Shown here: one piece after another, positions 1-64,000 of the stretch
Layout of the letters: each line of letters begins with the position of its first letter
Numbering within the stretch: position 1 is the first letter of the stretch
Assembly: GCF_026711005.1 (NCBI RefSeq)
Contig: NZ_JAPPVJ010000002.1
Coordinates: 682,001-746,000 of the forward strand
DNA length: 64,000 bases
Reading direction: 5' to 3'
From: Sphingobacterium sp. UT-1RO-CII-1
Lineage (GTDB): Bacteria > Bacteroidota > Bacteroidia > Sphingobacteriales > Sphingobacteriaceae
Notes under the pieces: generated by a model
The model's database searches: none
What the model was told of the DNA's origin: nothing
The model's input: the letters and a program-made list of their open reading frames with translations, nothing else
Translations under genes and position numbers: made by a program

Positions 1-2174
1 ACGGACTCCATAAACGCTTCTTCCGATAATTTCCAACCTGCTGAAAAACCTGGAAAATATCCCCATCTATTACCTGGCGCAAACTTCGACGAACCATCGC
101 TACGCATGGTCATTGTCAAAAGATACTTTCCATCAAAACTATAGTTAACCCTTGCAAAAGCAGAAGCCAACTTCTGTGGTACTACATAATTTCCTGTGAT
201 TGAATTCATCGTTGCGCCATTATCAAACACAATCTGATCCATATCCTCATCCGCAAAACCTATCTTTTTCACTGTTTGAAAACTTCCCTTCTTCGCCTGC
301 ATCGACACTCCAGCTACAGCATCCAAACTATGTTGGTCTATCGTGCGTCGAAAATCCAAATATGCTTCTCCCAAAAGCGTATGATTTCTTTCATCCGTCA
401 CACTTAACTCCGCATCATTACGTCTTCTCATTTGTTGCGTTACGCTCGGAAAAAAATCTTTCGCTTGATATACATTCCCCTCAAAACCCACATTTGCCTT
501 CAACTTCAAGCTTTCTACTATACCATATTCCAGCGCAAGAGAAGCCAATATATTGTGGTTATTTTTATTTCTATCCTCTGTAGCCAATTCATACACCGGA
601 TTATTAATATCTCCCAATTCATTATTTGCCGATGCTGTCCCCCACTCGCCATTCTCTCCCATTACGGGAATAGCCGGGTTAAAGCGTAAAGCCTGCCACA
701 ACACACCAGTATATACAGAACTTGTTGACGGGCTATACCAATTTCTATAGTTATACTGAAAATTCTGCACCAACTTCAATTTATCCGAAATTACATGATT
801 TGAGTTGACCCGAGCAGACAGACGACTAAACTTGGAGCTTAACATTATTCCTTTTTCGTTATAATAACCCAAGCTTGTGAGATACGAAGACTTCTCCCCT
901 CCGCTACGAACACTTAAATCTATATTTTCCAATCTTCCGGTCTGAAACAGCTCCTCTTGCCAATCTGTTCTGGTCTTGCTATAATAATTATCTTTCCAAA
1001 ACTCGTTAACAGCTATACCATCATTTGTATAACGTTCTTTCTTAAGCATACTCAACTCCTCTGCACCGAGCAAATCTAACTTATTATTTACCTTCGTAAT
1101 ACCCGAATACAGATTAACATTAAATTGTGTCGGCTGCCCCAGCTTCCCTCTTTTCGTCGTTATAAGTATCACACCATTTGCAGCTCTTGTTCCGTAAATA
1201 GCTGCCGAAGATGCGTCCTTCAATACTTCTACCTGCTCAATATCATTAGGATTAATATCTGACAGTTTTCCCGAGGGCACCCCATCAATCACCACCAAGG
1301 GGTTGGAAGAATTAATACTTCCTGTTCCTCTTATCTGTATCGTTGGTTCTTCGGCCGGCGCCCCTCCATTAGCTACAATCTCCAAGCCTGAAGAGAGTCC
1401 TTGCAACGAATTAGACACCTGTCCCATAGGTGCCACACTCAGTTGCTCGGCTTTTATGCTCGACACCGAGCCCGTCAGATCGCTTCTTCTTTGTGTACCA
1501 TAACCCACAACCACTACCTCGTTCATTTCATTAAACAATGGACTTAACCTCACCTCTATTATCTTTTGGTTGGTCAGCTTCATTTCTTGAGTTTCAAAGC
1601 CCACATACGAAAACTGTAAAACTGTCAATGGTTTAGATACTTCAACTTCAAAATAGCCTTCACTATTCGTGATACTGCCATTATTTGTACCTTTCTCCTT
1701 CACCGTAACATTTGATAGCACTGCTCCTTTATCATCTTTTACCACTCCCTGCACAAGCTGCTGTTGCTTTCCAAGTTTCACCGTACTCTCCTGTTGATTT
1801 TTTTCGATTACTTTACGTGCATGGAGAATTACATTTTTATCAGACATATTATAATCCATGCCATGCGCATGAAGAATCTGAGTCAAAGCAGTGCCTAGAC
1901 TCTGTTTTTTCAACTTGACATCCAACCGCAAATTAGCTGGTATAAGTGCCGCATCGTAAAATATATTATAACCGCTTTGTCTTTGTACTTCCCAAAGCAC
2001 ATCGATCATTTTTACATTTTTTTTATTTATAGTAACTACTTGTCCCAACGTATTTGCGCCGGAAGACAATATTCCGGTATAGATAAACGCAAGTGCTAAT
2101 TTCATAGAAAGCGATCGCCCTCTACCCGAACGCATATCCCTTTTTAAAAAAGATATGTTAATTTTTTTATACAT
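1..2174 (-). CDS. SusC/RagA-type TonB-dependent outer-membrane receptor with STN domain (3' end cut by window edge)
   Basis: The reading frame is open from an ATG at 2174 to the left edge, so the C-terminal barrel is missing. The N-terminus has a basic start and a hydrophobic signal segment (residues ~24-45). A secretin/TonB short N-terminal (STN) domain follows, then a carboxypeptidase-like regulatory beta-sandwich, then the plug with the typical 'VVVGYGTQ' TonB-linked box and a 'GTRAANGVILITTKRGK' segment. These are hallmarks of the SusC/RagA family, which imports oligosaccharides or peptides across the outer membrane with a SusD lipoprotein. The STN domain implies signalling to the FecR/ECF sigma pair directly upstream. 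The 89-bp gap to fecR holds a hairpin. The substrate is unknown and the partner SusD would lie outside the window. Confidence 0.93.
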   Translation of the reverse strand, partial: MYKKINISFLKRDMRSGRGRSLSMKLALAFIYTGILSSGANTLGQVVTINKKNVKMIDVLWEVQRQSGYNIFYDAALIPANLRLDVKLKKQSLGTALTQILHAHGMDYNMSDKNVILHARKVIEKNQQESTVKLGKQQQLVQGVVKDDKGAVLSNVTVKEKGTNNGSITNSEGYFEVEVSKPLTVLQFSYVGFETQEMKLTNQKIIEVRLSPLFNEMNEVVVVGYGTQRRSDLTGSVSSIKAEQLSVAPMGQVSNSLQGLSSGLEIVANGGAPAEEPTIQIRGTGSINSSNPLVVIDGVPSGKLSDINPNDIEQVEVLKDASSAAIYGTRAANGVILITTKRGKLGQPTQFNVNLYSGITKVNNKLDLLGAEELSMLKKERYTNDGIAVNEFWKDNYYSKTRTDWQEELFQTGRLENIDLSVRSGGEKSSYLTSLGYYNEKGIMLSSKFSRLSARVNSNHVISDKLKLVQNFQYNYRNWYSPSTSSVYTGVLWQALRFNPAIPVMGENGEWGTASANNELGDINNPVYELATEDRNKNNHNILASLALEYGIVESLKLKANVGFEGNVYQAKDFFPSVTQQMRRRNDAELSVTDERNHTLLGEAYLDFRRTIDQHSLDAVAGVSMQAKKGSFQTVKKIGFADEDMDQIVFDNGATMNSITGNYVVPQKLASAFARVNYSFDGKYLLTMTMRSDGSSKFAPGNRWGYFPGFSAGWKLSEEAFMES

Positions 2175-2220
2175 TTGTTAATACGGTTTTTTAATTGTTT
2201 TGAATTATAAATACTGCACA

Positions 2221-2249
2221 TATCAGGAGCGTTCGCAGCGTTCCTGATA
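2221..2249. terminator. Hairpin between fecR and susC of the first ECF locus
   Basis: Arms TATCAGGA (2221-2228) and TCCTGATA (2242-2249) pair perfectly around a GC-rich loop. On the minus strand it sits between the fecR stop and the susC start. No clear T-run follows on the minus strand, so it could be an attenuator or mRNA-stabilising hairpin instead of a full terminator. Confidence 0.45.
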
Positions 2250-2263
2250 CTTTTAGTTTTCTC

Positions 2264-3460
2264 TTAAAGTGCCTGAACCATTATCCTCCTTTCTTTTATT
2301 TTGAACTTCACGCTGTTTGTCATCTCTATCGCCTTTAATAATTTCGCTATATTCTCATACCTAGATATCACTCCAGTAAAACGTATTTTGGGTTTATCCT
2401 TTTCATAATCAAAACTCACGTCATACCACCGTGCTATACTGCCCAATACTTCATCCAGTTCAGCGTTATCAAATGCAAATACGCCGTCTTTCCACGACGT
2501 TGTATAATACGCACGTACCGTCCGTATATTCAGCTCTTGGGTTCTATCATTAAAAACAGCTTGTTGATTAGGTTTTAGTTCTTTTATTTCTGCATTGCCA
2601 AAACTTAGCCGCACAGCACCTTCCACCAGAGTTGTCCGGATAGCATGAGCATACGTATTTACATTAAACTCTGTACCAAGCACCTCCAACTTCTGCTTAC
2701 CCGAATGCACAATAAAAGGTAAATTCTTAGGGCCTACTTTTTTCCTCTTCACATTGAAGTAAGCCTCGCCCTGTAGCTCAACCTCCCTACTTTCACTACC
2801 AAAATACAGTGGGTATTTCAGACTACTGGATGCATTCATCCACACTTCACTACCATCAGGCAAATTCAGCTTATATTCACCTCCTTTTGGTACAATAATT
2901 GTATTATACCGTCCGTTTTTCGTGCTAGTGCCGGCATCCATTTTATAAGAAACCTCTCCTTTTTTACCTTTTACCAAAGCATAGCCCTCCATCCGCAGGA
3001 CAGTATCATTGGGCAGGCTTTCCAAGTCAATCTCCCTCCCGTCCTCAAGTACTACGCGAGCTTTATTATTGCCTGGTACAATACTCTCTTGTAAACCAAC
3101 AAACACCTCATCTGCTGGCAGTGTCAAAGGACTACTTATCTTCCAAATCGTCAAAGCCCCCCCTATCATAAGCAATACTGCAGCTGCCGTTTTCATATAA
3201 AACAAAAGTTTTACTTGCTTATTATCTTTCCGTCGGGCACTATCATCTATCACTTTATTTATCTTCTCAAACAGCTCCGTTCCCCCCAGCTCTTTTGGCG
3301 GTAACAAAGCCTCCTTTTCATCCAGCTCAACAAATACTGCTGACAGAAGCTCATCCGAATTTTCACTTTCCACATACTGTTTAAGTTCCTTCAGCTCTTC
3401 ATCAGCGATGTTGCCATCTCTATACTGTTTTACCAAAAAATAGAGTCTTTCTCTTTTCAA
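2264..3460 (-). CDS. FecR-family anti-sigma factor / transmembrane signal transducer
   Basis: 398 aa. It has a short cytoplasmic N-terminal part that would bind the sigma factor, a single TM helix around residues 88-106, and a periplasmic FecR domain with the typical stretches 'PKGGEYKLNLPDGSEVWMNA' and 'GEAYFNV'. The C-terminus (from about residue 300) matches the DUF4974-type STN-like fold found in Bacteroidota FecR proteins. It lies 68 bp downstream of the ECF sigma gene and upstream of a SusC with an STN domain, so it probably relays substrate occupancy of that receptor to the sigma factor. Family assignment is firm; the signal is unknown. Confidence 0.93.
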   Translation of the reverse strand: MKRERLYFLVKQYRDGNIADEELKELKQYVESENSDELLSAVFVELDEKEALLPPKELGGTELFEKINKVIDDSARRKDNKQVKLLFYMKTAAAVLLMIGGALTIWKISSPLTLPADEVFVGLQESIVPGNNKARVVLEDGREIDLESLPNDTVLRMEGYALVKGKKGEVSYKMDAGTSTKNGRYNTIIVPKGGEYKLNLPDGSEVWMNASSSLKYPLYFGSESREVELQGEAYFNVKRKKVGPKNLPFIVHSGKQKLEVLGTEFNVNTYAHAIRTTLVEGAVRLSFGNAEIKELKPNQQAVFNDRTQELNIRTVRAYYTTSWKDGVFAFDNAELDEVLGSIARWYDVSFDYEKDKPKIRFTGVISRYENIAKLLKAIEMTNSVKFKIKERRIMVQAL

Positions 3461-3528
3461 TTTATTCTTCCTTTTAAACCTATAATAGCTTAGGTCAATA
3501 GAAAGAACTATTGTAAACTGAAAAAAAA

Positions 3529-4095
3529 TTAAATAATTAACGAATACATACGACTAAGCTGTAGTCTTATCTTTTTAGAGGCGGTTGCCAATTGGTTCTT
3601 TACCGTATTTTTTGATGTTTTCAAGTCTTGCGATATTTCTTCGCAGCTATACCCGTCCAGTTTATTAAGCCTAAAAACCTGCTGTTCTTTATCGGGCAGA
3701 TGGTCTACCAACTTATTTATTAAATCTAGAAGGTCTTTACATTCTAAGTGCTCTTCCAAAGTATTACGATCTTCTGTCCAGGTGGGCAGTTGTTCATTTT
3801 TGTATCGGGTTGCCACCACGGATCTCCTAAATACCTTTATAAGGTGTCTTTTTATTAAAACAAATAAGAATGGGTAAATTCCGTTTGGCTCTTGTATAGT
3901 AATGCGCTTTTCGTGAAGTACTATAAAACATTCCTGAACGGCTTCTTCGGCTACAAAACTGTCTTTGCTAATCGAATATGCAAAGCGGTACAAGGTATCT
4001 TTATATTTTTCAAAGATCATACGGAAAGCCTTAGAGTCGCCGCTTTGAAATGAGCGGAACTCTTCAACTGATATATCCTTAACCTGCTGCTTCAT
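3529..4095 (-). CDS. ECF RNA polymerase sigma-70 factor (FecI-like)
   Basis: 188 aa from the ATG at 4095 (a TTG at 4101 is a less likely start). Region 2 is visible as 'FEKYKDTLYRFAYSISKD..AEEAVQECF', and region 4 as a helix-turn-helix 'LDGYSCEEISQDLKTSKNTVKNQLATA' near the C-terminus. This is the usual Bacteroidota ECF sigma size. It is the first gene of a sigma-fecR-susC set reading leftwards and should drive the downstream susC operon when the FecR protein releases it. Confidence 0.93.
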   Translation of the reverse strand: MKQQVKDISVEEFRSFQSGDSKAFRMIFEKYKDTLYRFAYSISKDSFVAEEAVQECFIVLHEKRITIQEPNGIYPFLFVLIKRHLIKVFRRSVVATRYKNEQLPTWTEDRNTLEEHLECKDLLDLINKLVDHLPDKEQQVFRLNKLDGYSCEEISQDLKTSKNTVKNQLATASKKIRLQLSRMYSLII

Positions 4096-4519
4096 ACACA
4101 AAAACGAGATGCTACAAGGTTAACATTTCGTTATAAAGCTGCTATTAATAGGGTGTTAATTTATCATTAAGGTTAAAAAGGGTATTACAAAAAACAACTC
4201 TTCACACCTATTGATAACTTCGTATTTAGCACAGGATACTGTTGCTTGTTTTTATTCGCTCGTTTATAATGCCTTTATTATATTATTATCTTTACCTATT
4301 ACTTTTTTTGATGAAAGATCTATTACTTTTTCTTGATAAAAAGTAAACAAAAATCAAGACTAGGATGCTGTTTCGCTAAAAGCAGTGCGAAGTCCGGAAT
4401 GTATTTAAGCCGCTGCGCTTCCAAAATCCATTCTTATCGGACTGCTGCCCTGCTTTCTTGACGCGACAGTATCCGAGGTAGTTCTTGCAACGTTTTGGGA
4501 ACCGCTGTAATAAATGCGT
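4096..4519. other. Intergenic region with a short dispersed-repeat-like hairpin
   Basis: There is no convincing gene in these 424 bp. Around 4320-4362 a T-rich segment with an 'ACTTTTTCTTGATAAAAAGT' inverted core is followed by 'AAACAAAAATCAAG'. I recognise this as resembling an intergenic repeat of Sphingobacteriaceae genomes, from memory only. The rest is unremarkable. Confidence 0.35.
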
Positions 4520-5464
4520 CTATTTCAACAGCCTTAATTGTGTATCCCAGCCTGCATCCCCCATTTTATTATTGGTCGCAATAAATTTTTTTACATTATC
4601 TTCCATTCTTCGCCCTACATCTATCAGTTCTTTTAATTTATCCAGCTCTATTCCTTTATTTCTAAATCGGTACCATACCTCCTCTTCTAGTCTCAATTTT
4701 CTAAAATTTTTTATCGGCCAGTCTACATAGAGCATATTCACTTGCACGGTTTCCGAAATTTTCACTATCCAGTTTTTCGCCTCGCATTCTTCCAGCACAC
4801 CCCTGTCAGGATCGATAATTATTTTCTCGCCTGTCACCAGATACGCCAGATCATAGCGATCTACTTTTTCTAGAAACACAACATACAGCAACATTACCGC
4901 ACTGTTTTTAAGAAATGACGGTTCTTGCGGGTACTTTCTTCTCAGGTGCATCCGTAGGAAAGCTGTATTTCTGCTGTACTCCCACTTCTGCAAGTCGGAG
5001 ATCCCATTCTCCTCGCCCATCTCACCCTTAAACAGCTTATACTGCGGGTAAAAATAAACCACTACGGCATAGCTCACCACAGGCAGCAGGAAAAACAAAA
5101 ACTCTGTCGTCCAATAGCGCGACTGCATCAAACTAAGCTTATGCGTTTCCATTATCACATGAAGCAGCAAGGTATGCGCCCCTACCACTGGCAGCACAAC
5201 GACAATCAGGTAAAGTGCAAAATACAGCAACATGTTCATACGCCCCTTAAACACGTCCTCTTTCCAAAACATCCAGCTCGACGCACCGCATATCCAAAAG
5301 GTATACAGCAGCAGCAAAATCAGCGTACCACACAGCACCACAAAGGCCCTCTTCGACCACAGGTTTATGCTTTGCCCCGACACCAGCTTCCAGCCGTAAT
5401 TAATCAGTAGCGCCACCATTATATATAACAGTGTTAGGCAAATCAGTTTAGTTAGCTTCCTCAT
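4520..5464 (-). CDS. Unknown membrane protein with four TM helices and a soluble C-terminal domain
   Basis: 314 aa. Hydrophobic helices sit at about residues 5-27, 40-62, 80-105 and 123-142. A basic/aromatic cytoplasmic part of about 170 residues follows. The central soluble part ('LLYVVFLEKVDRYDLAYLVTGEKIIID...') alternates strands and helices somewhat like a LytTR-type output domain, but no diagnostic motif was found, so this is only a possibility. It is divergent from the AraC-family gene at 5741; the 276-bp space between them carries direct repeats and a dyad that could control both. I do not recognise the family. Confidence 0.7.
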   Translation of the reverse strand: MRKLTKLICLTLLYIMVALLINYGWKLVSGQSINLWSKRAFVVLCGTLILLLLYTFWICGASSWMFWKEDVFKGRMNMLLYFALYLIVVVLPVVGAHTLLLHVIMETHKLSLMQSRYWTTEFLFFLLPVVSYAVVVYFYPQYKLFKGEMGEENGISDLQKWEYSRNTAFLRMHLRRKYPQEPSFLKNSAVMLLYVVFLEKVDRYDLAYLVTGEKIIIDPDRGVLEECEAKNWIVKISETVQVNMLYVDWPIKNFRKLRLEEEVWYRFRNKGIELDKLKELIDVGRRMEDNVKKFIATNNKMGDAGWDTQLRLLK

Positions 5465-5571
5465 AAGTTATCCATGATTAGAGAATTGCCTATTAAAAGG
5501 CCATTCCACCATAAAACATAACATATAAAAACCTAATATAATCATTTTTATTTAAAACACTATTACTCAAC

Positions 5572-5640
5572 CCTGTACAAAAAAAGCACATTCTGTAAAA
5601 AAGTCCTTAAATCCTGTGCAAAAAATGTACATTCTGTAAA
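5572..5640. repeat. Two 28-bp direct repeats upstream of the AraC-family gene
   Basis: Copy 1 is 5572-5599 and copy 2 is 5613-5640. They are identical at 25 of 28 positions and start exactly 41 bp apart (about four helical turns). Each begins CCTGTRCAAAAAA and ends ACATTCTGTAAA. AraC-family proteins commonly bind direct repeats, so these are candidate operators for the adjacent regulator or for the divergent membrane-protein gene. Confidence 0.7.
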
Positions 5641-5709
5641 TTCCCCTTTTTTTGCCTTGTTAAAGCAAGCCAATAGTCCTAAACTGCCCGAAACATTTAT
5701 AAACAAAAA

Positions 5710-5727
5710 GAATAGTATACACTATTC
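5710..5727. promoter_or_regulatory. 18-bp dyad just before the AraC-family start codon
   Basis: GAATAGT-ATAC-ACTATTC has perfect 7-bp arms and ends 13 bp before the preferred ATG at 5741. It would be coding if translation began at 5657, so its presence is a small argument for the downstream start. It could be an operator or a 5'-UTR hairpin. Confidence 0.45.
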
Positions 5728-5740
5728 ATCTTTCCACATC

Positions 5741-6748
5741 ATGAAAAAAAGTTTACATATCAATTTACGCGCTTACTTTGGCCGAGCTCTAAACCCGAGC
5801 ACAGTCGGTCTTAGAGAGCCCGAAGTGTTAATCCGTCATTCGAAACAAAAGCACTATAAGAAAGATTCCGATTGGGCCATTACGCAAGAGTTCGATGGCA
5901 GATATGGCTATCTATATTGCCATGAAATAAGCGTAGAGCAAGAAAAAACTATGCCTATCAAGATCAAGAAAAACGATCTACATGTGCTCTACCTAATACA
6001 GGGCCAAGAGATTGAATTATATGCTAAAAATAAAAAAGACACCAAAATAGTTTTATCTGCAAAGCGTGCCCGCTACTTCTACCTTCCGACAGGGCGATAT
6101 TACCTTGTACTGCCCAAAGGCAGAAGCCTACTCTTTGGTTTCTATTTTGACGGTAAGATATTCCGCAGAAATTATGAATTACAATTTGATTTTCTTCTGC
6201 CCCTACTGCATGCACAGCGCCAGCAACTCTCAGCGCCTGTTGCCAGCATTGATTTTAAAGTAGCTGAACGAACACATGCTTATATCGAGCAACTCTGCGA
6301 TGAATTGACCGATGTTGACCTATCCAACGAAAGCACCATATTGACACATTATATTGCCTTGATCAAACTTTCAAAAGAAAAGGTGTTTGATGAGTATAAG
6401 ATAGAAAGCGCAGACAAAAATTTGGCCACTAAAGCACACAAACTACTTGTGCAAAAGGTACAACACTTGGGACAAGAGTATCGTGTGCATGAGCTCGCAC
6501 AGTTACTGGATCGAAATGTCGACTATCTCAACAAAATCCATAAAATATATTACGGCTGCTCGTTAAGTGAACTAAAAGACACCACATTACTCGCTATAGC
6601 AAAAAAGCTATTGGCCACCTCGCCCTCCATAAGCTCCTGCGCCTACGCTTGCGGTTATAGCTCGGTGTCGGCCTTTACACGTTTTTTCCAGAAGCAAACA
6701 GGCAAGACGCCCAGTGAGTTTCTTAACTATACTAAAAAAATGCGTTAA
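5741..6748 (+). CDS. AraC-family transcriptional regulator
   Basis: 335 aa from the ATG at 5741. An upstream in-frame start at 5657 would add 28 unusual residues and overlap repeat and dyad sites. The N-terminal ~220 residues form a cupin-like or sensor region. The C-terminal ~100 residues carry the two helix-turn-helix motifs of the family, with the second marked by 'SISSCAYACGYSSVSAFTRFFQKQTGKTP'. Its location between a divergent membrane protein and the mauE/DUF6520/tlpA-susCD block suggests it regulates this block. The effector is unknown. Such AraC genes next to MauE, DUF6520 and TlpA genes are familiar in Sphingobacteriaceae, from memory. Confidence 0.88.
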   Translation: MKKSLHINLRAYFGRALNPSTVGLREPEVLIRHSKQKHYKKDSDWAITQEFDGRYGYLYCHEISVEQEKTMPIKIKKNDLHVLYLIQGQEIELYAKNKKDTKIVLSAKRARYFYLPTGRYYLVLPKGRSLLFGFYFDGKIFRRNYELQFDFLLPLLHAQRQQLSAPVASIDFKVAERTHAYIEQLCDELTDVDLSNESTILTHYIALIKLSKEKVFDEYKIESADKNLATKAHKLLVQKVQHLGQEYRVHELAQLLDRNVDYLNKIHKIYYGCSLSELKDTTLLAIAKKLLATSPSISSCAYACGYSSVSAFTRFFQKQTGKTPSEFLNYTKKMR

Positions 6749-6944
6749 CTAAGGGAGCCTAACTTTAAGGAATATGACAAGCAAAACCTCTTATTGCAGA
6801 ATTGACGCAAGGAAAGGGAAACGGGATATCCACCGAAGAAAGAATACTATCTTTTATAAGCCTGTAGTACGCCCCTGAGCGCTACCACGGAAACTGTATA
6901 CACAAGACCACGGATTTGGTCAACCCTAGCCCAACAACTGCTAT

Positions 6945-6952
6945 TATCTTTG
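6945..6952 (+). promoter_or_regulatory. Candidate -7 promoter element for mauE-like gene
   Basis: TATCTTTG matches the Bacteroidota -7 consensus TAnnTTTG, 66 bp before the ATG at 7019. No TTG is found at the expected -33 spacing, so confidence is limited. Confidence 0.35.
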
Positions 6953-7018
6953 CTTTAGCTACATACAAGAAAACCACAAGATTTTCTTGGCTGTATAGAA
7001 ACAAAAAGACAAAGAAAC

Positions 7019-7510
7019 ATGAAAGCAGTAGTAGGCGATATTAACAAACATTTCAGGCAGCATCTGACAATCTATCTAGACGCTCTGGCGGTGCTCTGTT
7101 CTGCTCTGCTGATCTATCTTTTTGTACAAACAGCTTTGAGCAAAGTATTGCACCATGCGGTGTTTCGTATTCAGATGGGCAAGCAACCGCTCCCGAGCTG
7201 GTCAAAACCAATATTGGTTTATGCACTGCCCATTATTGAGTGGACGACCGTGCTGCTGCTCTTATTTAGGCGGACACGCCTTTGGGGGCTTCTGCTTGCA
7301 GGGTCTCTGCTGTTTGCCTATACCGTATATGCCTACCTGGCTTATAAAGAAGTGTATGGCTATGTGATCTGTGCCTGCGGGAAAGTGTTTGAAGATATGG
7401 GCTGGCGCGAACACTTTTATTTTAACGCCATACATACGCTGGTGGCGCTAGCAGGATTTTATTTCGTTTATAAAAGCAAAACATTAAAAGCAAACAATAA
7501 GAAAGAATAA
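7019..7510 (+). CDS. MauE/DoxX-like redox-associated membrane protein
   Basis: 163 aa with four TM helices (about residues 19-40, 61-83, 86-108, 134-153). Between helices 3 and 4 lies a 'CACGKVFEDMGW' loop with two conserved cysteines, as in MauE-like proteins that pair with thioredoxin/TlpA oxidoreductases. The family is tied to disulfide formation or transfer of reducing power across the inner membrane. Here a TlpA-type thioredoxin is encoded about 5 kb away, and the next gene on the same strand makes an exported peptide with two cysteines, so a role in handling that peptide's thiols is a reasonable inference. No direct evidence exists for electron partners. Confidence 0.8.
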   Translation: MKAVVGDINKHFRQHLTIYLDALAVLCSALLIYLFVQTALSKVLHHAVFRIQMGKQPLPSWSKPILVYALPIIEWTTVLLLLFRRTRLWGLLLAGSLLFAYTVYAYLAYKEVYGYVICACGKVFEDMGWREHFYFNAIHTLVALAGFYFVYKSKTLKANNKKE

Positions 7511-7516
7511 AAACAA

Positions 7517-7528
7517 ACTATGCATAGT
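7517..7528. repeat. 12-bp perfect palindrome
   Basis: ACTATGCATAGT, seven bases after the mauE-like stop codon and immediately before the structured leader. It may be a protein-binding site or the start of the RNA structure. Confidence 0.4.
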
Positions 7529-7679
7529 GGCTTTCGGCGGGAAGCCGCAAAAAGGGTCTTGAGGACCGGGGAAATAAAGGTAGAACCTTTTGGGATTGCG
7601 ACAATTTAGATATCAATCTCCGCAAGGAAAAACATAAGAACAGGCAAGTTGCTAAAACGTTCTACCAGGCTTTCCCGCT
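7529..7679 (+). ncRNA. Structured leader RNA upstream of the DUF6520-like peptide gene
   Basis: About 150 nt between the mauE-like and DUF6520-like genes show nested complementary segments. GCGGGAAGCC (7537-7546) pairs with GGCTTTCCCGC (7669-7679, one bulge). Inside it, GGTAGAAC (7579-7586) pairs with GTTCTACC (7659-7666). Further inside, TTGCG (7596-7600) pairs with CGCAA (7621-7625). Competing local hairpins exist: GGCTTT/GAAGCC at 7529-7546, GGTC/GACC at 7555-7567 and AAAGGT/ACCTTT at 7576-7590. The mutually exclusive options resemble a switch or attenuator. I could not match it to a known riboswitch class. An independent small RNA is also possible. Confidence 0.5.
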
Positions 7680-7718
7680 CTCTGACCAAATATTATAAAC
7701 AATTAAATTTTTGAAGCT

Positions 7719-8069
7719 ATGAAAAAGCTCATTAAACTTGTGCCTGCGATGGCACTACTATTAGCATTAGGTGTTTACACGGTAAACGCTAAAATGAAAG
7801 CAGCTGTTGCGGAAAAGACGCAAACGGAGCAGAAATGGATGTTGAAGTCTCCAAATTTAAACCCTGCAGACCCTGACAATTATGAACCAACAACTGGTAG
7901 CATCTCAGATTGTAGAGGAATAGAAGAGGTTTGTATGGTGGAAGCTCCAGCTAGTGCTGAAGATAGTGAAAAGCCTAATTTTAGTGATATTGATGGTTTA
8001 GAAGAAGCATTGAGTAGTGATCTTGATCACGAAAATATTCACCTTGCTCCATATACACCAACTTTCTAA
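7719..8069 (+). CDS. Small secreted DUF6520-like protein
   Basis: 116 aa. A signal peptide (KK start, hydrophobic core, 'VNA' near residues 22-24) leads to a mature part with just two cysteines, C65 and C72, in 'DCRGIEEVCMVEAP'. The C-x6-C pattern followed by an Ala-Pro is what I recall of the DUF6520 family from Sphingobacteriaceae. The function of the family is unknown. It sits behind a long structured leader and ends at a strong terminator. The neighbours are a MauE-like membrane protein and a TlpA-SusC-SusD operon converging from the other side, so it may be a thiol-containing substrate or signal for that system. The family call is from memory of the pattern, not a search. Confidence 0.72.
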   Translation: MKKLIKLVPAMALLLALGVYTVNAKMKAAVAEKTQTEQKWMLKSPNLNPADPDNYEPTTGSISDCRGIEEVCMVEAPASAEDSEKPNFSDIDGLEEALSSDLDHENIHLAPYTPTF

Positions 8070-8087
8070 AAGACAATATCGTCAATC

Positions 8088-8119
8088 AAAAGGGCATGTT
8101 TTTAGCATGCCTTTTTTTT
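8088..8119. terminator. Terminator after the DUF6520-like gene, shared with the convergent susD
   Basis: GGCATG (8093-8098) pairs with CATGCC (8106-8111), extended by A/T pairs, and is followed by eight T on the plus strand. The convergent susD ends at 8121, so it can serve both directions. Confidence 0.8.
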
Positions 8120-8120
8120 A

Positions 8121-9476
8121 TTAACGCGGATTTTGTTTTAAACTACTTATTTCTACTACATCAAAAGGAAGAAGAAAAGTGTAACGCAAATCATTGGGAG
8201 GTAACTCATAAAGCTCCTTTCCTAACTTTCGTTGTAATGTTTTTTCAAATCTTTTATCTTGATTCAATCTTCTCAAATCCGACCATCGAATCCCTCCTCT
8301 AAAAAGTAGTTGTTTTTCACGTTCTTCTAAAACATAACTTAAAAGGCTTTCACTCTTCAAATCATCAGGCACGCCATAACTGCCCGCCACATATCGATTT
8401 TTCAATAAATGATTTAACGTGTGCCTTGCGTCAGAATCTTTATCTAATCTAACCTCACATTCAGCTTTTATTAAAAAAACTTCATCTCGAGCCAAACCAC
8501 CAAATATTGAAGTACCAGTGGCGTTATAATCTCCTTTATATTTTATCGTCTTATCGCCTTCCTTCACAAAAAACAAAGACTTCCTTAAGTCAATTTCTTT
8601 AAATTTTTCAAACAAAAGTGTATCCACTTTTGCTCTTGTTTGATTATGGACACTTGCTGTACCTAAACTAACTCCATAGAAAATGACTTCTTTATTTAAT
8701 AAAGTAAAAGGGAAAGGTAAATTCGCATCTAGTTCACCATAATCAATCAACTCATTATCAACATTTAGAGCTAAGTCAGCATACTTCAATCCTTTTTCAT
8801 AATCACCTATCACTAAATTTATGCGCGCTAACAAAGCATATGCAGCTTCTTTAGATGGTCGAACTGCAGTATGTGATTTCTCTGGAAGATATTGATGAGC
8901 AAGTGTTAGATCCTCTATAATCTGTTTATAAGTTTCCTTTACAGACGACCGATTGACGAGCTCATTGATGTCTGACTCAAGTTGCAGAGGCAAACCATAT
9001 TCTGAATCTTCCATTCCAATACTGTAATATGGACAATAAAGTTCTGCCAACTGAAATAATGCCATTCCCCTAAAAAAGTAGGCTTGCCCTTTTACATTAT
9101 CTCTATTCGTTTCAGACTGTCCTCCTAAATCCACCTTATCAATATGATCTAAAACTACATTTGAGTAGAATATTCGATAATATCCATAGGTCCAATCCTG
9201 TCTATTCTGTGCATTTTCATCCCAGATATAGGTATTTCGAACATCGACATTTCTCGCCTCCCAGTCTGCTTCTGTGAGGTAATAATAATCTGCTGCCACG
9301 TCACCTGCGGCTGGATAATGCATAAGCATTCTATCTTCGTAATCCATTAGTGCCTGTAGATCGCGGATATATCTCGGTATAGCCAATGATTGATCAGGTT
9401 TTTCATCCAAATATTCTGTACAACCGAATTGTAGAAGCCCCAATAAGCATATAATATTCAATAAAATACTTCTCAT
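8121..9476 (-). CDS. SusD/RagB-like outer-membrane lipoprotein
   Basis: 451 aa from the ATG at 9476, which gives a clean lipoprotein signal ('LLGLLQFGC', lipobox Cys at about residue 19). An ATG at 9494 would overlap the susC end. Typical SusD features are the early 'YLDEKPD' after the Cys, TPR-like helices with 'AYFFRGMALFQLAELYC', and a C-terminal 'EREKQLLFRGGIRWSDLRRL'. It would form the lid of the SusC channel encoded immediately upstream (4-bp gap). It is the last gene of the tlpA-susC-susD operon. The substrate is unknown; the TlpA and DUF6520 context points to peptides or redox-active ligands more than to a standard polysaccharide. Confidence 0.93.
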   Translation of the reverse strand: MRSILLNIICLLGLLQFGCTEYLDEKPDQSLAIPRYIRDLQALMDYEDRMLMHYPAAGDVAADYYYLTEADWEARNVDVRNTYIWDENAQNRQDWTYGYYRIFYSNVVLDHIDKVDLGGQSETNRDNVKGQAYFFRGMALFQLAELYCPYYSIGMEDSEYGLPLQLESDINELVNRSSVKETYKQIIEDLTLAHQYLPEKSHTAVRPSKEAAYALLARINLVIGDYEKGLKYADLALNVDNELIDYGELDANLPFPFTLLNKEVIFYGVSLGTASVHNQTRAKVDTLLFEKFKEIDLRKSLFFVKEGDKTIKYKGDYNATGTSIFGGLARDEVFLIKAECEVRLDKDSDARHTLNHLLKNRYVAGSYGVPDDLKSESLLSYVLEEREKQLLFRGGIRWSDLRRLNQDKRFEKTLQRKLGKELYELPPNDLRYTFLLPFDVVEISSLKQNPR

Positions 9477-9480
9477 AATC

Positions 9481-12400
9481 TTAAAATTTAACATTTACCC
9501 CTATTCCAATAGTTCTAGGGAAAGGTACTTGTCTTACCTCTGGATCTAAATCAGACTTTGTTTTTTTCCATATAATACCCAGGTGTCTAGCATACAGTGT
9601 GGCAGTGAGGCTTTTAACAAGCATATTTTTATTATTATTGCTTATTGAATAAGAAAAATTCACATCCTGTAAACGTATATGATCTCCCCTTTCAACAGTT
9701 GCTTCTGATTCTCGATAGAATTCATCTCTACGGTTATTGGATGGATATATCATAGAAGGGACAGTCGTATTGATTTCATCTCCCGGCTTTTGCCAACGCT
9801 GATAATAATCTCCATGAGAGAGCGACATACTTGGAGACAAAAGTGATGTATAATTAATAGTTTCACGTCGGAAATAGTAGCCACTTTTAAATTGGATATT
9901 TGCTGATAAAGAAAACCCTTTATAGCTGAAAGTATTTCGTAAAGCTCCAAAAGTTACAGGTAAAGCGGTACCATGAAACACTAAATCTTCTAAAGCAATA
10001 GCTTGGGTCAAACGTGCATAATCTTTAGACGGTTCTCCTTCTAAATATCCTATAGGATCACCTGTCTCAGGATCCAAACCTTTCCATTTGTAGCTCACCA
10101 TAGAATAAGCAGGCTGACCAACTATTGGAGATATCGTACTTCCTGACCCACCGACCCAAGAATTATAACTATTTGGCTCAACAAGATATTTCTCAACCGT
10201 ATTTTTATTTATTGATAAATTCACATGCCCAGACCAAGTAACCCCAGCATATTCCAATCTACTATCTAAAGTAATATCTAATCCTGTATTATTTACAATA
10301 GCACTATTTCTTGCAACAGAATTAAAACCTATAGTAGGATCAGTAGTAACCGAATTTATAATATCAGAAGCTTTCTTTTGATAAAACTCAATACTTCCTC
10401 TCAAAATATTTTTATTTAAACCAAAATCTACGCCTACATTTATGGTTCTTATATTCTCCCAACGCAAATCTGGGTTAGGAGGGTTATTGACAATAGCATA
10501 GGGTAACCTTGCTGTCCTAGTCACTCCCCTATAATCAATAGTCGTAACTGCTGCACCATTTGCCCAGACATTACCACTATACCCATATGTAGTACGGAGC
10601 TTTAGAAAGGAAATTAAATCAAACTGATAAAATGGTTCGTTACTTATATTCCATGCCCCTCCGACGGACCATAAAGGTGTCCACTTATCATTGGTTTTCA
10701 CACCAAATAAATTAGAAGCATCTCTTCTAGCACTAGCTGAAAAAGTATATCTGTCATTATAAGTATAAGCTGCATTAATATAAGAAGATACTAAACGGTG
10801 CACTGTACCATATTCGTTGTTAAAGCTTGGTATCAAAGCTCCTCCACTTAAATTATCATAAACAGGCAATCTATCAACAGAATTAACAAGGGATGTGAGT
10901 AAAAGATCGTCATCGTACCCAAAGGTTCTGTAACTATTTCCACGATTACTGGTATGTCTTAGCTCAAAGCCTGCGATTGCAGAAACAGAATGTTGACCAA
11001 ATCTATTATTATAATTGGCTTGTCCACGACCAGAATGCCCATGAATATTAGAATAATACCGATCTAAAATTCCTCCCAATGGTATCTGATGATTAATATT
11101 AGCTCCATTTATTTGTGTAAAACGATTGATGAGGTTACGTGTAAAATATGTTTTATCGCTATAATGATGTCTTTCTAGCGTAGGCTGGTATTCATATTGA
11201 TAGCTCATTTCTCCAGATAGCCCTTTCAATATTTGATATTTTACCCTTGTATTAAATAGAATATTACTCTTCTTAATCGTATTGTCTGCCAACGACAACT
11301 CTTCATAGGGGCGATAACGCCAATCTAATACTTCTTCTCTTCCTTCAACTATATCAAGGTAGCTCCCCCTAAGATCTTTCTCGACTACCAATCCATTTCC
11401 ACTTTCATCTACTAACCGTGCATAAGGGTATAAATTTCTGCCCGACATCATTTGCAAATCTCCAACATGATGATTGTTTTTTTGATCATTTAGTGAATAC
11501 CTCACTCCCATATCAATTTCCAGATTTTTCAACGGACGTATCGTATTCTGAAAATTTAGAGTCAACCTTGTCAAATCTCTCCCTACAGTATTTGCGCTGT
11601 TTTGATCGTACCCTATAGAAAATAACGAAGAATAATTATGCCCTCCTCCACTAAGATTTAAGGCGTACTGCTGGTTTAACCCTGCTCTGTAAAAATACTT
11701 GGATAAATCATTACGCATATCATGCGAAGAATAAAACTGCAGCTTCTCTTCAAGTTCATTATCGCTTACTTCCCCTTGTTTGTGTAATTCTAGTAGTTCA
11801 ATTACTGGTGTGAGCGGAGGTCTGTTGCTCGTATTATTTAACATAGAGTTATATGTCCCTTTATCAAAAAGAAACTGTTCCAGTTCAATATAATCTTTAG
11901 AGTTTATCCGAGGACTATAATATAAGTCTGGCTTTTGAATAAAAGTACTATTAGCAATAGCAGAAAGTTGCCATGGTGTATTATCTTTGCCTTTCTTTGT
12001 AGTGATAACCAGAACACCATTACCTGCCTTCGCCCCCCATATACTGGAAGCAGCAGCGTCTTTGAGTAAGGTTACACTTTCCACATCATTTGGATTGATA
12101 CTATTGATATCTCCTTCAAAAGGGAAATCATCCACTACAACAAGTGGACGCATATCTGTAAGCCCCAATGAGGCAACTCCTCGCACTATCATAGCAGCTT
12201 CATTGCCTCTCCTCTTATCAAACAGAAGGCCAGGCATAATACCATCCAAACGACTAATGACATCTGAGCCCATCTGCCTGTTAAATAATGTACTATCAAC
12301 AAATTCGAAAGAACCTGTAGCTCTTTCTTTCGGTATTCTTTGGTAACCAGTATTGACAATGATCTCTTCTATTTCTTTTTTTTCTGTGCTAAGAACTATT

Positions 12401-12684
12401 GAAAGTGGTAGATTATTATTTTCAAAATCTAATTCGAAAGAACTAAACCCCAGTTTACTGACCACTAAGGTTCCTTTTTTTACATTTACATTTAATGTAA
12501 ATTCACCTTCTTTATTTGTAACTGTCTTGATTTGACTTCCCTTAAGGGTAATCGTAGCATTCTCTACCACCTCAGAGCTATTACTTTGTACTCTACCCCG
12601 AATTATCGATTGTGCAAAAACGCTAGTTTTCACACTTAAAAACAAAGCGATCAGCACTGCATATTTAATAATATACCTACTCAT
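9481..12684 (-). CDS. SusC/RagA-family TonB-linked outer-membrane protein (no STN domain)
   Basis: 1067 aa from the ATG at 12684, which overlaps the tlpA stop by 8 bp (ATGAGTAG), suggesting translational coupling. The signal peptide ends in 'SVFAQ'. A carboxypeptidase-like regulatory domain follows, then the plug with 'NTGYQRIPKERATGSF', 'MIVRGVASLG' and 'IWGAKAGNGVLVITTKKGK', and a long beta-barrel ending 'GIGVNVKF'. There is no STN domain and no linked sigma/FecR pair, unlike the other SusC proteins in the window, so this operon is likely controlled differently (AraC candidate at 5741). Upstream starts at 12714 (TTG) and 12708 are less likely. Confidence 0.95.
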   Translation of the reverse strand: MSRYIIKYAVLIALFLSVKTSVFAQSIIRGRVQSNSSEVVENATITLKGSQIKTVTNKEGEFTLNVNVKKGTLVVSKLGFSSFELDFENNNLPLSIVLSTEKKEIEEIIVNTGYQRIPKERATGSFEFVDSTLFNRQMGSDVISRLDGIMPGLLFDKRRGNEAAMIVRGVASLGLTDMRPLVVVDDFPFEGDINSINPNDVESVTLLKDAAASSIWGAKAGNGVLVITTKKGKDNTPWQLSAIANSTFIQKPDLYYSPRINSKDYIELEQFLFDKGTYNSMLNNTSNRPPLTPVIELLELHKQGEVSDNELEEKLQFYSSHDMRNDLSKYFYRAGLNQQYALNLSGGGHNYSSLFSIGYDQNSANTVGRDLTRLTLNFQNTIRPLKNLEIDMGVRYSLNDQKNNHHVGDLQMMSGRNLYPYARLVDESGNGLVVEKDLRGSYLDIVEGREEVLDWRYRPYEELSLADNTIKKSNILFNTRVKYQILKGLSGEMSYQYEYQPTLERHHYSDKTYFTRNLINRFTQINGANINHQIPLGGILDRYYSNIHGHSGRGQANYNNRFGQHSVSAIAGFELRHTSNRGNSYRTFGYDDDLLLTSLVNSVDRLPVYDNLSGGALIPSFNNEYGTVHRLVSSYINAAYTYNDRYTFSASARRDASNLFGVKTNDKWTPLWSVGGAWNISNEPFYQFDLISFLKLRTTYGYSGNVWANGAAVTTIDYRGVTRTARLPYAIVNNPPNPDLRWENIRTINVGVDFGLNKNILRGSIEFYQKKASDIINSVTTDPTIGFNSVARNSAIVNNTGLDITLDSRLEYAGVTWSGHVNLSINKNTVEKYLVEPNSYNSWVGGSGSTISPIVGQPAYSMVSYKWKGLDPETGDPIGYLEGEPSKDYARLTQAIALEDLVFHGTALPVTFGALRNTFSYKGFSLSANIQFKSGYYFRRETINYTSLLSPSMSLSHGDYYQRWQKPGDEINTTVPSMIYPSNNRRDEFYRESEATVERGDHIRLQDVNFSYSISNNNKNMLVKSLTATLYARHLGIIWKKTKSDLDPEVRQVPFPRTIGIGVNVKF

Positions 12685-14254
12685 TTTGATCTCCCTCCTT
12701 GAGCACATATCCAAATTTGGTTAACTCCAAAGGAGCATTTACAAGATCGGATGTATTAATCCGCCCATCAGAGACCACAAACATATCGATCTCTCTTTCT
12801 TCTAACTCAAGCTGTAACCCTTGATTGACAAAACATTTCTGTAATGCATCAATATCCGTTAAATCATCGGGCAGGTCAAAGTCAATGCTATAATCAATGC
12901 TACTCTCATCAATGAGAAAAGGAACAGCTCCAGACTTAAGATTATTTAGAAAGTAGACTATATTATTTACCGATGTATTTTTAAAATAGTTCTTTGCCCC
13001 ATCGGCTGAAAGCCCAACTTTTTGTGGAATGCTTCTATCTTCTACTATTTCATTCAAAACTAAAACAACATTATTCTTGGATTGCAAGGATCTTTTAGTT
13101 TCATGATCACCATCCTTTACGATAAGACATGGCATTGAGAGTCTTACTTTTTCAGCATAAAACCCCGACAGCTCAGACAAATCATTATACATTCTTTTTA
13201 AAACCTGCTCTTTATTATAAGAAAGAGGTAAAACATATTCATAGGTATAGTCATATATGTTCCAGTTATAACTCGAATTTCTTAGATGATGAAATTCTAA
13301 TTTACTTGGATTATCTAAGAGCATAACACGTCTATTAGGCATCATTACACTAAATTCTGATTGCGAAGCAATTGATAACAGTCTAAGAATTGGATAATTA
13401 ATATAAAAACCATGTTTAACCTTACTTAGGGAGTCTATCCTTTCACCCGAAGGCAACATAAACCCATCTAAATAGCCCAATACACTGGTATAGTAAGCAG
13501 GCCTTTCATATTTAATATCCGAAAAAGTAAGTGAGAGTAAAGTAGTATCTAGTTTATCTCGGTATTTCGGCAAATAATATTCTTGCTTATTTACCATTCC
13601 GCCAATCACATCCTGATTAAGAGCCATTGGATTAGTAATATGCTCTAAAACACCTTCAGTATTAAAAATAGCAATATGAGGTAAACCCTGATGGGGTAAG
13701 AGCTCGTTTAAAACTTTATCTTCTACCACTGAAAAAAAGTTGTCTCCCAGTTCACGAATTTGTGGCGAAGCAGTTTTTGCAACAAATTTAGAAATCAATT
13801 CAGTTCCTTCATGAGTGACATTAATCAAAGCCACATCATCTGGATACGCATCTACTAATTTGTGCATTTTAGGCATAGATAAAATACAGCTCCCGCACCA
13901 CGTCGCCCAGTAATCTAAAATTATAACCTTCCCACGATAGTCGGCCAGGCGAATTTCTTTAGTCTTCCCTCCATATTCTACTACCTGCAAAGGCATATTC
14001 CATATTTCCTCAGGGATGGTATCCCCTATTTCTAAAGGCTTGATCTCCCCTATCCCAGTTGCCCCGCCTTGGCGGAGCTCCTGAGCCTTTGCTTCCACCA
14101 CGGAAGCAAAATTAAACAACACACAAAATATCGCTATAACCTGTAAGCCATAGACCATAGGCTTTTTAATATCGTCAGCTCTTTCTTTATCAAGCAGAAA
14201 ACCATTCGCTTCATTTAAGCTGTTTTGAGAGCTCCTTTTATTTTTAACTAACAT
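12677..14254 (-). CDS. TlpA-like thioredoxin-domain protein with long C-terminal extension
   Basis: 525 aa from the ATG at 14254; an ATG at 14158 just before the signal segment is an alternative. The frame stays open to 15121, but that extension runs through repeat arrays and is unlikely to be translated. The signal segment is 'VIAIFCVLFNFASVVEA'. A TlpA/AhpC-TSA thioredoxin domain spans roughly residues 85-235, with the redox motif 'WCGSC' (Cys 120 and 123) and a 'LPH' cis-proline loop. About 290 further residues have no recognised domain. It is the first gene of the tlpA-susC-susD operon and probably acts as a periplasmic disulfide reductase or isomerase for the system's ligand. Confidence 0.88.
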   Translation of the reverse strand: MLVKNKRSSQNSLNEANGFLLDKERADDIKKPMVYGLQVIAIFCVLFNFASVVEAKAQELRQGGATGIGEIKPLEIGDTIPEEIWNMPLQVVEYGGKTKEIRLADYRGKVIILDYWATWCGSCILSMPKMHKLVDAYPDDVALINVTHEGTELISKFVAKTASPQIRELGDNFFSVVEDKVLNELLPHQGLPHIAIFNTEGVLEHITNPMALNQDVIGGMVNKQEYYLPKYRDKLDTTLLSLTFSDIKYERPAYYTSVLGYLDGFMLPSGERIDSLSKVKHGFYINYPILRLLSIASQSEFSVMMPNRRVMLLDNPSKLEFHHLRNSSYNWNIYDYTYEYVLPLSYNKEQVLKRMYNDLSELSGFYAEKVRLSMPCLIVKDGDHETKRSLQSKNNVVLVLNEIVEDRSIPQKVGLSADGAKNYFKNTSVNNIVYFLNNLKSGAVPFLIDESSIDYSIDFDLPDDLTDIDALQKCFVNQGLQLELEEREIDMFVVSDGRINTSDLVNAPLELTKFGYVLKEGDQNE

Positions 14255-14383
14255 AGACCCCACTTCACCCCTAACCCCTCCGCAAATCGACCCAAACCAC
14301 CTTAAAATCAATCGATTAATGTACAGATCATTCTCCACCTTCCCCTCCTTGCAAGTAAAACGCAGCAATCTATTTACCAGTTC

Positions 14384-14581
14384 TTCGAGTCGTGTTCGAC
14401 ACTTGTTCGACAATCCTTCGAGTGCTCTTCGACAGTCCTTCGACTGGGCTTCGAGTCGGCTTCGACACTTGTTCGACAATCCTTCGGGTGCTCTTCGACT
14501 CGCCTTCGACTGGGCTTCGAGTCGCACTCGAACAGCACTCGAACAACACTCGAACAGCAGTCGAACACCAGTCGAACAAAT
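14384..14581. repeat. Array of eighteen 11-bp units (TTCGA-N6) with terminal inversion
   Basis: From 14384 every 11 bp starts a new unit without slippage. Thirteen units read TTCGA-N6 (one is TTCGG), then five read as the reverse orientation (CTCGAACA.., GTCGAACA..). Units 1-6 and 7-12 form a 66-bp higher-order repeat: unit 8 equals unit 2, unit 9 equals unit 3 and unit 12 equals unit 6. The turning point is a perfect dyad TTCGAGT-CGC-ACTCGAA at 14516-14532. The array lacks stop codons in several frames, so it produces spurious reading frames on both strands. It lies 130 bp upstream of the tlpA start. Confidence 0.93.
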
Positions 14582-14792
14582 GTGCACCAAAGTACGACCC
14601 AATCTCGAAGCCACCCCGAACCATCCGGCTACCCTAGCCGAAGCGCTCTTAGTGTATGGCCTAAGTATTAGCCAAGTATGCGTGAAGTAGTAACAGTGTA
14701 TAAGGAGTGTATTAAAAGACATTACACTAGCCATGCTCCATGACCGCTTCATAACTGCTGGTTTCTTGCCTTTATCACCCTTTTTCACACAC

Positions 14793-14924
14793 TTTGTTGT
14801 GCCGTTCATGTGTCGTTCATGTGTCAAACATGTGTTGTTGTTGTGCCGTTCATGTGTCAGATATGTATCGAGCATGTGTCGCTGTTGTTCATAGACGGCT
14901 TTTAGAAAGTGTAGCCCATGTGTC
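14793..14924. repeat. Second 11-bp-period array (GTTCATGTGTC units)
   Basis: GTTCATGTGTC occurs at 14804, 14815 and 14848, and related 11-mers fill the register between and after them (14793, 14826, 14837, 14859, 14870). A final GCCCATGTGTC at 14914-14924 is still in phase, exactly four periods after the unit at 14870. Most units contain CATG or a near match. The period equals that of the first array but the sequence differs. Confidence 0.85.
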
Positions 14925-14957
14925 GAAGCACGTTTCAATTTAAAGGCATCGCCAGTT

Positions 14958-15101
14958 GTCCCGCGGGCGCGGGACTTCTGAACATTACAACTAAACTGAT
15001 AATAAAACTTGCCTAAAAAAGACAGCATTAGGCACCTAAAGCCATAAAGGGAAGAGTCAGAGTATTTTATCAGGGGTTTATTAAGGGCATAACAATCCCC
15101 T
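14958..15101. repeat. Three-hairpin intergenic element, copy A
   Basis: It opens with the palindrome GTCCCGCG-GG-CGCGGGAC (14958-14975), followed by TGCCTA/TAGGCA (15010-15015 and 15029-15034) and AGGGG/CCCCT (15072-15076 and 15097-15101). A second copy with the same order of stems is at 22020-22127. It is probably a dispersed REP-like or structured RNA element. Confidence 0.6.
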
Positions 15102-15183
15102 TTGCGTAAAAATCGCATCATAGTAACATAGATTTATAAAATTCATAAATGGTTTATAAAAAATAAAAATCCTATATCGGGGC

Positions 15184-15256
15184 GCCCTCGTCCATAGGAA
15201 TACATAAGCATAGTTTGTAGCAAATAAACTATGCATACCCCATTATTCTGGAGGGC
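15184..15256. other. Nested hairpin element
   Basis: An outer stem GCCCTC (15184-15189) / GAGGGC (15251-15256) encloses a perfect 9-bp stem GCATAGTTT (15208-15216) / AAACTATGC (15226-15234). It lies downstream, on the minus strand, of the candidate sRNA. There is no T-run, so it is not a standard terminator. Confidence 0.5.
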
Positions 15257-15287
15257 AAAAAATGTTTTGAAGTAGTTGTTTTTTCAT

Positions 15288-15327
15288 CATTGCTCCTTAG
15301 TTTATAATCGTAGCCGATTGAGCAATG
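15288..15327. other. 8-bp perfect inverted repeat
   Basis: CATTGCTC (15288-15295) and GAGCAATG (15320-15327) flank a 24-nt loop. It lies between the nested hairpin and the candidate sRNA, 3' of the sRNA on the minus strand. Confidence 0.4.
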
Positions 15328-15352
15328 AATCTATGTGAAAGGAATATCCATC

Positions 15353-15441
15353 AAAAAAAGAGATGGGACAAACCTTATTTTCCAACGAGGGTCGTAGGAG
15401 AACCTTAAGCGAAAACAAGAGAATGCCCATCTCTCCTTCTG
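15353..15441 (-). ncRNA. Candidate ~89-nt small RNA with its own promoter and terminator
   Basis: On the minus strand a TACCTTTG -7 element (15452-15445) is followed within a few bases by AGAAGGAGAGATGGG. The sequence ends with CCCATCTCT and six more T. AGAGATGGG (15434-15426 on this strand) pairs with CCCATCTCT (15367-15359), so the closing stem also makes the terminator. Inside is an apical hairpin ACGA-CCC-TCGT extended by CC/GG. The layout is closing stem, open bubble, apical stem. There is no SRP GGAAGC motif. It is untested but has promoter, structure and terminator in the right order. Confidence 0.55.
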
Positions 15442-15444
15442 CTA

Positions 15445-15452
15445 CAAAGGTA
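15445..15452 (-). promoter_or_regulatory. -7 promoter element of the candidate sRNA
   Basis: TACCTTTG on the minus strand matches TAnnTTTG exactly. The expected -33 region has TTCAG instead of a clean TTG. Confidence 0.5.
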
Positions 15453-15662
15453 GAGATTAGGCATTGATCTCCTGAACTTGCGCTTGATGAAAATTTCCTA
15501 CGTTTTCGTTAGCAAGATTCAGCGTCAATAGCCAAATAACATAGCGGAAACAGCTATAAATACCACTTCCACTTTTCAAAGGTAAGCATAATTTTGATTT
15601 TTACAAATTTTACCGTAGACGATTTGAATTATATATATAAATCAACTCATGTATAATGCGTG

Positions 15663-16106
15663 ATGGATAAAATCAACAGGTTTTCGCTATACATCTTAAA
15701 TAAGGTAAAATTTAAAAGATTAGTTAAGGGCCGGTCTGCCTATCTATTTTCCATAGACATCAAAAAAAGTGAAGGTTACGTTGCTGCTATTGAAAACAAA
15801 AGTACCCCTTACCAATACAACTCAGCCGACTATCCCCTTATAGCAGATGCCTTAGTTTGTGAGCTGTCCGACATCACTCCTCCTGATGATTGGCAGGTGA
15901 GTAATTCGCATGATAAGGTAGACAAAGCCGTAGTATCCCTTACCGACCTGGCATTTGCGAGAGAAGTTATAGCAGGTATACACGCAAGTTCTAAAGCCTA
16001 TGTGCTTAACGATATAAAAGAGCTTTTGAAGCATTTGGCATTAACCAGTAAGAATCCTGAAGAGGTAGCCGTCGTTACCAAAGTGTGGGAAGAGTTCAAG
16101 AAATAG
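15663..16106 (+). CDS. Unknown small protein
   Basis: 147 aa from the ATG at 15663 (a GTG at 15660 is in frame). No signal peptide or TM helix is seen. The middle contains 'YVAAIENKSTPYQYNSADYPLIADALVCELSDI' and the C-terminus is helical and charged. It stands 38 bp before the toxin gene, but a promoter element lies between the two, so it may not share their transcript. I do not recognise it. Confidence 0.6.
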   Translation: MDKINRFSLYILNKVKFKRLVKGRSAYLFSIDIKKSEGYVAAIENKSTPYQYNSADYPLIADALVCELSDITPPDDWQVSNSHDKVDKAVVSLTDLAFAREVIAGIHASSKAYVLNDIKELLKHLALTSKNPEEVAVVTKVWEEFKK

Positions 16107-16109
16107 AAC

Positions 16110-16140
16110 TTGATAAAAAGTAACTTTTAAATTACCTTTG
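16110..16140 (+). promoter_or_regulatory. Bacteroidota promoter for the toxin-antitoxin pair
   Basis: TTG (16110-16112), a 20-nt spacer and TACCTTTG (16133-16140) fit the -33/-7 consensus well. Only four bases separate the -7 element from the toxin ATG, so the mRNA may begin at or near the start codon. Confidence 0.65.
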
Positions 16141-16144
16141 TATT

Positions 16145-16498
16145 ATGAGAGTTAGAGAAGTCATAGCTTTTAAAAATTATTTTGAGGACTTCCTCTTGGA
16201 GCAACCAAAGAAAGTACAAGACAAAATATTCAAAATAATTGAGGCTATTGAAACTCTCGAACGCGTTCCAAAAAACTATTTGAAACATTTGACAGGAACC
16301 GATGGTCTATATGAGGCTAGGATCCAACTAGGTTCTAACATATGGCGTGTGTTTTGCTTTTTTGATGGCGACAGACTTGTCGTCTTAATGAATGGATTTC
16401 AAAAGAAGACACAGAAGACACCTAAAGGCCAAATCGACAAAGCGCAACAAATAATGGTTGAATATTACGAACAGAAAGGCAAAGAAGATGGAAACTAA
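16145..16498 (+). CDS. RelE/ParE-superfamily (HigB/Gp49-like) toxin
   Basis: 117 aa, cytoplasmic. The fold signature is 'FLLEQPKKVQDKIFKIIEAIETL' (two N-terminal helices), then strands with 'LYEARIQLGSNIWRVFCFFDGDRLVVLMNGFQKKTQKTP'. That 'R..Y/FRV.F..D....L.HGF.KK..KTP' pattern is typical of phage-derived Gp49-like HigB toxins, which cleave ribosome-bound mRNA. The next gene is an XRE-type antitoxin overlapping by 11 bp, in toxin-first order as in higBA. Whether this copy is active is unknown. Confidence 0.85.
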   Translation: MRVREVIAFKNYFEDFLLEQPKKVQDKIFKIIEAIETLERVPKNYLKHLTGTDGLYEARIQLGSNIWRVFCFFDGDRLVVLMNGFQKKTQKTPKGQIDKAQQIMVEYYEQKGKEDGN

Positions 16499-16778
16499 AA
16501 ACTGGAAAGATATAAAGGACAATATTTACGGTAAAGTAGGGACTGAAAGGCGTGATGAACTCGATAGGGACTTCGAATCTTTTAAAATCGGCTTAATGCT
16601 TAAAAAAGCCCGTGAAGAAAAACATTTGACCCAAGCCGAACTTGCAGAAATCATCGATAAGAAGCGTGAGTACATTTCAAAAATAGAGAATAACGGGAGT
16701 AACATTACCCTAAAAACCTTATACGATGTTGTCGAAAAAGGATTGGGTGGAAAAGTCAAAATATCCATTGAATTTTAA
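16488..16778 (+). CDS. XRE-family antitoxin (HigA-like)
   Basis: 96 aa from the ATG at 16488, which overlaps the toxin stop by 11 bp; an upstream in-frame ATG at 16458 lies inside the toxin gene. An HTH_3 domain spans residues ~36-75, with 'LTQAELAEIIDKKREYISKIENNGSNITLKTL'. It would bind the toxin and repress the operon. The overlap indicates coupled translation. Confidence 0.88.
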   Translation: METKNWKDIKDNIYGKVGTERRDELDRDFESFKIGLMLKKAREEKHLTQAELAEIIDKKREYISKIENNGSNITLKTLYDVVEKGLGGKVKISIEF

Positions 16779-16798
16779 ATTCTCACCTATCCTTAACC

Positions 16799-17452
16799 TT
16801 GATCGAAGTCGAACATATAGTATCTGTACGCAAACCTGAAAAACCAGACGTGGTCATGGCACGGATGGACTATGTTATCATCTGTCAGGTAATCGAACGG
16901 CTCAACGAAATCGGTATGAGCGATGATGAGCTTTCATTTCTCCTTGGCAAACCCAACAATTACGTCTTTGGCTTCATCGTTAAGCCCAATGACAAGAACA
17001 GATTCCACGAAGATCAGATCGACCTACTGCCCTATCTACTCGATTGTCCTTTTTCGAGAATACTTATCAACAGTACGCCACCTGGAGATATACACCTCCA
17101 TTATACCAAAAAGATTAAGGAGGAAGGATACAAAGGCTTCTCGCATATCATTTACGACATGAATGGTGACGGAACACGCATCATTTGGAAAAAGAAACAG
17201 GCTCCAAAAGGAACTACACGCAAAACAAACGAGCCACTCTTGGCTCTTCTCAAGCAATGGATAGCCGATGGGTATTTCGATCAAAAACAAAATGCTTTGG
17301 AAATATACAAAAAGTTGAAGGCTGAAAATGTCGAACTCCACATCAGCGAGCTCGAAAAATGTCTCAAGATATTATGCCGTGCTAACCAACAGCTACTAGA
17401 GAAAGATGCTGTTGATGGCGTGTTGAAGTATTGGAAACTGCACAAAAAATAA
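16799..17452 (+). CDS. Unknown cytoplasmic protein downstream of the toxin-antitoxin pair
   Basis: 217 aa if the TTG at 16799 is used; an ATG at 16856 gives 198 aa. The N-terminal part has a helix-turn-helix-like look ('IIERLNEIGMSDDELSFLLGKPNNYV' region), and the C-terminal half is helical and charged. It starts 20 bp after the antitoxin stop, so it is probably co-transcribed. It may be a third component or a passenger gene. I do not recognise the family. Confidence 0.6.
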   Translation: MIEVEHIVSVRKPEKPDVVMARMDYVIICQVIERLNEIGMSDDELSFLLGKPNNYVFGFIVKPNDKNRFHEDQIDLLPYLLDCPFSRILINSTPPGDIHLHYTKKIKEEGYKGFSHIIYDMNGDGTRIIWKKKQAPKGTTRKTNEPLLALLKQWIADGYFDQKQNALEIYKKLKAENVELHISELEKCLKILCRANQQLLEKDAVDGVLKYWKLHKK

Positions 17453-17640
17453 AACCTAAAAAAGCACCCAACAATACTGAACAATGGCATAATTTTTCAA
17501 CTTCATAACAAGCAATATCGCCTTATATTTTTAAGTAGTAATAGATACCACCTATTCAAAAAAACAACCTTTTACGTATGTTTTTTCATTTTTTTTTATA
17601 ATAAAATTTCAAAACGCACATATATTTCGATCTTTTATTT

Positions 17641-17648
17641 TATTTTTG
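17641..17648 (+). promoter_or_regulatory. -7 promoter element
   Basis: TATTTTTG matches TAnnTTTG. It lies 38 bp before the ATG at 17687 and 5 bp before an in-frame GTG at 17654. Confidence 0.4.
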
Positions 17649-17686
17649 TTTAAGTGAAAATAGCTAAGCACATACATATATTTGAT

Positions 17687-18022
17687 ATGGCTAAACAAAT
17701 CTTAGTAGCAAAGGTTTGTTTTTTTGTTTTTTTAACAAAAATGCTCATTGCTGGCACTCCAATCTTTGTAGATACACTGGACAAAGGAACAGTCTTACAA
17801 GTTTTGATGCAACTTGAAGTTGAACAAACGTCTAAAGGATCGACCACTAATAATGAAGATCTACACGAAAATGGCGCTAAAGTTTTCAAACCAGATGCTA
17901 TAGACTACTTAACACTAAACCCAACTATAGAAAACAACGGAAAGCAACGTAACTATCTACGTAATGAAAAGATCATCTGTACATTCGTTGCCTCGGTCCC
18001 TACCCCGCCTCCTAATAGCTAA
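17687..18022 (+). CDS. Small protein with N-terminal hydrophobic segment, unknown
   Basis: 111 aa from the ATG at 17687 (GTG at 17654 would give 122 aa). Residues ~5-25 form a signal/TM segment ('VAKVCFFVFLTKMLIAGTPIF'), and the rest is polar and low in complexity, ending with a Pro-rich tail. A -7 promoter element lies close upstream. No family recognised. Confidence 0.5.
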   Translation: MAKQILVAKVCFFVFLTKMLIAGTPIFVDTLDKGTVLQVLMQLEVEQTSKGSTTNNEDLHENGAKVFKPDAIDYLTLNPTIENNGKQRNYLRNEKIICTFVASVPTPPPNS

Positions 18023-18144
18023 AACACAGTTTTAAAAGCTCATACTTCACTGCTTCTTTTGCTCCTGGTTAAGGATGCAATAGCATCATGTGTTGTATAG
18101 GGTATTCGAAAAAATATCATCAATAAATACATTTAATTTTTTTT

Positions 18145-19752
18145 ATGTTAGGAACACGTATGTCCGCTTTTCTCAAACTATCGAAAAGGGACTTGAAATA
18201 TGATTTTTCCGCGAGTATTGTAGTATTCCTGGTAGCTCTACCCCTATGCTTGGGTATTGCGATGGCTTCAGGCGCTCCCCTTTTCGCAGGTATATTAACA
18301 GGTATTATAGGAGGTATAGTAGTTGCGTCTTTTTCAGGATCACAGCTCAGCGTAAGTGGTCCTGCAGCAGGACTTACCACTATAGTATATGGTGCCATTC
18401 AACAGCTAGGGGCTTATGAAACATTCTTGTTAGCAGTAGTTATTGCAGGGCTTGTACAGCTCGTGCTGGGAATTATTAAAGCAGGTATGATTGGGAACTT
18501 CTTTCCATCAGCCGTTATCCTTGGTATGCTTACAGCAATAGGTATCACCATTATATTGAAACAGCTGCCTCTTGCCTTCGGCATGATGGAGCCTCACGCC
18601 TTCGAAATTGACAATGGCGGCGGCTTAAAAGCTTTTACAGACACCGTTTTCTCGACAATCAATGTCGGCGCAACTATTATCTGTTTATTGTCGTTATTCA
18701 TATTGATTTACTGGCCATCCATCCAATACCTCAACAAAGTTCCAGCTCCGCTACTAGTGGTTATAGTTGGTGTAGCCTTAGGCTACAGCTTTCAGAACAC
18801 TTCCTTTGCACTAATTAATGGAAGTGCGCATTTTGTGACTATCCCAGTGGTGTCATCATTTGAAGAGTTTAAAGCTTTATTTATCTTTCCAGATTTTACC
18901 CAAATAGCGAATATAGAGGTCTGGACCGTCGCCATCACTATAGCAATTGTAGCGAGTTTAGAAACATTGCTAAGTATAGAGGCGGTTGATAAGTTAGACC
19001 CTATGAAAAGAGTTTCTCCAACGAGTAAAGAGCTCTTGGCTCAAGGGGTAGGTAATATGACATCTGGATTTCTTGGCGGTATCCCGCTCACCTCAGTGAT
19101 CGTTCGATCCTCGGCCAATGCCAACTCAGGCGGTCGTACTCGTCAATCGGCCATATTACACGGTATATGGTTACTATTAGCAGTATTAGCCATTCCAGCA
19201 ATTATCAACCTCATCCCTTTAGCTTGTCTAGCTGCGATCTTATTACATACGGGCTACAAACTAGCTAAGCCCTCCTTATTTAAATCTATGTATGGCAAAG
19301 GTTTAGATCAGTTTATTCCTTTTTTCGTGACGGTATTGGCTATTGTTGCAACAGATTTATTAAAAGGCGTAGGAATAGGAATCTTAGTATCCATGTTTTA
19401 CATCTTTCGGGCAAACATACAGAATGCTTTTATCTTCCATTTTTCAAAAGACACAGACCAAGATAATGAAGATGGCTCTAAAGTAAAAATAACATTGGCG
19501 GAAGAGGTTACTTTCCTTAATAAAGCCGCTATACAGAAACAGCTTTATGCATTACCAAAAACTGTAAAATCGGTAACAATAGATGGCCGTAACAGTAAAT
19601 TTTTGGATAAAGACGTGATTGAAGTAATTAAAGATTATGAGCATAATGCACGCATCAAAGGTATCGAGATTATCTTAATTGATATTACATACAAAAAACA
19701 ACCGCAAGAGCAATTCCTAAAACGGAAGAAAGTAATGCAAAAAGCATACTAG
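18145..19752 (+). CDS. SulP-family anion transporter with STAS domain, likely bicarbonate
   Basis: 535 aa. It has about 12 TM helices with the SulP signatures 'LPLCLGIAMASGAPLFAGILTGIIGG' and 'SVSGPAAGLT' in the first half, and 'ANANSGGRTRQSAILHG' in the second. A cytoplasmic STAS-like domain spans residues ~440-525 ('VTIDGRNSKFLDKDVIEVIKDYE'). SulP proteins move sulfate or bicarbonate with Na+ or H+. The gene directly downstream encodes a carbonic anhydrase, which favours bicarbonate over sulfate. The start at 18145 gives a normal N-terminus. Confidence 0.92.
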   Translation: MLGTRMSAFLKLSKRDLKYDFSASIVVFLVALPLCLGIAMASGAPLFAGILTGIIGGIVVASFSGSQLSVSGPAAGLTTIVYGAIQQLGAYETFLLAVVIAGLVQLVLGIIKAGMIGNFFPSAVILGMLTAIGITIILKQLPLAFGMMEPHAFEIDNGGGLKAFTDTVFSTINVGATIICLLSLFILIYWPSIQYLNKVPAPLLVVIVGVALGYSFQNTSFALINGSAHFVTIPVVSSFEEFKALFIFPDFTQIANIEVWTVAITIAIVASLETLLSIEAVDKLDPMKRVSPTSKELLAQGVGNMTSGFLGGIPLTSVIVRSSANANSGGRTRQSAILHGIWLLLAVLAIPAIINLIPLACLAAILLHTGYKLAKPSLFKSMYGKGLDQFIPFFVTVLAIVATDLLKGVGIGILVSMFYIFRANIQNAFIFHFSKDTDQDNEDGSKVKITLAEEVTFLNKAAIQKQLYALPKTVKSVTIDGRNSKFLDKDVIEVIKDYEHNARIKGIEIILIDITYKKQPQEQFLKRKKVMQKAY

Positions 19753-19808
19753 TAGATTTATCACTGCAAGTTGGACGCATGAAAAACGCACCATATAATA
19801 TTTATAAC

Positions 19809-20456
19809 ATGGAAAATAAAGAATTAAAAATAGGTTTTCAAAAAATACTCGAAGGTAATAAAAACTGGATTGAGTTTGTAAGCAAAGACAAAACGGGCAG
19901 ATTTCAACAATTGGCTAAAGGTCAAAATCCAGAAATACTATGGATAGGCTGCGCAGATAGTCGCGTACCGGCCAATGAGCTTACAGGCACAAAACCTGGA
20001 GAGGTATTCGTACACCGTAATATAGCCAATATGGTTATCCATTCCGACATGAGCATGCTATCGGTACTTGATTATGCAGTCAATGTTTTAAAAATAAAGC
20101 AGGTTATTATAGCAGGGCATTATGGTTGTGGAGGCGTTGCTGCCGCGCTAAGCCGTCAACAATTCGGAATCATAGATAATTGGCTATGCCACATCAAAGA
20201 TGTATATCGTATACATGCTAAAGAGATCGATGCAATAGCAGATCACGACCAGAAAGTCGACCGGTTGATAGAACTTAATGTTAAAGAACAGGTGTTCAAT
20301 TTATGCACCACATCGATCATTCAAAATGCTTGGAAAGAAAGGAATGACCTAGCAGTACACGGAATGGTTATCAACATTGGCACGGGAGAGCTAATAGACC
20401 TTGGTTCTACATTCACCAGCAACGATGATTTGGGTGAAGTATTTGCTTATAAATAA
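19809..20456 (+). CDS. Beta-class carbonic anhydrase
   Basis: 215 aa from the ATG at 19809 (an in-frame ATG at 19779 adds ten residues). It carries the zinc and catalytic motifs of the beta class: 'CADSRVPANELTG', 'HRNIANMV' and 'HYGCGGV'. It interconverts CO2 and bicarbonate in the cytoplasm. It lies 56 bp after the SulP gene and the two probably form one operon that supplies or recycles inorganic carbon. A hairpin terminator follows. Confidence 0.95.
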   Translation: MENKELKIGFQKILEGNKNWIEFVSKDKTGRFQQLAKGQNPEILWIGCADSRVPANELTGTKPGEVFVHRNIANMVIHSDMSMLSVLDYAVNVLKIKQVIIAGHYGCGGVAAALSRQQFGIIDNWLCHIKDVYRIHAKEIDAIADHDQKVDRLIELNVKEQVFNLCTTSIIQNAWKERNDLAVHGMVINIGTGELIDLGSTFTSNDDLGEVFAYK

Positions 20457-20481
20457 AATTCACACACATATTTAATAAGAC

Positions 20482-20518
20482 AATCACGAGTATTTGTAGT
20501 AACAAAATGCTCGTGATT
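20482..20518 (+). terminator. Terminator after carbonic anhydrase gene
   Basis: AATCACGAG (20482-20490) pairs with CTCGTGATT (20510-20518), loop 19 nt, followed by TGTTTTCTT. Confidence 0.65.
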
Positions 20519-20625
20519 TGTTTTCTTGTATGGCGTAATACGGCATTGCTAAAGATAGCTCCATAACATGCTCTTTTTTAATAAAATGAATTAGCGATTA
20601 TTAAAATACAACAAATAAAACACTA

Positions 20626-21051
20626 TTACCGTTCTGCAAGTTCTTTCAACTTTTCATTCATTTCATTGAAGCCATTAATCGTTTTTTGGGGATTGAATAG
20701 CCCTACAAAGACACCTTCAAATTGCTCTCTTTGAATAAAAGTAGTTGTGCCGTTACCATTGTCAATTAATTCGAATGTATGTCTTCCATCAAATAGTCCA
20801 CCAATAAATACTTTACCTAACCAACTCAATTCTTTATTGTCTATTTTAGTCATTATAATTGGTTTAAAAGCCATTGCTTTGCCATTCGGCGGTTTAATAC
20901 TGACTTTAATTTTATTGCCTTTTTCTACTTTTCCTTTTAATGCAACAATAAAAGGATTCCAACTCGGATAGTTATCAAAGTCTGTCAAAATTGACCATAT
21001 TATTTCTGGGGTTGCGTGTATAAGAATTTCTGTCTTGATTTCTTTTGCCAT
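20626..21051 (-). CDS. SRPBCC (START/polyketide cyclase-like) domain protein
   Basis: 141 aa from the ATG at 21051; an ATG at 21078 would add nine residues. Family features are 'TEILIHATPEIIWSILTDFDNYPSWNPFI' at the N-terminus and the long C-terminal helix 'NPQKTINGFNEMNEKLKELAE'. It is a hydrophobic-ligand-binding fold; the ligand is unknown. It lies 118 bp downstream of the Crp/Fnr-type regulator on the same strand and may be its target. Confidence 0.88.
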   Translation of the reverse strand: MAKEIKTEILIHATPEIIWSILTDFDNYPSWNPFIVALKGKVEKGNKIKVSIKPPNGKAMAFKPIIMTKIDNKELSWLGKVFIGGLFDGRHTFELIDNGNGTTTFIQREQFEGVFVGLFNPQKTINGFNEMNEKLKELAER

Positions 21052-21169
21052 AGCTGGTGAATTGATAAAAATCGTCACTAAATAAGAGAGATAAAACTTT
21101 TAATTTCTCGTTCCATTTATTTAACATGACAAAGGTCTATCTTATTTAACAGTATTGGCTTGACAAAAA

Positions 21170-21742
21170 TCAAGAAAGCTGTTTTTTTCTTATTCGACTA
21201 AAAGTTTCTGGTGTCATCCCAAGCATTGATGCAATGTATTGTAGTGGGACCTGATTAAATAGCTCTTTGTTGTTCTCGAAAAAAAAGAGATATCGTTCTT
21301 CGGCCGACATAGAAAGGTGACTAAAAATCCTGTCCTCAAGTGTTGTAAAACATTTGACAATAAACAGTTTTTCCAATTCAGACCATTTGGGAAGGGTGTT
21401 TTTAATTTTTTCGTATTCGTCTTTGTTGATGGTGTAAAGCTCTGTGTCGGTCAAGGTTTGAATTGTCCAGCGACTGGGGCTATTGAAGATAAAACTAGAT
21501 AGGTCCGTTACAAAAGTACCTTTGGTTGAGATCCATTGCGTAACTTCCTTACTTTCTATCTCGGTAAAAATCCGTAAAAGTCCAGATTGTACAAAACTCA
21601 ATCTTTCACATTTCTTGTTTGTTTTAAGGACATAATGGCCTTTATCGAAAGTTTCTAGCCTGAATAGCGAAGTGATAGATTTTAATTCTGTTGGTTCTAT
21701 TATTCCAAAATAGGATCTTATACTTGATTCAAGCTCTGTCAT
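21170..21742 (-). CDS. Crp/Fnr-family transcriptional regulator
   Basis: 190 aa. An N-terminal cyclic-nucleotide-binding-like domain ('FDKGHYVLKTNKKCERLSFVQSGLLRIF') leads to a C-terminal winged helix with 'PLQYIASMLGMTPETFSRIRKK'. It has no Fnr-type cysteine cluster at the N-terminus. This size and form is common in Bacteroidota, where the ligand is usually unknown. It starts 25 nt after a TAAATTTG -7 element and is upstream of the SRPBCC gene. Confidence 0.92.
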   Translation of the reverse strand: MTELESSIRSYFGIIEPTELKSITSLFRLETFDKGHYVLKTNKKCERLSFVQSGLLRIFTEIESKEVTQWISTKGTFVTDLSSFIFNSPSRWTIQTLTDTELYTINKDEYEKIKNTLPKWSELEKLFIVKCFTTLEDRIFSHLSMSAEERYLFFFENNKELFNQVPLQYIASMLGMTPETFSRIRKKQLS

Positions 21743-21766
21743 TTTGTTGGTTTTTGAGAATAATTA

Positions 21767-21774
21767 CAAATTTA
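21767..21774 (-). promoter_or_regulatory. -7 promoter element for the Crp/Fnr-type gene
   Basis: TAAATTTG on the minus strand fits TAnnTTTG; no -33 TTG at normal spacing. Confidence 0.4.
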
Positions 21775-22298
21775 CATAATATTATTTGTTGCCCACCTTG
21801 TGTAAATAGCCTATAGTGACAAAAGAGACTTCTAAACTACTCGATACCATAATTACCAATGAAAGAAAGTAAGGACATGCATGCAGTGAGAGAACAGGAA
21901 TATCCGGAAAAATAGTTGCCGAAAAATAAAACACAAACTTTCTCTAGATGACTTAATTTTTCAATGGACAGAGAGAACTTCAAAAGATTAAAATGCTTTC
22001 ATCTTTATGCATAACAGTTGTCCCACGGGCGTGAGACAACTGAATAGCATAAAGTGCTAAAATATAAAAGCCTTGAAGAGAAAGACGCAGGCTTTTATTA
22101 TAGGGGTTGCAGAAAGCTTTATACCCCCGCAATTAATCAATTGAGGGTTAATATAACGAAAACAATCTGAAATATAAGCATATAGCTACCTAATGTCGCT
22201 GTAAAGTAGCTTCTTTGTAACAGGAGTTAATAAAAAGCATAGGTTATTTATCAAAAACCAAATTTACAGGACCACCAAAAAAGGATGAACAGTCGCTA
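21775..22298. other. Intergenic region holding hairpin element copy B
   Basis: No gene is evident between the Crp/Fnr-type gene and the PNGase F-like gene. The region holds the three-hairpin element at 22020-22127; the remainder is AT-rich and featureless to my reading. Confidence 0.5.
22020..22127. repeat. Three-hairpin intergenic element, copy B
   Basis: The palindrome GTCCCACG-GG-CGTGAGAC (22020-22037) differs from copy A by a compensatory G-C to A-T pair change plus one mismatch. Then come ATAAAAGCCT/AGGCTTTTAT (22064-22073 and 22089-22098) and GGGGT/ACCCC (22103-22107 and 22123-22127). On the minus strand it is 170 bp beyond the PNGase F-like stop codon, so it may end that transcript. 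Confidence 0.6.
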
Positions 22299-24215
22299 TT
22301 ATTTTTTATTTATCCGCCCTTTAAATCTACTCACTCCATTCATAAAAGCTTCTACGACAATCCTTCCTTTTGGAAGATGATTTAAATCATATTGATATGC
22401 TGCATTCTTAACTGCTTTATATTCGTGCTTTTGCCACAGCACACCATCGACAGTAATCTGCACAGTCATGTCGCTGAATGTATTGGAAACAACTTTTAAT
22501 TCAGTATGATCAATAACAGATCGAGGATATAGAGAAAAAGCATGTCTAGCTACTAACGTATCCATTTCAAAACCGGAAGTAGCTTTAAAGCTAAACATTT
22601 CACCACTTCCACAGTCGCTTTCAAAAGCATGAATAAGGTTGCCAGCAAAATCAAATATGCGCAGATGCCCATCTCCTTTTTGAGGTTGTGCCCAAAACTC
22701 CAGACCATTACCCGCAGTATCTATCAACTGTAAGGAGTGCAGCCCCTCCGATAAACGGATGGTGTCTCTATAAACTGTTTCAGGAGACAAAACGGAGGAC
22801 AATTTCTGATATAACGTATCTTTTTGTGCATTGACCAGATAAATGCTATTGTCTTCAGGATGTTTATTTGTAAGCAGTTCCAGTACAAACTCATTAGGGA
22901 ATCTCTCCGGTGCTGTAAACTTTATCTCTTTGCTATTATCCCCAATCCAGGCATCCCTCTTGCCATTGGGTTTATCAAGTGTTAGATGAAAAACATTATC
23001 GCCATCTTTCTCGTCGATCTCTCCGGGCAAAATAATATCAGCTACCTGATTGAAAGCAAGCTCACCTTTCCAGTGATAGGTTTTAGTAGGGAAACCTTTC
23101 GTACCGTATACGATAGTCAATGAACGAAGCAGATCTGCGCCTAAATTTCTGAAAGAAATACGTGGCCCAGAGCTTGCCGGATTCATCCGTGAAAAACGCT
23201 GTTCGTCGCTAGGCACCATAATAGCCTCGATTGCTACATCTGTTTTTTGCTTTGGCGCAGAATAATGAAACAAGAAGGAAGTTATGTTTTCAACAGCTTG
23301 TATATTGTCCGTAGCGGTATAAGGCTCCATAGTGAGGGAAACTTGGTGTTTACCGGGTTTAGTAAAAACATCAATAATATCGGCCTCTTGCAAATCGCCA
23401 GGACACCAATAAGCACGGTCGTAAATCCAGGTTCCGCCCTGCGGATAAAGTGGATTATCTCCACATTTCTTCCACATATCTCTGCGGTCAACGACCTTGC
23501 CGTCTAAAGAGATTTCCCGCCAACGGCTACAGAACTCACTACAACCACGAGGCTTGTCCATACCATGCCCCGTATGCTGTATACGGATGCGACTCAACTC
23601 GGCACCTTTCTCCGACTCATAAGATATAGGCAAAAGATGTTCTTCAATATTCGCTCGAGGATCGCCATACTTATAGGCTTGGTTCCATAAAGGCTCCATA
23701 CCTAATGGCTCAACGACAGAAGGCCCATGCAGTATTTCAAAATCTATACTCAAAGCCCAGCCCACTGTACTGTCTTCATAGCCAGTATGTACATAAACAA
23801 TCTCCACACTATCGCGCAACAACGGTGCAAAATCAGTGACATCGACCTGCCATTTCCAACTCCACCCCTTGTTATATATACTACCATAAGGTGTCAGCAT
23901 TCTGCTCAACTCATAATTCAGTTCCGGACTATTTTTACCGCCTTTGCGCCGTAAAATAATATGATCTAAATAATCCCAATGCGCAGTGTTTAAGCTATCA
24001 GGGCTACCCAAAGTAACATGCATAGTGACTTTACGGATAGACTCATCCTTGCTGGGAAACACAGCCCAAGCAGGATAAGGATTTGCCGCGGTAATAGGGT
24101 CACAAATAATCGTAGAACGATCGTGTGTGTTAACATACGTTATAACAGGCTTTTGGGCAACCGCTCCAAAACATATAATAACAAGAAATAACGTTAAGAT
24201 TGATTTAAAATTCAT
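22299..24215 (-). CDS. Peptide-N-glycosidase F-related exported protein
   Basis: 638 aa from the ATG at 24215 (a GTG at 24221 is also in frame). The signal peptide ends 'FGAVAQ'. The middle has the PNGase F two-jelly-roll pattern, including 'GHGMDKPRGCSEFCSRWREISLDGK' and 'GTWIYDRAYWCPGDL', which match conserved stretches of the flavobacterial enzyme. About 280 extra C-terminal residues form beta-rich domains ending in a CUB/secretion-like tail. PNGase F releases N-linked glycans from glycoproteins. Whether the catalytic acids are kept was not verified. It is last in the sigma-FecR-SusCD-CE15 region, behind a serine hydrolase. Confidence 0.82.
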   Translation of the reverse strand: MNFKSILTLFLVIICFGAVAQKPVITYVNTHDRSTIICDPITAANPYPAWAVFPSKDESIRKVTMHVTLGSPDSLNTAHWDYLDHIILRRKGGKNSPELNYELSRMLTPYGSIYNKGWSWKWQVDVTDFAPLLRDSVEIVYVHTGYEDSTVGWALSIDFEILHGPSVVEPLGMEPLWNQAYKYGDPRANIEEHLLPISYESEKGAELSRIRIQHTGHGMDKPRGCSEFCSRWREISLDGKVVDRRDMWKKCGDNPLYPQGGTWIYDRAYWCPGDLQEADIIDVFTKPGKHQVSLTMEPYTATDNIQAVENITSFLFHYSAPKQKTDVAIEAIMVPSDEQRFSRMNPASSGPRISFRNLGADLLRSLTIVYGTKGFPTKTYHWKGELAFNQVADIILPGEIDEKDGDNVFHLTLDKPNGKRDAWIGDNSKEIKFTAPERFPNEFVLELLTNKHPEDNSIYLVNAQKDTLYQKLSSVLSPETVYRDTIRLSEGLHSLQLIDTAGNGLEFWAQPQKGDGHLRIFDFAGNLIHAFESDCGSGEMFSFKATSGFEMDTLVARHAFSLYPRSVIDHTELKVVSNTFSDMTVQITVDGVLWQKHEYKAVKNAAYQYDLNHLPKGRIVVEAFMNGVSRFKGRINKK

Positions 24216-24393
24216 TATCACTAAAATGCTTTTGAAAAGATAAAGATAAGATGTTTTATTAATCTACTTTAAAAGAATAAAACATTAGCAATTATTGGTA
24301 CTCTCTTGTAAAAAATGTAGTCACAGAATGCAAAAATAGCTTTATAGTAAAAACCCATTGGGCAATTAATACAAAACAACAAATTAGAAACGT

Positions 24394-25614
24394 TTACTTA
24401 CTGATCATGCTTTCGTAATCGGATAAAGACTTCCATATTTCTTCTATTTCGGGCCATACGATATCGGTAAAATCAGTATCTGTATTAACCAAAACTACTT
24501 TACCCACTTTAGTTGTAGGATTGAAATACATAGCTGTAAAGACTCCCGGGTCGGAACCATTATGCCCTATCATATCATTTTTAACCTGTAAAAAATCATT
24601 TCGAAACTCCATAAAAACACCATATTCTTCAGTTTCATCCTGATCTATAAATCTTTGTTTTTCAAAAAGGGTATTATAACTTTCCTTTGTCAACAACTTG
24701 CCACTTCCGTTACACCCCTTAATCAACTCGGATAAAAATAATCCCATATCATGGCTCGATGTTACAAGTCCACCATCAGCATAGGTAATAAGAGAGTATT
24801 CGGCTATCATTTTTCCTTTATAAGCAAATAACCGAGAACGTCCTAAGCTATCAATATCTCCTACGGACCAACCGGAACTATTCATTTCCAAAGGTTGCAT
24901 GATGTAGTTTCGTGTGAATATACGGTAGTCTTGCTCAACTGCAGACTCAATAACCAAAGCGCAAAGAGCAGCCCCTATATTGGAATATTCTCGTTTTTCG
25001 CCTGGCTTTGAGTCTAAAAATGTACTTTTTTGATACCACTTACCACCTTGGGTAAGACTATTCAACATAAAGTCTTTTAATGAAATATGGGTTTCGGGCT
25101 TATTAAAATAATCATAAACACCTTCATTTTCGTCGTGCTGATCTTTGCTTAAAACATAAGATTTTGCGTAAACCTCATCCAGATCGTTAATTGAAGAAGT
25201 ATGGTATGCCAAATGCTTAATAAGGATGGGGATTTCAGGATAATGAGGATTAACGACTTTAAAAGGTAAATAGTCGTTGATGGGATCATTAATGTTTAGC
25301 TTACCCAACTCTTGCGCTTTAAGCAGAGCAACACCTATCAAGGTTTTAGATATGGAAGCTATATTTTGAGTGCTATGCGCAGTATATGCCTTTATTTGAT
25401 CGAGACTAGCAAAGCCAAAACCTTTGTTGTACACGAGTCCCTTTTCATCAACAACAGCCACAGAAAAACCTCTAATGCCATCTTTACGATAGGCTAATTC
25501 TAAACTCTTAGTCAGCGCATCATCAGCTAACCGTTGGCTTTTTTCGCTTTTGTGCCCATATTGACAAGAAAAGAGTAAAAATGAAGCGAAAAAGATTATA
25601 AATATATTTTTCAT
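24394..25614 (-). CDS. Serine hydrolase, class C beta-lactamase family lipoprotein
   Basis: 406 aa with a lipoprotein signal ('FASFLLFSC'). The catalytic SxxK is 'SISK', the YxN is 'YSN', and the third motif is 'HNGSDPG'. This fold includes penicillin-binding proteins, esterases and D-amino acid peptidases, and resistance function should not be assumed. A strong terminator separates it from the CE15 gene upstream, and 178 bp separate it from the PNGase F-like gene downstream. A role in removing acyl or peptide groups from the locus substrate is inferred. Confidence 0.9.
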   Translation of the reverse strand: MKNIFIIFFASFLLFSCQYGHKSEKSQRLADDALTKSLELAYRKDGIRGFSVAVVDEKGLVYNKGFGFASLDQIKAYTAHSTQNIASISKTLIGVALLKAQELGKLNINDPINDYLPFKVVNPHYPEIPILIKHLAYHTSSINDLDEVYAKSYVLSKDQHDENEGVYDYFNKPETHISLKDFMLNSLTQGGKWYQKSTFLDSKPGEKREYSNIGAALCALVIESAVEQDYRIFTRNYIMQPLEMNSSGWSVGDIDSLGRSRLFAYKGKMIAEYSLITYADGGLVTSSHDMGLFLSELIKGCNGSGKLLTKESYNTLFEKQRFIDQDETEEYGVFMEFRNDFLQVKNDMIGHNGSDPGVFTAMYFNPTTKVGKVVLVNTDTDFTDIVWPEIEEIWKSLSDYESMISK

Positions 25615-25731
25615 TTTCTTTTAGACTGCTGGTGTTAAAATAATATTTTAAAAATCATCAAGTATATTACAAAGACGCTACAAGCATTATTAGCACCATA
25701 ACTTCTAAATTGACTGAGCTAAAGTAACTAA

Positions 25732-25776
25732 AAAAAATATAGGTTCGACATATACTTTGCCGAACCTATATTTTTT
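25732..25776 (-). terminator. Strong terminator after the CE15 esterase gene
   Basis: A 16-bp perfect stem (25732-25747 with 25761-25776), core AGGTTCG/CGAACCT, is flanked by A/T runs on both sides. On the minus strand it lies 40 bp after the esterase stop. Confidence 0.88.
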
Positions 25777-25816
25777 AATGACTAGAAAGTACTAGCCAGA
25801 TTTACTGTCTTAATTA

Positions 25817-27085
25817 CTATCGAGCAAATTGCTGGTCTGCAAATTGAACAAAGAATGTCCAATCAACAGAAGTTACATCGTGTTTACCAGTTCTGATATG
25901 ATAACCTATATTATTATGAATAGGCTTGTTATAGAGAGGCATCTTTGTATTTTCAAGACCTTTCAAGTTATACAAATTGTAAACCGGGGATGCGTAAACT
26001 CCTGACAGATATTCGCCTTTTGGGTCTGCCCATAAATCTTCTGCTGCACTTGCAATATAAACCGAACGAGGGGCCATAAGGGCAATAAGCATATGCTGAT
26101 CAAATGGCAATTTTGCTTCATTATCCCGGTAAGCATTAAAAGATTTTGCAAACCAAGCAGGTTTTATATTCGATACAATCTTAACAGTTTCACCAAACTC
26201 ACGCTTGGAAAGTGCTGCACCCCCACTTCCAGAATTATTAGAAATAACAATTTTAAAACGTTCATCCTGCGCGCCGGCCCACAAAGCTGCTTTTCCCAAT
26301 CGAGAGTGTCCAACAATAGCAACACGCTCAGTATCTATTTCGGGAACACCTTGTAAATAATCAACTATTCTACTTGATCCCCACGCCCAAGCACCAATAG
26401 CTTCCCAACTATCATCCGCCAATTGGCTGTTGGGATAGTCAGAGAATAAAGACGCAACGCTATATTCTTTAAAATCAGGCTTATCAGGAAAAATATCATG
26501 ATAGCACATTGTCGCCACCGCATACCCCCTATCGATAAGCAAATCGTAATCCCAACGACTACTTTGGTTGCCTCGCTCCCAAAAAGGATGTCCTTTTTCT
26601 GTATACAAACCATAATTATAGCTATACACAATAGTAGAGTCATTGATAGTGCTATGATTACCTCGAAAATTATAACTCACAAAAACAGGCAACTTCTCAG
26701 TTAATTGCCGATTATTAGGTAACAATAAAAGTAAGAGAGCATCTACCTTTTTCCCATTATTTTCAAAACTCATCTTGATCTGTCGACTCGTTGCTTTACC
26801 ATTGAGCGCTTTTTTGTTTTCAAGTAGCATTTCATAGCTAACTTTTATTTGCTCAGCAGGCGTTTTCCCATACATCTGCTTAGTGAAAATATCTAATACT
26901 TCGGGACGGCGGATTGTCTCCCATTCTTTTGAATTTTTAACAACTTGACCACTATTCGTCTTTAGTACATCAGGGAGACTATAGTTTGGGACTTTCGACT
27001 CATCGTAATTTACCGTCTGACCGGTAACAGAGTGGGTAATAGAAAAAAGCATTGCGAATACTAATAAATTAAAAGTGTATTTCAT
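25817..27085 (-). CDS. CE15-like glucuronoyl esterase / acetylxylan-esterase-type alpha/beta hydrolase
   Basis: 422 aa with signal peptide 'FSITHSVTGQ'. CE15 signatures are 'GAWAWGSSRIVDYL', the nucleophile motif 'VGHSRLGKAALWAGAQDERF', 'NNSGSGGAALSKREFGE', 'DLWADPKGEYL', and the catalytic His in 'GYHIRTGKHDVTSVDW'. CE15 enzymes cleave esters of glucuronic acid in plant hemicellulose-lignin links. It starts 5 bp after the SusD stop, in one operon with susCD, so the locus substrate may contain esterified uronic acid. Confidence 0.9.
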   Translation of the reverse strand: MKYTFNLLVFAMLFSITHSVTGQTVNYDESKVPNYSLPDVLKTNSGQVVKNSKEWETIRRPEVLDIFTKQMYGKTPAEQIKVSYEMLLENKKALNGKATSRQIKMSFENNGKKVDALLLLLLPNNRQLTEKLPVFVSYNFRGNHSTINDSTIVYSYNYGLYTEKGHPFWERGNQSSRWDYDLLIDRGYAVATMCYHDIFPDKPDFKEYSVASLFSDYPNSQLADDSWEAIGAWAWGSSRIVDYLQGVPEIDTERVAIVGHSRLGKAALWAGAQDERFKIVISNNSGSGGAALSKREFGETVKIVSNIKPAWFAKSFNAYRDNEAKLPFDQHMLIALMAPRSVYIASAAEDLWADPKGEYLSGVYASPVYNLYNLKGLENTKMPLYNKPIHNNIGYHIRTGKHDVTSVDWTFFVQFADQQFAR

Positions 27086-27090
27086 AATTC

Positions 27091-28938
27091 TTATATTTTA
27101 ATAGGTTCTACATTATTTTCAGCACCTGAATATCCTTTATTTTGGTTAATCACGCCTTGTGTATTTGCATTAATAGCCGAAGCTGGAACAGGCCACAATA
27201 TATGATGTACACTTAGTTTATATTCTGCCCACCTATGCTTTATACCCTTGTTATAAAAATTATTTTTTTCTATTACCCAATCATAATAGAAATTATAACC
27301 TGATTGCTTAACATTAGAGCCAGCGCCACCCGGACCAGAAAGTGTAGCTAAGTTATAACTTCTTCCAAAATATTCACAGGTTTTACCTGTCTTTGCATAA
27401 ACATAAGAAATCCGAGTAAGTTCAATATGTCTATTTTCTTCAAAATACAACTCACGTGCGCGCTCATCAACTATAGCTCCTATATTAATATCATTAGCGG
27501 TCAAAATCTTAGCACCAGCCCTCTTCCTAACGACATTAATCATCTCTGCTGCCAAAACTAAGTTATCTGTCCAATAGTACGCTTCTGCTAAAAGCAAATA
27601 CACTTCGGCAGAGCGGTAAATATACATCGGAGTTTCACCTCCCCACCAGTCAATTACAGTAGGATCGGGAACGAGGGTTTTATAATGTGGCCACTGGTAC
27701 CAAGAGCGAATAGAGTCCTCTACGGACATAGCTGGATTTTTAACCAAATGTTCGCCATAATAAACACTGCCTTTTTTCTTTAACTCGATGTCGTTGTACC
27801 ATAAATCGGCAGGGCTTATCCAACTATCGCGATTATACACACCCCGCAGATCTTTTTGCTCTTTATCTGTCCAGATCGTGTATTGAAAATAGTTCGTAGA
27901 ACGAGCCCGTCCTATACCTCGCCCATAGCGAGTATTGATTTCATATTGAGGTTCTACACTTTTGTTGAAAGAAACCCCAATTTGTCCGTCAGGTGTAACA
28001 ACACCAGCAATACGCGGAATTAAATTTCGTCCTAACTGCGATCTAATTGATCCGGGAATATTAGGGTAAGAAACTACATACATAATCCCCTCCGTATTTT
28101 GCGGATCTAACTTCGCCTCAACACTGTGCAAATCATGCATTAAATTTGTACGTTCTTTAGTTTGGTTAGTAGTAAAACGTTGGGTCATTAACGGATGAGC
28201 CCCAACCACAGCCTGTCCTACTTGAATTGCTTTATCAAAATCCCCCAAGGATATATAAACTTTCGTAAGCAGGGTACCAATAGCATTTTTACTTACACGC
28301 CCACGATCAACAACGCTGGGCACCCACCCGTAAGCTTGTTCCAATTCCGTTTTTATACGTTCTAAAATACTCCAACGATCAGCCGAGTAATAGTCAGTAC
28401 GTGCGTCTACAACTTGATGCTCTACAAAAGGGACATCACCAAATTGGTGGACTAACTTATAGTACCAATAGGCACGGTGAAAATAGGCTTGGCCTAAAAT
28501 TCTATTTTTGACCTCCTCGGACTCCAGTCCTGTATTTTTTATATTAGAAATAATAACATTCGCATACTGTATGGCTTTATAAGCATTTTCCCAATACCAG
28601 CCCACCCGAGTAAAATCCATACTATTTAGGTTCGCATCCGGTAGTAACGAAATGTCAATATCCATTTGCGGCCCGGCTTTATCCGTAGTACCTTCAACAG
28701 ATATATCGGACAGAATCATTTCGGTAAGTTGAGGCATACCATCTCCAAAAAACTCGGAACGCATAATATTTTCACATGCAGCTAAAGCCGCATCAAAGCC
28801 TTTCTGTTCAGTAAATGTCTGCTCGGGCGTATAGAATGACAAAGGTTTGGGTTCAAGCCAGTTTTTATCACAACCTGCAGTTATTGTACTACCAAGAAAT
28901 AGCAATATATAATATATAGTTTTTGTCGTTAGTTTCAT
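27091..28938 (-). CDS. SusD/RagB-like outer-membrane lipoprotein
   Basis: 615 aa with lipobox 'STITAGC'. It has 'WLEPKPLSFYTPEQTFTEQKGFDAALAACE' at the N-terminus, 'QAYFHRAYWYYKLVHQFGDVPFV' in the TPR-like part, and 'YRSAEVYLLLAEAYYWTDN' and 'ARELYFEENRHIELTRISY' toward the C-terminus, all typical of SusD. It begins 2 bp after the susC stop. It binds substrate at the cell surface and closes the SusC channel. Confidence 0.95.
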   Translation of the reverse strand: MKLTTKTIYYILLFLGSTITAGCDKNWLEPKPLSFYTPEQTFTEQKGFDAALAACENIMRSEFFGDGMPQLTEMILSDISVEGTTDKAGPQMDIDISLLPDANLNSMDFTRVGWYWENAYKAIQYANVIISNIKNTGLESEEVKNRILGQAYFHRAYWYYKLVHQFGDVPFVEHQVVDARTDYYSADRWSILERIKTELEQAYGWVPSVVDRGRVSKNAIGTLLTKVYISLGDFDKAIQVGQAVVGAHPLMTQRFTTNQTKERTNLMHDLHSVEAKLDPQNTEGIMYVVSYPNIPGSIRSQLGRNLIPRIAGVVTPDGQIGVSFNKSVEPQYEINTRYGRGIGRARSTNYFQYTIWTDKEQKDLRGVYNRDSWISPADLWYNDIELKKKGSVYYGEHLVKNPAMSVEDSIRSWYQWPHYKTLVPDPTVIDWWGGETPMYIYRSAEVYLLLAEAYYWTDNLVLAAEMINVVRKRAGAKILTANDINIGAIVDERARELYFEENRHIELTRISYVYAKTGKTCEYFGRSYNLATLSGPGGAGSNVKQSGYNFYYDWVIEKNNFYNKGIKHRWAEYKLSVHHILWPVPASAINANTQGVINQNKGYSGAENNVEPIKI

Positions 28939-28940
28939 GA

Positions 28941-31900
28941 TTACAATGTTAAATTAATACCAAAATTGAACGTACGCGGAGTAGCAGTTTCGCTTTCAGG
29001 ATCCCAAAAACTCCAATTCTTACTGTATACAGCTGCATTTTGTATACTAAAATTAAGCTTCACATTCTCAATTTTCGCAGCCTTAATTAAGTGTTTAGGA
29101 ATGTTATAAGACAATGTCACATGTTCTAAACGAAAGAAGGTTTTATTAACCCAATTTGTCCCTATGTTTTTTGAACCTATGCGAGCATAATCATTAATAG
29201 GATTCGTTGATGTCCAGCGTGGTAAGTCGTAGTCAGACGTTCTATCAGGAAAAGCATAAGTATTAGCCGCTCTTTGAAAACCACCATAATAGTTAAGATA
29301 AGAATAGACCATAAAGGAAAAGTCGAAGCCTTTATATGACATCTGACTACGTAAAGAAATGCGTGATCGAGGTGTCCTATAACCCTGGAAAACCTTATCT
29401 CTATTATCCATGATACCATCATCATTCTGATCGAGATACTTAAAATCTCCAGGTTGCAAGCCATAAGTTGCAGCCGTCTCTTTCTCGTCTAGCTGCCATA
29501 TGCCAGTTCTTTTATAACTCCATATTCTATCAGGATCTTGATCAATAAACCATCCGTTATTTTCGTCATTAGCCTCTTTTTGCTCAATCAGAGTCCCCGA
29601 ATCATCGAAAACAGAAATCATATCACCATACAGGGATTTGATCTTCCGTCTATTCATAGAATAAGTACTAAACAACTTCCAGTTAAAACGGTCGTTATTA
29701 ATAACTGTAGCTTGTAAGGATAACTCTACTCCATAATTACTAACCCGACCTAAATTGGACATAACACTATTAAACCCCGTAATATTTGGTAAGGCCCTAC
29801 TCATTAACAAATCGCTAGTTTGGGAAACATAGGCGTCCAATGCGCCAGAAACTCGGTTGTTCAATATGCCAAAATCTAATCCAAAATTATAAGTAGCAGT
29901 TCTTTCCCATTTGAGGTTGTAATTAGCCATGCTTGTTAAATAAATTTGTGAGATATTATAAATACTGCCTGACGAATTTATATAAGGCAACAAACCGGAG
30001 CCCATTTGAGCTAGTGCAGCATATTGTCCTATCTCTCTGTTTCCGTTTTCGCCCCATGACAATCTTAACTTACCATAATTAAGGAAACTATCATTATTGA
30101 AGAATGCTTCTTCCGAAAAGACCCAACCTAATGCTACAGAAGTAAAAACCGACCTCGGATTTAATTTACCAAAAGCCGAATAACCATCCTTTCTAACAGA
30201 TCCCGTAAACATATAACGATCATCGTAAGAGTAGAACAAACGCCCCATTAAAGCATCGGCAGTTTTATAGGTGTCATTACTCGATATCGTATTGGTAGAA
30301 GCTGACTGTAAAGAATGATACCCTAAATCATCATTAGGGGTGAAACCCTGAGCAGACACACCTGTATACCAATACTGCCCCTTTTCGGCATTAGCTAATA
30401 GAGTGACCTCAACCTGATGTTTATCTGCGATACGTTTTTGCCAATTTAAAATATTATCAATTTGCCAGCTAAACCACTTGGTGTTATTACGTTGAACAGC
30501 ACCTCCCACCGGCTGATAGGTCTCAGACTTAGATGAATTATGGTTAAAATAATTCTGATGATTAAAGTAGGGGTTATAATTTATCGTGTATTGAATACCG
30601 AAAGGCAATTTAACCTTAGCATACAAAGTAGCATTTAAAGTTTGAGTGGATTGATTACGATCAATATATAATTTTTCGTAAAGTGGGTTAATTGGATCAA
30701 GACCTGTTGGACGTTTTCTATAAGCACTGTTTAAATCGTCAAGGTTATTCGAGCCATAAGGTGATATCATGGTCATTTGCCCCCAATCAACACGAAGAGA
30801 ACCATCATCTCGAGAAGCAAATTGAGCATTGATACCAGTAGTTAAAAAAGAAGCTATCTTAGATTCTAAATTAGCGCGTGCTGTGATATTTTTAAACTTA
30901 TCGCCAACCACAATACCCTCTCTATCAATGTAACCTAAAGAAAGGTATTGGGAGGTATACTCTGAAGTATTGGCAACACTAACGTTATAATCTTGTTGAA
31001 GCCCTGTTTGAAAGACTAGATCATCCCACTTAGTAATTTTACCTGCAAAGTAATTATCAATCTCAGGAGACGTCAAATTCAACCTAGACAGCCATTTTTT
31101 TGTAAGCTCCTGATCATTGGCAGAAGAAACAGGTACGCTTTGATCATAATTATACCAGGTAACCGGATCTACTCTCTTTAAATCTCCAGGATTAACAAAC
31201 ATCTCTTTATATTTGTCTAGATACTCTTCACCAACACGCCCTTCATTATAATCCTGTCTAAATTTAAGAAAGCTATTTTCATCATGAATTTTCTGCTTAT
31301 TTGCTACAGTAGCTAATCCTGTATTGGCCGAAAAATTTATCAAAGGTTTCCCAGATTTACCCTTTTTAGTAGTGATAACAATAACTCCATTTGCAGATCG
31401 AGAACCATAAACCGCAGCAGAACTAGCATCTTTTAAAATATCAATATTAGCGATATCGTTGGGGTTAATATCTGCTAAACTCCCAAAGTAAATCACATTA
31501 TCCAAGACAATCAAAGGTTCGTTACTAGCTGTTAAAGATCCATTTCCTCTAATAGAAACGGAGGCCTCAGATTTTGCATCTGTTGCAATACCAATATTTA
31601 CGCCCGGAGCGTTGGCTCGCAAAATATCCGTTACATTTCTTGGTGCCTGCCCGCCAAGATCTTCAGTTTTAATACTACTCACAGCTCCCGTTAGATCTTT
31701 CTTTTTAGCAGTACCGTATCCAATAACAACTACATCCTCTAAATCGGCCAGTTGTTCTTTCAGTACAACAGAAACATCTTGTTGTCCATGCACAGCTACT
31801 TCTTGTGAAGCAAAACCAATTGCACTAAAAACTAACACGACACTGGAACGGCTTTCGTTTATTTCATACATCCCCTCGTCATTCGTACTTGTAGCTATAT

Positions 31901-32396
31901 TGGTTCCTTTTACTCGAACTGTTGCTCCAGATATTACATCGCCATGCTCGTTCATAACACGGCCCCGGATTGCCTGTTGAATGACTGCCAAATTCAACAA
32001 ATCCTTTATAATTACTTCAGTTTTATTATCAATTTTTATTTTCTCACGAATCACAATAGTCTTGCTATCAAGCTCGTAACTTAAAGGCTGACTAACAAAA
32101 ATTTGAGACAAAACCTGCTCAAAATCCTTGTTAGTCACATGTATATCTACTGGTACAGATTTCTTAAGTAAACTTTCCGTATAAAGGAAATTATAACCTG
32201 TTTGCACTTTAAGATCTTTAAAAATAGTTTTAAGTGACCCCTTACTATGGTTCAATGACACTTTTTGAGCAAAAGAATTTGCACTAACTTGCATCAAAGT
32301 GAATAGTAAAAGTAAACTGGTCAATTGCATAATAAGCCAAATTCTACGGTATAACGATCTGTCAATACCGATTTTTTTTAGATAATTTCGATACAT
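28941..32396 (-). CDS. SusC/RagA-family TonB-dependent receptor with STN domain
   Basis: 1151 aa. After the signal sequence ('VSANSFAQ') come an STN domain (residues ~50-115), a carboxypeptidase-like regulatory domain ('GRVMNEHGDVISGATVRVKGT'), the plug with 'VVVIGYGTAKKKDLTGAVSSI' and 'VYGSRSANGVIVITTKKGK', and the beta-barrel ending 'TFNFGINLTL'. It is the channel of a SusCD pair. The STN domain and upstream sigma/fecR genes indicate substrate-induced trans-envelope control. Confidence 0.96.
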   Translation of the reverse strand: MYRNYLKKIGIDRSLYRRIWLIMQLTSLLLLFTLMQVSANSFAQKVSLNHSKGSLKTIFKDLKVQTGYNFLYTESLLKKSVPVDIHVTNKDFEQVLSQIFVSQPLSYELDSKTIVIREKIKIDNKTEVIIKDLLNLAVIQQAIRGRVMNEHGDVISGATVRVKGTNIATSTNDEGMYEINESRSSVVLVFSAIGFASQEVAVHGQQDVSVVLKEQLADLEDVVVIGYGTAKKKDLTGAVSSIKTEDLGGQAPRNVTDILRANAPGVNIGIATDAKSEASVSIRGNGSLTASNEPLIVLDNVIYFGSLADINPNDIANIDILKDASSAAVYGSRSANGVIVITTKKGKSGKPLINFSANTGLATVANKQKIHDENSFLKFRQDYNEGRVGEEYLDKYKEMFVNPGDLKRVDPVTWYNYDQSVPVSSANDQELTKKWLSRLNLTSPEIDNYFAGKITKWDDLVFQTGLQQDYNVSVANTSEYTSQYLSLGYIDREGIVVGDKFKNITARANLESKIASFLTTGINAQFASRDDGSLRVDWGQMTMISPYGSNNLDDLNSAYRKRPTGLDPINPLYEKLYIDRNQSTQTLNATLYAKVKLPFGIQYTINYNPYFNHQNYFNHNSSKSETYQPVGGAVQRNNTKWFSWQIDNILNWQKRIADKHQVEVTLLANAEKGQYWYTGVSAQGFTPNDDLGYHSLQSASTNTISSNDTYKTADALMGRLFYSYDDRYMFTGSVRKDGYSAFGKLNPRSVFTSVALGWVFSEEAFFNNDSFLNYGKLRLSWGENGNREIGQYAALAQMGSGLLPYINSSGSIYNISQIYLTSMANYNLKWERTATYNFGLDFGILNNRVSGALDAYVSQTSDLLMSRALPNITGFNSVMSNLGRVSNYGVELSLQATVINNDRFNWKLFSTYSMNRRKIKSLYGDMISVFDDSGTLIEQKEANDENNGWFIDQDPDRIWSYKRTGIWQLDEKETAATYGLQPGDFKYLDQNDDGIMDNRDKVFQGYRTPRSRISLRSQMSYKGFDFSFMVYSYLNYYGGFQRAANTYAFPDRTSDYDLPRWTSTNPINDYARIGSKNIGTNWVNKTFFRLEHVTLSYNIPKHLIKAAKIENVKLNFSIQNAAVYSKNWSFWDPESETATPRTFNFGINLTL

Positions 32397-32482
32397 TTGT
32401 AAAGTTTGGTAAACACAGCATGTCCCTGTCGTCGAAAACTAAGACCTGCTGCTGGTTAGCGTTAAAAAATAATGTCCAAACG

Positions 32483-32518
32483 ACAGCCAAGTTCTATGAG
32501 TTCTTGGCTGTTTTTTTA
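32483..32518. terminator. Hairpin between fecR and susC of the second ECF locus
   Basis: ACAGCCAAG (32483-32491) and CTTGGCTGT (32503-32511) pair perfectly; eight T follow on the plus strand. On the minus strand it separates fecR from susC, as the hairpin at 2221-2249 does in the first locus. Confidence 0.65.
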
Positions 32519-32628
32519 TGCTATTCTAGCATTATTATTAAAGGATACTTCTTTTCATATCATCATAGTAGTTTAATAAATAAATAAAATGTTAGTTGGT
32601 ATTTTTATCAGAATTATTTTAGCCCTTA

Positions 32629-33810
32629 TTATTTAGAGAAAACGAAGACCGATCGACCTTCAATTTTAAAACGAACCCCACCCGTCTTTTCCAAAAGTTG
32701 AAGAACTTTTTCTATCTTTTCAAAGCGGGAAACTACACCGCCAAATTTCTCAACACTTTTTTCCCCCTCATAAATAATATCTACATTATACCACCGTTCC
32801 AGCTTTCTCATCACTTCATCAATGTTGTCACCATCAAACATAAACTCATTATTAGTCCATGAGACTATACGATCTGTGTCTACCTCTCGTAGATAAAAAT
32901 CACCAGAACTACTAAGTTGAAATTGTTGATTGGGCACAAGAATTGTCTTTTTATTGTGATGATCGATACGAACACTTCCTTCCAAAAGAGTAGTACTTAC
33001 CATCGAGTCTTCACGATAACTACTAACATTAAAACGAGTACCTAATACTTCAATTTTTTGTCCGCTACTATGTACAATAAAAGGTTTTGTATGATTACTG
33101 GCGACTTCAAAATACCCCTCGCCTTGGAGTTCAACATTCCTAGAAGAAAAGGCTGAAAAGTTTGTAGCATAACGCAGTGAAGAAGCAGTATTCAACCAAA
33201 CTTGCGTACCATCAGGTAATTTCACTTTGTATGTTTCACCACGAGCGGTAGAAAGAACATTATATCCTGAGGCAGACTCTCCGGTTTCTTGTATTTCATA
33301 AAGCAACTGCCCATCCGCAGTTTTAGATATAACAATAGGACCATCTTTTGCCAATTGCCCTTCTGCTGTCTCAGCAAGCCTAATTTGAGTTCCATCAGCT
33401 AAGGTTAAAGTTGCAGTTTGCTGTCCTGGTATAATAGGGTTATATACTGTTTGATAGTCATCTGTCGTAGATTCTTTAAGCAAATAGAACCATATACTCA
33501 CAGATAAAATACTGATTAAGATAGCAACTAGCCCCACAATAAGTCGCCAATTTTGAATTTTGCGGACTGGTTCAGACTCCATCTGGTCTTGAACAGCGCT
33601 CCAAGATTTTTTTAATGCCGACTCTAAAAAAACATCATTAGACGAAACAGAATCTATTTTCTCGCCAAAAGTTTCTTCTATTAATTTTTGCAGAAGCTCA
33701 CTATCTTCTCCAGACTGGATATGAGCAAGAAAATCACGAACTTGATCTGCACTAAGCTGTCCGTTAATATACTTTCGAAATGTGTCCTGAAGTTTTATAT
33801 CTTCTTTCAA
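32629..33810 (-). CDS. FecR-family anti-sigma factor / signal transducer
   Basis: 393 aa. A cytoplasmic N-terminal helical part (~85 residues) is followed by one TM helix (~88-110), a FecR domain with 'ARGETYKVKLPDGTQVWLNTASSLRYATNF' and 'GEGYFEVASNHTKPFIVHS', and a C-terminal STN-like DUF4974 domain. It is encoded 87 bp after the sigma factor and upstream of susC with an STN domain; it would release the sigma factor when the receptor is occupied. Confidence 0.95.
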   Translation of the reverse strand: MKEDIKLQDTFRKYINGQLSADQVRDFLAHIQSGEDSELLQKLIEETFGEKIDSVSSNDVFLESALKKSWSAVQDQMESEPVRKIQNWRLIVGLVAILISILSVSIWFYLLKESTTDDYQTVYNPIIPGQQTATLTLADGTQIRLAETAEGQLAKDGPIVISKTADGQLLYEIQETGESASGYNVLSTARGETYKVKLPDGTQVWLNTASSLRYATNFSAFSSRNVELQGEGYFEVASNHTKPFIVHSSGQKIEVLGTRFNVSSYREDSMVSTTLLEGSVRIDHHNKKTILVPNQQFQLSSSGDFYLREVDTDRIVSWTNNEFMFDGDNIDEVMRKLERWYNVDIIYEGEKSVEKFGGVVSRFEKIEKVLQLLEKTGGVRFKIEGRSVFVFSK

Positions 33811-33897
33811 ATCATATGGAGTTTATAATCATAATACACGTAACAAGAAAACATCATCTGCTCACCAATCCTTTTTTATTGCACTTGATCTAACATC

Positions 33898-34515
33898 TTA
33901 CTTAAATATTAAAAAGATCAATAACATGATAGCAAGCTTCCCCAGTTCCTGATGTCTATCTTTAATAAATCTTGTGGCTTTCACAATATGATCATTAATA
34001 GTAGAGGTAGAAATTCCCAACATTTCACTAACCTCGGCATAACTCTTACCCTCAATCTTACAAAGTTTAAATATTTGCTGCCGCCTTTCAGGCAATTGTT
34101 CTATTGTACGCATCAACCATTGTTCACTTTCTTTCTCATGTAAATGCTCCTCCACATGACTATAACTATCAACCTGATGTTCCCGCATATAGTTATCGAC
34201 CTGTCTGTCCAGATTTTTTTTTCGAAAAAAATTGTACACACTATACTTAGCTATTTGGAATAGGTATGGACGGAATGATTGATTAGGATCAATCAGATGA
34301 CGTTTCAACCAAACTTTTAAAAAAACAACCTGTAAAAGCTCTTGAGCATCAGCTTCATTCTTAACCATTTTTAATATGTTAAGATAAAGAGCTGCGCTAT
34401 AAACTTGGTAAATCCTTCCATAAGCTTCCTGATTTCCTGATTGCATAGCAACCAGAAGTTTAAATTCGTCGTTAGGATCAATCGTTAGGTTGTACATTAT
34501 TAGCTTTTCATACAA
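33898..34515 (-). CDS. ECF RNA polymerase sigma-70 factor
   Basis: 205 aa (an ATG at 34497 is an alternative start). Region 2 contains 'YSAALYLNILKMVKNEADAQELLQVVFLKVWLKR', and region 4 'LCKIEGKSYAEVSEMLGISTSTINDHIVKA'. A hydrophobic C-terminal tail ('LAIMLLIFLIF') is present, as in several Bacteroidota ECF factors; it could interact with the membrane. It is the first gene of the 34.5-25.8 kb operon. Confidence 0.95.
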   Translation of the reverse strand: MYEKLIMYNLTIDPNDEFKLLVAMQSGNQEAYGRIYQVYSAALYLNILKMVKNEADAQELLQVVFLKVWLKRHLIDPNQSFRPYLFQIAKYSVYNFFRKKNLDRQVDNYMREHQVDSYSHVEEHLHEKESEQWLMRTIEQLPERRQQIFKLCKIEGKSYAEVSEMLGISTSTINDHIVKATRFIKDRHQELGKLAIMLLIFLIFK

Positions 34516-34831
34516 AAAGTGAAGCTTATATCTAAAGCTTAATTACATATCAATATTTAGGCAAAAAATAGATAATTCTTTGACAAGTTACATTTTTCTT
34601 CTCCTAAAAAATGAACCAACAAAGAATTAAAAGCTTATAAATTCAAATTAACAGCTTCTTAAAATTTATTTATGCTCTTACTTATAATACACTTCGAAAG
34701 TAAGTTCCATCTGCTCTATCAGAAAAAATAAAAATATAATATAAGTATAGCTTTTTAAAGCTGTTGTTCCAAAGTATCCCCTACCAATCGACCTTACATA
34801 AACTTAATATAGAAAACCCAAAACAATGGAT
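34516..34831. other. AT-rich intergenic region
   Basis: No gene seen. It contains the promoter region of the sigma operon and a small dyad AGCTTT-TT-AAAGCT near 34749-34762; nothing else stands out. Confidence 0.4.
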
Positions 34832-34839
34832 TATTTTTG
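34832..34839 (+). promoter_or_regulatory. -7 promoter element
   Basis: TATTTTTG matches TAnnTTTG, 45 bp before the ATG at 34884; no -33 TTG at normal spacing. Confidence 0.3.
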
Positions 34840-34883
34840 ATGATAAGTGATTGAGAATATCAACATATAAAAGAAAGCAAACA

Positions 34884-35354
34884 ATGGCAAAATACGACGA
34901 TGCTTCATGGCATTATAGCGGTGACTACCCCGAAAACCTAGCGAATGAAAATGCTGCGACACACATAGGTATGTTCTTGACATGGTGCATAGATAATGAC
35001 CTGATCTCGGAAGAACTGCGTGAAGATGCAGAACAAGAAATTGAGCTGGTAAAAAACAGAAGATTGAGTGGTGCTGAATTTTTAATCAAAATATGCGACG
35101 AAAAACTAAGCGATGTAGATTTAAACGAAGTGGGTAATAAATTTGCAAAAGATTACTACGAGGACGAAACCGACTTTGCCGAACAGTACAATTCGTTTGC
35201 AGACGACTACGCAGACACATTTGACGAACAAGCAGAAGCTAAGGGCTTTGAATATGAAAGTTTTTACCATGTAGAAAACACATTTGAAAACTACGAGTTG
35301 ATAAAAACTGTAATAGACAGACGATTTCAAGAATGGTTAGCCTATAAAAAATAA
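34884..35354 (+). CDS. DUF7832-like acidic protein
   Basis: 156 aa from the ATG at 34884 (an ATG at 34851 is in frame). The start 'MAKYDDASWHYSGDYPENLANENAATHIGMFLTWCI' is characteristic of what I recall as DUF7832, a small cytoplasmic family of unknown function in Bacteroidota and Proteobacteria. The protein is rich in Asp/Glu. Several such acidic families act as immunity-like proteins, but no toxin is next to it here. It stands alone, convergent with the next gene. Confidence 0.7.
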   Translation: MAKYDDASWHYSGDYPENLANENAATHIGMFLTWCIDNDLISEELREDAEQEIELVKNRRLSGAEFLIKICDEKLSDVDLNEVGNKFAKDYYEDETDFAEQYNSFADDYADTFDEQAEAKGFEYESFYHVENTFENYELIKTVIDRRFQEWLAYKK

Positions 35355-35411
35355 ACTCTTTTTAGTACTTACCTGTAAACACGTATAAAGGTATAGGACT
35401 CATACAGCCCT

Positions 35412-36089
35412 CTACGCGTAGAGTATCATTTTATTAGTATCGCTGATAACAAAACGATAGCCGTATTTCCAAAGCTCAAAGTAGGGCTTTAAAAAATCTA
35501 TAGCTGGCCTGTTTTTATAGCGCGGATATTGGAAATAGGCGGAAAGATAATAGTCGCAACTAATCGAGTAATAGGCCTCGTCTAGGATAGCGACTAACGA
35601 ATCCGTATCTGAGTTTTCGAGTCGCCAATTGGAAAAAGCTTCATACCACATTTCATGCATACTACTATCAAAATCAACAGCATCGGACTCGGCTATTTCA
35701 ATAGTTTTGATACCTTGAAGAGCGTGCCAAAGCTCTTCATCCTGAATAAATTCGGCAAACAAAAGAAGATGTTTTAACAGATCTCGTCCTAAACTCTGTA
35801 ACTGCTCTTTATCAGCAGTTTTGGAAGGAACAAAATAGCCTGGCGAAGCCCCCTGCTCGACGACACCCAGTACCTCTTGTGCTGTTACTTCAAAAATAGG
35901 TTTTAGACGTTCGTAAAACGTAGCGCCATTAGGTATTGGTTCAAATATTTTTTCTGCCTTCTCGCCGTAAGGCATAAAACATTGAAAATATGCGTAAAAC
36001 TGATCGTCTAGATCTAGGTATTCGCTTTCGGTGTCCACCTCTTCGTCAATAAGTTTACCAAGGTAAAGGGCATATTCTTTTTGTGTCAT
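35412..36089 (-). CDS. Unknown acidic cytoplasmic protein
   Basis: 225 aa, largely helical with many aromatic residues; no signal peptide or TM. The N-terminus is 'MTQKEYALYLGKLIDEEVD' and the C-terminus 'YGYRFVISDTNKMILYA'. A TAGCTTTG element lies 22 bp upstream. It is convergent with the DUF7832-like gene. I do not recognise the family; a DUF5063-like relation is only a guess. Confidence 0.62.
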   Translation of the reverse strand: MTQKEYALYLGKLIDEEVDTESEYLDLDDQFYAYFQCFMPYGEKAEKIFEPIPNGATFYERLKPIFEVTAQEVLGVVEQGASPGYFVPSKTADKEQLQSLGRDLLKHLLLFAEFIQDEELWHALQGIKTIEIAESDAVDFDSSMHEMWYEAFSNWRLENSDTDSLVAILDEAYYSISCDYYLSAYFQYPRYKNRPAIDFLKPYFELWKYGYRFVISDTNKMILYA

Positions 36090-36110
36090 GACTAATAATC
36101 TATATATTCA

Positions 36111-36118
36111 CAAAGCTA
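36111..36118 (-). promoter_or_regulatory. -7 promoter element
   Basis: TAGCTTTG on the minus strand, 22 bp before the ATG at 36089. Confidence 0.35.
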
Positions 36119-36242
36119 TAAGCACTCTGCTGCGATTAAAATACCAAAGATAAAAAATCATGTTTCTTAATTGATGCCGCTAACATCTTTTTATATTTAC
36201 TATATTGAATTTATCTATGATATAATTAATAAACAGGCAATT

Positions 36243-36347
36243 ATGATTAAGATTATTTACAGACCAAAGTTTAAGGTTGATAGAAGCTCTTTATTAGTGC
36301 TTATTCTATGTCTGGCTCTGATCTTACTGATGGTCATTTATTTTTGA
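36243..36347 (+). CDS. 34-aa single-TM peptide
   Basis: A short reading frame begins MIKIIYRPKFKVDRSS and continues with a 19-residue hydrophobic helix (LLVLILCLALILLMVIYF) to the stop. The basic N-terminus followed by an uninterrupted TM helix is a common layout for small membrane peptides. No homologue is known to me, and no promoter match was found, so it may be fortuitous. Confidence 0.4.
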   Translation: MIKIIYRPKFKVDRSSLLVLILCLALILLMVIYF

Positions 36348-36441
36348 TATAGTTAAAAATGGTCCGTTAGAGTATGTATGCTTATAAAAATAGTATATCG
36401 CAACCGCTGAACTTTGCAATTCTATTGCATAATTATTTTTA

Positions 36442-36449
36442 TACCTTTG
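36442..36449 (+). promoter_or_regulatory. -7 promoter element directly before the DUF6660-like gene
   Basis: TACCTTTG, with only four bases before the ATG at 36454, the same geometry as at the toxin gene (16133-16145). Confidence 0.5.
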
Positions 36450-36453
36450 GTGT

Positions 36454-36774
36454 ATGATAAAATGGTCAGCAATACTATTAACTATTATTTTCACAGCGCT
36501 ATCGGTACTGCAATGTACAGATGGTATAGCTGTAGTAATAGAAAATAGCACTTCACAAATTGCTAATAATGACCAAAAAGACACAGCAGACACTTGTTCT
36601 CCTTTGTGTGCATGTACATGTTGCGGAATATCAATAAGCCCATTTCAAAATAGCAAGGCGGTATTCCCTATTTTCTTAGTACAGCCGAAGGTAAAAAACA
36701 GTATTGTTAAAGATGTTTTTATAATTACTGACTACAACGCTAGCATCTGGCACCCTCCGCAATTTAACGTCTAA
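36454..36774 (+). CDS. Cys-rich exported DUF6660-like protein
   Basis: 106 aa. A hydrophobic N-terminus of about 20 residues (with a Cys at 21) is followed by a polar stretch and the cluster 'CSPLCACTCCG' (residues ~49-59), then a beta-like tail. I recall DUF6660 proteins with this cluster located before heavy-metal efflux genes in Sphingobacteriaceae. It precedes the RND pump gene by 142 bp, so a role in metal sensing or binding in the envelope is plausible. The family name is from memory. Confidence 0.68.
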   Translation: MIKWSAILLTIIFTALSVLQCTDGIAVVIENSTSQIANNDQKDTADTCSPLCACTCCGISISPFQNSKAVFPIFLVQPKVKNSIVKDVFIITDYNASIWHPPQFNV

Positions 36775-36796
36775 TATTTAGGGAACTTGATTGTTC

Positions 36797-36826
36797 AACT
36801 ATTGTACACTACGTTTCAAAATAGTT
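36797..36826. promoter_or_regulatory. Dyad upstream of the metal-efflux operon
   Basis: AACTATT (36797-36803) and AATAGTT (36820-36826) are inverted with a 16-bp spacer, about 90 bp before the RND gene start. It may be an operator; no regulator gene is adjacent. Confidence 0.3.
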
Positions 36827-36916
36827 AACATACAATAATTTAATCCCTGTTTTTCTTTTTTCAAAGAGAAGACAACCTCTTGTTTTCTCAAGTTTTCAAT
36901 CTAGAATAAAATAGAC

Positions 36917-39900
36917 GTGTTAGATAGCATCATTAAATTTAGCATCAAAAACAAGTTCATTGTAGGAATAATGACCTTGATATTGATAATATGGGGAGTT
37001 TGGAGCGCCAGCAAACTGCCGATTGACGCTGTGCCGGATATCACAAATAACCAGGTACAGATCTTTACCTCAACCCCCACCTTGGCCAGCCAAGAAGTAG
37101 AACAGCTGGTTACGTTTCCGATCGAGCAAAGTATTGCAAATGTTCCCGACATTGAAGAGATACGTAGTATTTCAAGGTTTGGCCTATCTGTTATTACGGT
37201 GGTTTTTAAAGAAAATGTAGATATTTACTTTGCCCGCCAACTGATCAATGAAAAGCTAAAAGAAGCTTATGAAGCCATTCCTCAAGGAATAGGAGTTCCA
37301 CAGATGGCTCCCGTAAGTACAGGACTGGGCGAAGTGTACCAGTATATTATACACCCCAAAAAAGGAAGCGAAGAAAAGTATACAGCTAAGGACTTGCGTA
37401 CTATGCAGGATTGGATTGTCGCAAGGCAACTATACGGCACGCCTGGAATAGCCGAAGTAAATAGTTTTGGAGGAGAGCTTAAACAGTATGAAGTAGCGGT
37501 AGACCCTAACAAACTAAAAGCTATGAATGTCAGTGTGCCTGATATTTTTAAGGCACTTGAGCTTAATAATCAAAATACAGGCGGGGCATATATTGATAAA
37601 AAACCGAATGCTTACTTCATACGAGGAATAGGACTATTAACTTCATTGGAAGATGTAGGAAATATTCCTGTCAAGAAGAGTGGAACAGTGCCTATTTTGA
37701 TTAAAGATGTAGCCGATGTACGTTTTGGAAGTGCGGTGAGATATGGTGCACTTACCTACAATGGAGAGGTAGATGCGGTAGGCGGCGTAGTAATGATGCT
37801 GAAAGGTGAAAATAGCAATGAAGTAGTACAGCGAATTAAAGAAAAACTACCTACTATTCAACAATCGCTACCTGAAGATGTGGTTATTGAGGCCTATCTA
37901 GATCGGACAGACCTCGTGGGAAGAGCGATAAAAACCGTGGAGAAAAACCTAATTGAAGGCTCGCTGATTGTCATATTTGTGCTTGTGTTATTCTTAGGAA
38001 ACATGCGGGCAGGATTGATTGTAGCATCTGCTATACCTTTATCTCTCCTTTTTGCCTTAGGCATGATGAATGTCTTCGGAGTAAGTGCAAACCTGATGAG
38101 TTTAGGAGCTATAGACTTTGGGCTAATTGTGGATGGTGCCGTTATCGTAGTAGAGGCAACTTTGCATCATTTAGGCTTAAGAAAATCTACAGAAAAACTA
38201 ACCCAAGAACAAATGGATCAAGAGGTGTTTGAATCGGCATCAAAGATCCGTACGGCTGCAGCTTTCGGTGAAATTATTATTCTCATTGTTTATATCCCTA
38301 TTCTCACCTTAGTGGGTGTAGAGGGGAAAATGTTTACACCAATGGCTAAAACTGTAGGCTTCGCTATTTTGGGTGCGTTAATATTATCGTTGACTTATAT
38401 TCCGATGATGTGCGCATTGTTTCTCCCTAAAAAAATGAGCGGTAAAAAAAGCTTTAGTGATCGAATGGTGGAAAAGATGCAAGGAATTTATGCCCCTCTA
38501 CTACAAAAAGCAATTCGCCTGAAGTACGCAATTATCACTATCGCCGTAGCATTGTTTGCAAGCAGTATATTTTTATTCAATAGAATGGGAGGCGAATTTA
38601 TACCGCAACTACAGGAGGGGGATTTCGCTTTTCACTGTATTTTACCCCAAGGTAGTTCTCTGAGCCAAAGTATAGAGACATCGATGCAAGCATCACGTCT
38701 AATCAAAGAGTTTGACGAAGTGAAAATGGTTGTAGGCAAGACAGGAGCTGCCGAAGTGCCCACAGACCCCATGCCTCCAGAGGCCACTGACCTCATGATT
38801 ATATTAAAACCGCAAAGTGAATGGACATCGGGACGCTCTTTTAGCGAACTCGGGGATGCTATGATGGAACGATTAGAAGTGATACCCGGTGTATTTTTTG
38901 AGAAAAACCAACCCATACAAATGCGTTTTAATGAGCTAATGACAGGTATTAGACAAGATGTAGCTGTGAAAATTTTCGGAGAAAATATAGATAGTCTAGC
39001 GACTTATGCTAAACAAGTGAGTGAAGTTATTCAAACAATTGAAGGCGCAACACCACCACAGGTAGAACGGGTAAGTGGACTACCACAGATTAATGTAGAT
39101 TATGATCGGGCGAGAATGGCAAATTATGGATTAACTGTAGAAGAGGTCAATGATATGTTGAGCACTGCCTTTGCAGGAAAAAGCGCCGGCCTTATTTATG
39201 AAAACGAACGAAGATTTGACCTGGTCGTAAGATTGGACAGCACCTACAGAAGTGATATTTCTGATGTCCAAAACCTGATGATACCACTGCCTGATGGAAA
39301 CCAGATTCCGCTTTATCAAATTGCGGAGATCGACTATAAACTCGGTCCAGCCCAGATAAGCAGAGAAGCTGGCAAAAGAAGAATAGTAATCGGTTTTAAC
39401 GTAGCAGGAAGAGATGTGCAGAGTGTGGTCCAAGATATACAGGAAGAGCTTGGCAAAAAAGTAAAGTTACCAGCGGGATATTATTTTACTTATGGTGGCC
39501 AATTTGAAAACTTGCAAAAAGCAAGTCAACGTTTAATGATTGCAGTGCCTATATCACTGTTATTGATTTTCGTACTCTTATACTTTACGTTTCACTCTCT
39601 AAAACAAGCGACCTTGATATTTACAGCAATCCCCATGAGTGCAATAGGTGGTGTTTACGCCTTATTGCTAAGAGATATGCCTTTTAGTATAAGTGCAGGC
39701 ATTGGTTTTATAGCCTTGTTTGGTGTAGCCGTACTAAATGGTATTGTATTGATCGGAAAATTTAACGAACTGGAAAAAGATGGTATAAAAGATATCTTCG
39801 AGCGGGTAAAAAAAGGCACGCTCATCCGCTTACGCCCCGTATTAATGACCGGTATGGTGGCTTCACTAGGATTCTTGCCCATGGCAATAAGTACAAGTGC

Positions 39901-41272
39901 AGGTGCGGAAGTGCAAAAACCCTTGGCGACAGTAGTCATAGGCGGCTTATTTACAGCCACTTTACTAACATTATTTGTATTACCCCTACTATATATCATT
40001 TTCAATTCAAAAATGAAGGCGAAAGTAGGTTCTAAGGCTATAAAAGCTCTTGGTTTACTGCTATTATTGGCTTTTGGATCTACCGTAGCAGTAGCACAGC
40101 AACCCTTGACAATAGAACAAGCCATAACAATAGGAATACAGAACAGTAGAGAGCTAAAAGCAAATGATATGGACATAGCAGCGACCAAAGCACTACGAAA
40201 AACGACAAGTGAACTGCCTCAAACAGATGTCAATTTTCAATACGGAAATAGTGGTGGCTTTGCTAATGACGATGGTATCATGATTTCGCAAACAATACCT
40301 TTTCCAACTCTTTTTGGTGCTCGAAAAGACCTGATTAAAGCACAGGTGAAAAATAAAGAGTGGTTAAAAACATTGTCCGAGAATAGTATCAAGAGCGAGA
40401 TAAGGACTTACTACTATCAGCTTGAATATCTCCAGAATAATAACCGAACATTAGCCGAGCTGGATAGCATATACCTCGACTTTATTGAGATAGCAAGACT
40501 ACGATTTAAAACAGGAGATACTAAAAGAATAGATATCAGTACAGCAGAAACTAAACAAGGGGAAATACGCTTGCTGTATCAGGAAAATAAAGTGTTAGAA
40601 AATATTGCTTACGACAACCTTAAGAATTTACTACAAGTAGAAGAGGATTTTAAAATCGTAAGCCCAGACGGTTACCGCCCTCTAGCAATAACAGAACTGA
40701 TTGATAAATCGGTTGTAGCCAAACACCCTCAAGTTCAATTATTATACCAAGAAGCGCAACTTGCTTCGGAAAATAAAAAATTAGAAAAAGCAATGGGCTT
40801 GCCCCAATTTACCTTGGGTTATAACAACATTTCCTTGATAGGCACACATACTAAAAACGGAGTGGATAGTTATTACGGAAGAGGCCAAAGATTTAACTAC
40901 TTTAATATCGGCATATCTATTCCTTTCACGTATGGCGCAACAAAAGCACGTATACGTGCACTGGACTTTCAAAAGAAATCAGCCGAATTAGCCGCAGAAT
41001 GGCAAACACAAAAACTAGAGACAGAGCTGAACAACGCTATTAAAAGCTACAGACAAAACATAGAGCAGTATCAATATTTTGTGGAAAAAGCGATTCCTAA
41101 CAGTAAGGATATTATAGAAGCTTCTCAATTGGGCTACCGCACAGGAGACATATCGTACGTAGAATATTTATTCTCGGTGCAAACAGCAACAGATACACAG
41201 ATTAGCTACCTAAAAAGTATACAAAAGGTAAATGAATCGGCGATTTACATCTATTCTTTATTAAACAGATAA
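36917..41272 (+). CDS. Heavy-metal efflux RND pump fused to a TolC-like outer-membrane factor
   Basis: 1451 aa from a GTG start. Residues 1 to ~1035 are a full HME-RND transporter with 12 TM helices and the TM4 motif 'AIDFGLIVDGAVIVVEA', which is closer to CzcA than to CusA, suggesting divalent ions such as Zn, Co or Cd. Residues ~1038-1060 form a basic then hydrophobic segment ending 'VAVAQQ', like a signal peptide. From there to the end is a TolC/CzcC outer-membrane efflux domain of about 390 residues. The adaptor gene follows 14 bp downstream. CzcA/CusA fused to TolC is known from Bacteroidota. Confidence 0.93.
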   Translation: MLDSIIKFSIKNKFIVGIMTLILIIWGVWSASKLPIDAVPDITNNQVQIFTSTPTLASQEVEQLVTFPIEQSIANVPDIEEIRSISRFGLSVITVVFKENVDIYFARQLINEKLKEAYEAIPQGIGVPQMAPVSTGLGEVYQYIIHPKKGSEEKYTAKDLRTMQDWIVARQLYGTPGIAEVNSFGGELKQYEVAVDPNKLKAMNVSVPDIFKALELNNQNTGGAYIDKKPNAYFIRGIGLLTSLEDVGNIPVKKSGTVPILIKDVADVRFGSAVRYGALTYNGEVDAVGGVVMMLKGENSNEVVQRIKEKLPTIQQSLPEDVVIEAYLDRTDLVGRAIKTVEKNLIEGSLIVIFVLVLFLGNMRAGLIVASAIPLSLLFALGMMNVFGVSANLMSLGAIDFGLIVDGAVIVVEATLHHLGLRKSTEKLTQEQMDQEVFESASKIRTAAAFGEIIILIVYIPILTLVGVEGKMFTPMAKTVGFAILGALILSLTYIPMMCALFLPKKMSGKKSFSDRMVEKMQGIYAPLLQKAIRLKYAIITIAVALFASSIFLFNRMGGEFIPQLQEGDFAFHCILPQGSSLSQSIETSMQASRLIKEFDEVKMVVGKTGAAEVPTDPMPPEATDLMIILKPQSEWTSGRSFSELGDAMMERLEVIPGVFFEKNQPIQMRFNELMTGIRQDVAVKIFGENIDSLATYAKQVSEVIQTIEGATPPQVERVSGLPQINVDYDRARMANYGLTVEEVNDMLSTAFAGKSAGLIYENERRFDLVVRLDSTYRSDISDVQNLMIPLPDGNQIPLYQIAEIDYKLGPAQISREAGKRRIVIGFNVAGRDVQSVVQDIQEELGKKVKLPAGYYFTYGGQFENLQKASQRLMIAVPISLLLIFVLLYFTFHSLKQATLIFTAIPMSAIGGVYALLLRDMPFSISAGIGFIALFGVAVLNGIVLIGKFNELEKDGIKDIFERVKKGTLIRLRPVLMTGMVASLGFLPMAISTSAGAEVQKPLATVVIGGLFTATLLTLFVLPLLYIIFNSKMKAKVGSKAIKALGLLLLLAFGSTVAVAQQPLTIEQAITIGIQNSRELKANDMDIAATKALRKTTSELPQTDVNFQYGNSGGFANDDGIMISQTIPFPTLFGARKDLIKAQVKNKEWLKTLSENSIKSEIRTYYYQLEYLQNNNRTLAELDSIYLDFIEIARLRFKTGDTKRIDISTAETKQGEIRLLYQENKVLENIAYDNLKNLLQVEEDFKIVSPDGYRPLAITELIDKSVVAKHPQVQLLYQEAQLASENKKLEKAMGLPQFTLGYNNISLIGTHTKNGVDSYYGRGQRFNYFNIGISIPFTYGATKARIRALDFQKKSAELAAEWQTQKLETELNNAIKSYRQNIEQYQYFVEKAIPNSKDIIEASQLGYRTGDISYVEYLFSVQTATDTQISYLKSIQKVNESAIYIYSLLNR

Positions 41273-41286
41273 ATAATTTTAAAGTC

Positions 41287-42630
41287 ATGAAATTTAAAAT
41301 AAATAATTCAATCGTTCTCTTGACAGTACTGACCTTAAGTGCTTTTGGATTTGCATGCAGCTCCAAGAAAGATAAGGGTACAGAAGAAACCAAAATTGAA
41401 AATATAGAACAAAGCTCGGATGCAGCACACACAGAGGAAGATGAGGACACAACCTCATTGACTCCCGAACAAATGGACGCCGTGGGTATAACCCTTGGAA
41501 ATATCGAAAACAAAAATATGACAGCTGTAATTAAAGCAAATGGAACATTGCGAGTGCCGAATAAAAATAGAGCCAATGCAACGTCTCTGTATGGTGGCGT
41601 AATAAAAACACTAAACGTAGAATTAGGCGATTATGTGCGTAAAGGACAAGTTATAGCAACTATAGAAAACCCTCAGTTTATACTGCTACAAGAGGAGTTC
41701 TTAAGTTTGGAAAGTAGCATTGTTTTGGCCGAACAAGAGTTGGAAAGACAAAAGGAACTCAATGCAGGAAATGCCGGAGCGAAAAAAAATCTACAGGATG
41801 CAACCTCCAAACTTAGCGCACTACGCACCAAAAAAGCTTCCCTACTGCGACAGATTCAAATGATGGGAATTAACCCAGGAACAATAAGCACGACGAATTT
41901 AAAAAATATATTAGCCGTAAGCAGCCCCATAAATGGCAATATCAGTAATGTATACGCCAAAGTAGGCAGCTATGTCGATGTTACTTTTCCTTTAGTGGAG
42001 ATAATAGATAACAGCATGATGCATGTAGATATGCAAGTTTTTGAAAAGGATATTCCAAATATTAAAATAGGGCAGCGTGTTAATTTTGTGGTAACAAATA
42101 ACCCAGCTAAAAATTATACCGCTACAGTATTTAACATAGGTTCATCATTTGAAAATGATGGCAAATCAATTGCCGTACACAGTGCTATTGAAGGCGAAAA
42201 AAATGGCTTAATAGACGGAATGAACATTGTAGGCACACTGGATATTGACGACACCTATGTGACCGCAGTACCCAATGAGGCCTTAGTAGATGTAGACGGT
42301 AAAACCTATATTTTTGTGCATATTGATAAAGGGGATCAGGCCCCCCACAAAAAAGAAGAACACCTGCATAAAGAGGGCGACGACCACGACCACACTAACG
42401 AAAAGGAACATGTGCACCCCGAAGGTGAAAAACACGATCACAGTGCTGAAAGTAAAGATAGAAATGGTGCAGTCAATTTTAAAAAATATGAAGTTATAAA
42501 AGGGACATCATATATGGGTTACACAGCAATTACAGCAGTAAGTGAACTGCCTCCTCATATCAAAATAGTAACAAAGGGCGCTTTTTTTATACTTGCCAAG
42601 ATGAACGATACTGGAGGGCACGAACATTAA
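41287..42630 (+). CDS. RND efflux periplasmic adaptor subunit (CzcB/CusB-like), His-rich
   Basis: 447 aa. The N-terminus looks like a lipoprotein signal ('SAFGFACSS'). The membrane fusion protein parts are the lipoyl-like 'ANATSLYGGVIKTLNVELGDYVRKGQVIATIENPQ', a helical hairpin, and a beta-barrel. Residues ~355-395 are a His/Glu/Asp-rich segment ('HLHKEGDDHDH', 'HVHPEGEKHDH') that likely binds metal. It links the RND pump to the outer-membrane domain. It ends just before a very strong terminator. Confidence 0.93.
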   Translation: MKFKINNSIVLLTVLTLSAFGFACSSKKDKGTEETKIENIEQSSDAAHTEEDEDTTSLTPEQMDAVGITLGNIENKNMTAVIKANGTLRVPNKNRANATSLYGGVIKTLNVELGDYVRKGQVIATIENPQFILLQEEFLSLESSIVLAEQELERQKELNAGNAGAKKNLQDATSKLSALRTKKASLLRQIQMMGINPGTISTTNLKNILAVSSPINGNISNVYAKVGSYVDVTFPLVEIIDNSMMHVDMQVFEKDIPNIKIGQRVNFVVTNNPAKNYTATVFNIGSSFENDGKSIAVHSAIEGEKNGLIDGMNIVGTLDIDDTYVTAVPNEALVDVDGKTYIFVHIDKGDQAPHKKEEHLHKEGDDHDHTNEKEHVHPEGEKHDHSAESKDRNGAVNFKKYEVIKGTSYMGYTAITAVSELPPHIKIVTKGAFFILAKMNDTGGHEH

Positions 42631-42643
42631 AAAATAACAGTTG

Positions 42644-42693
42644 TATTTTTGATATGGCCTGCTTAAGTTTCCGAGCAGGCCATATCAAAAATA
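42644..42693. terminator. 20-bp bidirectional terminator hairpin
   Basis: Perfect 20-bp stem (42644-42663 with 42674-42693), core GATATGGCCTGCT, ten-base loop, A/T-rich ends giving U-tracts on both strands. It separates the efflux operon from the convergent lipoprotein gene. Confidence 0.9.
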
Positions 42694-42709
42694 ATAAGAT
42701 TAATTAGGC

Positions 42710-44206
42710 TTACAATGCCCTATACTCGGCACCTGTCGGAATATCAATGTAAAAGTAGATATCGTCTTTATTGTCGTCAGTGAGTCGAACTAGACCACTG
42801 GAATAAATATACGTATACCCTGGAGTGACGATCTCGCTTTTGGTTTTATTATTGTAGAGGTAATATTTACCTTCCAATTCTTTTTGTATAGCAAAAATTT
42901 GATTTTTATCATCTAATATGCTTACCGAATAATAATTGGGCTGCATTTCCCATAATTTGCTCTGCGCATTCCATAAGCCCTCTTTTACAGGCTCGTTTTC
43001 AAGCTGCGTTTTAACAATATAAAGGCTATCAGAGTCATACACATAGCTAGACTTGAGTTTACCGAGATCTTGGCCAAGAACTTCTTCTGAAAAAAGCATA
43101 TACCTATCAGGCCATACCATATAGCCGATTTGATCGATTATGTAAAAGTCATCAACCTGAATTTCATTCAACAGATTTCCCTGGATATCGATATATAACC
43201 AATCGTAAGCCCACACCGCATGATCATAGTTGAATCTTCCTAAAATAAAGTAGGGAGAATTGTTTACAGAATATACAAAACCGACTTCTTTTAAAAAGGC
43301 TAGTTGATCCGCTGTAGCATGCTTTATGTGCTTAGGGAAAGCTTTATCATACTGTGGAAAAACGTAAACATCTTGATTCTTCCCTCCTTTTAAAAGCTTA
43401 GGCACAACAGGCGCATAACGATCCATGTTTATAGAGTCCAGCACTAAAGGCTGATTATTGAAATCTAGCTGTAGCTGGTTTGTACCAACAAAATTTGCTA
43501 AGACCGGTTGGCTACTCTGTATATCGTAAAGACTAAAACGACTTTCATGATAAGGAATATAACGCCCCTTATCTAGTGTATAGGCAATTCCTTCTTTTAA
43601 TTTTTTAAGTTTCTTGTTTTTGATTTCATACAAGAAATCGTTTAAGACAATATGGTTATCATTAAGCATGGAATAGCGCAAACTAAAATCATCTTCAGCG
43701 TAAGGAACATTTTTCGACAAAATGAGTTGGTCGCTCTCTATGATACGAATTTCAACACGGTGATAAGTTTGCTCTTTTTTAATACCACCCCCCAATATGT
43801 TCATCTCCCATTTCCAAACAGGCATCGTTTTTTCATACTCTCGTACGGTCATCATTAGCGTAAAGTCTGAAACTGGCATTAATTCAATCGTGTTCTCCGT
43901 ATAATCGACGATAATATTACCCGCGGTATCGATCAATGCGCTGCGCCTGTCAGCATCTTGCACGAGCGCATAGCCGGTAGACAAAAAAGGAGCTGCATGC
44001 GTATATGTTCCAGGCAGTTTCTGATTCATTTTTTTATCTACATATATAAAATCGCCTTCCTTAGTTAGGTAAGGCATCCAGTCTATATCTTGCACAGATT
44101 TTTCATTAGTTGTAGCAGACCGAACATCTTGCGCTTTATCTGCTCCCTGAACACAGGAAGTCATAAATAGCAGATGTAAAATATAAGAGATGATTTTCAA
44201 TTTCAT
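42710..44206 (-). CDS. Exported lipoprotein of unknown function, WG-repeat-like
   Basis: 498 aa from the ATG at 44206 (44242 is possible but adds 12 residues). Lipobox 'LLFMTSC'. The body is beta-rich with loose repeats such as 'YALVQDADRRSALIDTAGNIIVDY', which resemble WG repeats. No catalytic motif is visible. It lies 90 bp after the DUF4870-like gene but a terminator separates them. The function is unknown. Confidence 0.65.
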   Translation of the reverse strand: MKLKIISYILHLLFMTSCVQGADKAQDVRSATTNEKSVQDIDWMPYLTKEGDFIYVDKKMNQKLPGTYTHAAPFLSTGYALVQDADRRSALIDTAGNIIVDYTENTIELMPVSDFTLMMTVREYEKTMPVWKWEMNILGGGIKKEQTYHRVEIRIIESDQLILSKNVPYAEDDFSLRYSMLNDNHIVLNDFLYEIKNKKLKKLKEGIAYTLDKGRYIPYHESRFSLYDIQSSQPVLANFVGTNQLQLDFNNQPLVLDSINMDRYAPVVPKLLKGGKNQDVYVFPQYDKAFPKHIKHATADQLAFLKEVGFVYSVNNSPYFILGRFNYDHAVWAYDWLYIDIQGNLLNEIQVDDFYIIDQIGYMVWPDRYMLFSEEVLGQDLGKLKSSYVYDSDSLYIVKTQLENEPVKEGLWNAQSKLWEMQPNYYSVSILDDKNQIFAIQKELEGKYYLYNNKTKSEIVTPGYTYIYSSGLVRLTDDNKDDIYFYIDIPTGAEYRAL

Positions 44207-44248
44207 ATTTTGAGAGTGAGAAAATATAAAAGTACTCATCAAGATGAA

Positions 44249-44280
44249 AAGAAGTTGCTACAAAAAGTAAGCAACTTCTT
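44249..44280 (-). terminator. Terminator after the DUF4870-like gene
   Basis: AAGAAGTTGC (44249-44258) pairs with GCAACTTCTT (44271-44280), loop 12 nt; T-rich sequence follows on the minus strand. Confidence 0.7.
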
Positions 44281-44296
44281 AAACCTATATAGAGTA

Positions 44297-44641
44297 CTAA
44301 ATCATTGAAAACCATTTTTGAAACAAAGGCCCAACAACAGGTATACCTTTTTCCTGTTTGTTGACAGCCCCTAGAATACCTAAAACAACAACAAAAAGAA
44401 CAATAATACCCACAACTTTGCCAAGTATCTCTCCGATGCCAGGAATAAAACTAACACATCCTAAAAATAAAGCAGCGGCCGTAATACCAATACTTTGACG
44501 GATATGAAAGCGTCCCAGCGATGTTGGGTTGCTGTTGTTCATCACTAATGCAGCAACGAGCCCTATAATAGTCAGATAAGAAACGATAGCTACTGTTTTT
44601 CCTTGATCGGCTTCTCCTAAATTACTTCTACTTTTGTCCAT
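44297..44641 (-). CDS. DUF4870/Tic20-like small membrane protein
   Basis: 114 aa with three TM helices (about residues 18-35, 50-68, 72-93). The central 'GRFHIRQSIGI' matches the 'FH.RQ..G' motif of DUF4870/Tic20-like proteins. Function is unknown; the family occurs widely in bacteria. It appears monocistronic. Confidence 0.75.
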   Translation of the reverse strand: MDKSRSNLGEADQGKTVAIVSYLTIIGLVAALVMNNSNPTSLGRFHIRQSIGITAAALFLGCVSFIPGIGEILGKVVGIIVLFVVVLGILGAVNKQEKGIPVVGPLFQKWFSMI

Positions 44642-44845
44642 GATTATAATGTTGTTTAAATGAATACAATTAACGTTTACAAAGTTGTACTTATTGAAAG
44701 TTTAATCCTATAGCTGAAACTGGGGATATTTATGCTAGGTAATACAATAACAGAAAATAGTTGAAAGCAGGGATTGCATAACTTAATAAAAGGAAGAATA
44801 TTTGCACTGCAAAATATAGTATATGCAAGTAATTAGTATAAAGCG

Positions 44846-47107
44846 ATGGGTCTAAATAAAATAGGTTTCAAATTAATGATAAAGTTTCTCTGTATAAGCT
44901 TTATGTTTTTATGCGCAGTAAAGCCTAGCCATGCACAAGAAGTTTTAGATAATTTGAAAACACAGTATGAAAATACAAGTGCAGATAACCCAGAAAAATT
45001 TTATATAGCCGGTAAATACATACAGGCCTTGTTTTTCAATAAAAAAGAACAACTGGCCTATACTATCCTAGATGAAAATATCAAAAAAGCTGTACAGTTA
45101 AAAGATGGAGGTTATGCAGCCTATCTCTATGCTATTGAAGCTATGAGTAACCGCATCAATGAAGAAACAGAAGCTTCAAAAAGTAGCTTGAGAAAAGCAA
45201 AAGACTTTGCGGAAAGGTCAAAAAATCAAGAAATAAAAGGTTATGTAAGCTATTGCGAAGGTTGGCTCTTAGTGAGAGACAATAAAGAAGGCGAGGCTGT
45301 AAGAAGTTTTTTAAATGCAATAAATCATTTTGATGCCGCACCAGCCTCGCCTACGCTGAACAGCCGCAAATCGTCAACCTACAAGGAACTAACTTCTATA
45401 TATGCAAATTGGAACGAATATCAGCTTCAAGAAAAATACAGTCAGCTTGCGCTAAACCTTGCTAGACAGCAAAAGGATCCTGTAGCAATCTTTGATGCTT
45501 ACATGCTGATGGGCTATATGTATGAACAACGATATATAGCAGATGAAAGCAACCTACACACACGTGACCAAGCGGAGCAATATTACCTAAAAGCGATTGA
45601 TACCTACAATAAGAATAAAAATAAAATCCCCTTCCCTTCTAGCCTTTCTTTTGTAGCCAATAACTTGGCCAATTTGTACCATAGGTTTTTCCCAGCGTCA
45701 TATAAAGATAAAGTGATTTTTTATGCTGACCTTGCCCGAAAACAAGGATTGGCAACAGGGCAGTATACCCATGTCGCCTCAGCATACGGCATTATGGCAG
45801 AAGTAGCGGTTAAAAACAATGAACCCGAGCGCGCTAAAGAATACCTACTTGCCGCACTAACAACCATTACACAGAGCGCTGTTTATGATCAAAATATTAT
45901 GCTGAGTATTTACGAAAGTCTTTCGGATATTGCAGAGTCAGAAAACAATCTGGTCGAAGCTATTCATTATCAGCGGGCGTATATGGAGACGTTTAAATCT
46001 ATACACAACCAAGAACAACTCGAATTGGGACGCAAATTGGAAGCGCAATTTGAGAAAGAAAGACAACAGCAAGAGCTTATCAATATGCAGCTAGAAGCTG
46101 ATAAGAAAGAACAGCAGATCAGTTTGATGCACAGCATTAGTTTACAGCAAAAGCAAGAGTTTGAGAACCTAAAGCTGCATGAGGAAAACCAACGAAAGAA
46201 ACTGGAATTAACGGAGTTAGAGTCGATAAAAAGATCGCAAGAACTTAAACTATCACGTTTAGAAGCACAAAACCGTGCCCAAGATATATTGAATTACAAA
46301 AATGAAATTGTATACAAAGAAAAAATAAGCAAGTATTATATTAGCTTAATTGTCGTGTTTTTACTGGCTGTTATTTTCCTTCTATACGCTTATAAACAAC
46401 GTTCAAGAAGTTTACGACAAAATAGAGAGCTCTATAATTTCAGTCTGGATAAAGAAAGGCAGAATGTGAAAATTGCTACCCTAACGGCGATGCTCGATGG
46501 GCAAGAAAAAGAAAGAGGACGGATGGCACGCGATTTGCACGATGGCCTCGGCGGATTATTATCCAGTACAAAAATTAGCCTATCGCAATTAAGCGATCAG
46601 GTGGCATCCCCGATTAAAAACGATCTGGAGAACTCGCTGAAACAGATGGATACAGCTGTGGAAGAATTGCGTCGGGTAGCACACAACCTGATGCCTGATT
46701 TACTGAATAGATACGGCTTACAAGAGGCATTAAAAGATTATGCTGCACGGATGTCAAACGAACGTTTAGATATTGACGTACAGTTTTTGCATATGGAGAG
46801 TGATTTGGAAAAGGATAAACAGCTTCTGATTTATCGGATCATACAAGAATTGGTGAATAATGCCATTAAACACGCCTCGGCAAAACAGATATTAATACAA
46901 CTTGTAGAAGAGGAAACTCAATACCACCTAACAGTAGAGGATGATGGAGAGGGCTTTGACGTAGAAAAAGTGAAGGGCAATCAATCGGCAGGTTTGCATA
47001 ATATTCAATATAGAATTGATTTCTTAAAAGGAAAACTACATATACACTCGGAGATAAACGTTGGAACAAGTGTAGAAATCACCTTTCCTAAAAACAATAC
47101 GAAATGA
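44846..47107 (+). CDS. NarL-type sensor histidine kinase with periplasmic TPR region
   Basis: 753 aa. A signal segment (ending 'PSHAQ') is followed by TPR-like helices (~40-390), a coiled coil rich in Gln/Glu (~390-495), one TM helix (~497-518), HisKA_3 with the phospho-acceptor in 'MARDLHDGLGGLLSS', and a HATPase with 'NNAIKHASA' and 'DDGEGFD'. The TGA overlaps the ATG of the response regulator by 4 bp. An ATG at 44876 would also give a signal peptide. The signal is unknown. Confidence 0.93.
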   Translation: MGLNKIGFKLMIKFLCISFMFLCAVKPSHAQEVLDNLKTQYENTSADNPEKFYIAGKYIQALFFNKKEQLAYTILDENIKKAVQLKDGGYAAYLYAIEAMSNRINEETEASKSSLRKAKDFAERSKNQEIKGYVSYCEGWLLVRDNKEGEAVRSFLNAINHFDAAPASPTLNSRKSSTYKELTSIYANWNEYQLQEKYSQLALNLARQQKDPVAIFDAYMLMGYMYEQRYIADESNLHTRDQAEQYYLKAIDTYNKNKNKIPFPSSLSFVANNLANLYHRFFPASYKDKVIFYADLARKQGLATGQYTHVASAYGIMAEVAVKNNEPERAKEYLLAALTTITQSAVYDQNIMLSIYESLSDIAESENNLVEAIHYQRAYMETFKSIHNQEQLELGRKLEAQFEKERQQQELINMQLEADKKEQQISLMHSISLQQKQEFENLKLHEENQRKKLELTELESIKRSQELKLSRLEAQNRAQDILNYKNEIVYKEKISKYYISLIVVFLLAVIFLLYAYKQRSRSLRQNRELYNFSLDKERQNVKIATLTAMLDGQEKERGRMARDLHDGLGGLLSSTKISLSQLSDQVASPIKNDLENSLKQMDTAVEELRRVAHNLMPDLLNRYGLQEALKDYAARMSNERLDIDVQFLHMESDLEKDKQLLIYRIIQELVNNAIKHASAKQILIQLVEEETQYHLTVEDDGEGFDVEKVKGNQSAGLHNIQYRIDFLKGKLHIHSEINVGTSVEITFPKNNTK

Positions 47108-47733
47108 CAAAAATAGCCATTACAGATGATCACCCTTTATTGTTAGAAGGGTTGAGAAATATATTATCCCAAGAAGAGGGCTTTGAGGTCGTAGGTTGTT
47201 ACCCTGACGCTACCAAAATGGAAGCAGGATTAGCTAATACAGCCATTGATGTGTTATTGTTGGACATAAACCTACCCGATGCTAATAGCATTGAACTGGT
47301 GAAGCCTTTGAGATCAAAATATCCCGCTACGCAGATCATCATCATTAGTGTACATAATGAATATGCAGTAATTAATAGTGTATTAGAGCAAGGTGCACGT
47401 GGCTATATGCAAAAGAATGCTTCTGTAGAAGAAATTATTTCGGGTGTAAATAGAGTGTTGGACGGAGATATATTTTTATGCTCGCAGACAAAACTAGTCG
47501 TGGATAAAAAAACAAAAGATGAACTGCGCACTGTACCTAAGCTGACTAGAAGAGAAAAAGAGGTGCTCACAGAAGCTGCATCAGGCCTAACAACTGCACA
47601 GATAGCAGAAAAACTATTTATTAGCCCACATACAGTAGAGAGCCATAGAAAGAACCTGATTGAGAAATTTGGCACAAAAAACTTAAGCTCAGCAATTAAA
47701 CTAGCAACCGAATACGGATTGATCATACAATAA
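47104..47733 (+). CDS. LuxR/NarL-family response regulator
   Basis: 209 aa. A receiver domain has the phospho-acceptor Asp in 'DVLLLDINLPD' and Lys in 'YMQKNAS'. A LuxR HTH follows ('LTRREKEVLTEAASGLTTAQIAEKLFISPHTVESHRKNL'). It is translationally coupled to the kinase (4-bp overlap). Its targets may include the DUF4836-like pair immediately downstream. Confidence 0.95.
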   Translation: MTKIAITDDHPLLLEGLRNILSQEEGFEVVGCYPDATKMEAGLANTAIDVLLLDINLPDANSIELVKPLRSKYPATQIIIISVHNEYAVINSVLEQGARGYMQKNASVEEIISGVNRVLDGDIFLCSQTKLVVDKKTKDELRTVPKLTRREKEVLTEAASGLTTAQIAEKLFISPHTVESHRKNLIEKFGTKNLSSAIKLATEYGLIIQ

Positions 47734-47793
47734 TCTATACTGCAGGGCACAAAACCCCTGTTTTCGGGGATGGTGAATCCCTAAATTAGTGGA

Positions 47794-47801
47794 TAACTTT
47801 G
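47794..47801 (+). promoter_or_regulatory. -7 promoter element for the DUF4836-like pair
   Basis: TAACTTTG matches TAnnTTTG, 63 bp before the ATG at 47865. Confidence 0.4.
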
Positions 47802-47864
47802 TATTAACGGTTAGCCAAATATACAGGAGGATAATATTGACCGTTGATATAACATACTATATAT

Positions 47865-49925
47865 ATGAAATTAAAATTTTTAATTTTCTCAGCGATTCCA
47901 TTTTTAACAACAATCGCTTCTCATGCTCAGGACTTGAGCAGCAAAATACCGGCAGAAAGCCAATTTGTTGTAAGTATAAACAACAAGGGTATTATAGAAA
48001 GCAGTTCGCTGAGTTTATGGAGTGAAACGTTAGCTAAAATTGGAGCCATAGAAGAAGAAACCAATGGCATAAAGATGTCCGTGAAAGAGCTTCTTGAGCA
48101 GGATTTAGATCTTAATAAGCAAGCTTATATCTACCGAACAAGCTCAGATAGTTTAAACTACACGGGAATATTATTCCCACTGAAAGCCGGGCATCGTATT
48201 CAAGAACACATGTTCTCTAAATTTAACGAAATCCCAAGCTATAAAGGTTATGAAAAAAGAGTGTCACAAGACGGGAAAACACAAGTAGCTTGGAATGGGG
48301 AAAGCTTACTGATTTTGACAGGATCGCTAAACGACAGTTATTTTCAAATACAAGAGGTTGGCGACCGTTACGGTCTAAATCTTGAAGCATACGGATATGA
48401 TGCATGGGAGTACAACGATACATTAGCAGACGCAGCGGAAGAAGTTATCTGGAACATAGAAAATGAAGCGGCTACAGTAGATACATTAACAACAGAAGAC
48501 CTAGAAGAATGGGATTGGGAAGAAGAAGAAATGGAAGCAGAGAGTTTAGATGAATGGGAAGAGGATTATAATGAAGAGGAAGCCACAGTGGCTATTGAAA
48601 ATTGGGAAGACTGGGAAGCAGTAGGAGATTCAGCAGAAGCTACAGACTGGGATTTTGATTCCGACAGTAGCTATTATGACGAATATGATATGGAAACAGA
48701 TTCTATTTATCTATTGAACCAAGAAAGGATAGCAATAAATGATTCAATCAAAAATGAGTTATTCATGCAATGGTTTCCCAAAGACTTTGACAATTACTTA
48801 GAGCCACAAAATAATCTAGCTAAGAATAAAGCTATACATATCAATGATAATAAAGTCTTAGTACGTATGTGGATACCAAATTTAGATCAAGCCTATCAAG
48901 AAGCTTTGCCTTACGATATCTTAGAAGTAGCATATGGTGTTCGTATCAGAGATATTAAGTATGGCTATCAAGATGCTACACTAGATCTCATCCAAGATAA
49001 ACATACGATTAAACTAGCAGGTACTGTAAATGTGGATCAAGAGATGATTCGCTTTTTCAAAGAGCTTTATAAAAACAAATTAAATAAAGATTTTATAAAA
49101 TACATTCCGGATAATCATTTAGCTTATGTTTCTTTAAATATTAGCACAGAAGGATATCTGCAGCAATTGCCTACCCTAGTTTCGCGTTGGTATGCGCCCA
49201 TGATGAGTGAAGAATATGCTGACATATTGAGCCTTGCTACTACAGCTTTAGAAATTGGATTGGACGAAAAAGCGATAGGAAAACTAATGAAAGGAGATAA
49301 TTTATTTTTCCTCAATGACCTACAGAAAGTGTCTAAAGAATATATCGACTATGAATATGATGAAAATTACGATTATGTAGAAGTTACAAAAACCAAAGAG
49401 GAATACGTGCCTAGCTATCTATGGATGTTTACCTCTGAGGATCAGCGCTTGTTCAAAACAATTCTTGCATATGCAGTAAAAAAAGAAGAAGCTACACACG
49501 ATAACGATATTTATACTATTGCAGAAAAAGACAATAGAGAAGCTATCCACATTCTTTTCAAGAAAGATATTGTATTTGTAGGAAGCGACATCGATCAAAT
49601 CAAATCTATTCAGGAAAACAGGTTTAAAAGTAACTCACAGGCTAGTATCAAGAAAGATATAATGAAGTACCCCTTCAATTTTGTAGTACATACTCCCGCT
49701 ATTCCTGAGATGATACAAAAACTAGAAATACCGGTCACTGAATCTTGGAAAAAACAACTAAAGAGCCTTTCTGACTATGGTGATGTTCAAATTAAGTCGA
49801 ACACCGTAAATAATAAGGGAATATACGGTGAGCTGTCTCTTGAATTGCCTAAAAAAGATAAAAGTGCACTTGAACATCTGTTAAAACAGATCATGGAGAA
49901 CTTAAATAATAGCGATACAAACTAA
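47865..49925 (+). CDS. Exported DUF4836-like protein with acidic, Trp-rich insert
   Basis: 686 aa. The signal peptide ends 'ASHAQ'. The N-terminal 'KIPAESQFVVSINNKGIIE' and later 'YIPDNHLAYVSLNI' segments resemble what I recall of DUF4836, a Bacteroidota envelope family of unknown role. Residues ~191-280 are extremely acidic with Trp spaced through them (EWDWEEE, DEWEEDY, ENWEDWE, TDWDFD). It is followed after 6 bp by a second exported or anchored protein, and preceded by a two-component system. The family call is moderate. Confidence 0.65.
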   Translation: MKLKFLIFSAIPFLTTIASHAQDLSSKIPAESQFVVSINNKGIIESSSLSLWSETLAKIGAIEEETNGIKMSVKELLEQDLDLNKQAYIYRTSSDSLNYTGILFPLKAGHRIQEHMFSKFNEIPSYKGYEKRVSQDGKTQVAWNGESLLILTGSLNDSYFQIQEVGDRYGLNLEAYGYDAWEYNDTLADAAEEVIWNIENEAATVDTLTTEDLEEWDWEEEEMEAESLDEWEEDYNEEEATVAIENWEDWEAVGDSAEATDWDFDSDSSYYDEYDMETDSIYLLNQERIAINDSIKNELFMQWFPKDFDNYLEPQNNLAKNKAIHINDNKVLVRMWIPNLDQAYQEALPYDILEVAYGVRIRDIKYGYQDATLDLIQDKHTIKLAGTVNVDQEMIRFFKELYKNKLNKDFIKYIPDNHLAYVSLNISTEGYLQQLPTLVSRWYAPMMSEEYADILSLATTALEIGLDEKAIGKLMKGDNLFFLNDLQKVSKEYIDYEYDENYDYVEVTKTKEEYVPSYLWMFTSEDQRLFKTILAYAVKKEEATHDNDIYTIAEKDNREAIHILFKKDIVFVGSDIDQIKSIQENRFKSNSQASIKKDIMKYPFNFVVHTPAIPEMIQKLEIPVTESWKKQLKSLSDYGDVQIKSNTVNNKGIYGELSLELPKKDKSALEHLLKQIMENLNNSDTN

Positions 49926-49931
49926 GTATAC

Positions 49932-51194
49932 ATGAAAAGAGTTGCCCTTATAATAGCTACCCTCGTCCTACTCATCGTAGGCTCTATAAGCACGGTATAT
50001 ATCGTTAGAAAAAGTAAAATCAAAGAGCAATATGTGAGTAGCACGAGTACGAGTGTTTTATCTTTTGCAGTAGACGACCTATTACTGGACAATATATCTA
50101 GTGTATTTCCCTGGAATAATAAACAGCCAAAAACAAAGGAAAGCAATTCTTGGATAAAAAGACTTGTATTCGATGCCGGAATTTCGATTCCGGCTCGGAT
50201 ACATTTATTTACGATACCTTCACAGAAAGCGGAGTTTTATGGTATATTGAAGTTGAAAAACTATGACGACTGCTTCTCTTTTTTTGCAAATTTTTACCCG
50301 GAGGCCATTGACTTTTTAGATAAAGAAAAAGGAATAGTGAGCGTAGTTATCAATAAAAATATCAAGCTCTTATTTGATTATGATAATATCGTCTATAAAA
50401 TAACAACATCAGGTAATGCTGATTTTAAAGACCTGCGAGCCTTGTTGCTGGAAAAAGATAAGTGGGTACAAATAGGCTCATTTAAGGGCTTTGAGGATGC
50501 ATTATCAAAAAAACATATCGCCTATAATGAAAAAAACGGTGCTTTAAAGCTAGAAGCAACTATAAAAAAAACACAAACTGAAATAGATGGAAAATGGCTG
50601 CTAAACAAGGACTTAAAAACTAATTTTAAAATAAGAGATATAGATACAACTCAGCAAATCTTGACGTTCTGGAATGTATTGCCTGCCGAGGAAATACCAC
50701 TTCTCACAACTTTTATCAATAGCTACACCACGTTAAAACCTGGACAGCTGGAAGATGATTATTTTGACTTGCAGATTAGTAGTCAATATAGCTTGCAAAA
50801 AGACACATCAATAGCCTATACATACGACGATGATTTCAATATGATGGAAGAAATTCAGATCAACGAAGTAAATGTACCAACAATTACACAGGCTTGGAAA
50901 TATAACAAAATTTTAGAAGCTTCATTACCCGATGCTCTGTTTTATAAATTTCAAAAAAAACAAGTTGGTCAATACCTTATAAGCTCAACAGCGGAGATTC
51001 TTCCAACACGCGCAGAACCGCAGCAAACGTTATATCCCCTATATTTTTTTGTAAACTTTGAAGACTGGCCGGAAAGCTGGAGTATATCGATATTAAAAAG
51101 GCTAAAGGAGAAGAAAGTAAAAGCTACGCTTAATGCTACCCAAGAAGATATAAAAACATTGACACTAAAAGGGAAAGTGACTTACTCACAGTAG
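49932..51194 (+). CDS. Membrane-anchored protein of unknown function, partner of the DUF4836-like gene
   Basis: 420 aa. One N-terminal TM helix (~4-25) is followed by a long extracytoplasmic region with alternating strands and helices, structured somewhat like the preceding protein ('FKGFEDALSKKHIAYNEKNGALKLEATI'). The 6-bp gap indicates one operon. No recognised domain. Confidence 0.6.
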   Translation: MKRVALIIATLVLLIVGSISTVYIVRKSKIKEQYVSSTSTSVLSFAVDDLLLDNISSVFPWNNKQPKTKESNSWIKRLVFDAGISIPARIHLFTIPSQKAEFYGILKLKNYDDCFSFFANFYPEAIDFLDKEKGIVSVVINKNIKLLFDYDNIVYKITTSGNADFKDLRALLLEKDKWVQIGSFKGFEDALSKKHIAYNEKNGALKLEATIKKTQTEIDGKWLLNKDLKTNFKIRDIDTTQQILTFWNVLPAEEIPLLTTFINSYTTLKPGQLEDDYFDLQISSQYSLQKDTSIAYTYDDDFNMMEEIQINEVNVPTITQAWKYNKILEASLPDALFYKFQKKQVGQYLISSTAEILPTRAEPQQTLYPLYFFVNFEDWPESWSISILKRLKEKKVKATLNATQEDIKTLTLKGKVTYSQ

Positions 51195-51282
51195 CGAGTA
51201 TAAGCATGTCCGGTCATTGACACCTCCATCTGGACTACTAAGAATAAAAAATCTGTCACCCTAAAACACACCAGTCAACTTG

Positions 51283-51290
51283 TACTTTTG
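51283..51290 (+). promoter_or_regulatory. -7 promoter element for benE-like gene
   Basis: TACTTTTG matches TAnnTTTG, 25 bp before the ATG at 51316. Confidence 0.4.
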
Positions 51291-51315
51291 CAGTAGATTT
51301 TAAAGAAGTAGCAAG

Positions 51316-52545
51316 ATGACAACAACAAATAAAAACAAACTTAGAGCCAGTGATTTCCCAAGCCTCATTATTGCTGGTTTTGTTTCGGTAATCGTAAATT
51401 ATGGAGGCACTTTTATTCTCATATTTCAAGCGGCTAAAGTTGCAGGATTAGATGCGGCTCTTACCTCATCGTGGGTTTGGGCAGTATCCCTCGGAACAGG
51501 ATTAACAGGCCTATGGTTAAGTATTCGTTATAAAACGCCAATTATTACAGCTTGGTCGACGCCTGGAGCTGCTTTTCTCATTACAGCACTTGCAACTGTG
51601 CCCTATTCAGAGGCTATAGGAGCATACATACTATCAGGAACTGCTTTCTTTATTCTAGGGCTATCAGGGATGTTTGACCGCGTGATTAAACTTATTCCCC
51701 AAGGGATAGCAGCAGGACTGCTAGCTGGAATTCTGTTCCCCTTTGGCATCAACGCCTTTAAAGAGATAGCAGTTGACCCTGTACTCGTATGTCTGCTGTT
51801 TGCTTGTTTTATCATAATTAAAAGATTTACATCTCGCTATGCTATTTTAGGTGTCTTGCTGGTTGGGCTATCCTATCTGTTGCTGACCGATAATATTACA
51901 TTCAATTCTTTAGAGTGGAGCTTTTCTCAGCCAATTTTTACAGCACCTAATTTCTCAATGAATGCAGTACTGAGCGTAGCACTACCACTTTTTATTGTCA
52001 CACTAACTGGTCAGTATATGCCAGGTATGCTCGTACTGAAGAACGATGGTTATACGGTAAGCGCTAATCCGATATTAGCTGTTACGGGATTAGGGTCTAT
52101 GGTATTTGCAATATTTGGTTCATCGCCTTTTAATGTGGCAGCTATTACAGCGGCAATTGCCACCGGAAAGGATACACATGAAAACCCTACGAAAAGATAT
52201 ATAGCAGGGATTACCTGTGGGGTACTATATTCTCTTGTGGGAATCTTTGGAGTAACATTTGTAGCTCTTTTCATGGCTTTTCCGTCGTCTTTTATCGCAA
52301 TGCTCGCCGGCCTAGCATTATTGGGAACTATTGCCGGAAGTATAACAAATGCAATGGCTGATGTAAAAACGAGGGAAGCCGCCCTGATTACGTTTCTAGT
52401 TTCTGCAGCTAATATCACCCTTTTCGGTATCGGAGGTGCATTTTGGGGATTAATAGCAGGCCTGTTGGCTCATTTTATTATCAATAGGCGCTTCACTTGG
52501 CGGAAGAAACAAAAAAGCCTTGTATCCAATATAACGAATAAATAG
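51316..52545 (+). CDS. benE: BenE-family benzoate/proton symporter-like transporter
   Basis: 409 aa with about 12 TM helices. BenE-type features include 'WAVSLGTGLTGLWLSIRYKTPIITAWSTPGAAFL', 'GQYMPGMLVLKNDGY' and 'GSSPFNVAAITAAIATGKDTHENPTKRY'. The family takes up benzoate with protons, but no aromatic catabolic genes lie nearby, so the substrate here is uncertain. It is a stand-alone gene. Confidence 0.88.
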   Translation: MTTTNKNKLRASDFPSLIIAGFVSVIVNYGGTFILIFQAAKVAGLDAALTSSWVWAVSLGTGLTGLWLSIRYKTPIITAWSTPGAAFLITALATVPYSEAIGAYILSGTAFFILGLSGMFDRVIKLIPQGIAAGLLAGILFPFGINAFKEIAVDPVLVCLLFACFIIIKRFTSRYAILGVLLVGLSYLLLTDNITFNSLEWSFSQPIFTAPNFSMNAVLSVALPLFIVTLTGQYMPGMLVLKNDGYTVSANPILAVTGLGSMVFAIFGSSPFNVAAITAAIATGKDTHENPTKRYIAGITCGVLYSLVGIFGVTFVALFMAFPSSFIAMLAGLALLGTIAGSITNAMADVKTREAALITFLVSAANITLFGIGGAFWGLIAGLLAHFIINRRFTWRKKQKSLVSNITNK

Positions 52546-52563
52546 TGGATAAAAAAAATGAAC

Positions 52564-52604
52564 TTCCCCTATCCCGATTGGAAAAGGTAATCCGATTAGG
52601 GTAG
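52564..52604. terminator. Imperfect hairpin between benE and the convergent beta-propeller gene
   Basis: CCCTATCCCGATTGG faces CCGATTAGGGTAGGG with several wobbles and mismatches; it probably ends both converging transcripts. There is no long T-run. Confidence 0.35.
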
Positions 52605-52619
52605 GGATATAACAATCAC

Positions 52620-53855
52620 TTATTCTAACGCATAGATATACCCATCTGTCGAAGCAAAATAAATCGACTTTTGATCGAGCCAAACGGTAGAAAAAATACT
52701 CCCCATATCGTAGTAACCAAGAAAAGCTTGCATAAAATCATCGTTGTAAAGACTCAGTAATTCATCACGTAATAAACCATCGGTATTGAAAAAATTTATT
52801 CTATTTTTCTTACTAGCGTCTGTTTGGAAGATTGAAGTAACAACTCCTGTAGAAATATTGAGGTGGTATAGGACTCCATCTATAGCACCAAAGTATGCCG
52901 AACTATCACTCAAAGAAGCGCTACTAAAAACATTCAATGGCACCCAAGGACTGTGCTCTATATTTCCGTAAGTTTTGCCCATCACTAAAATAGAAAAAGA
53001 ATCAGACATAGTTGCGATCAAACGATTACGAGCAATGCTTGGAATACTTACCCAACTTCCCTGCTGATGATATACCCAATGCCCGGAACCATCTTTTATT
53101 TTTAAGGCATATAAATTAAAATCCCGCGCACCGAAATAGACACTACTATCTGCTATTGTCGCATTAAACTGCACCTCACCTTTTCGAAAATAATGCTCTC
53201 CCAAGGTATTAAATTTCCAACGAAGATCTCCATTTTCCTCAAGACAATAAAAATAACCATCAAAGCTGCCTACCAATATTGCATCTTCAGATAATGCTGG
53301 AGAAGCATGGACTATACCTCCAGTTTTGTAGCGCCAACGTAAAGAACCGTCCTGACTATTTAAAGCATAAATATGATGATCGCCCGAACCGAAGTACACA
53401 GTCTCATTTCTTACAGTAGGCGAAGATTGAAAATAATCCCACATGTCATAAAGTTGCTCTCCACCTGTCTTAAATTGCCATTTTAATATTCCTTCTTTGG
53501 CATTTAATGCATAAAAGACACCATCGCCGGATAAGAAGTAAACAATGCCCCCATCAATAGCAACTGAAGAGCGCACTTCGCCACCTGTTTTATACCTCCA
53601 CAATATGTTTCCATTATTCTTATCTAGTGCATAAAGATTGCTATCGCAGGAACCTATATATAAAATGCCATCTGAAACAATAGGAGAAGAAAAAATCTTC
53701 CCTCCTGTTTCTGTTTTCCATTTAACCTGGACACTATCGGCACTAAAGCTTGATTCGGCACTATTCTGTCTATCTGCTGTACGTGCAAATTGTTGCGCCT
53801 GAACGGTAAAGCAAAATATACAGACATAAAGAATAAGAAGAGTATATATACGCAT
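52620..53855 (-). CDS. Exported PQQ-type (BamB-like) beta-propeller protein
   Basis: 411 aa from the ATG at 53855, which gives a signal peptide ('ILYVCIFCFTVQAQ'); the frame is open to 53978 but that extension is unlikely. At least six blades repeat the pattern 'YALDKNNGNILWRYKTGGEV', 'YALNAKEGILKWQFKTGGE', 'YALNSQDGSLRWRYKTGG'. It is a periplasmic or surface propeller, possibly binding PQQ or only other proteins; no dehydrogenase domain is present. It lies downstream of ureC but a terminator and a separate start make it independent. Confidence 0.88.
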   Translation of the reverse strand: MRIYTLLILYVCIFCFTVQAQQFARTADRQNSAESSFSADSVQVKWKTETGGKIFSSPIVSDGILYIGSCDSNLYALDKNNGNILWRYKTGGEVRSSVAIDGGIVYFLSGDGVFYALNAKEGILKWQFKTGGEQLYDMWDYFQSSPTVRNETVYFGSGDHHIYALNSQDGSLRWRYKTGGIVHASPALSEDAILVGSFDGYFYCLEENGDLRWKFNTLGEHYFRKGEVQFNATIADSSVYFGARDFNLYALKIKDGSGHWVYHQQGSWVSIPSIARNRLIATMSDSFSILVMGKTYGNIEHSPWVPLNVFSSASLSDSSAYFGAIDGVLYHLNISTGVVTSIFQTDASKKNRINFFNTDGLLRDELLSLYNDDFMQAFLGYYDMGSIFSTVWLDQKSIYFASTDGYIYALE

Positions 53856-53981
53856 AAAAACCTGTTGTAAATAATTGATTAACACAAACCTAAGGAAATA
53901 TATTATTATTCCAAAAGGTACTAATTTGATGCTTCGCAGATGACTTATAAACGCACGTAATAACATGGAGAGTAACAAAAA

Positions 53982-54017
53982 AATAACGCTGAATGCAAAT
54001 AAGCTTTCAGCGTTATT
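53982..54017 (-). terminator. Terminator after ureC
   Basis: AATAACGCTGA (53982-53992) pairs with TCAGCGTTATT (54007-54017), 14-nt loop; on the minus strand it is followed by a T7 run. Confidence 0.85.
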
Positions 54018-54061
54018 AAAAAAAGAAGCTTTGATATTTTTAAAGACCTATTAGCTGGAGA

Positions 54062-55774
54062 TTAAATAAAATATAATTGTGTCAATGGCAAAGATGAAGA
54101 AGGGCTCACAGAAACCTCATTCCCATCAATCTTGATATCATAGGTAATATGATCCATAACAATCTTTGGTGTACAGTCATTATGAATCAAATTTTGTTTC
54201 TTAATAGTTCGTGTGTTTTTAACTGCTTTCAACATTTTAGTTATCCCAAACTCTTGCAAGTCACCTTTATCAATAGCTTGTTGCGCAACAAATAATGCAG
54301 ATGTCGCTCCTACTACTTTACCATAAGATCCCCACATAGGGCGATACATATAGGGCTGCGGTGTGGAAATCGAGGCATTAGGATCACCCATACCTGCATA
54401 GGCAATAAAGCCACCTTTCATAACCATTTCGGGTTTTATACCAAAAGCGGCAGGACGATAGAAAACTAAATCGGCCATTTTACCTATTTCTATAGACCCG
54501 GTATATTCTGAAATACCGTGCGTAATAGCCGGATTGATCGTGTATTTAGAGACATATCTTTTTACTCGGAAATTATCGTTGCCATTGGGCTGGTCCTCAA
54601 AAAGAAATCCACGATCTTTCTTCATTTTATCTGCTATCTGCCAGGTCCGGGTTACGACTTCTCCGATTCTTCCCATCGCTTGTCCATCGGAACTCATCAT
54701 CGATATCGCCCCCATATCATGTAAATAACCTTCAGCAGCAATAGTCTGCTCCCTGATTCTAGATTCTGCAAAAGCAATATCTTCTGGAATATTCTTATCT
54801 AGATGATGGCATATCATCATCATATCGAGGTGTTCATCTATAGTATTGATTGTAAACGGATTGGTAGGTGTGGTAGAAGATGGTAAAATATTTTCATGCT
54901 CAACCACCTTTAATAAATCGGGAGCATGCCCTCCCCCCGCGCCTTCTGTGTGGTAAGTATGTATAGAGCGTCCATTAAAAGATGCTAATGAATCTTCAAC
55001 AAAGCCTGCCTCGTTTAATGTATCTGTATGAATACATACCTGAATATCGGCATCATCGGCTACTTCCATACATTTATTCAGTACATAGGGCGTACTGCCC
55101 CAATCTTCATGAATCTTCATCCCTCCGGCACCAGCGGTAATGATTTCATTCAAAGCTTCTGCACTAGAACTGTTCCCCTTTGCCAGAAAAATAAAGTTAA
55201 CAGGAATTTTATCCGTTGCTAATGCCATTTTCTGTAAATTCCACACGCCAGATGTACAGTTAGTTGCTAATGTTCCTGCCGTTGGCCCCGTTCCGCCACC
55301 AACAACAGTAGTTGTACCGGATTGTAAAGCAACATCAAATTGTTGCGGACATATATAATGTACGTGAGTATCAATAGTTCCTGCCGTTACAATAAGGTTT
55401 TCACCGGCTATATATTCGGTACCTACACCAACAACCATGTTAGGTGTAACACCATCCATCACCAAAGGATTTCCTGCCTTTCCAATTCCAACAATAATCC
55501 CATCCTTAATACCAATGTCCGCTTTTACGATGCCCCAATGATCAACAATCATTATATTAGAAATAACGATATCCAGCACTTCCTCCTTGGTCGCTAAAGG
55601 GTGTTGCCCCATCCCGTCTCGTACTACTTTTCCCCCTCCAAAAAGCAACTCATCACCGTATGTTGTAAAATCTTTCTCAATTTCGATCCAGAGATCAGTA
55701 TCTGCTAGTCTGATTTTGTCTCCTGTTGTTGGGCCGAAATAGCTTGCATATTCTTTGCGCGATATCTTTTTCAT
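54062..55774 (-). CDS. ureC: Urease alpha subunit
   Basis: 570 aa, the full normal length. Nickel and active-site residues are all present: H137 and H139 in '[10 protein letters not shown]', K220 (to be carbamylated) in '[13 protein letters not shown]', H249 and H275, the flap Cys-His in 'MMICHHLD' (C322/H323), and D363 in 'SSDGQAMGR'. It hydrolyses urea to ammonia and CO2 in the cytoplasm. It starts 3 bp after ureAB. No ureE, F, G or D genes follow; the operon ends at a terminator. The enzyme would need accessory proteins made elsewhere. Confidence 0.97.
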
Positions 55775-55777
55775 CTT

Positions 55778-56410
55778 CTAATCTTTTTGAATTTTACCAT
55801 TTACTTTTCCTGCAAAACCATGAATTTCTTTCTCTCCTCCAAATTCCACCAGATCTACACACAACTCTTCTCCTGGCATAAAACGGATAGATAAACCCGA
55901 GGCAATATCTAAATGATAACCTTTGGTTTTCTCCCTATCAAAAGAAAGAGCTGGATTAGTCTCGTAAAAATGATAATGTGAACCTACTTGCACAGGACGA
56001 TCGGCAATATTAACCACCGTTACCTGAATGCGTTTGCGGTGTGGGGAAAGAATAATGTCATCTTCTGCAAAAGTATACTGCCCGGGTATCACGACAGATG
56101 ATTTATATTGTAAAATTGGTCGATGAATAGATACTAGTTTTGTCCCGTCAGGGAACATGGCCTCTACCTGTAAATCTTCCAATAACTCTGCAACACCGTC
56201 CATCACATCTTCGGACGTCAATAACTTTGAACATTCTACAATCAAAGTATTCACTCTTTTCCCTTCCCGCGCACCTTCAATTACATAACCTGACAGATAG
56301 GCTACGGCCTCAGGATAACTTAACTTAAGCCCTTTTTCTTTTCTGCTATTCGCAATGGAAGCCGCGAAAAGCAAAAACATTTTTTCCTTTTCTTGCTGTG
56401 TTAAATACAT
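55778..56410 (-). CDS. ureAB: Fused urease gamma-beta subunit
   Basis: 210 aa. Residues 1-100 are the gamma subunit ('MYLTQQEKEKMFLLFAASIANSRKEKGLKLSYPEAVAYLSGY', 'AMFPDGTKLVSIHRPI'), and residues ~105-210 the beta subunit ('ILSPHRKRIQVTVVNIADRPVQVGSHYHFYETNPALSFDR'). The same fusion occurs in Helicobacter UreA and in many Bacteroidota. It is the first gene of the two-gene urease operon, divergent from an AraC-family regulator. Confidence 0.96.
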   Translation of the reverse strand: MYLTQQEKEKMFLLFAASIANSRKEKGLKLSYPEAVAYLSGYVIEGAREGKRVNTLIVECSKLLTSEDVMDGVAELLEDLQVEAMFPDGTKLVSIHRPILQYKSSVVIPGQYTFAEDDIILSPHRKRIQVTVVNIADRPVQVGSHYHFYETNPALSFDREKTKGYHLDIASGLSIRFMPGEELCVDLVEFGGEKEIHGFAGKVNGKIQKD

Positions 56411-56503
56411 AAATTATTTATTATAAACTAGGCGCTAAAATAGGCTGTATGTCGAGCAAAACCATACCTAAAACAGGCAATAGCTGTCCCTTTTCAGGAC
56501 TTT

Positions 56504-56524
56504 ATTCTGTCAATATTATTCTGT
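56504..56524. promoter_or_regulatory. Paired ATTCTGT motifs between ureAB and the AraC-family gene
   Basis: ATTCTGT occurs at 56504-56510 and 56518-56524, 14 bp apart, in the 145-bp divergent promoter region. The same 7-mer occurs twice in the 28-bp repeats before the other AraC-family gene (5590 and 5631). Confidence 0.35.
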
Positions 56525-56555
56525 ATTTTAGCTACTGATTTTTTTCGTTTACACT

Positions 56556-57461
56556 GTGGAAAACATATATAGAATATTATCAAGTCAGGAATTTAAAAAA
56601 GCCTATTTACCATTTCTTGATACTACAATATCAGGTAACTCCAACTCTTTACAACTGTACACAATAGAACAATATTTAAGAGGCATATTAACAGCGCAGC
56701 ACCCTTACCGAACCTCATTTAATTTTATCATATTCGTAACAAACGGAGTTGTTGAGCAACAAATAAATAAAACAACTTATAAAATATCTCAGCAAGAAAG
56801 CGTTCATATACGCCAAGGAGCATGGACAGTAACACAATATGTATCAAACGATGCGGAAGGTTTCGTTATTGTTTATGAGTCAGATGTGCTGACACAGTAT
56901 TTTTTAATGGAAGGTAGACAAGACGAGTTTAAATACACACCGTATTACAGCTTAAGTCTATTTGATTATCAAGCAATTATTGCAAGTGTTATTTTGCTCA
57001 ACGGAGAGCTGTTGCATAGTGAAAACAGGCCGAATATTTACATGCCTATTTTCTACTCTATTTTATCAAGGCTAAATAGCTACAACAAAGAAAAGCAGCA
57101 TAATATAAGGGATTTTGAAATTGTATACTTATTCAAACAACTCATAAACGAACATCATATTGAGCATAGAACCGTGGGTTTTTATGCCCAAAATTTGTGC
57201 ATATCGGAAAACTATTTAAACCGTTGTGTAAAAAAAGTAACAGGAAAGTCGGCCAAATACTGGATCGGGGAAATTAATATTCAATATAGCCTTGTATTAC
57301 TGCGAGATTTGACAAAAGATATTGCACAGATTGCTTATGAGCTCAATTACCCAACACCTACTTATTTTTCAAAAGTATTTAAAAAAACTATTGGCCTATC
57401 CCCGGTACAATATAGAAACAGTTTACAAATTATAAACTTAGCAGAAAACACGAACGAGTAA
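56556..57461 (+). CDS. AraC-family transcriptional regulator next to urease genes
   Basis: 301 aa from a GTG start. The N-terminal ~190 residues resemble a cupin sensor ('FIIFVTNGVVEQQINKTTYKISQQESVHIRQG'), and the C-terminus has the double HTH with 'ITKDIAQIAYELNYPTPTYFSKVFKKTIGLSPVQYRN'-like spacing. It is divergent from ureABC and 112 bp before a TonB-dependent receptor on the same strand. It is a candidate regulator of one or both, perhaps in response to nickel, urea or nitrogen state; none of these is shown by the sequence. Confidence 0.88.
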   Translation: MENIYRILSSQEFKKAYLPFLDTTISGNSNSLQLYTIEQYLRGILTAQHPYRTSFNFIIFVTNGVVEQQINKTTYKISQQESVHIRQGAWTVTQYVSNDAEGFVIVYESDVLTQYFLMEGRQDEFKYTPYYSLSLFDYQAIIASVILLNGELLHSENRPNIYMPIFYSILSRLNSYNKEKQHNIRDFEIVYLFKQLINEHHIEHRTVGFYAQNLCISENYLNRCVKKVTGKSAKYWIGEINIQYSLVLLRDLTKDIAQIAYELNYPTPTYFSKVFKKTIGLSPVQYRNSLQIINLAENTNE

Positions 57462-57573
57462 ACCCAATGATGGGTTATACTTTTTCAGCTTATTTTAATA
57501 TGTAGAAAAGAAATTTGCTCTAAAAAAAACAGTATGTTCGCATATTCCATAGTTTAGATTATTACTTATATCG

Positions 57574-60021
57574 ATGATGACCAACCCCAAACGTCTTATT
57601 TTTTTGCTACTATTACTAGTATCGATTACTGTTCCTTTATATGCTCAAAAGACAGGCCAACTTATAGGTAAAGTAGAGGATGTAAGAACAAACGAGCCTC
57701 TTCAAGGCGTAAGTATTAAAATAGAGGGTCTTGATTTATCAACAATTACGGATGAAGCCGGAGTGTTTAAGTTGCGTATACCTGTAGGGAAACATACGAT
57801 GACAGCTTCTTTTGTAGGCTACCAAACACTTACGCAATACAACTTAGAAATAAGCTCAGGCAACGATCTAATTGCACGCTATACTTTAAACCCGCAAACA
57901 GCGATGCTGGAAGATATAACAATCGACCTGACAAAAAGCACTTCAGCTATTGCTACTGATATGGTAACACCGCTATCTGTACAACAATTAACAACACAGG
58001 AAATCAAATCAAACCCGGGAGGAAATTTTGACGTTTCAAAAGTTGTACAAACACTACCTGGAGTTGGGTTAAGTAACGGCGTTGGAGACCGAAACGACAT
58101 TATCATTAGAGGTGGGGCTCCAAATGAAAACGTATATTACTTGGACGGGATCGAAATACCTGTTTTAAATCATTTTCAAACGCAGGGAAGTTCGGGGGGA
58201 GCCCAAGGTATTTTAAATATCTCATTTATAGAAAGTTTAAAATTAACAACATCAGCATTTGACCCCAAATATAGCAATGCCCTTTCTTCCACCTTTGTCA
58301 TCAATCAAAGAAACGGGAACCCCGACCGGTTATCGGGTAATATAAGGTCAAGTATGACCGAAACAGCCTTAACTTTAGAAGGGCCACTTTCTTCTAAAAC
58401 AACCTTTTTAAGCTCTGCAAGAAAATCATATTTAGGCTTACTTTTCAAAATGGTAGACCTACCAATACGCCCGGATTTTTATGATTTTCAATATAAAGTA
58501 AATCATAAATTGAACGATAAAACAACAATAACAGCGATTGGTATAGGTGCTATTGATAAGTTTAGTTTTGCGCCGACAAAAGAATCTACGCCTGAAGATA
58601 TCTATATATTGCGCTCTACCCCATACATGAGTCAGTGGACTTATACAATGGGACTTACTTTAAATAAAAGGATTGATAATGGCTTTATGAACTTCACTTT
58701 AAGCCGAAATATGTTTAATACGACGCTTGATAAGTTTAAAGATGAAAATAAAATAGAAGAAAATAGAACATTGTTAATTAAATCAGATGAAGTAGAAAAC
58801 AAATTCCGATTTGATTACACAAAATTTATTCAAGGTTGGAGACTGTCTGCCGGAGTTGATGCACAATATGTACATTATTTTGGTGATGTACTAAATAGTA
58901 TATCCAGCGAAATTAAAGATGCTAGCGGGGCAGTGATACTACCAGAGGAAAAAGTACAATTCAATAGTAAAGTAAATTTTTGGAAATATGGGCTATTCGC
59001 CCATGCATCAAAACGGCTTCTTCAGGAAAAGCTTCTCTTATCAGGAGGATTACGGACAGATATGAATAACCTGACGGACTCCGGAAATGATGCTTTAAAA
59101 ACTATATCGCCTCGTTTATCAGCAGCATATAGCTTAACACAACGATGGAATATCAACGCATCTGTAGGGACGTACTTCAAAATACCAGTGTATACAGCAC
59201 TGGGTTACAAGGATAAAGATGGTGATTTCATTAATAAAGACATGGATTACACCCGTTCTAGTCATTATGTGCTAGGCACAGAGTTTTTACCTAATCGATC
59301 TTTACGTTTAACACTCGAAAGTTTCTATAAAAAATATGACAATTATCCGGTTTCAGAGAGCACAGGTGTCTCATTAGCAAATCAAGGGACACAGTACGGC
59401 TCTATAGGTAGTGAACGGATATTAACAAAAGGAAAAGGAGAAACATATGGCGTGGAATTATTCGTGCAGCAAAAAATGACGAAAAATATCTTTTATGTAC
59501 TAAGTTACTCGTATGTAGTCAGTAAATTTTCAGGAATTGACGATATTTTAACAGCATCATCATGGGATAATAGGCACCTATTTTCTGCAACTATGGGCTA
59601 TAAGTTAAAGAACGATTGGGATATTGGGTTAAAATATCGCTTTGCTGGCGGAAACCCATATACGCCCTTTGATATGTCAGCTTCGCAGCAAAACTATATG
59701 TTATTGGGACAGGGAATTATGGATGCTACGCAGTTAAATCAAAACAGGTTGTCGAATTACAATCAACTAGATTTCAGAATAGATAAAAAATATAACTTCA
59801 AAAAAACAGCCTTGGGAGTGTACCTAGATATTCAAAATCTATTGGTGCAAAAAAACGAGAGTAATCCTAATTTTACTTTTAAAAGAAATGAACAAAACAC
59901 AGATTTTGTCACAACCGATGGCCTGCCTGTCGCCATGGACGGAAACAACGCTATACCAGTAATCTTATATAACAAAAAAGGGCACCCTTTACCGTCGCTA
60001 GGTGTGATATTTGAATTTTAA
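57574..60021 (+). CDS. TonB-dependent outer-membrane receptor with carboxypeptidase-like domain
   Basis: 815 aa. The signal peptide ends 'PLYAQ'. An N-terminal regulatory beta-sandwich ('GKVEDVRTNEPLQGVSIKIEGLDLSTITDEAGVF') leads to a plug ('VVQTLPGVGLSNGVGDRNDIIIRGGAPNENVYYLDGIEIP') and a barrel ending 'PSLGVIFEF'. It is not SusC-like and has no SusD partner, so it resembles siderophore or metal-complex receptors. The position beside AraC and urease genes suggests nickel uptake, which is inference only. Confidence 0.92.
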   Translation: MMTNPKRLIFLLLLLVSITVPLYAQKTGQLIGKVEDVRTNEPLQGVSIKIEGLDLSTITDEAGVFKLRIPVGKHTMTASFVGYQTLTQYNLEISSGNDLIARYTLNPQTAMLEDITIDLTKSTSAIATDMVTPLSVQQLTTQEIKSNPGGNFDVSKVVQTLPGVGLSNGVGDRNDIIIRGGAPNENVYYLDGIEIPVLNHFQTQGSSGGAQGILNISFIESLKLTTSAFDPKYSNALSSTFVINQRNGNPDRLSGNIRSSMTETALTLEGPLSSKTTFLSSARKSYLGLLFKMVDLPIRPDFYDFQYKVNHKLNDKTTITAIGIGAIDKFSFAPTKESTPEDIYILRSTPYMSQWTYTMGLTLNKRIDNGFMNFTLSRNMFNTTLDKFKDENKIEENRTLLIKSDEVENKFRFDYTKFIQGWRLSAGVDAQYVHYFGDVLNSISSEIKDASGAVILPEEKVQFNSKVNFWKYGLFAHASKRLLQEKLLLSGGLRTDMNNLTDSGNDALKTISPRLSAAYSLTQRWNINASVGTYFKIPVYTALGYKDKDGDFINKDMDYTRSSHYVLGTEFLPNRSLRLTLESFYKKYDNYPVSESTGVSLANQGTQYGSIGSERILTKGKGETYGVELFVQQKMTKNIFYVLSYSYVVSKFSGIDDILTASSWDNRHLFSATMGYKLKNDWDIGLKYRFAGGNPYTPFDMSASQQNYMLLGQGIMDATQLNQNRLSNYNQLDFRIDKKYNFKKTALGVYLDIQNLLVQKNESNPNFTFKRNEQNTDFVTTDGLPVAMDGNNAIPVILYNKKGHPLPSLGVIFEF

Positions 60022-60111
60022 AATCCATGAGATAGCACCTCTTAATAGCTTACTTTGTTTATATCACAATGAATAAACTAGCAGACCATTATAAAAGTAT
60101 TCTTTAAAAAA

Positions 60112-60133
60112 CGCAAATACATAAGTATTTGCG
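60112..60133 (-). terminator. Terminator for the small gene at 60230
   Basis: CGCAAATAC (60112-60120) pairs with GTATTTGCG (60125-60133) around a tetraloop, and six T follow on the minus strand. Confidence 0.75.
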
Positions 60134-60229
60134 ATAGAGATAGTAAAATTTTCATGACTCATTAAAAATCGATTTCATGAATAAAGTTTACTTTAATACA
60201 GTAAACCATGTTATTTAATAATCAATTTC

Positions 60230-60448
60230 TTAATTGGCTAAAAAGAATTTAATAGCCTTTTGTGGGTAATCAGCCGCACTCTTGCCGCTATTATTTCCTA
60301 TAATCTTTTTTATACTGATTTTATCTCCTAACTTAAATTGTGCTTCAGTTAATTGGTAATCTAAAAGATAAGGTCCACAAAAATAGTTTCCTTTTTCATC
60401 ACGTTCTATTATTCCCTGATATAGCCCTTGCTTTGTTTCTCTTGCCAT
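60230..60448 (-). CDS. Small unknown cytoplasmic protein
   Basis: 72 aa from the ATG at 60448, which lies 19 nt after a TATCTTTG -7 element; the frame is open to 60478 but that start would overlap the promoter. The protein is 'MARETKQGLYQGIIERDEKG..' with a beta-rich SH3/OB-like length. It has a promoter and a terminator of its own. Function unknown. Confidence 0.7.
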   Translation of the reverse strand: MARETKQGLYQGIIERDEKGNYFCGPYLLDYQLTEAQFKLGDKISIKKIIGNNSGKSAADYPQKAIKFFLAN

Positions 60449-60467
60449 ATTATTGTATTTATAAGCG

Positions 60468-60475
60468 CAAAGATA
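60468..60475 (-). promoter_or_regulatory. -7 promoter element of the 72-aa gene
   Basis: TATCTTTG on the minus strand, supports the start at 60448. Confidence 0.5.
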
Positions 60476-60501
60476 CAAAGACTAAATTCATTTTCATGGC
60501 A

Positions 60502-61731
60502 CTAAAAAACTTCACCTAATGATAATCTTAAACCACGATGTCCCTTACTTACACCATAGTCAATGGCTATATTAGTACCTGAGTTTTTATTAAATTTTAT
60601 CCGGGCACCAGCCCCTGCTGCTAAACTCCATGAACCGAACAAGTCTGATTTAGGACCACTTACACTTGTTGCATTCGTAAAGATGACAAAACCAAGTAGT
60701 CCATTTCGGGTAATATCACGACGATACTCCCCTTCTAAATAGTAGAGCGATTTACCTCGATATCTACTAAGTGGTAAGCCTCGTCCAGAACTATTATAAG
60801 GATCCCAACTTAAGTTTGGCAAATCGAGATAAGGTGTTTTGGAATTGAACACAGTCCAAAAAAAATTTCGAAAAGCAAGCATATTTTGACGATCAGGATT
60901 ATCCGTTAACCTATAGTATTTCCTTACTTCTAAATATAGGGATTGCCAACTTTCAGTGCTCCCTAAGAATGTGGGGTTAAACCGAAATTGCAAGTTCGCA
61001 TAGTTTCCGTCCAATGTATTAATCGAGTTGGCACGCGTATCAAATATTAAGTTTAAACTGAGCCCTGATGAAATACTCGCCCCCTCTTCTGACGTTCCGT
61101 AAGGATAGCCCGTAAAGTCTGCTAAGGACGACTCACTTGTACTTTTAATATTTACACGATAGTCCAAATCATAGCCTATTCCCATAAAGAAACCGCCACG
61201 AATCCGCTTCAATGCATGTTGATAAAACCTAAAATAGGTGTAGTCGAGATTTATTTTATCACTGGGACCGTATTGTTTACCAAGTCCCCATATTTCATGC
61301 GGATATTTAAGCAGTCTAATATCCCCATCAATAACCCACTTATTCTCTTTTAACCAGACATACGAGCGAATAGGAAAACCAAAGCGTTTTGCAAAATTGG
61401 TATATGGAGTAAAAGTAACACGAGATAAATAGGTGTTCTTACGATCACCGAGGTAAAAGCCTGCTGTAGTTGAGGTAATCAAAGCAGTCCCTCCGCCGGG
61501 AACACTTGTAGAAAAGGGTAAAAAAGAAAAATAAAACTTCTGTCCTGTGCTATCTTGATCTCCGGGTGGCTTAATTTTTAAAAGCTCCCGACCTATGTCT
61601 ATCAGATCTCGTTGCTTACTGGTATCTGTACGAAAATCAGTTATTTCAATTTCATTCACAGGTCTCTGTCCAAAACAAACACCTATAAAGCTTAAGCAGA
61701 TAAAAAAAAACAAAAAAATATTTTTCGTCAT
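60502..61731 (-). CDS. BamA/TamA-family (Omp85-like) outer-membrane barrel protein
   Basis: 409 aa with signal 'FIGVCFGQ'. The C-terminal barrel has the Omp85 motif 'GRGLPLSRYRGKSLYYLEGEYRRDI' and ends with 'GLRLSLGEVF'. There are no POTRA domains; a short N-terminal region precedes the barrel. Such short forms occur in Bacteroidota with unknown roles, separate from essential BamA. It is preceded by no obvious partner. Confidence 0.85.
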   Translation of the reverse strand: MTKNIFLFFFICLSFIGVCFGQRPVNEIEITDFRTDTSKQRDLIDIGRELLKIKPPGDQDSTGQKFYFSFLPFSTSVPGGGTALITSTTAGFYLGDRKNTYLSRVTFTPYTNFAKRFGFPIRSYVWLKENKWVIDGDIRLLKYPHEIWGLGKQYGPSDKINLDYTYFRFYQHALKRIRGGFFMGIGYDLDYRVNIKSTSESSLADFTGYPYGTSEEGASISSGLSLNLIFDTRANSINTLDGNYANLQFRFNPTFLGSTESWQSLYLEVRKYYRLTDNPDRQNMLAFRNFFWTVFNSKTPYLDLPNLSWDPYNSSGRGLPLSRYRGKSLYYLEGEYRRDITRNGLLGFVIFTNATSVSGPKSDLFGSWSLAAGAGARIKFNKNSGTNIAIDYGVSKGHRGLRLSLGEVF

Positions 61732-61964
61732 TTAAAAAGCGTTTTTCGCTACATGGGGTAATATAATAATTTCGAAATTACCTTATTCAAAAAACATGCT
61801 TTTTTTTATGCTTGGTAAGATTAAATCGACAAAACTTCATACGATAACGACTATACTAACTGAATTTCAAACGAATCAGTACTTCACAGATACTTAAAAA
61901 ATATTCTATATTAATTTAATTATCGCATTTAGATTTATAGATTGACTTAAAAATTGCACAAAAT

Positions 61965-63410
61965 TCACTTTGTCTTCAATGACTGGCCGCGCGGTCGATC
62001 ACATTTTTCTAAGGCGACTTCCGAGTGTAGAAATCGAGCTGCGTCAGCAGAACCTTGTACCTTAGAAGCACTGCGCTTGATCATTTCAGATTCAAATTCT
62101 GTTAGTACTAGATCTCTAATGCCTACTGTCTTCCACTCATCGGTTTGACAACCACTAAAAATTGCACGCGCTAGGGCTAAAGCATCTAAGAGCGCTTGAT
62201 TAGCTCCTTGTCCTTTGAAGGGACTCATGGGGTGTGCCGCATCTCCTATTAAGGTGACTGCTTGATCTTCATTAAACAATTCATCAGCTAATAGATCACG
62301 ATCATAAACAGGATATCCGGATATCTGTTCCTCCGTAGTCGCAGCTATAATTTGGGGAATAGGAAGATGCCATGGGGTGCGCTTAACAGCCTCTTCCTTA
62401 AGCGCTACAGCCCCCCCTGCACTCAATTGCTTAGCTGCTTCTTCTGTCATAGGAAAACTTAGTTGCCACATGATTTCATGTGCCGTATAAGGCATCATAA
62501 AAATACGTTCATGACCGTTAGCTGTTTGAAAAACAGTGGCAGAATCGAGCAAGGTACTCTGTAAATCAGCAACAGCTAGTAGAGGACATATCCCCAGTAT
62601 AACAATACAACCTAAATAACGTAATGGTTTAATAGTCTCACCTAACACTAATTGACGAACCGAACTTCGAATTCCATCAGCGCCAACTACTAAATCAGCT
62701 CTCGTTTTTTTCACCTCGCCATCTACTAGAAAACTCAATTCGACACCGCCATTATCCTCTATAATATCAACTAGTCTGTGTCCCCAAAAAATAGCACCTT
62801 CTCCACCAATTTCTTTTAAAAGAGCAGAGCGTAAAGACTGTCTAGCAATATGTACATTTGAACGCTTAGTATAATCTTTTGTACTTTCCCCTCCTCTGCA
62901 TGCTCCCCCCCATTGTCCAACCACTTTTCCTTCCGGAGTATGAACAATATGTCGGGTAGAAATTACGCCCATATCAGCAATAGTTACACCAAGGCCCTCA
63001 ATGGCTTTACTTGCCTGTTGCAAAGTAAGCCCGTAGCCCTGAGCACGAGAAGAAAAATGGAGGTCACGTTCGTAGAGGGAAAAGGGAATACCGCGATGTA
63101 AACAAGCTGCAGCTAATGCTGTACCACCAATACCTCCTCCTACTATAGCTACATGTGGATACTTATTATAATCTGCAGAAACGGGTCCCGAAGATAGTAT
63201 CAAGCCAGTTCCATGACAATCTTGACAAACGTACAGCTGTCCTTTAGGACGAGTCGGTGGGTCTGATACCTCTCCTACTTTTACATACTGTTCATATGCA
63301 CTCTGATAAGATTGACGCACTTTCTTACGTAGTCTCCTGCTTTTTTTACCACGCCCTAAACATCGGGGGCATATCATCCGATTTGTTTCTTTAAATTCTT
63401 TTTTACTCAC
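61965..63410 (-). CDS. FAD-dependent monooxygenase with N-terminal DnaJ-like zinc finger
   Basis: 481 aa from a GTG at 63410 (an ATG at 63377 would lose 11 residues but keep the finger). Residues 14-17 (CPRCLGRG) and 62-65 (CQDCHGTG) are two DnaJ-type CxxCxGxG halves. From ~87 a PHBH-type FAD fold follows: 'VAIVGGGIGGTALA', 'VVGADGIRSSVR' and 'LIGDAAHPMSPFKGQGANQALLDALALA'. It should hydroxylate or oxidise an aromatic or similar small molecule with NAD(P)H. The purpose of the zinc finger is unknown. Confidence 0.88.
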   Translation of the reverse strand: MSKKEFKETNRMICPRCLGRGKKSRRLRKKVRQSYQSAYEQYVKVGEVSDPPTRPKGQLYVCQDCHGTGLILSSGPVSADYNKYPHVAIVGGGIGGTALAAACLHRGIPFSLYERDLHFSSRAQGYGLTLQQASKAIEGLGVTIADMGVISTRHIVHTPEGKVVGQWGGACRGGESTKDYTKRSNVHIARQSLRSALLKEIGGEGAIFWGHRLVDIIEDNGGVELSFLVDGEVKKTRADLVVGADGIRSSVRQLVLGETIKPLRYLGCIVILGICPLLAVADLQSTLLDSATVFQTANGHERIFMMPYTAHEIMWQLSFPMTEEAAKQLSAGGAVALKEEAVKRTPWHLPIPQIIAATTEEQISGYPVYDRDLLADELFNEDQAVTLIGDAAHPMSPFKGQGANQALLDALALARAIFSGCQTDEWKTVGIRDLVLTEFESEMIKRSASKVQGSADAARFLHSEVALEKCDRPRGQSLKTK

Positions 63411-63702
63411 TGTACTTCTTGTTTTCGTTAGTATATATGAGAAAGAAAATGTCGTAAAACAACCACCCCAGAATAATAGTATAGCCGTGAATAAGACAAC
63501 CTTTGCTTCTATATAGCGATATAAGCATTCGCTTTTTATTACTCTATTGGTACAAGCGAAGCTGCAAATTTAAAAACAAAAGATATGCAATAAGAAAAAT
63601 AAAATGTTTTATTTGAATGATAAATCGTTCATAATTCCAAAAATGAGAAGTACGAGAAGTCAAAAAAAAGTATGAATAGCAGTGTTTTTATTTTTTTAAT
63701 AG
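63411..63702. other. AT-rich intergenic region
   Basis: No gene, repeat or strong hairpin seen between the FAD monooxygenase and the partial Sel1-like gene. Confidence 0.35.
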
Positions 63703-64000
63703 TCAGAAATTCAATGTTTTTTTGAGCAGTATATTAAAAGTGTTTTTTTGTTCACGCATAGATATGGAATTGCTGTTCCTACTACGGAATTGATTTATTT
63801 CTATTTGTCCACCCCGTAAGGTGTCTAACATGATACTAGAACTTTGAGTTAAGAAAGCTAAACCTTGTCTACTATCAAAAGTTTGTAAATCATGCATAGC
63901 CTGCAAATTACCATTTTCGACAGCCTTATGATACCAGTACTCAGATTGCTTTGTTTTTCTTATCGACCTATAAAGCAATCCTAAGTGGCGCATAGCCCAA
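63703..64000 (-). CDS. Sel1/TPR-repeat protein, C-terminal part only
   Basis: The frame is open to the right edge, so the N-terminus is missing. The visible part begins with a Sel1-like repeat 'AMRHLGLLYRSIRKTKQSEYWYHKAVENGNLQAMHDL', and then about 58 residues of unrecognised C-terminal sequence. Sel1 repeats mediate protein-protein contact. Nothing can be said about its role. Confidence 0.6.
   Translation of the reverse strand, partial: WAMRHLGLLYRSIRKTKQSEYWYHKAVENGNLQAMHDLQTFDSRQGLAFLTQSSSIMLDTLRGGQIEINQFRSRNSNSISMREQKNTFNILLKKTLNF

Follow-up and report, generated by a model that had tools for sequence, protein, structure and literature searches.

What does a long, strictly paced run of 11-bp units do at the head of a tlpA-susC-susD operon of Sphingobacterium sp. 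UT-1RO-CII-1, and is it kept for its DNA, for its RNA or for the peptide that it encodes? The run lies in a stretch of 64,000 nucleotides of contig NZ_JAPPVJ010000002.1 (hereafter the window), and the 18-unit array that the original prediction described there is confirmed (Table 1). Its 11-bp register is constant, turn included, with TCGA at 14385+11k as far as 14517 and then at 14528; as predicted, 13 units point one way (starts at 14384+11k; 12 TTCGA and one TTCGG) and five are reversed (TCGAA at 14528+11k). The core TTCGA had been ascribed to every unit and is found in 17 of the 18, the unit at 14483 reading TTCGG, and the supposedly perfect dyad at 14516-14532 has two perfect 7-bp arms but CGC between them. 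The predicted 66-bp super-repeat is borne out (14383-14448 and 14449-14514 are 91% identical), and TRF reports a period of 66 with 92% matches. The pattern TTCGA-N6-TTCGA-N6-TTCGA occurs 11 times in the window, compared with none in 100 dinucleotide shuffles.

The periodicity extends past the TTCGA units to about 14637, and the scan for self-similarity at lag 11 (match of at least 0.55 in 66-bp windows) finds a second such stretch in the leader at 14756-14890. Elsewhere in the source genome, 240 kb contained no lag-11 region at the strict threshold and five at a laxer one, no more than the 6-21 seen for other lags. The suggestion that all cores share one face of the helix fails for relaxed B-DNA, in which at 10.5 bp per turn an 11-bp pitch drifts by about 17 degrees per unit, and would apply to the whole array only if the DNA were underwound to about 11 bp per turn.

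Table 1. Features of the tlpA-susC-susD locus, in coordinates of the window.
Feature	Position	Strand	Remarks
TTCGA array	14384..14576	none	forward, 13 units at 14384-14520; reversed, 5 units at 14528-14576; one TCGA centre per 11 bp
11-bp self-similar stretch enclosing the TTCGA array, degenerate units included	14364..14637	none	lag-11 scan
Second 11-bp array, ATACAC/ATACTT type	14652..14729	none	85-90% identical copies elsewhere
Third 11-bp array, ACACATG type	14794..14888	none	44-bp higher-order repeat
tlpA ORF, 814 aa	12677..15121	-	all three arrays inside; thioredoxin-type domains at residues 384-489
Leader part of the tlpA ORF, residues 1-346	14084..15121	-	ends with predicted signal peptide (...FCVLFNFASVVEAKA followed by QE)
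susC-like gene	9481..12714	-	Plug and CarboxypepD_reg-like domains
susD-like gene	8121..9494	-	

The array had been placed just before tlpA-susC-susD; it is found instead within the tlpA ORF itself, in an extension of 346 codons. This ORF begins with MMRFLRKGD, crosses the three arrays and then enters a hydrophobic, signal-peptide-like stretch before Q347 (14081-14083), the signal peptide being called by eye and by a simple script rule. Pfam matches of the product (AhpC-TSA, Redoxin and Thioredoxin) fall at residues 384-453, and the gene order continues with susC and then susD. The prediction of stop-free frames on both strands applies to the array alone and not to whole extensions, where only the gene frame is open: in 25 leader ORFs (9834 codons), picked for an open frame through the array, the gene frame has no stops, as against 539 and 758 in the other forward frames and 289-469 in the antisense frames. 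The 11-bp pacing holds for leaders in their entirety, with a lag-11 identity of 0.430 vs 0.250 in the mature parts. In an AlphaFold2 model, pLDDT stays under 50 along the entire leader, which says little because the model is poor overall (mean 40.7, five sequences).

Several other elements surround the leader. A 14-codon ORF, MKKQLLQNIFCPPE followed by a stop, precedes it at 15243-15287 (minus strand) and may encode the ribosome-stalling leader peptide of an attenuator; comparable short ORFs ending in ...FCPPE or ...CCPPD occur at ten other loci (L039-L044, L047, L048, L051 and L052), where hairpin-like and T-rich sequence, read by eye, comes after the short ORF. Upstream of the short ORF, Pedo-repair RNA (RF01715) has full-length matches far below threshold at 15318-15523 (minus strand) and in L040 at 7122-7324 (minus strand), the scores being 19.2 and 22.6 bits and the cut-off 150. 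The DUF805b RNA motif occurs in L042 at 3725-3759 and 5446-5480 (minus strand), one match above and one below the Rfam cut-off. A known RNA family for the array was set aside, the candidates being these sub-threshold Pedo-repair matches upstream and DUF805b in L042 elsewhere. A GC palindrome, TCCCGCGGGCGCGGGA, at 14959-14974 encodes SRARGTTG of the leader, and the first residues of the mature protein (PRQGGATG) are likewise encoded by a palindrome resembling it; TCCCGCGGGCGCGGGA is part of a repeat of about 52 bp that has many sites in the genome.

A BLAST search of the source genome (4.5 Mb, 30 contigs) with positions 14300-15000 recovered six further near copies at 90-94% identity and one diverged array, and found the 52-bp GC-palindrome repeat at additional places. 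All six copies are read in a single frame from the same start, into TlpA at four loci (L040, L042, L043 and L044) and into SusC at two (L039 and L041), and the array-holding segment is 192 codons long in all seven copies. The leader DNA within this genome is 90-95% identical, though the attached TlpA and SusC are non-homologous; leaders of other genomes are 81-94% identical. Seven further loci (L047-L053) carry leaders of the same kind, of about 80 residues and without an array, so that export needs no array. In six of these array-less leaders (L047 and L049-L053), the stretch KERLLRIARSDG is encoded by a repeat that recurs there.

To what extent do arrays follow tlpA and susCD genes in other genomes? 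In a set of 93 genomes of the genus, the array region has a BLAST match in 43 and at least four exact units occur in 22, while a reversed control pattern matched none of the 93. The search for at least four exact units supplied the 56 array loci analyzed here. The predicted recurrence with tlpA/susCD stands in altered form: 27 of the 56 arrays lie in long ORFs, 25 of which have a SusC or TlpA match, but they lie within these genes and not upstream of them. The two remaining ORFs, of 281 and 466 codons (L084, near a contig end, and L106), have no SusC/TlpA match. Arrays outside long ORFs number 29 (19 between codirectional, four between divergent and six between convergent genes), L081 being a broken leader that precedes a partial susC, and at 21 of the 56 loci both a leader and a DUF6266 match are absent. 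Random placement with a unit number varying as in neutral satellites, named in advance as the outcome that would undo the predicted link, is approached in that 29 of 56 arrays fall outside leaders, but eight of these lie upstream of DUF6266 genes and leader indels keep the frame. Pairwise alignment of related leaders gives 175 indels, 132 of them a multiple of 3 in length, a count in which one event may appear in several pairs; of the distinct sizes, 35 of 57 are multiples of 3, the commonest being 33 bp, or three array units.

In array loci, which were selected for TTCGA arrays, chains of at least four identical 5-mers were counted 444 times at an 11-bp spacing, compared with 0-9 times at spacings of 9, 10, 12 and 13, and include the further cores ACACATG, GGTAC, ATACAC and CTTAC. 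Two-run arrays in 70 genus loci are convergent (TTCGA then TCGAA) in 57 cases and divergent in none, and 48 of the 57 have a 7-bp gap at the turn, such that TCGA centres stay 11 bp apart. A five-unit pattern scan of GTDB found at least 115 stretches. Among the matches listed outside the genus (115 loci), 32 two-run arrays are convergent and five divergent, and arrays of several other Bacteroidota have the same turn or paired cores. Among the matches listed for other bacteria, 67 of 80 loci lack an ORF of at least 110 aa over the array, and some of these arrays are runs of near-identical units that are not necessarily related.

Over 424 unit slots the consensus is STTCGRSWSNK, in which TTCG is almost fixed and is followed by G/C, A/T and G/C positions without preference within each class. 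Sense strands contain the motif both as TTCGA and as TCGAA, within the same genes. Where the gene sense reads TCGAA, every codon phase keeps CGAA at 98-100% (phases of 48, 57 and 59 units; n = 164); where it reads TTCGA, the core is looser, at 65-100% per base (69 units, 23 per phase). Between related leaders, variable columns number 5 of 324 in cores, 76 of 315 in spacers and 1374 of 4147 in flanks, and C<->G swaps make up 34 of the 107 two-letter changes within arrays, compared with 107 of the 1134 within flanks (p ~2e-9 by Fisher's test), all of these columns coming from related sequences and being non-independent. Exchange of units inside arrays could also make the cores alike. Among the seven copies of the source genome, 17 of 200 array columns are variable, compared with 24 of 176 and 67 of 200 in the flanks, and pN/pS is 1.84 in the array and 0.54 and 0.59 in the flanks; the protein is therefore not the conserved thing. 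By these counts and the spacer pairing given below, what is conserved is double-stranded DNA rather than protein or RNA.

A functional peptide, with the encoded 11-residue repeats forming a protein domain ahead of the signal peptide, would fit the open frame, the predominance of indels in multiples of 3 and the 11-residue repeat that 11-bp units yield. We consider it very unlikely nonetheless, as cores are conserved in every codon phase, wobble positions included, as the orientation and proportion of the array differ by locus and give different peptides, and as pN/pS of the array exceeds 1. Just as unlikely is a transcribed hairpin, in which the converging runs would form a long mRNA stem controlling translation or stability. 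The TTCGA and TCGAA runs are able to pair, and RNA from either strand of the array folds more stably than its dinucleotide shuffles (z -4.35 and -5.86), since the cores are self-complementary; moreover, at the turn 38 of 47 cases have complementary letters at one position pair, where 27 were expected, and this speaks most strongly against a reading in terms of DNA alone. However, complementarity of facing spacers is 0.378 in register, not clearly higher than the 0.31-0.37 obtained when they are shifted by one to three units, which led us to reject a hairpin or cruciform as the main conserved thing despite the negative folding scores; in addition, the runs are unequal, the turn shifts (5/13, 10/9, 4/16), and no curated RNA family fits.

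Eleven arrays sit 204-321 bp upstream of a DUF6266 gene (eight of them within the 56 genus loci, at 217-301 bp), with an HTH_17 match at nine of the 11 loci; in the source genome, the order of this home cassette is HTH_17, array, DUF6266 and DUF5675, and the HTH_17 protein of the strain is encoded at C14:340785-341096. DUF6266 matches occur in 65 of the 93 genomes, with up to 11 in one genome. Among 19 DUF6266 loci hand-picked from the match list, an 11-bp region lies within 700 bp upstream in 17, while spacings of 9, 10, 12 and 13 are found in 1, 1, 1 and 0 of the 19; a TTCGR chain is present in one locus only (L294), the rest having other cores, many with a turn. By eye, an HTH-like ORF stands just upstream of the array in 11 of the 19 and, less well placed, in two more; five loci (L280, L282, L284, L285 and L287) have none beside the array, and L283 was assigned to neither class. 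Ten HTH-like ORFs of DUF6266 loci were compared with Pfam, giving an HTH family in five, above the cut-off in three.

The same linkage appears when HTH_17 homologues are the starting point: 22 of 26 close homologues (E ≤ 1.9e-14) have a TTCGA array about 225 bp or less from the end of the match, by coordinates compared by eye. The other four (L295, L296, L302 and L304) lack a TTCGA array, as do all 11 weaker HTH homologues fetched. Three genomes (G002, G084 and G089) hold leader arrays with no HTH match at E ≤ 1e-8; in G089 a diverged HTH-like ORF adjoins a TTCGA array, and in G002 the first two DUF6266 matches lie at contig starts. Several contigs of G002 and G039 start or stop beside DUF6266 or HTH genes, as if the assembly broke at arrays.

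The second array of the window has relatives of its own, with arrays 85-90% identical to it lying some 210 bp before a gene of 252 aa in three genomes (loci L048, L316 and L317). The 252-aa protein has no Pfam match; a 64-aa gene adjoins the ATACAC-type array in each, and in L048 a DUF5675 gene comes next downstream. A small hydrophobic protein is encoded downstream in L316. In the cassettes of L276-L294, L045, L078, L085, L087 and L089, the order runs from a response regulator or membrane LytTR-like gene through an HTH-like gene and the 11-bp array to DUF6266 and often DUF5675.

An array that is conserved at the DNA level and recurs with tlpA and susC is probably protein-binding. Our reading of the array, of its in-frame location and of its linkage to HTH_17 and DUF6266 genes, which we would give about an even chance of being correct, is that the arrays are phased operators for small HTH (MerR/Xis-like) proteins, copied into the translated leader of tlpA or susC. 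The array would be a double-stranded DNA recognition element with asymmetric sites (approximately STTCGRSWSNK) every 11 bp, reversed once to give two converging runs. Its binder would most likely be a small HTH_17 (MerR/Xis/AlpA-like) protein acting cooperatively, with about one subunit set per turn; in the simplest view, the array is a long operator on which the HTH protein would sit head to tail, one per 11 bp. The gene of the binder would often be the immediate neighbour of a home array, after which comes the DUF6266 gene, and home copies of the TTCGA and ATACAC types would have been absorbed into the leader cassette that heads tlpA or susC, whichever is the first gene of the operon. There the array DNA would also be held open in one frame, since translation would begin about 1 kb upstream and must reach the signal peptide, which would explain both the frame-keeping size changes and the exported proteins with long, odd pre-sequences. 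Through the leader copies, proteins from DUF6266 cassettes would come to control tlpA/susC operons, and we infer that an HTH protein binds the array and that its binding would control transcription through the leader.

Alternatively, the arrays may be non-functional in-frame repeats, dispersed like Rickettsia palindromic elements and spread with a duplicated leader, with selection only keeping the frame. The occurrence of arrays in intergenic DNA both in the genus and among the matches listed for other bacteria, the joining of nearly identical leaders to unrelated tlpA or susC genes, the lack of protein-level constraint on the array peptides and the seven sister leaders without an array all agree with this view. 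We nevertheless regard it as rather unlikely: cores are far less variable than spacers and flanks, C<->G swaps are in excess, the polarity of the turn is 57:0, 11-bp arrays stand upstream of nearly all of the DUF6266 loci sampled, mostly with other cores, and the 240 kb taken from elsewhere in the source genome hold no lag-11 region at the strict threshold. Similarly, core and spacer do not drift alike and unit number does not vary freely, as they would in a neutral satellite. A recombination hotspot, in which leader repeats would help to swap or homogenise the fronts of tlpA and susC, would account for several pairs in which the leader is more alike than the gene (0.94 vs 0.77, 0.90 vs 0.76 and 0.92 vs 0.77) and for non-homologous genes being joined to the leader at the signal peptide. 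In two genomes (G084 and G090), however, the leader is no more alike than the gene behind it (0.81 vs 0.83 and 0.86 vs 0.88), the shared stretch reaches well past the array, and array-less leaders are shared as well, so that we hold this explanation to be improbable.

For the operator reading, related arrangements exist. The HTH_17 fold is related to the MerR-type DNA-binding domain, lambda Xis filaments and PhoB boxes are among the precedents, and R1 parC has two sets of five repeats. Tandem 11-bp repeats are bound by CarH, of the MerR family, and by R1 ParR (PMC9304148, PMC9426499). CarH operators place tandem 11-bp direct repeats under several MerR-type DNA-binding domains, with three or four repeats at the promoter and the consensus nnnnTnnACAn (PMC9304148). 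The array shares the tandem 11-bp direct repeats of such CarH/MerR-type operators but has 10-20 TTCGA units, one reversal and a place inside coding sequence, and its unit (STTCGRSWSNK) lacks TnnACA. In parC, the 11-bp direct repeats are bound by the small DNA-binding protein ParR (PMC9426499); parC is a plasmid centromere beside parM, whereas the present arrays have many chromosomal copies, in leaders and beside DUF6266. LytTR systems of the Bacteroides type have two 11-bp direct repeats of the TCCGGTATTCA type, 11 bp apart, near a membrane LytTR gene and upstream of the regulator's own promoter (PMC6193735). The 11-bp direct repeats are shared, and in the source genome a membrane LytTR protein is encoded close to the home array, but the repeat sequences differ, and in place of two repeats upstream of a LytTR operon promoter there are many units, in leaders or at the stated distance before DUF6266. 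The membrane LytTR protein was rejected as a general binder, with close homologues in only 7 of the 93 genomes.

Repeats carried in coding DNA offer another comparison. Rickettsia palindromic elements lie in frame inside protein genes, each as one homologous palindrome of about 100-150 bp found in many unrelated genes. The array is likewise an in-frame repeat within an ORF; however, 25 of the 27 ORF arrays are in ORFs with a SusC or TlpA match, core, length and turn position vary between loci, and the 11-bp phased units hold one gene position, pair with an HTH gene and are conserved at the DNA level in all codon phases. Phage iterons in replication-initiator genes are likewise short tandem repeats in coding DNA, and a search with the strict array motif found 11-bp repeats in seven viral contigs; those listed have near-identical units in other genes (which we take, by eye, to be replication initiators), unlike the array here, and a simple tandem satellite or phage origin was rejected on these grounds. 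PARCEL elements are tandem repeats within the genes of membrane-targeted proteins; they show dyad symmetry and encode a 25-residue amphipathic repeat (PMC2996958). The present unit is an 11-bp DNA unit, or 11 residues, and occurs in every codon phase. A literature search of limited breadth found no publication dealing with such arrays, and none on DUF6266 or on TlpA/SusC proteins with long extensions ahead of the signal peptide. Phased repeat operators are already known as a kind; by these comparisons, the length of the array, its single reversal, its position in a translated leader and its link to many cores lie outside the families tested.

A broader and more tentative proposal, which we think possible but well short of an even chance, is that of a diversifying recognition system, in which small HTH proteins of one family, each encoded next to a convergent 11-bp array with a core of its own in a DUF6266 cassette (TTCGA, ATACAC, CTTAC/GTAAG and others), would have copies of these arrays stacked in tlpA/susC leaders, so that several proteins would address the same operon from within its coding sequence. 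If the operator reading is true, protein-binding arrays of up to about 200 bp lie within DNA that is translated, the reading frame having been adapted to the array, and this would account for the hundreds of odd pre-signal residues in many TlpA and SusC precursors of the genus. Pairing of an HTH_17 gene with an array core, in a recognition that would have diversified many times, would make the evolution of specificity testable, and the pairing of arrays with HTH genes would open a way to study how SusCD-type uptake systems are regulated.
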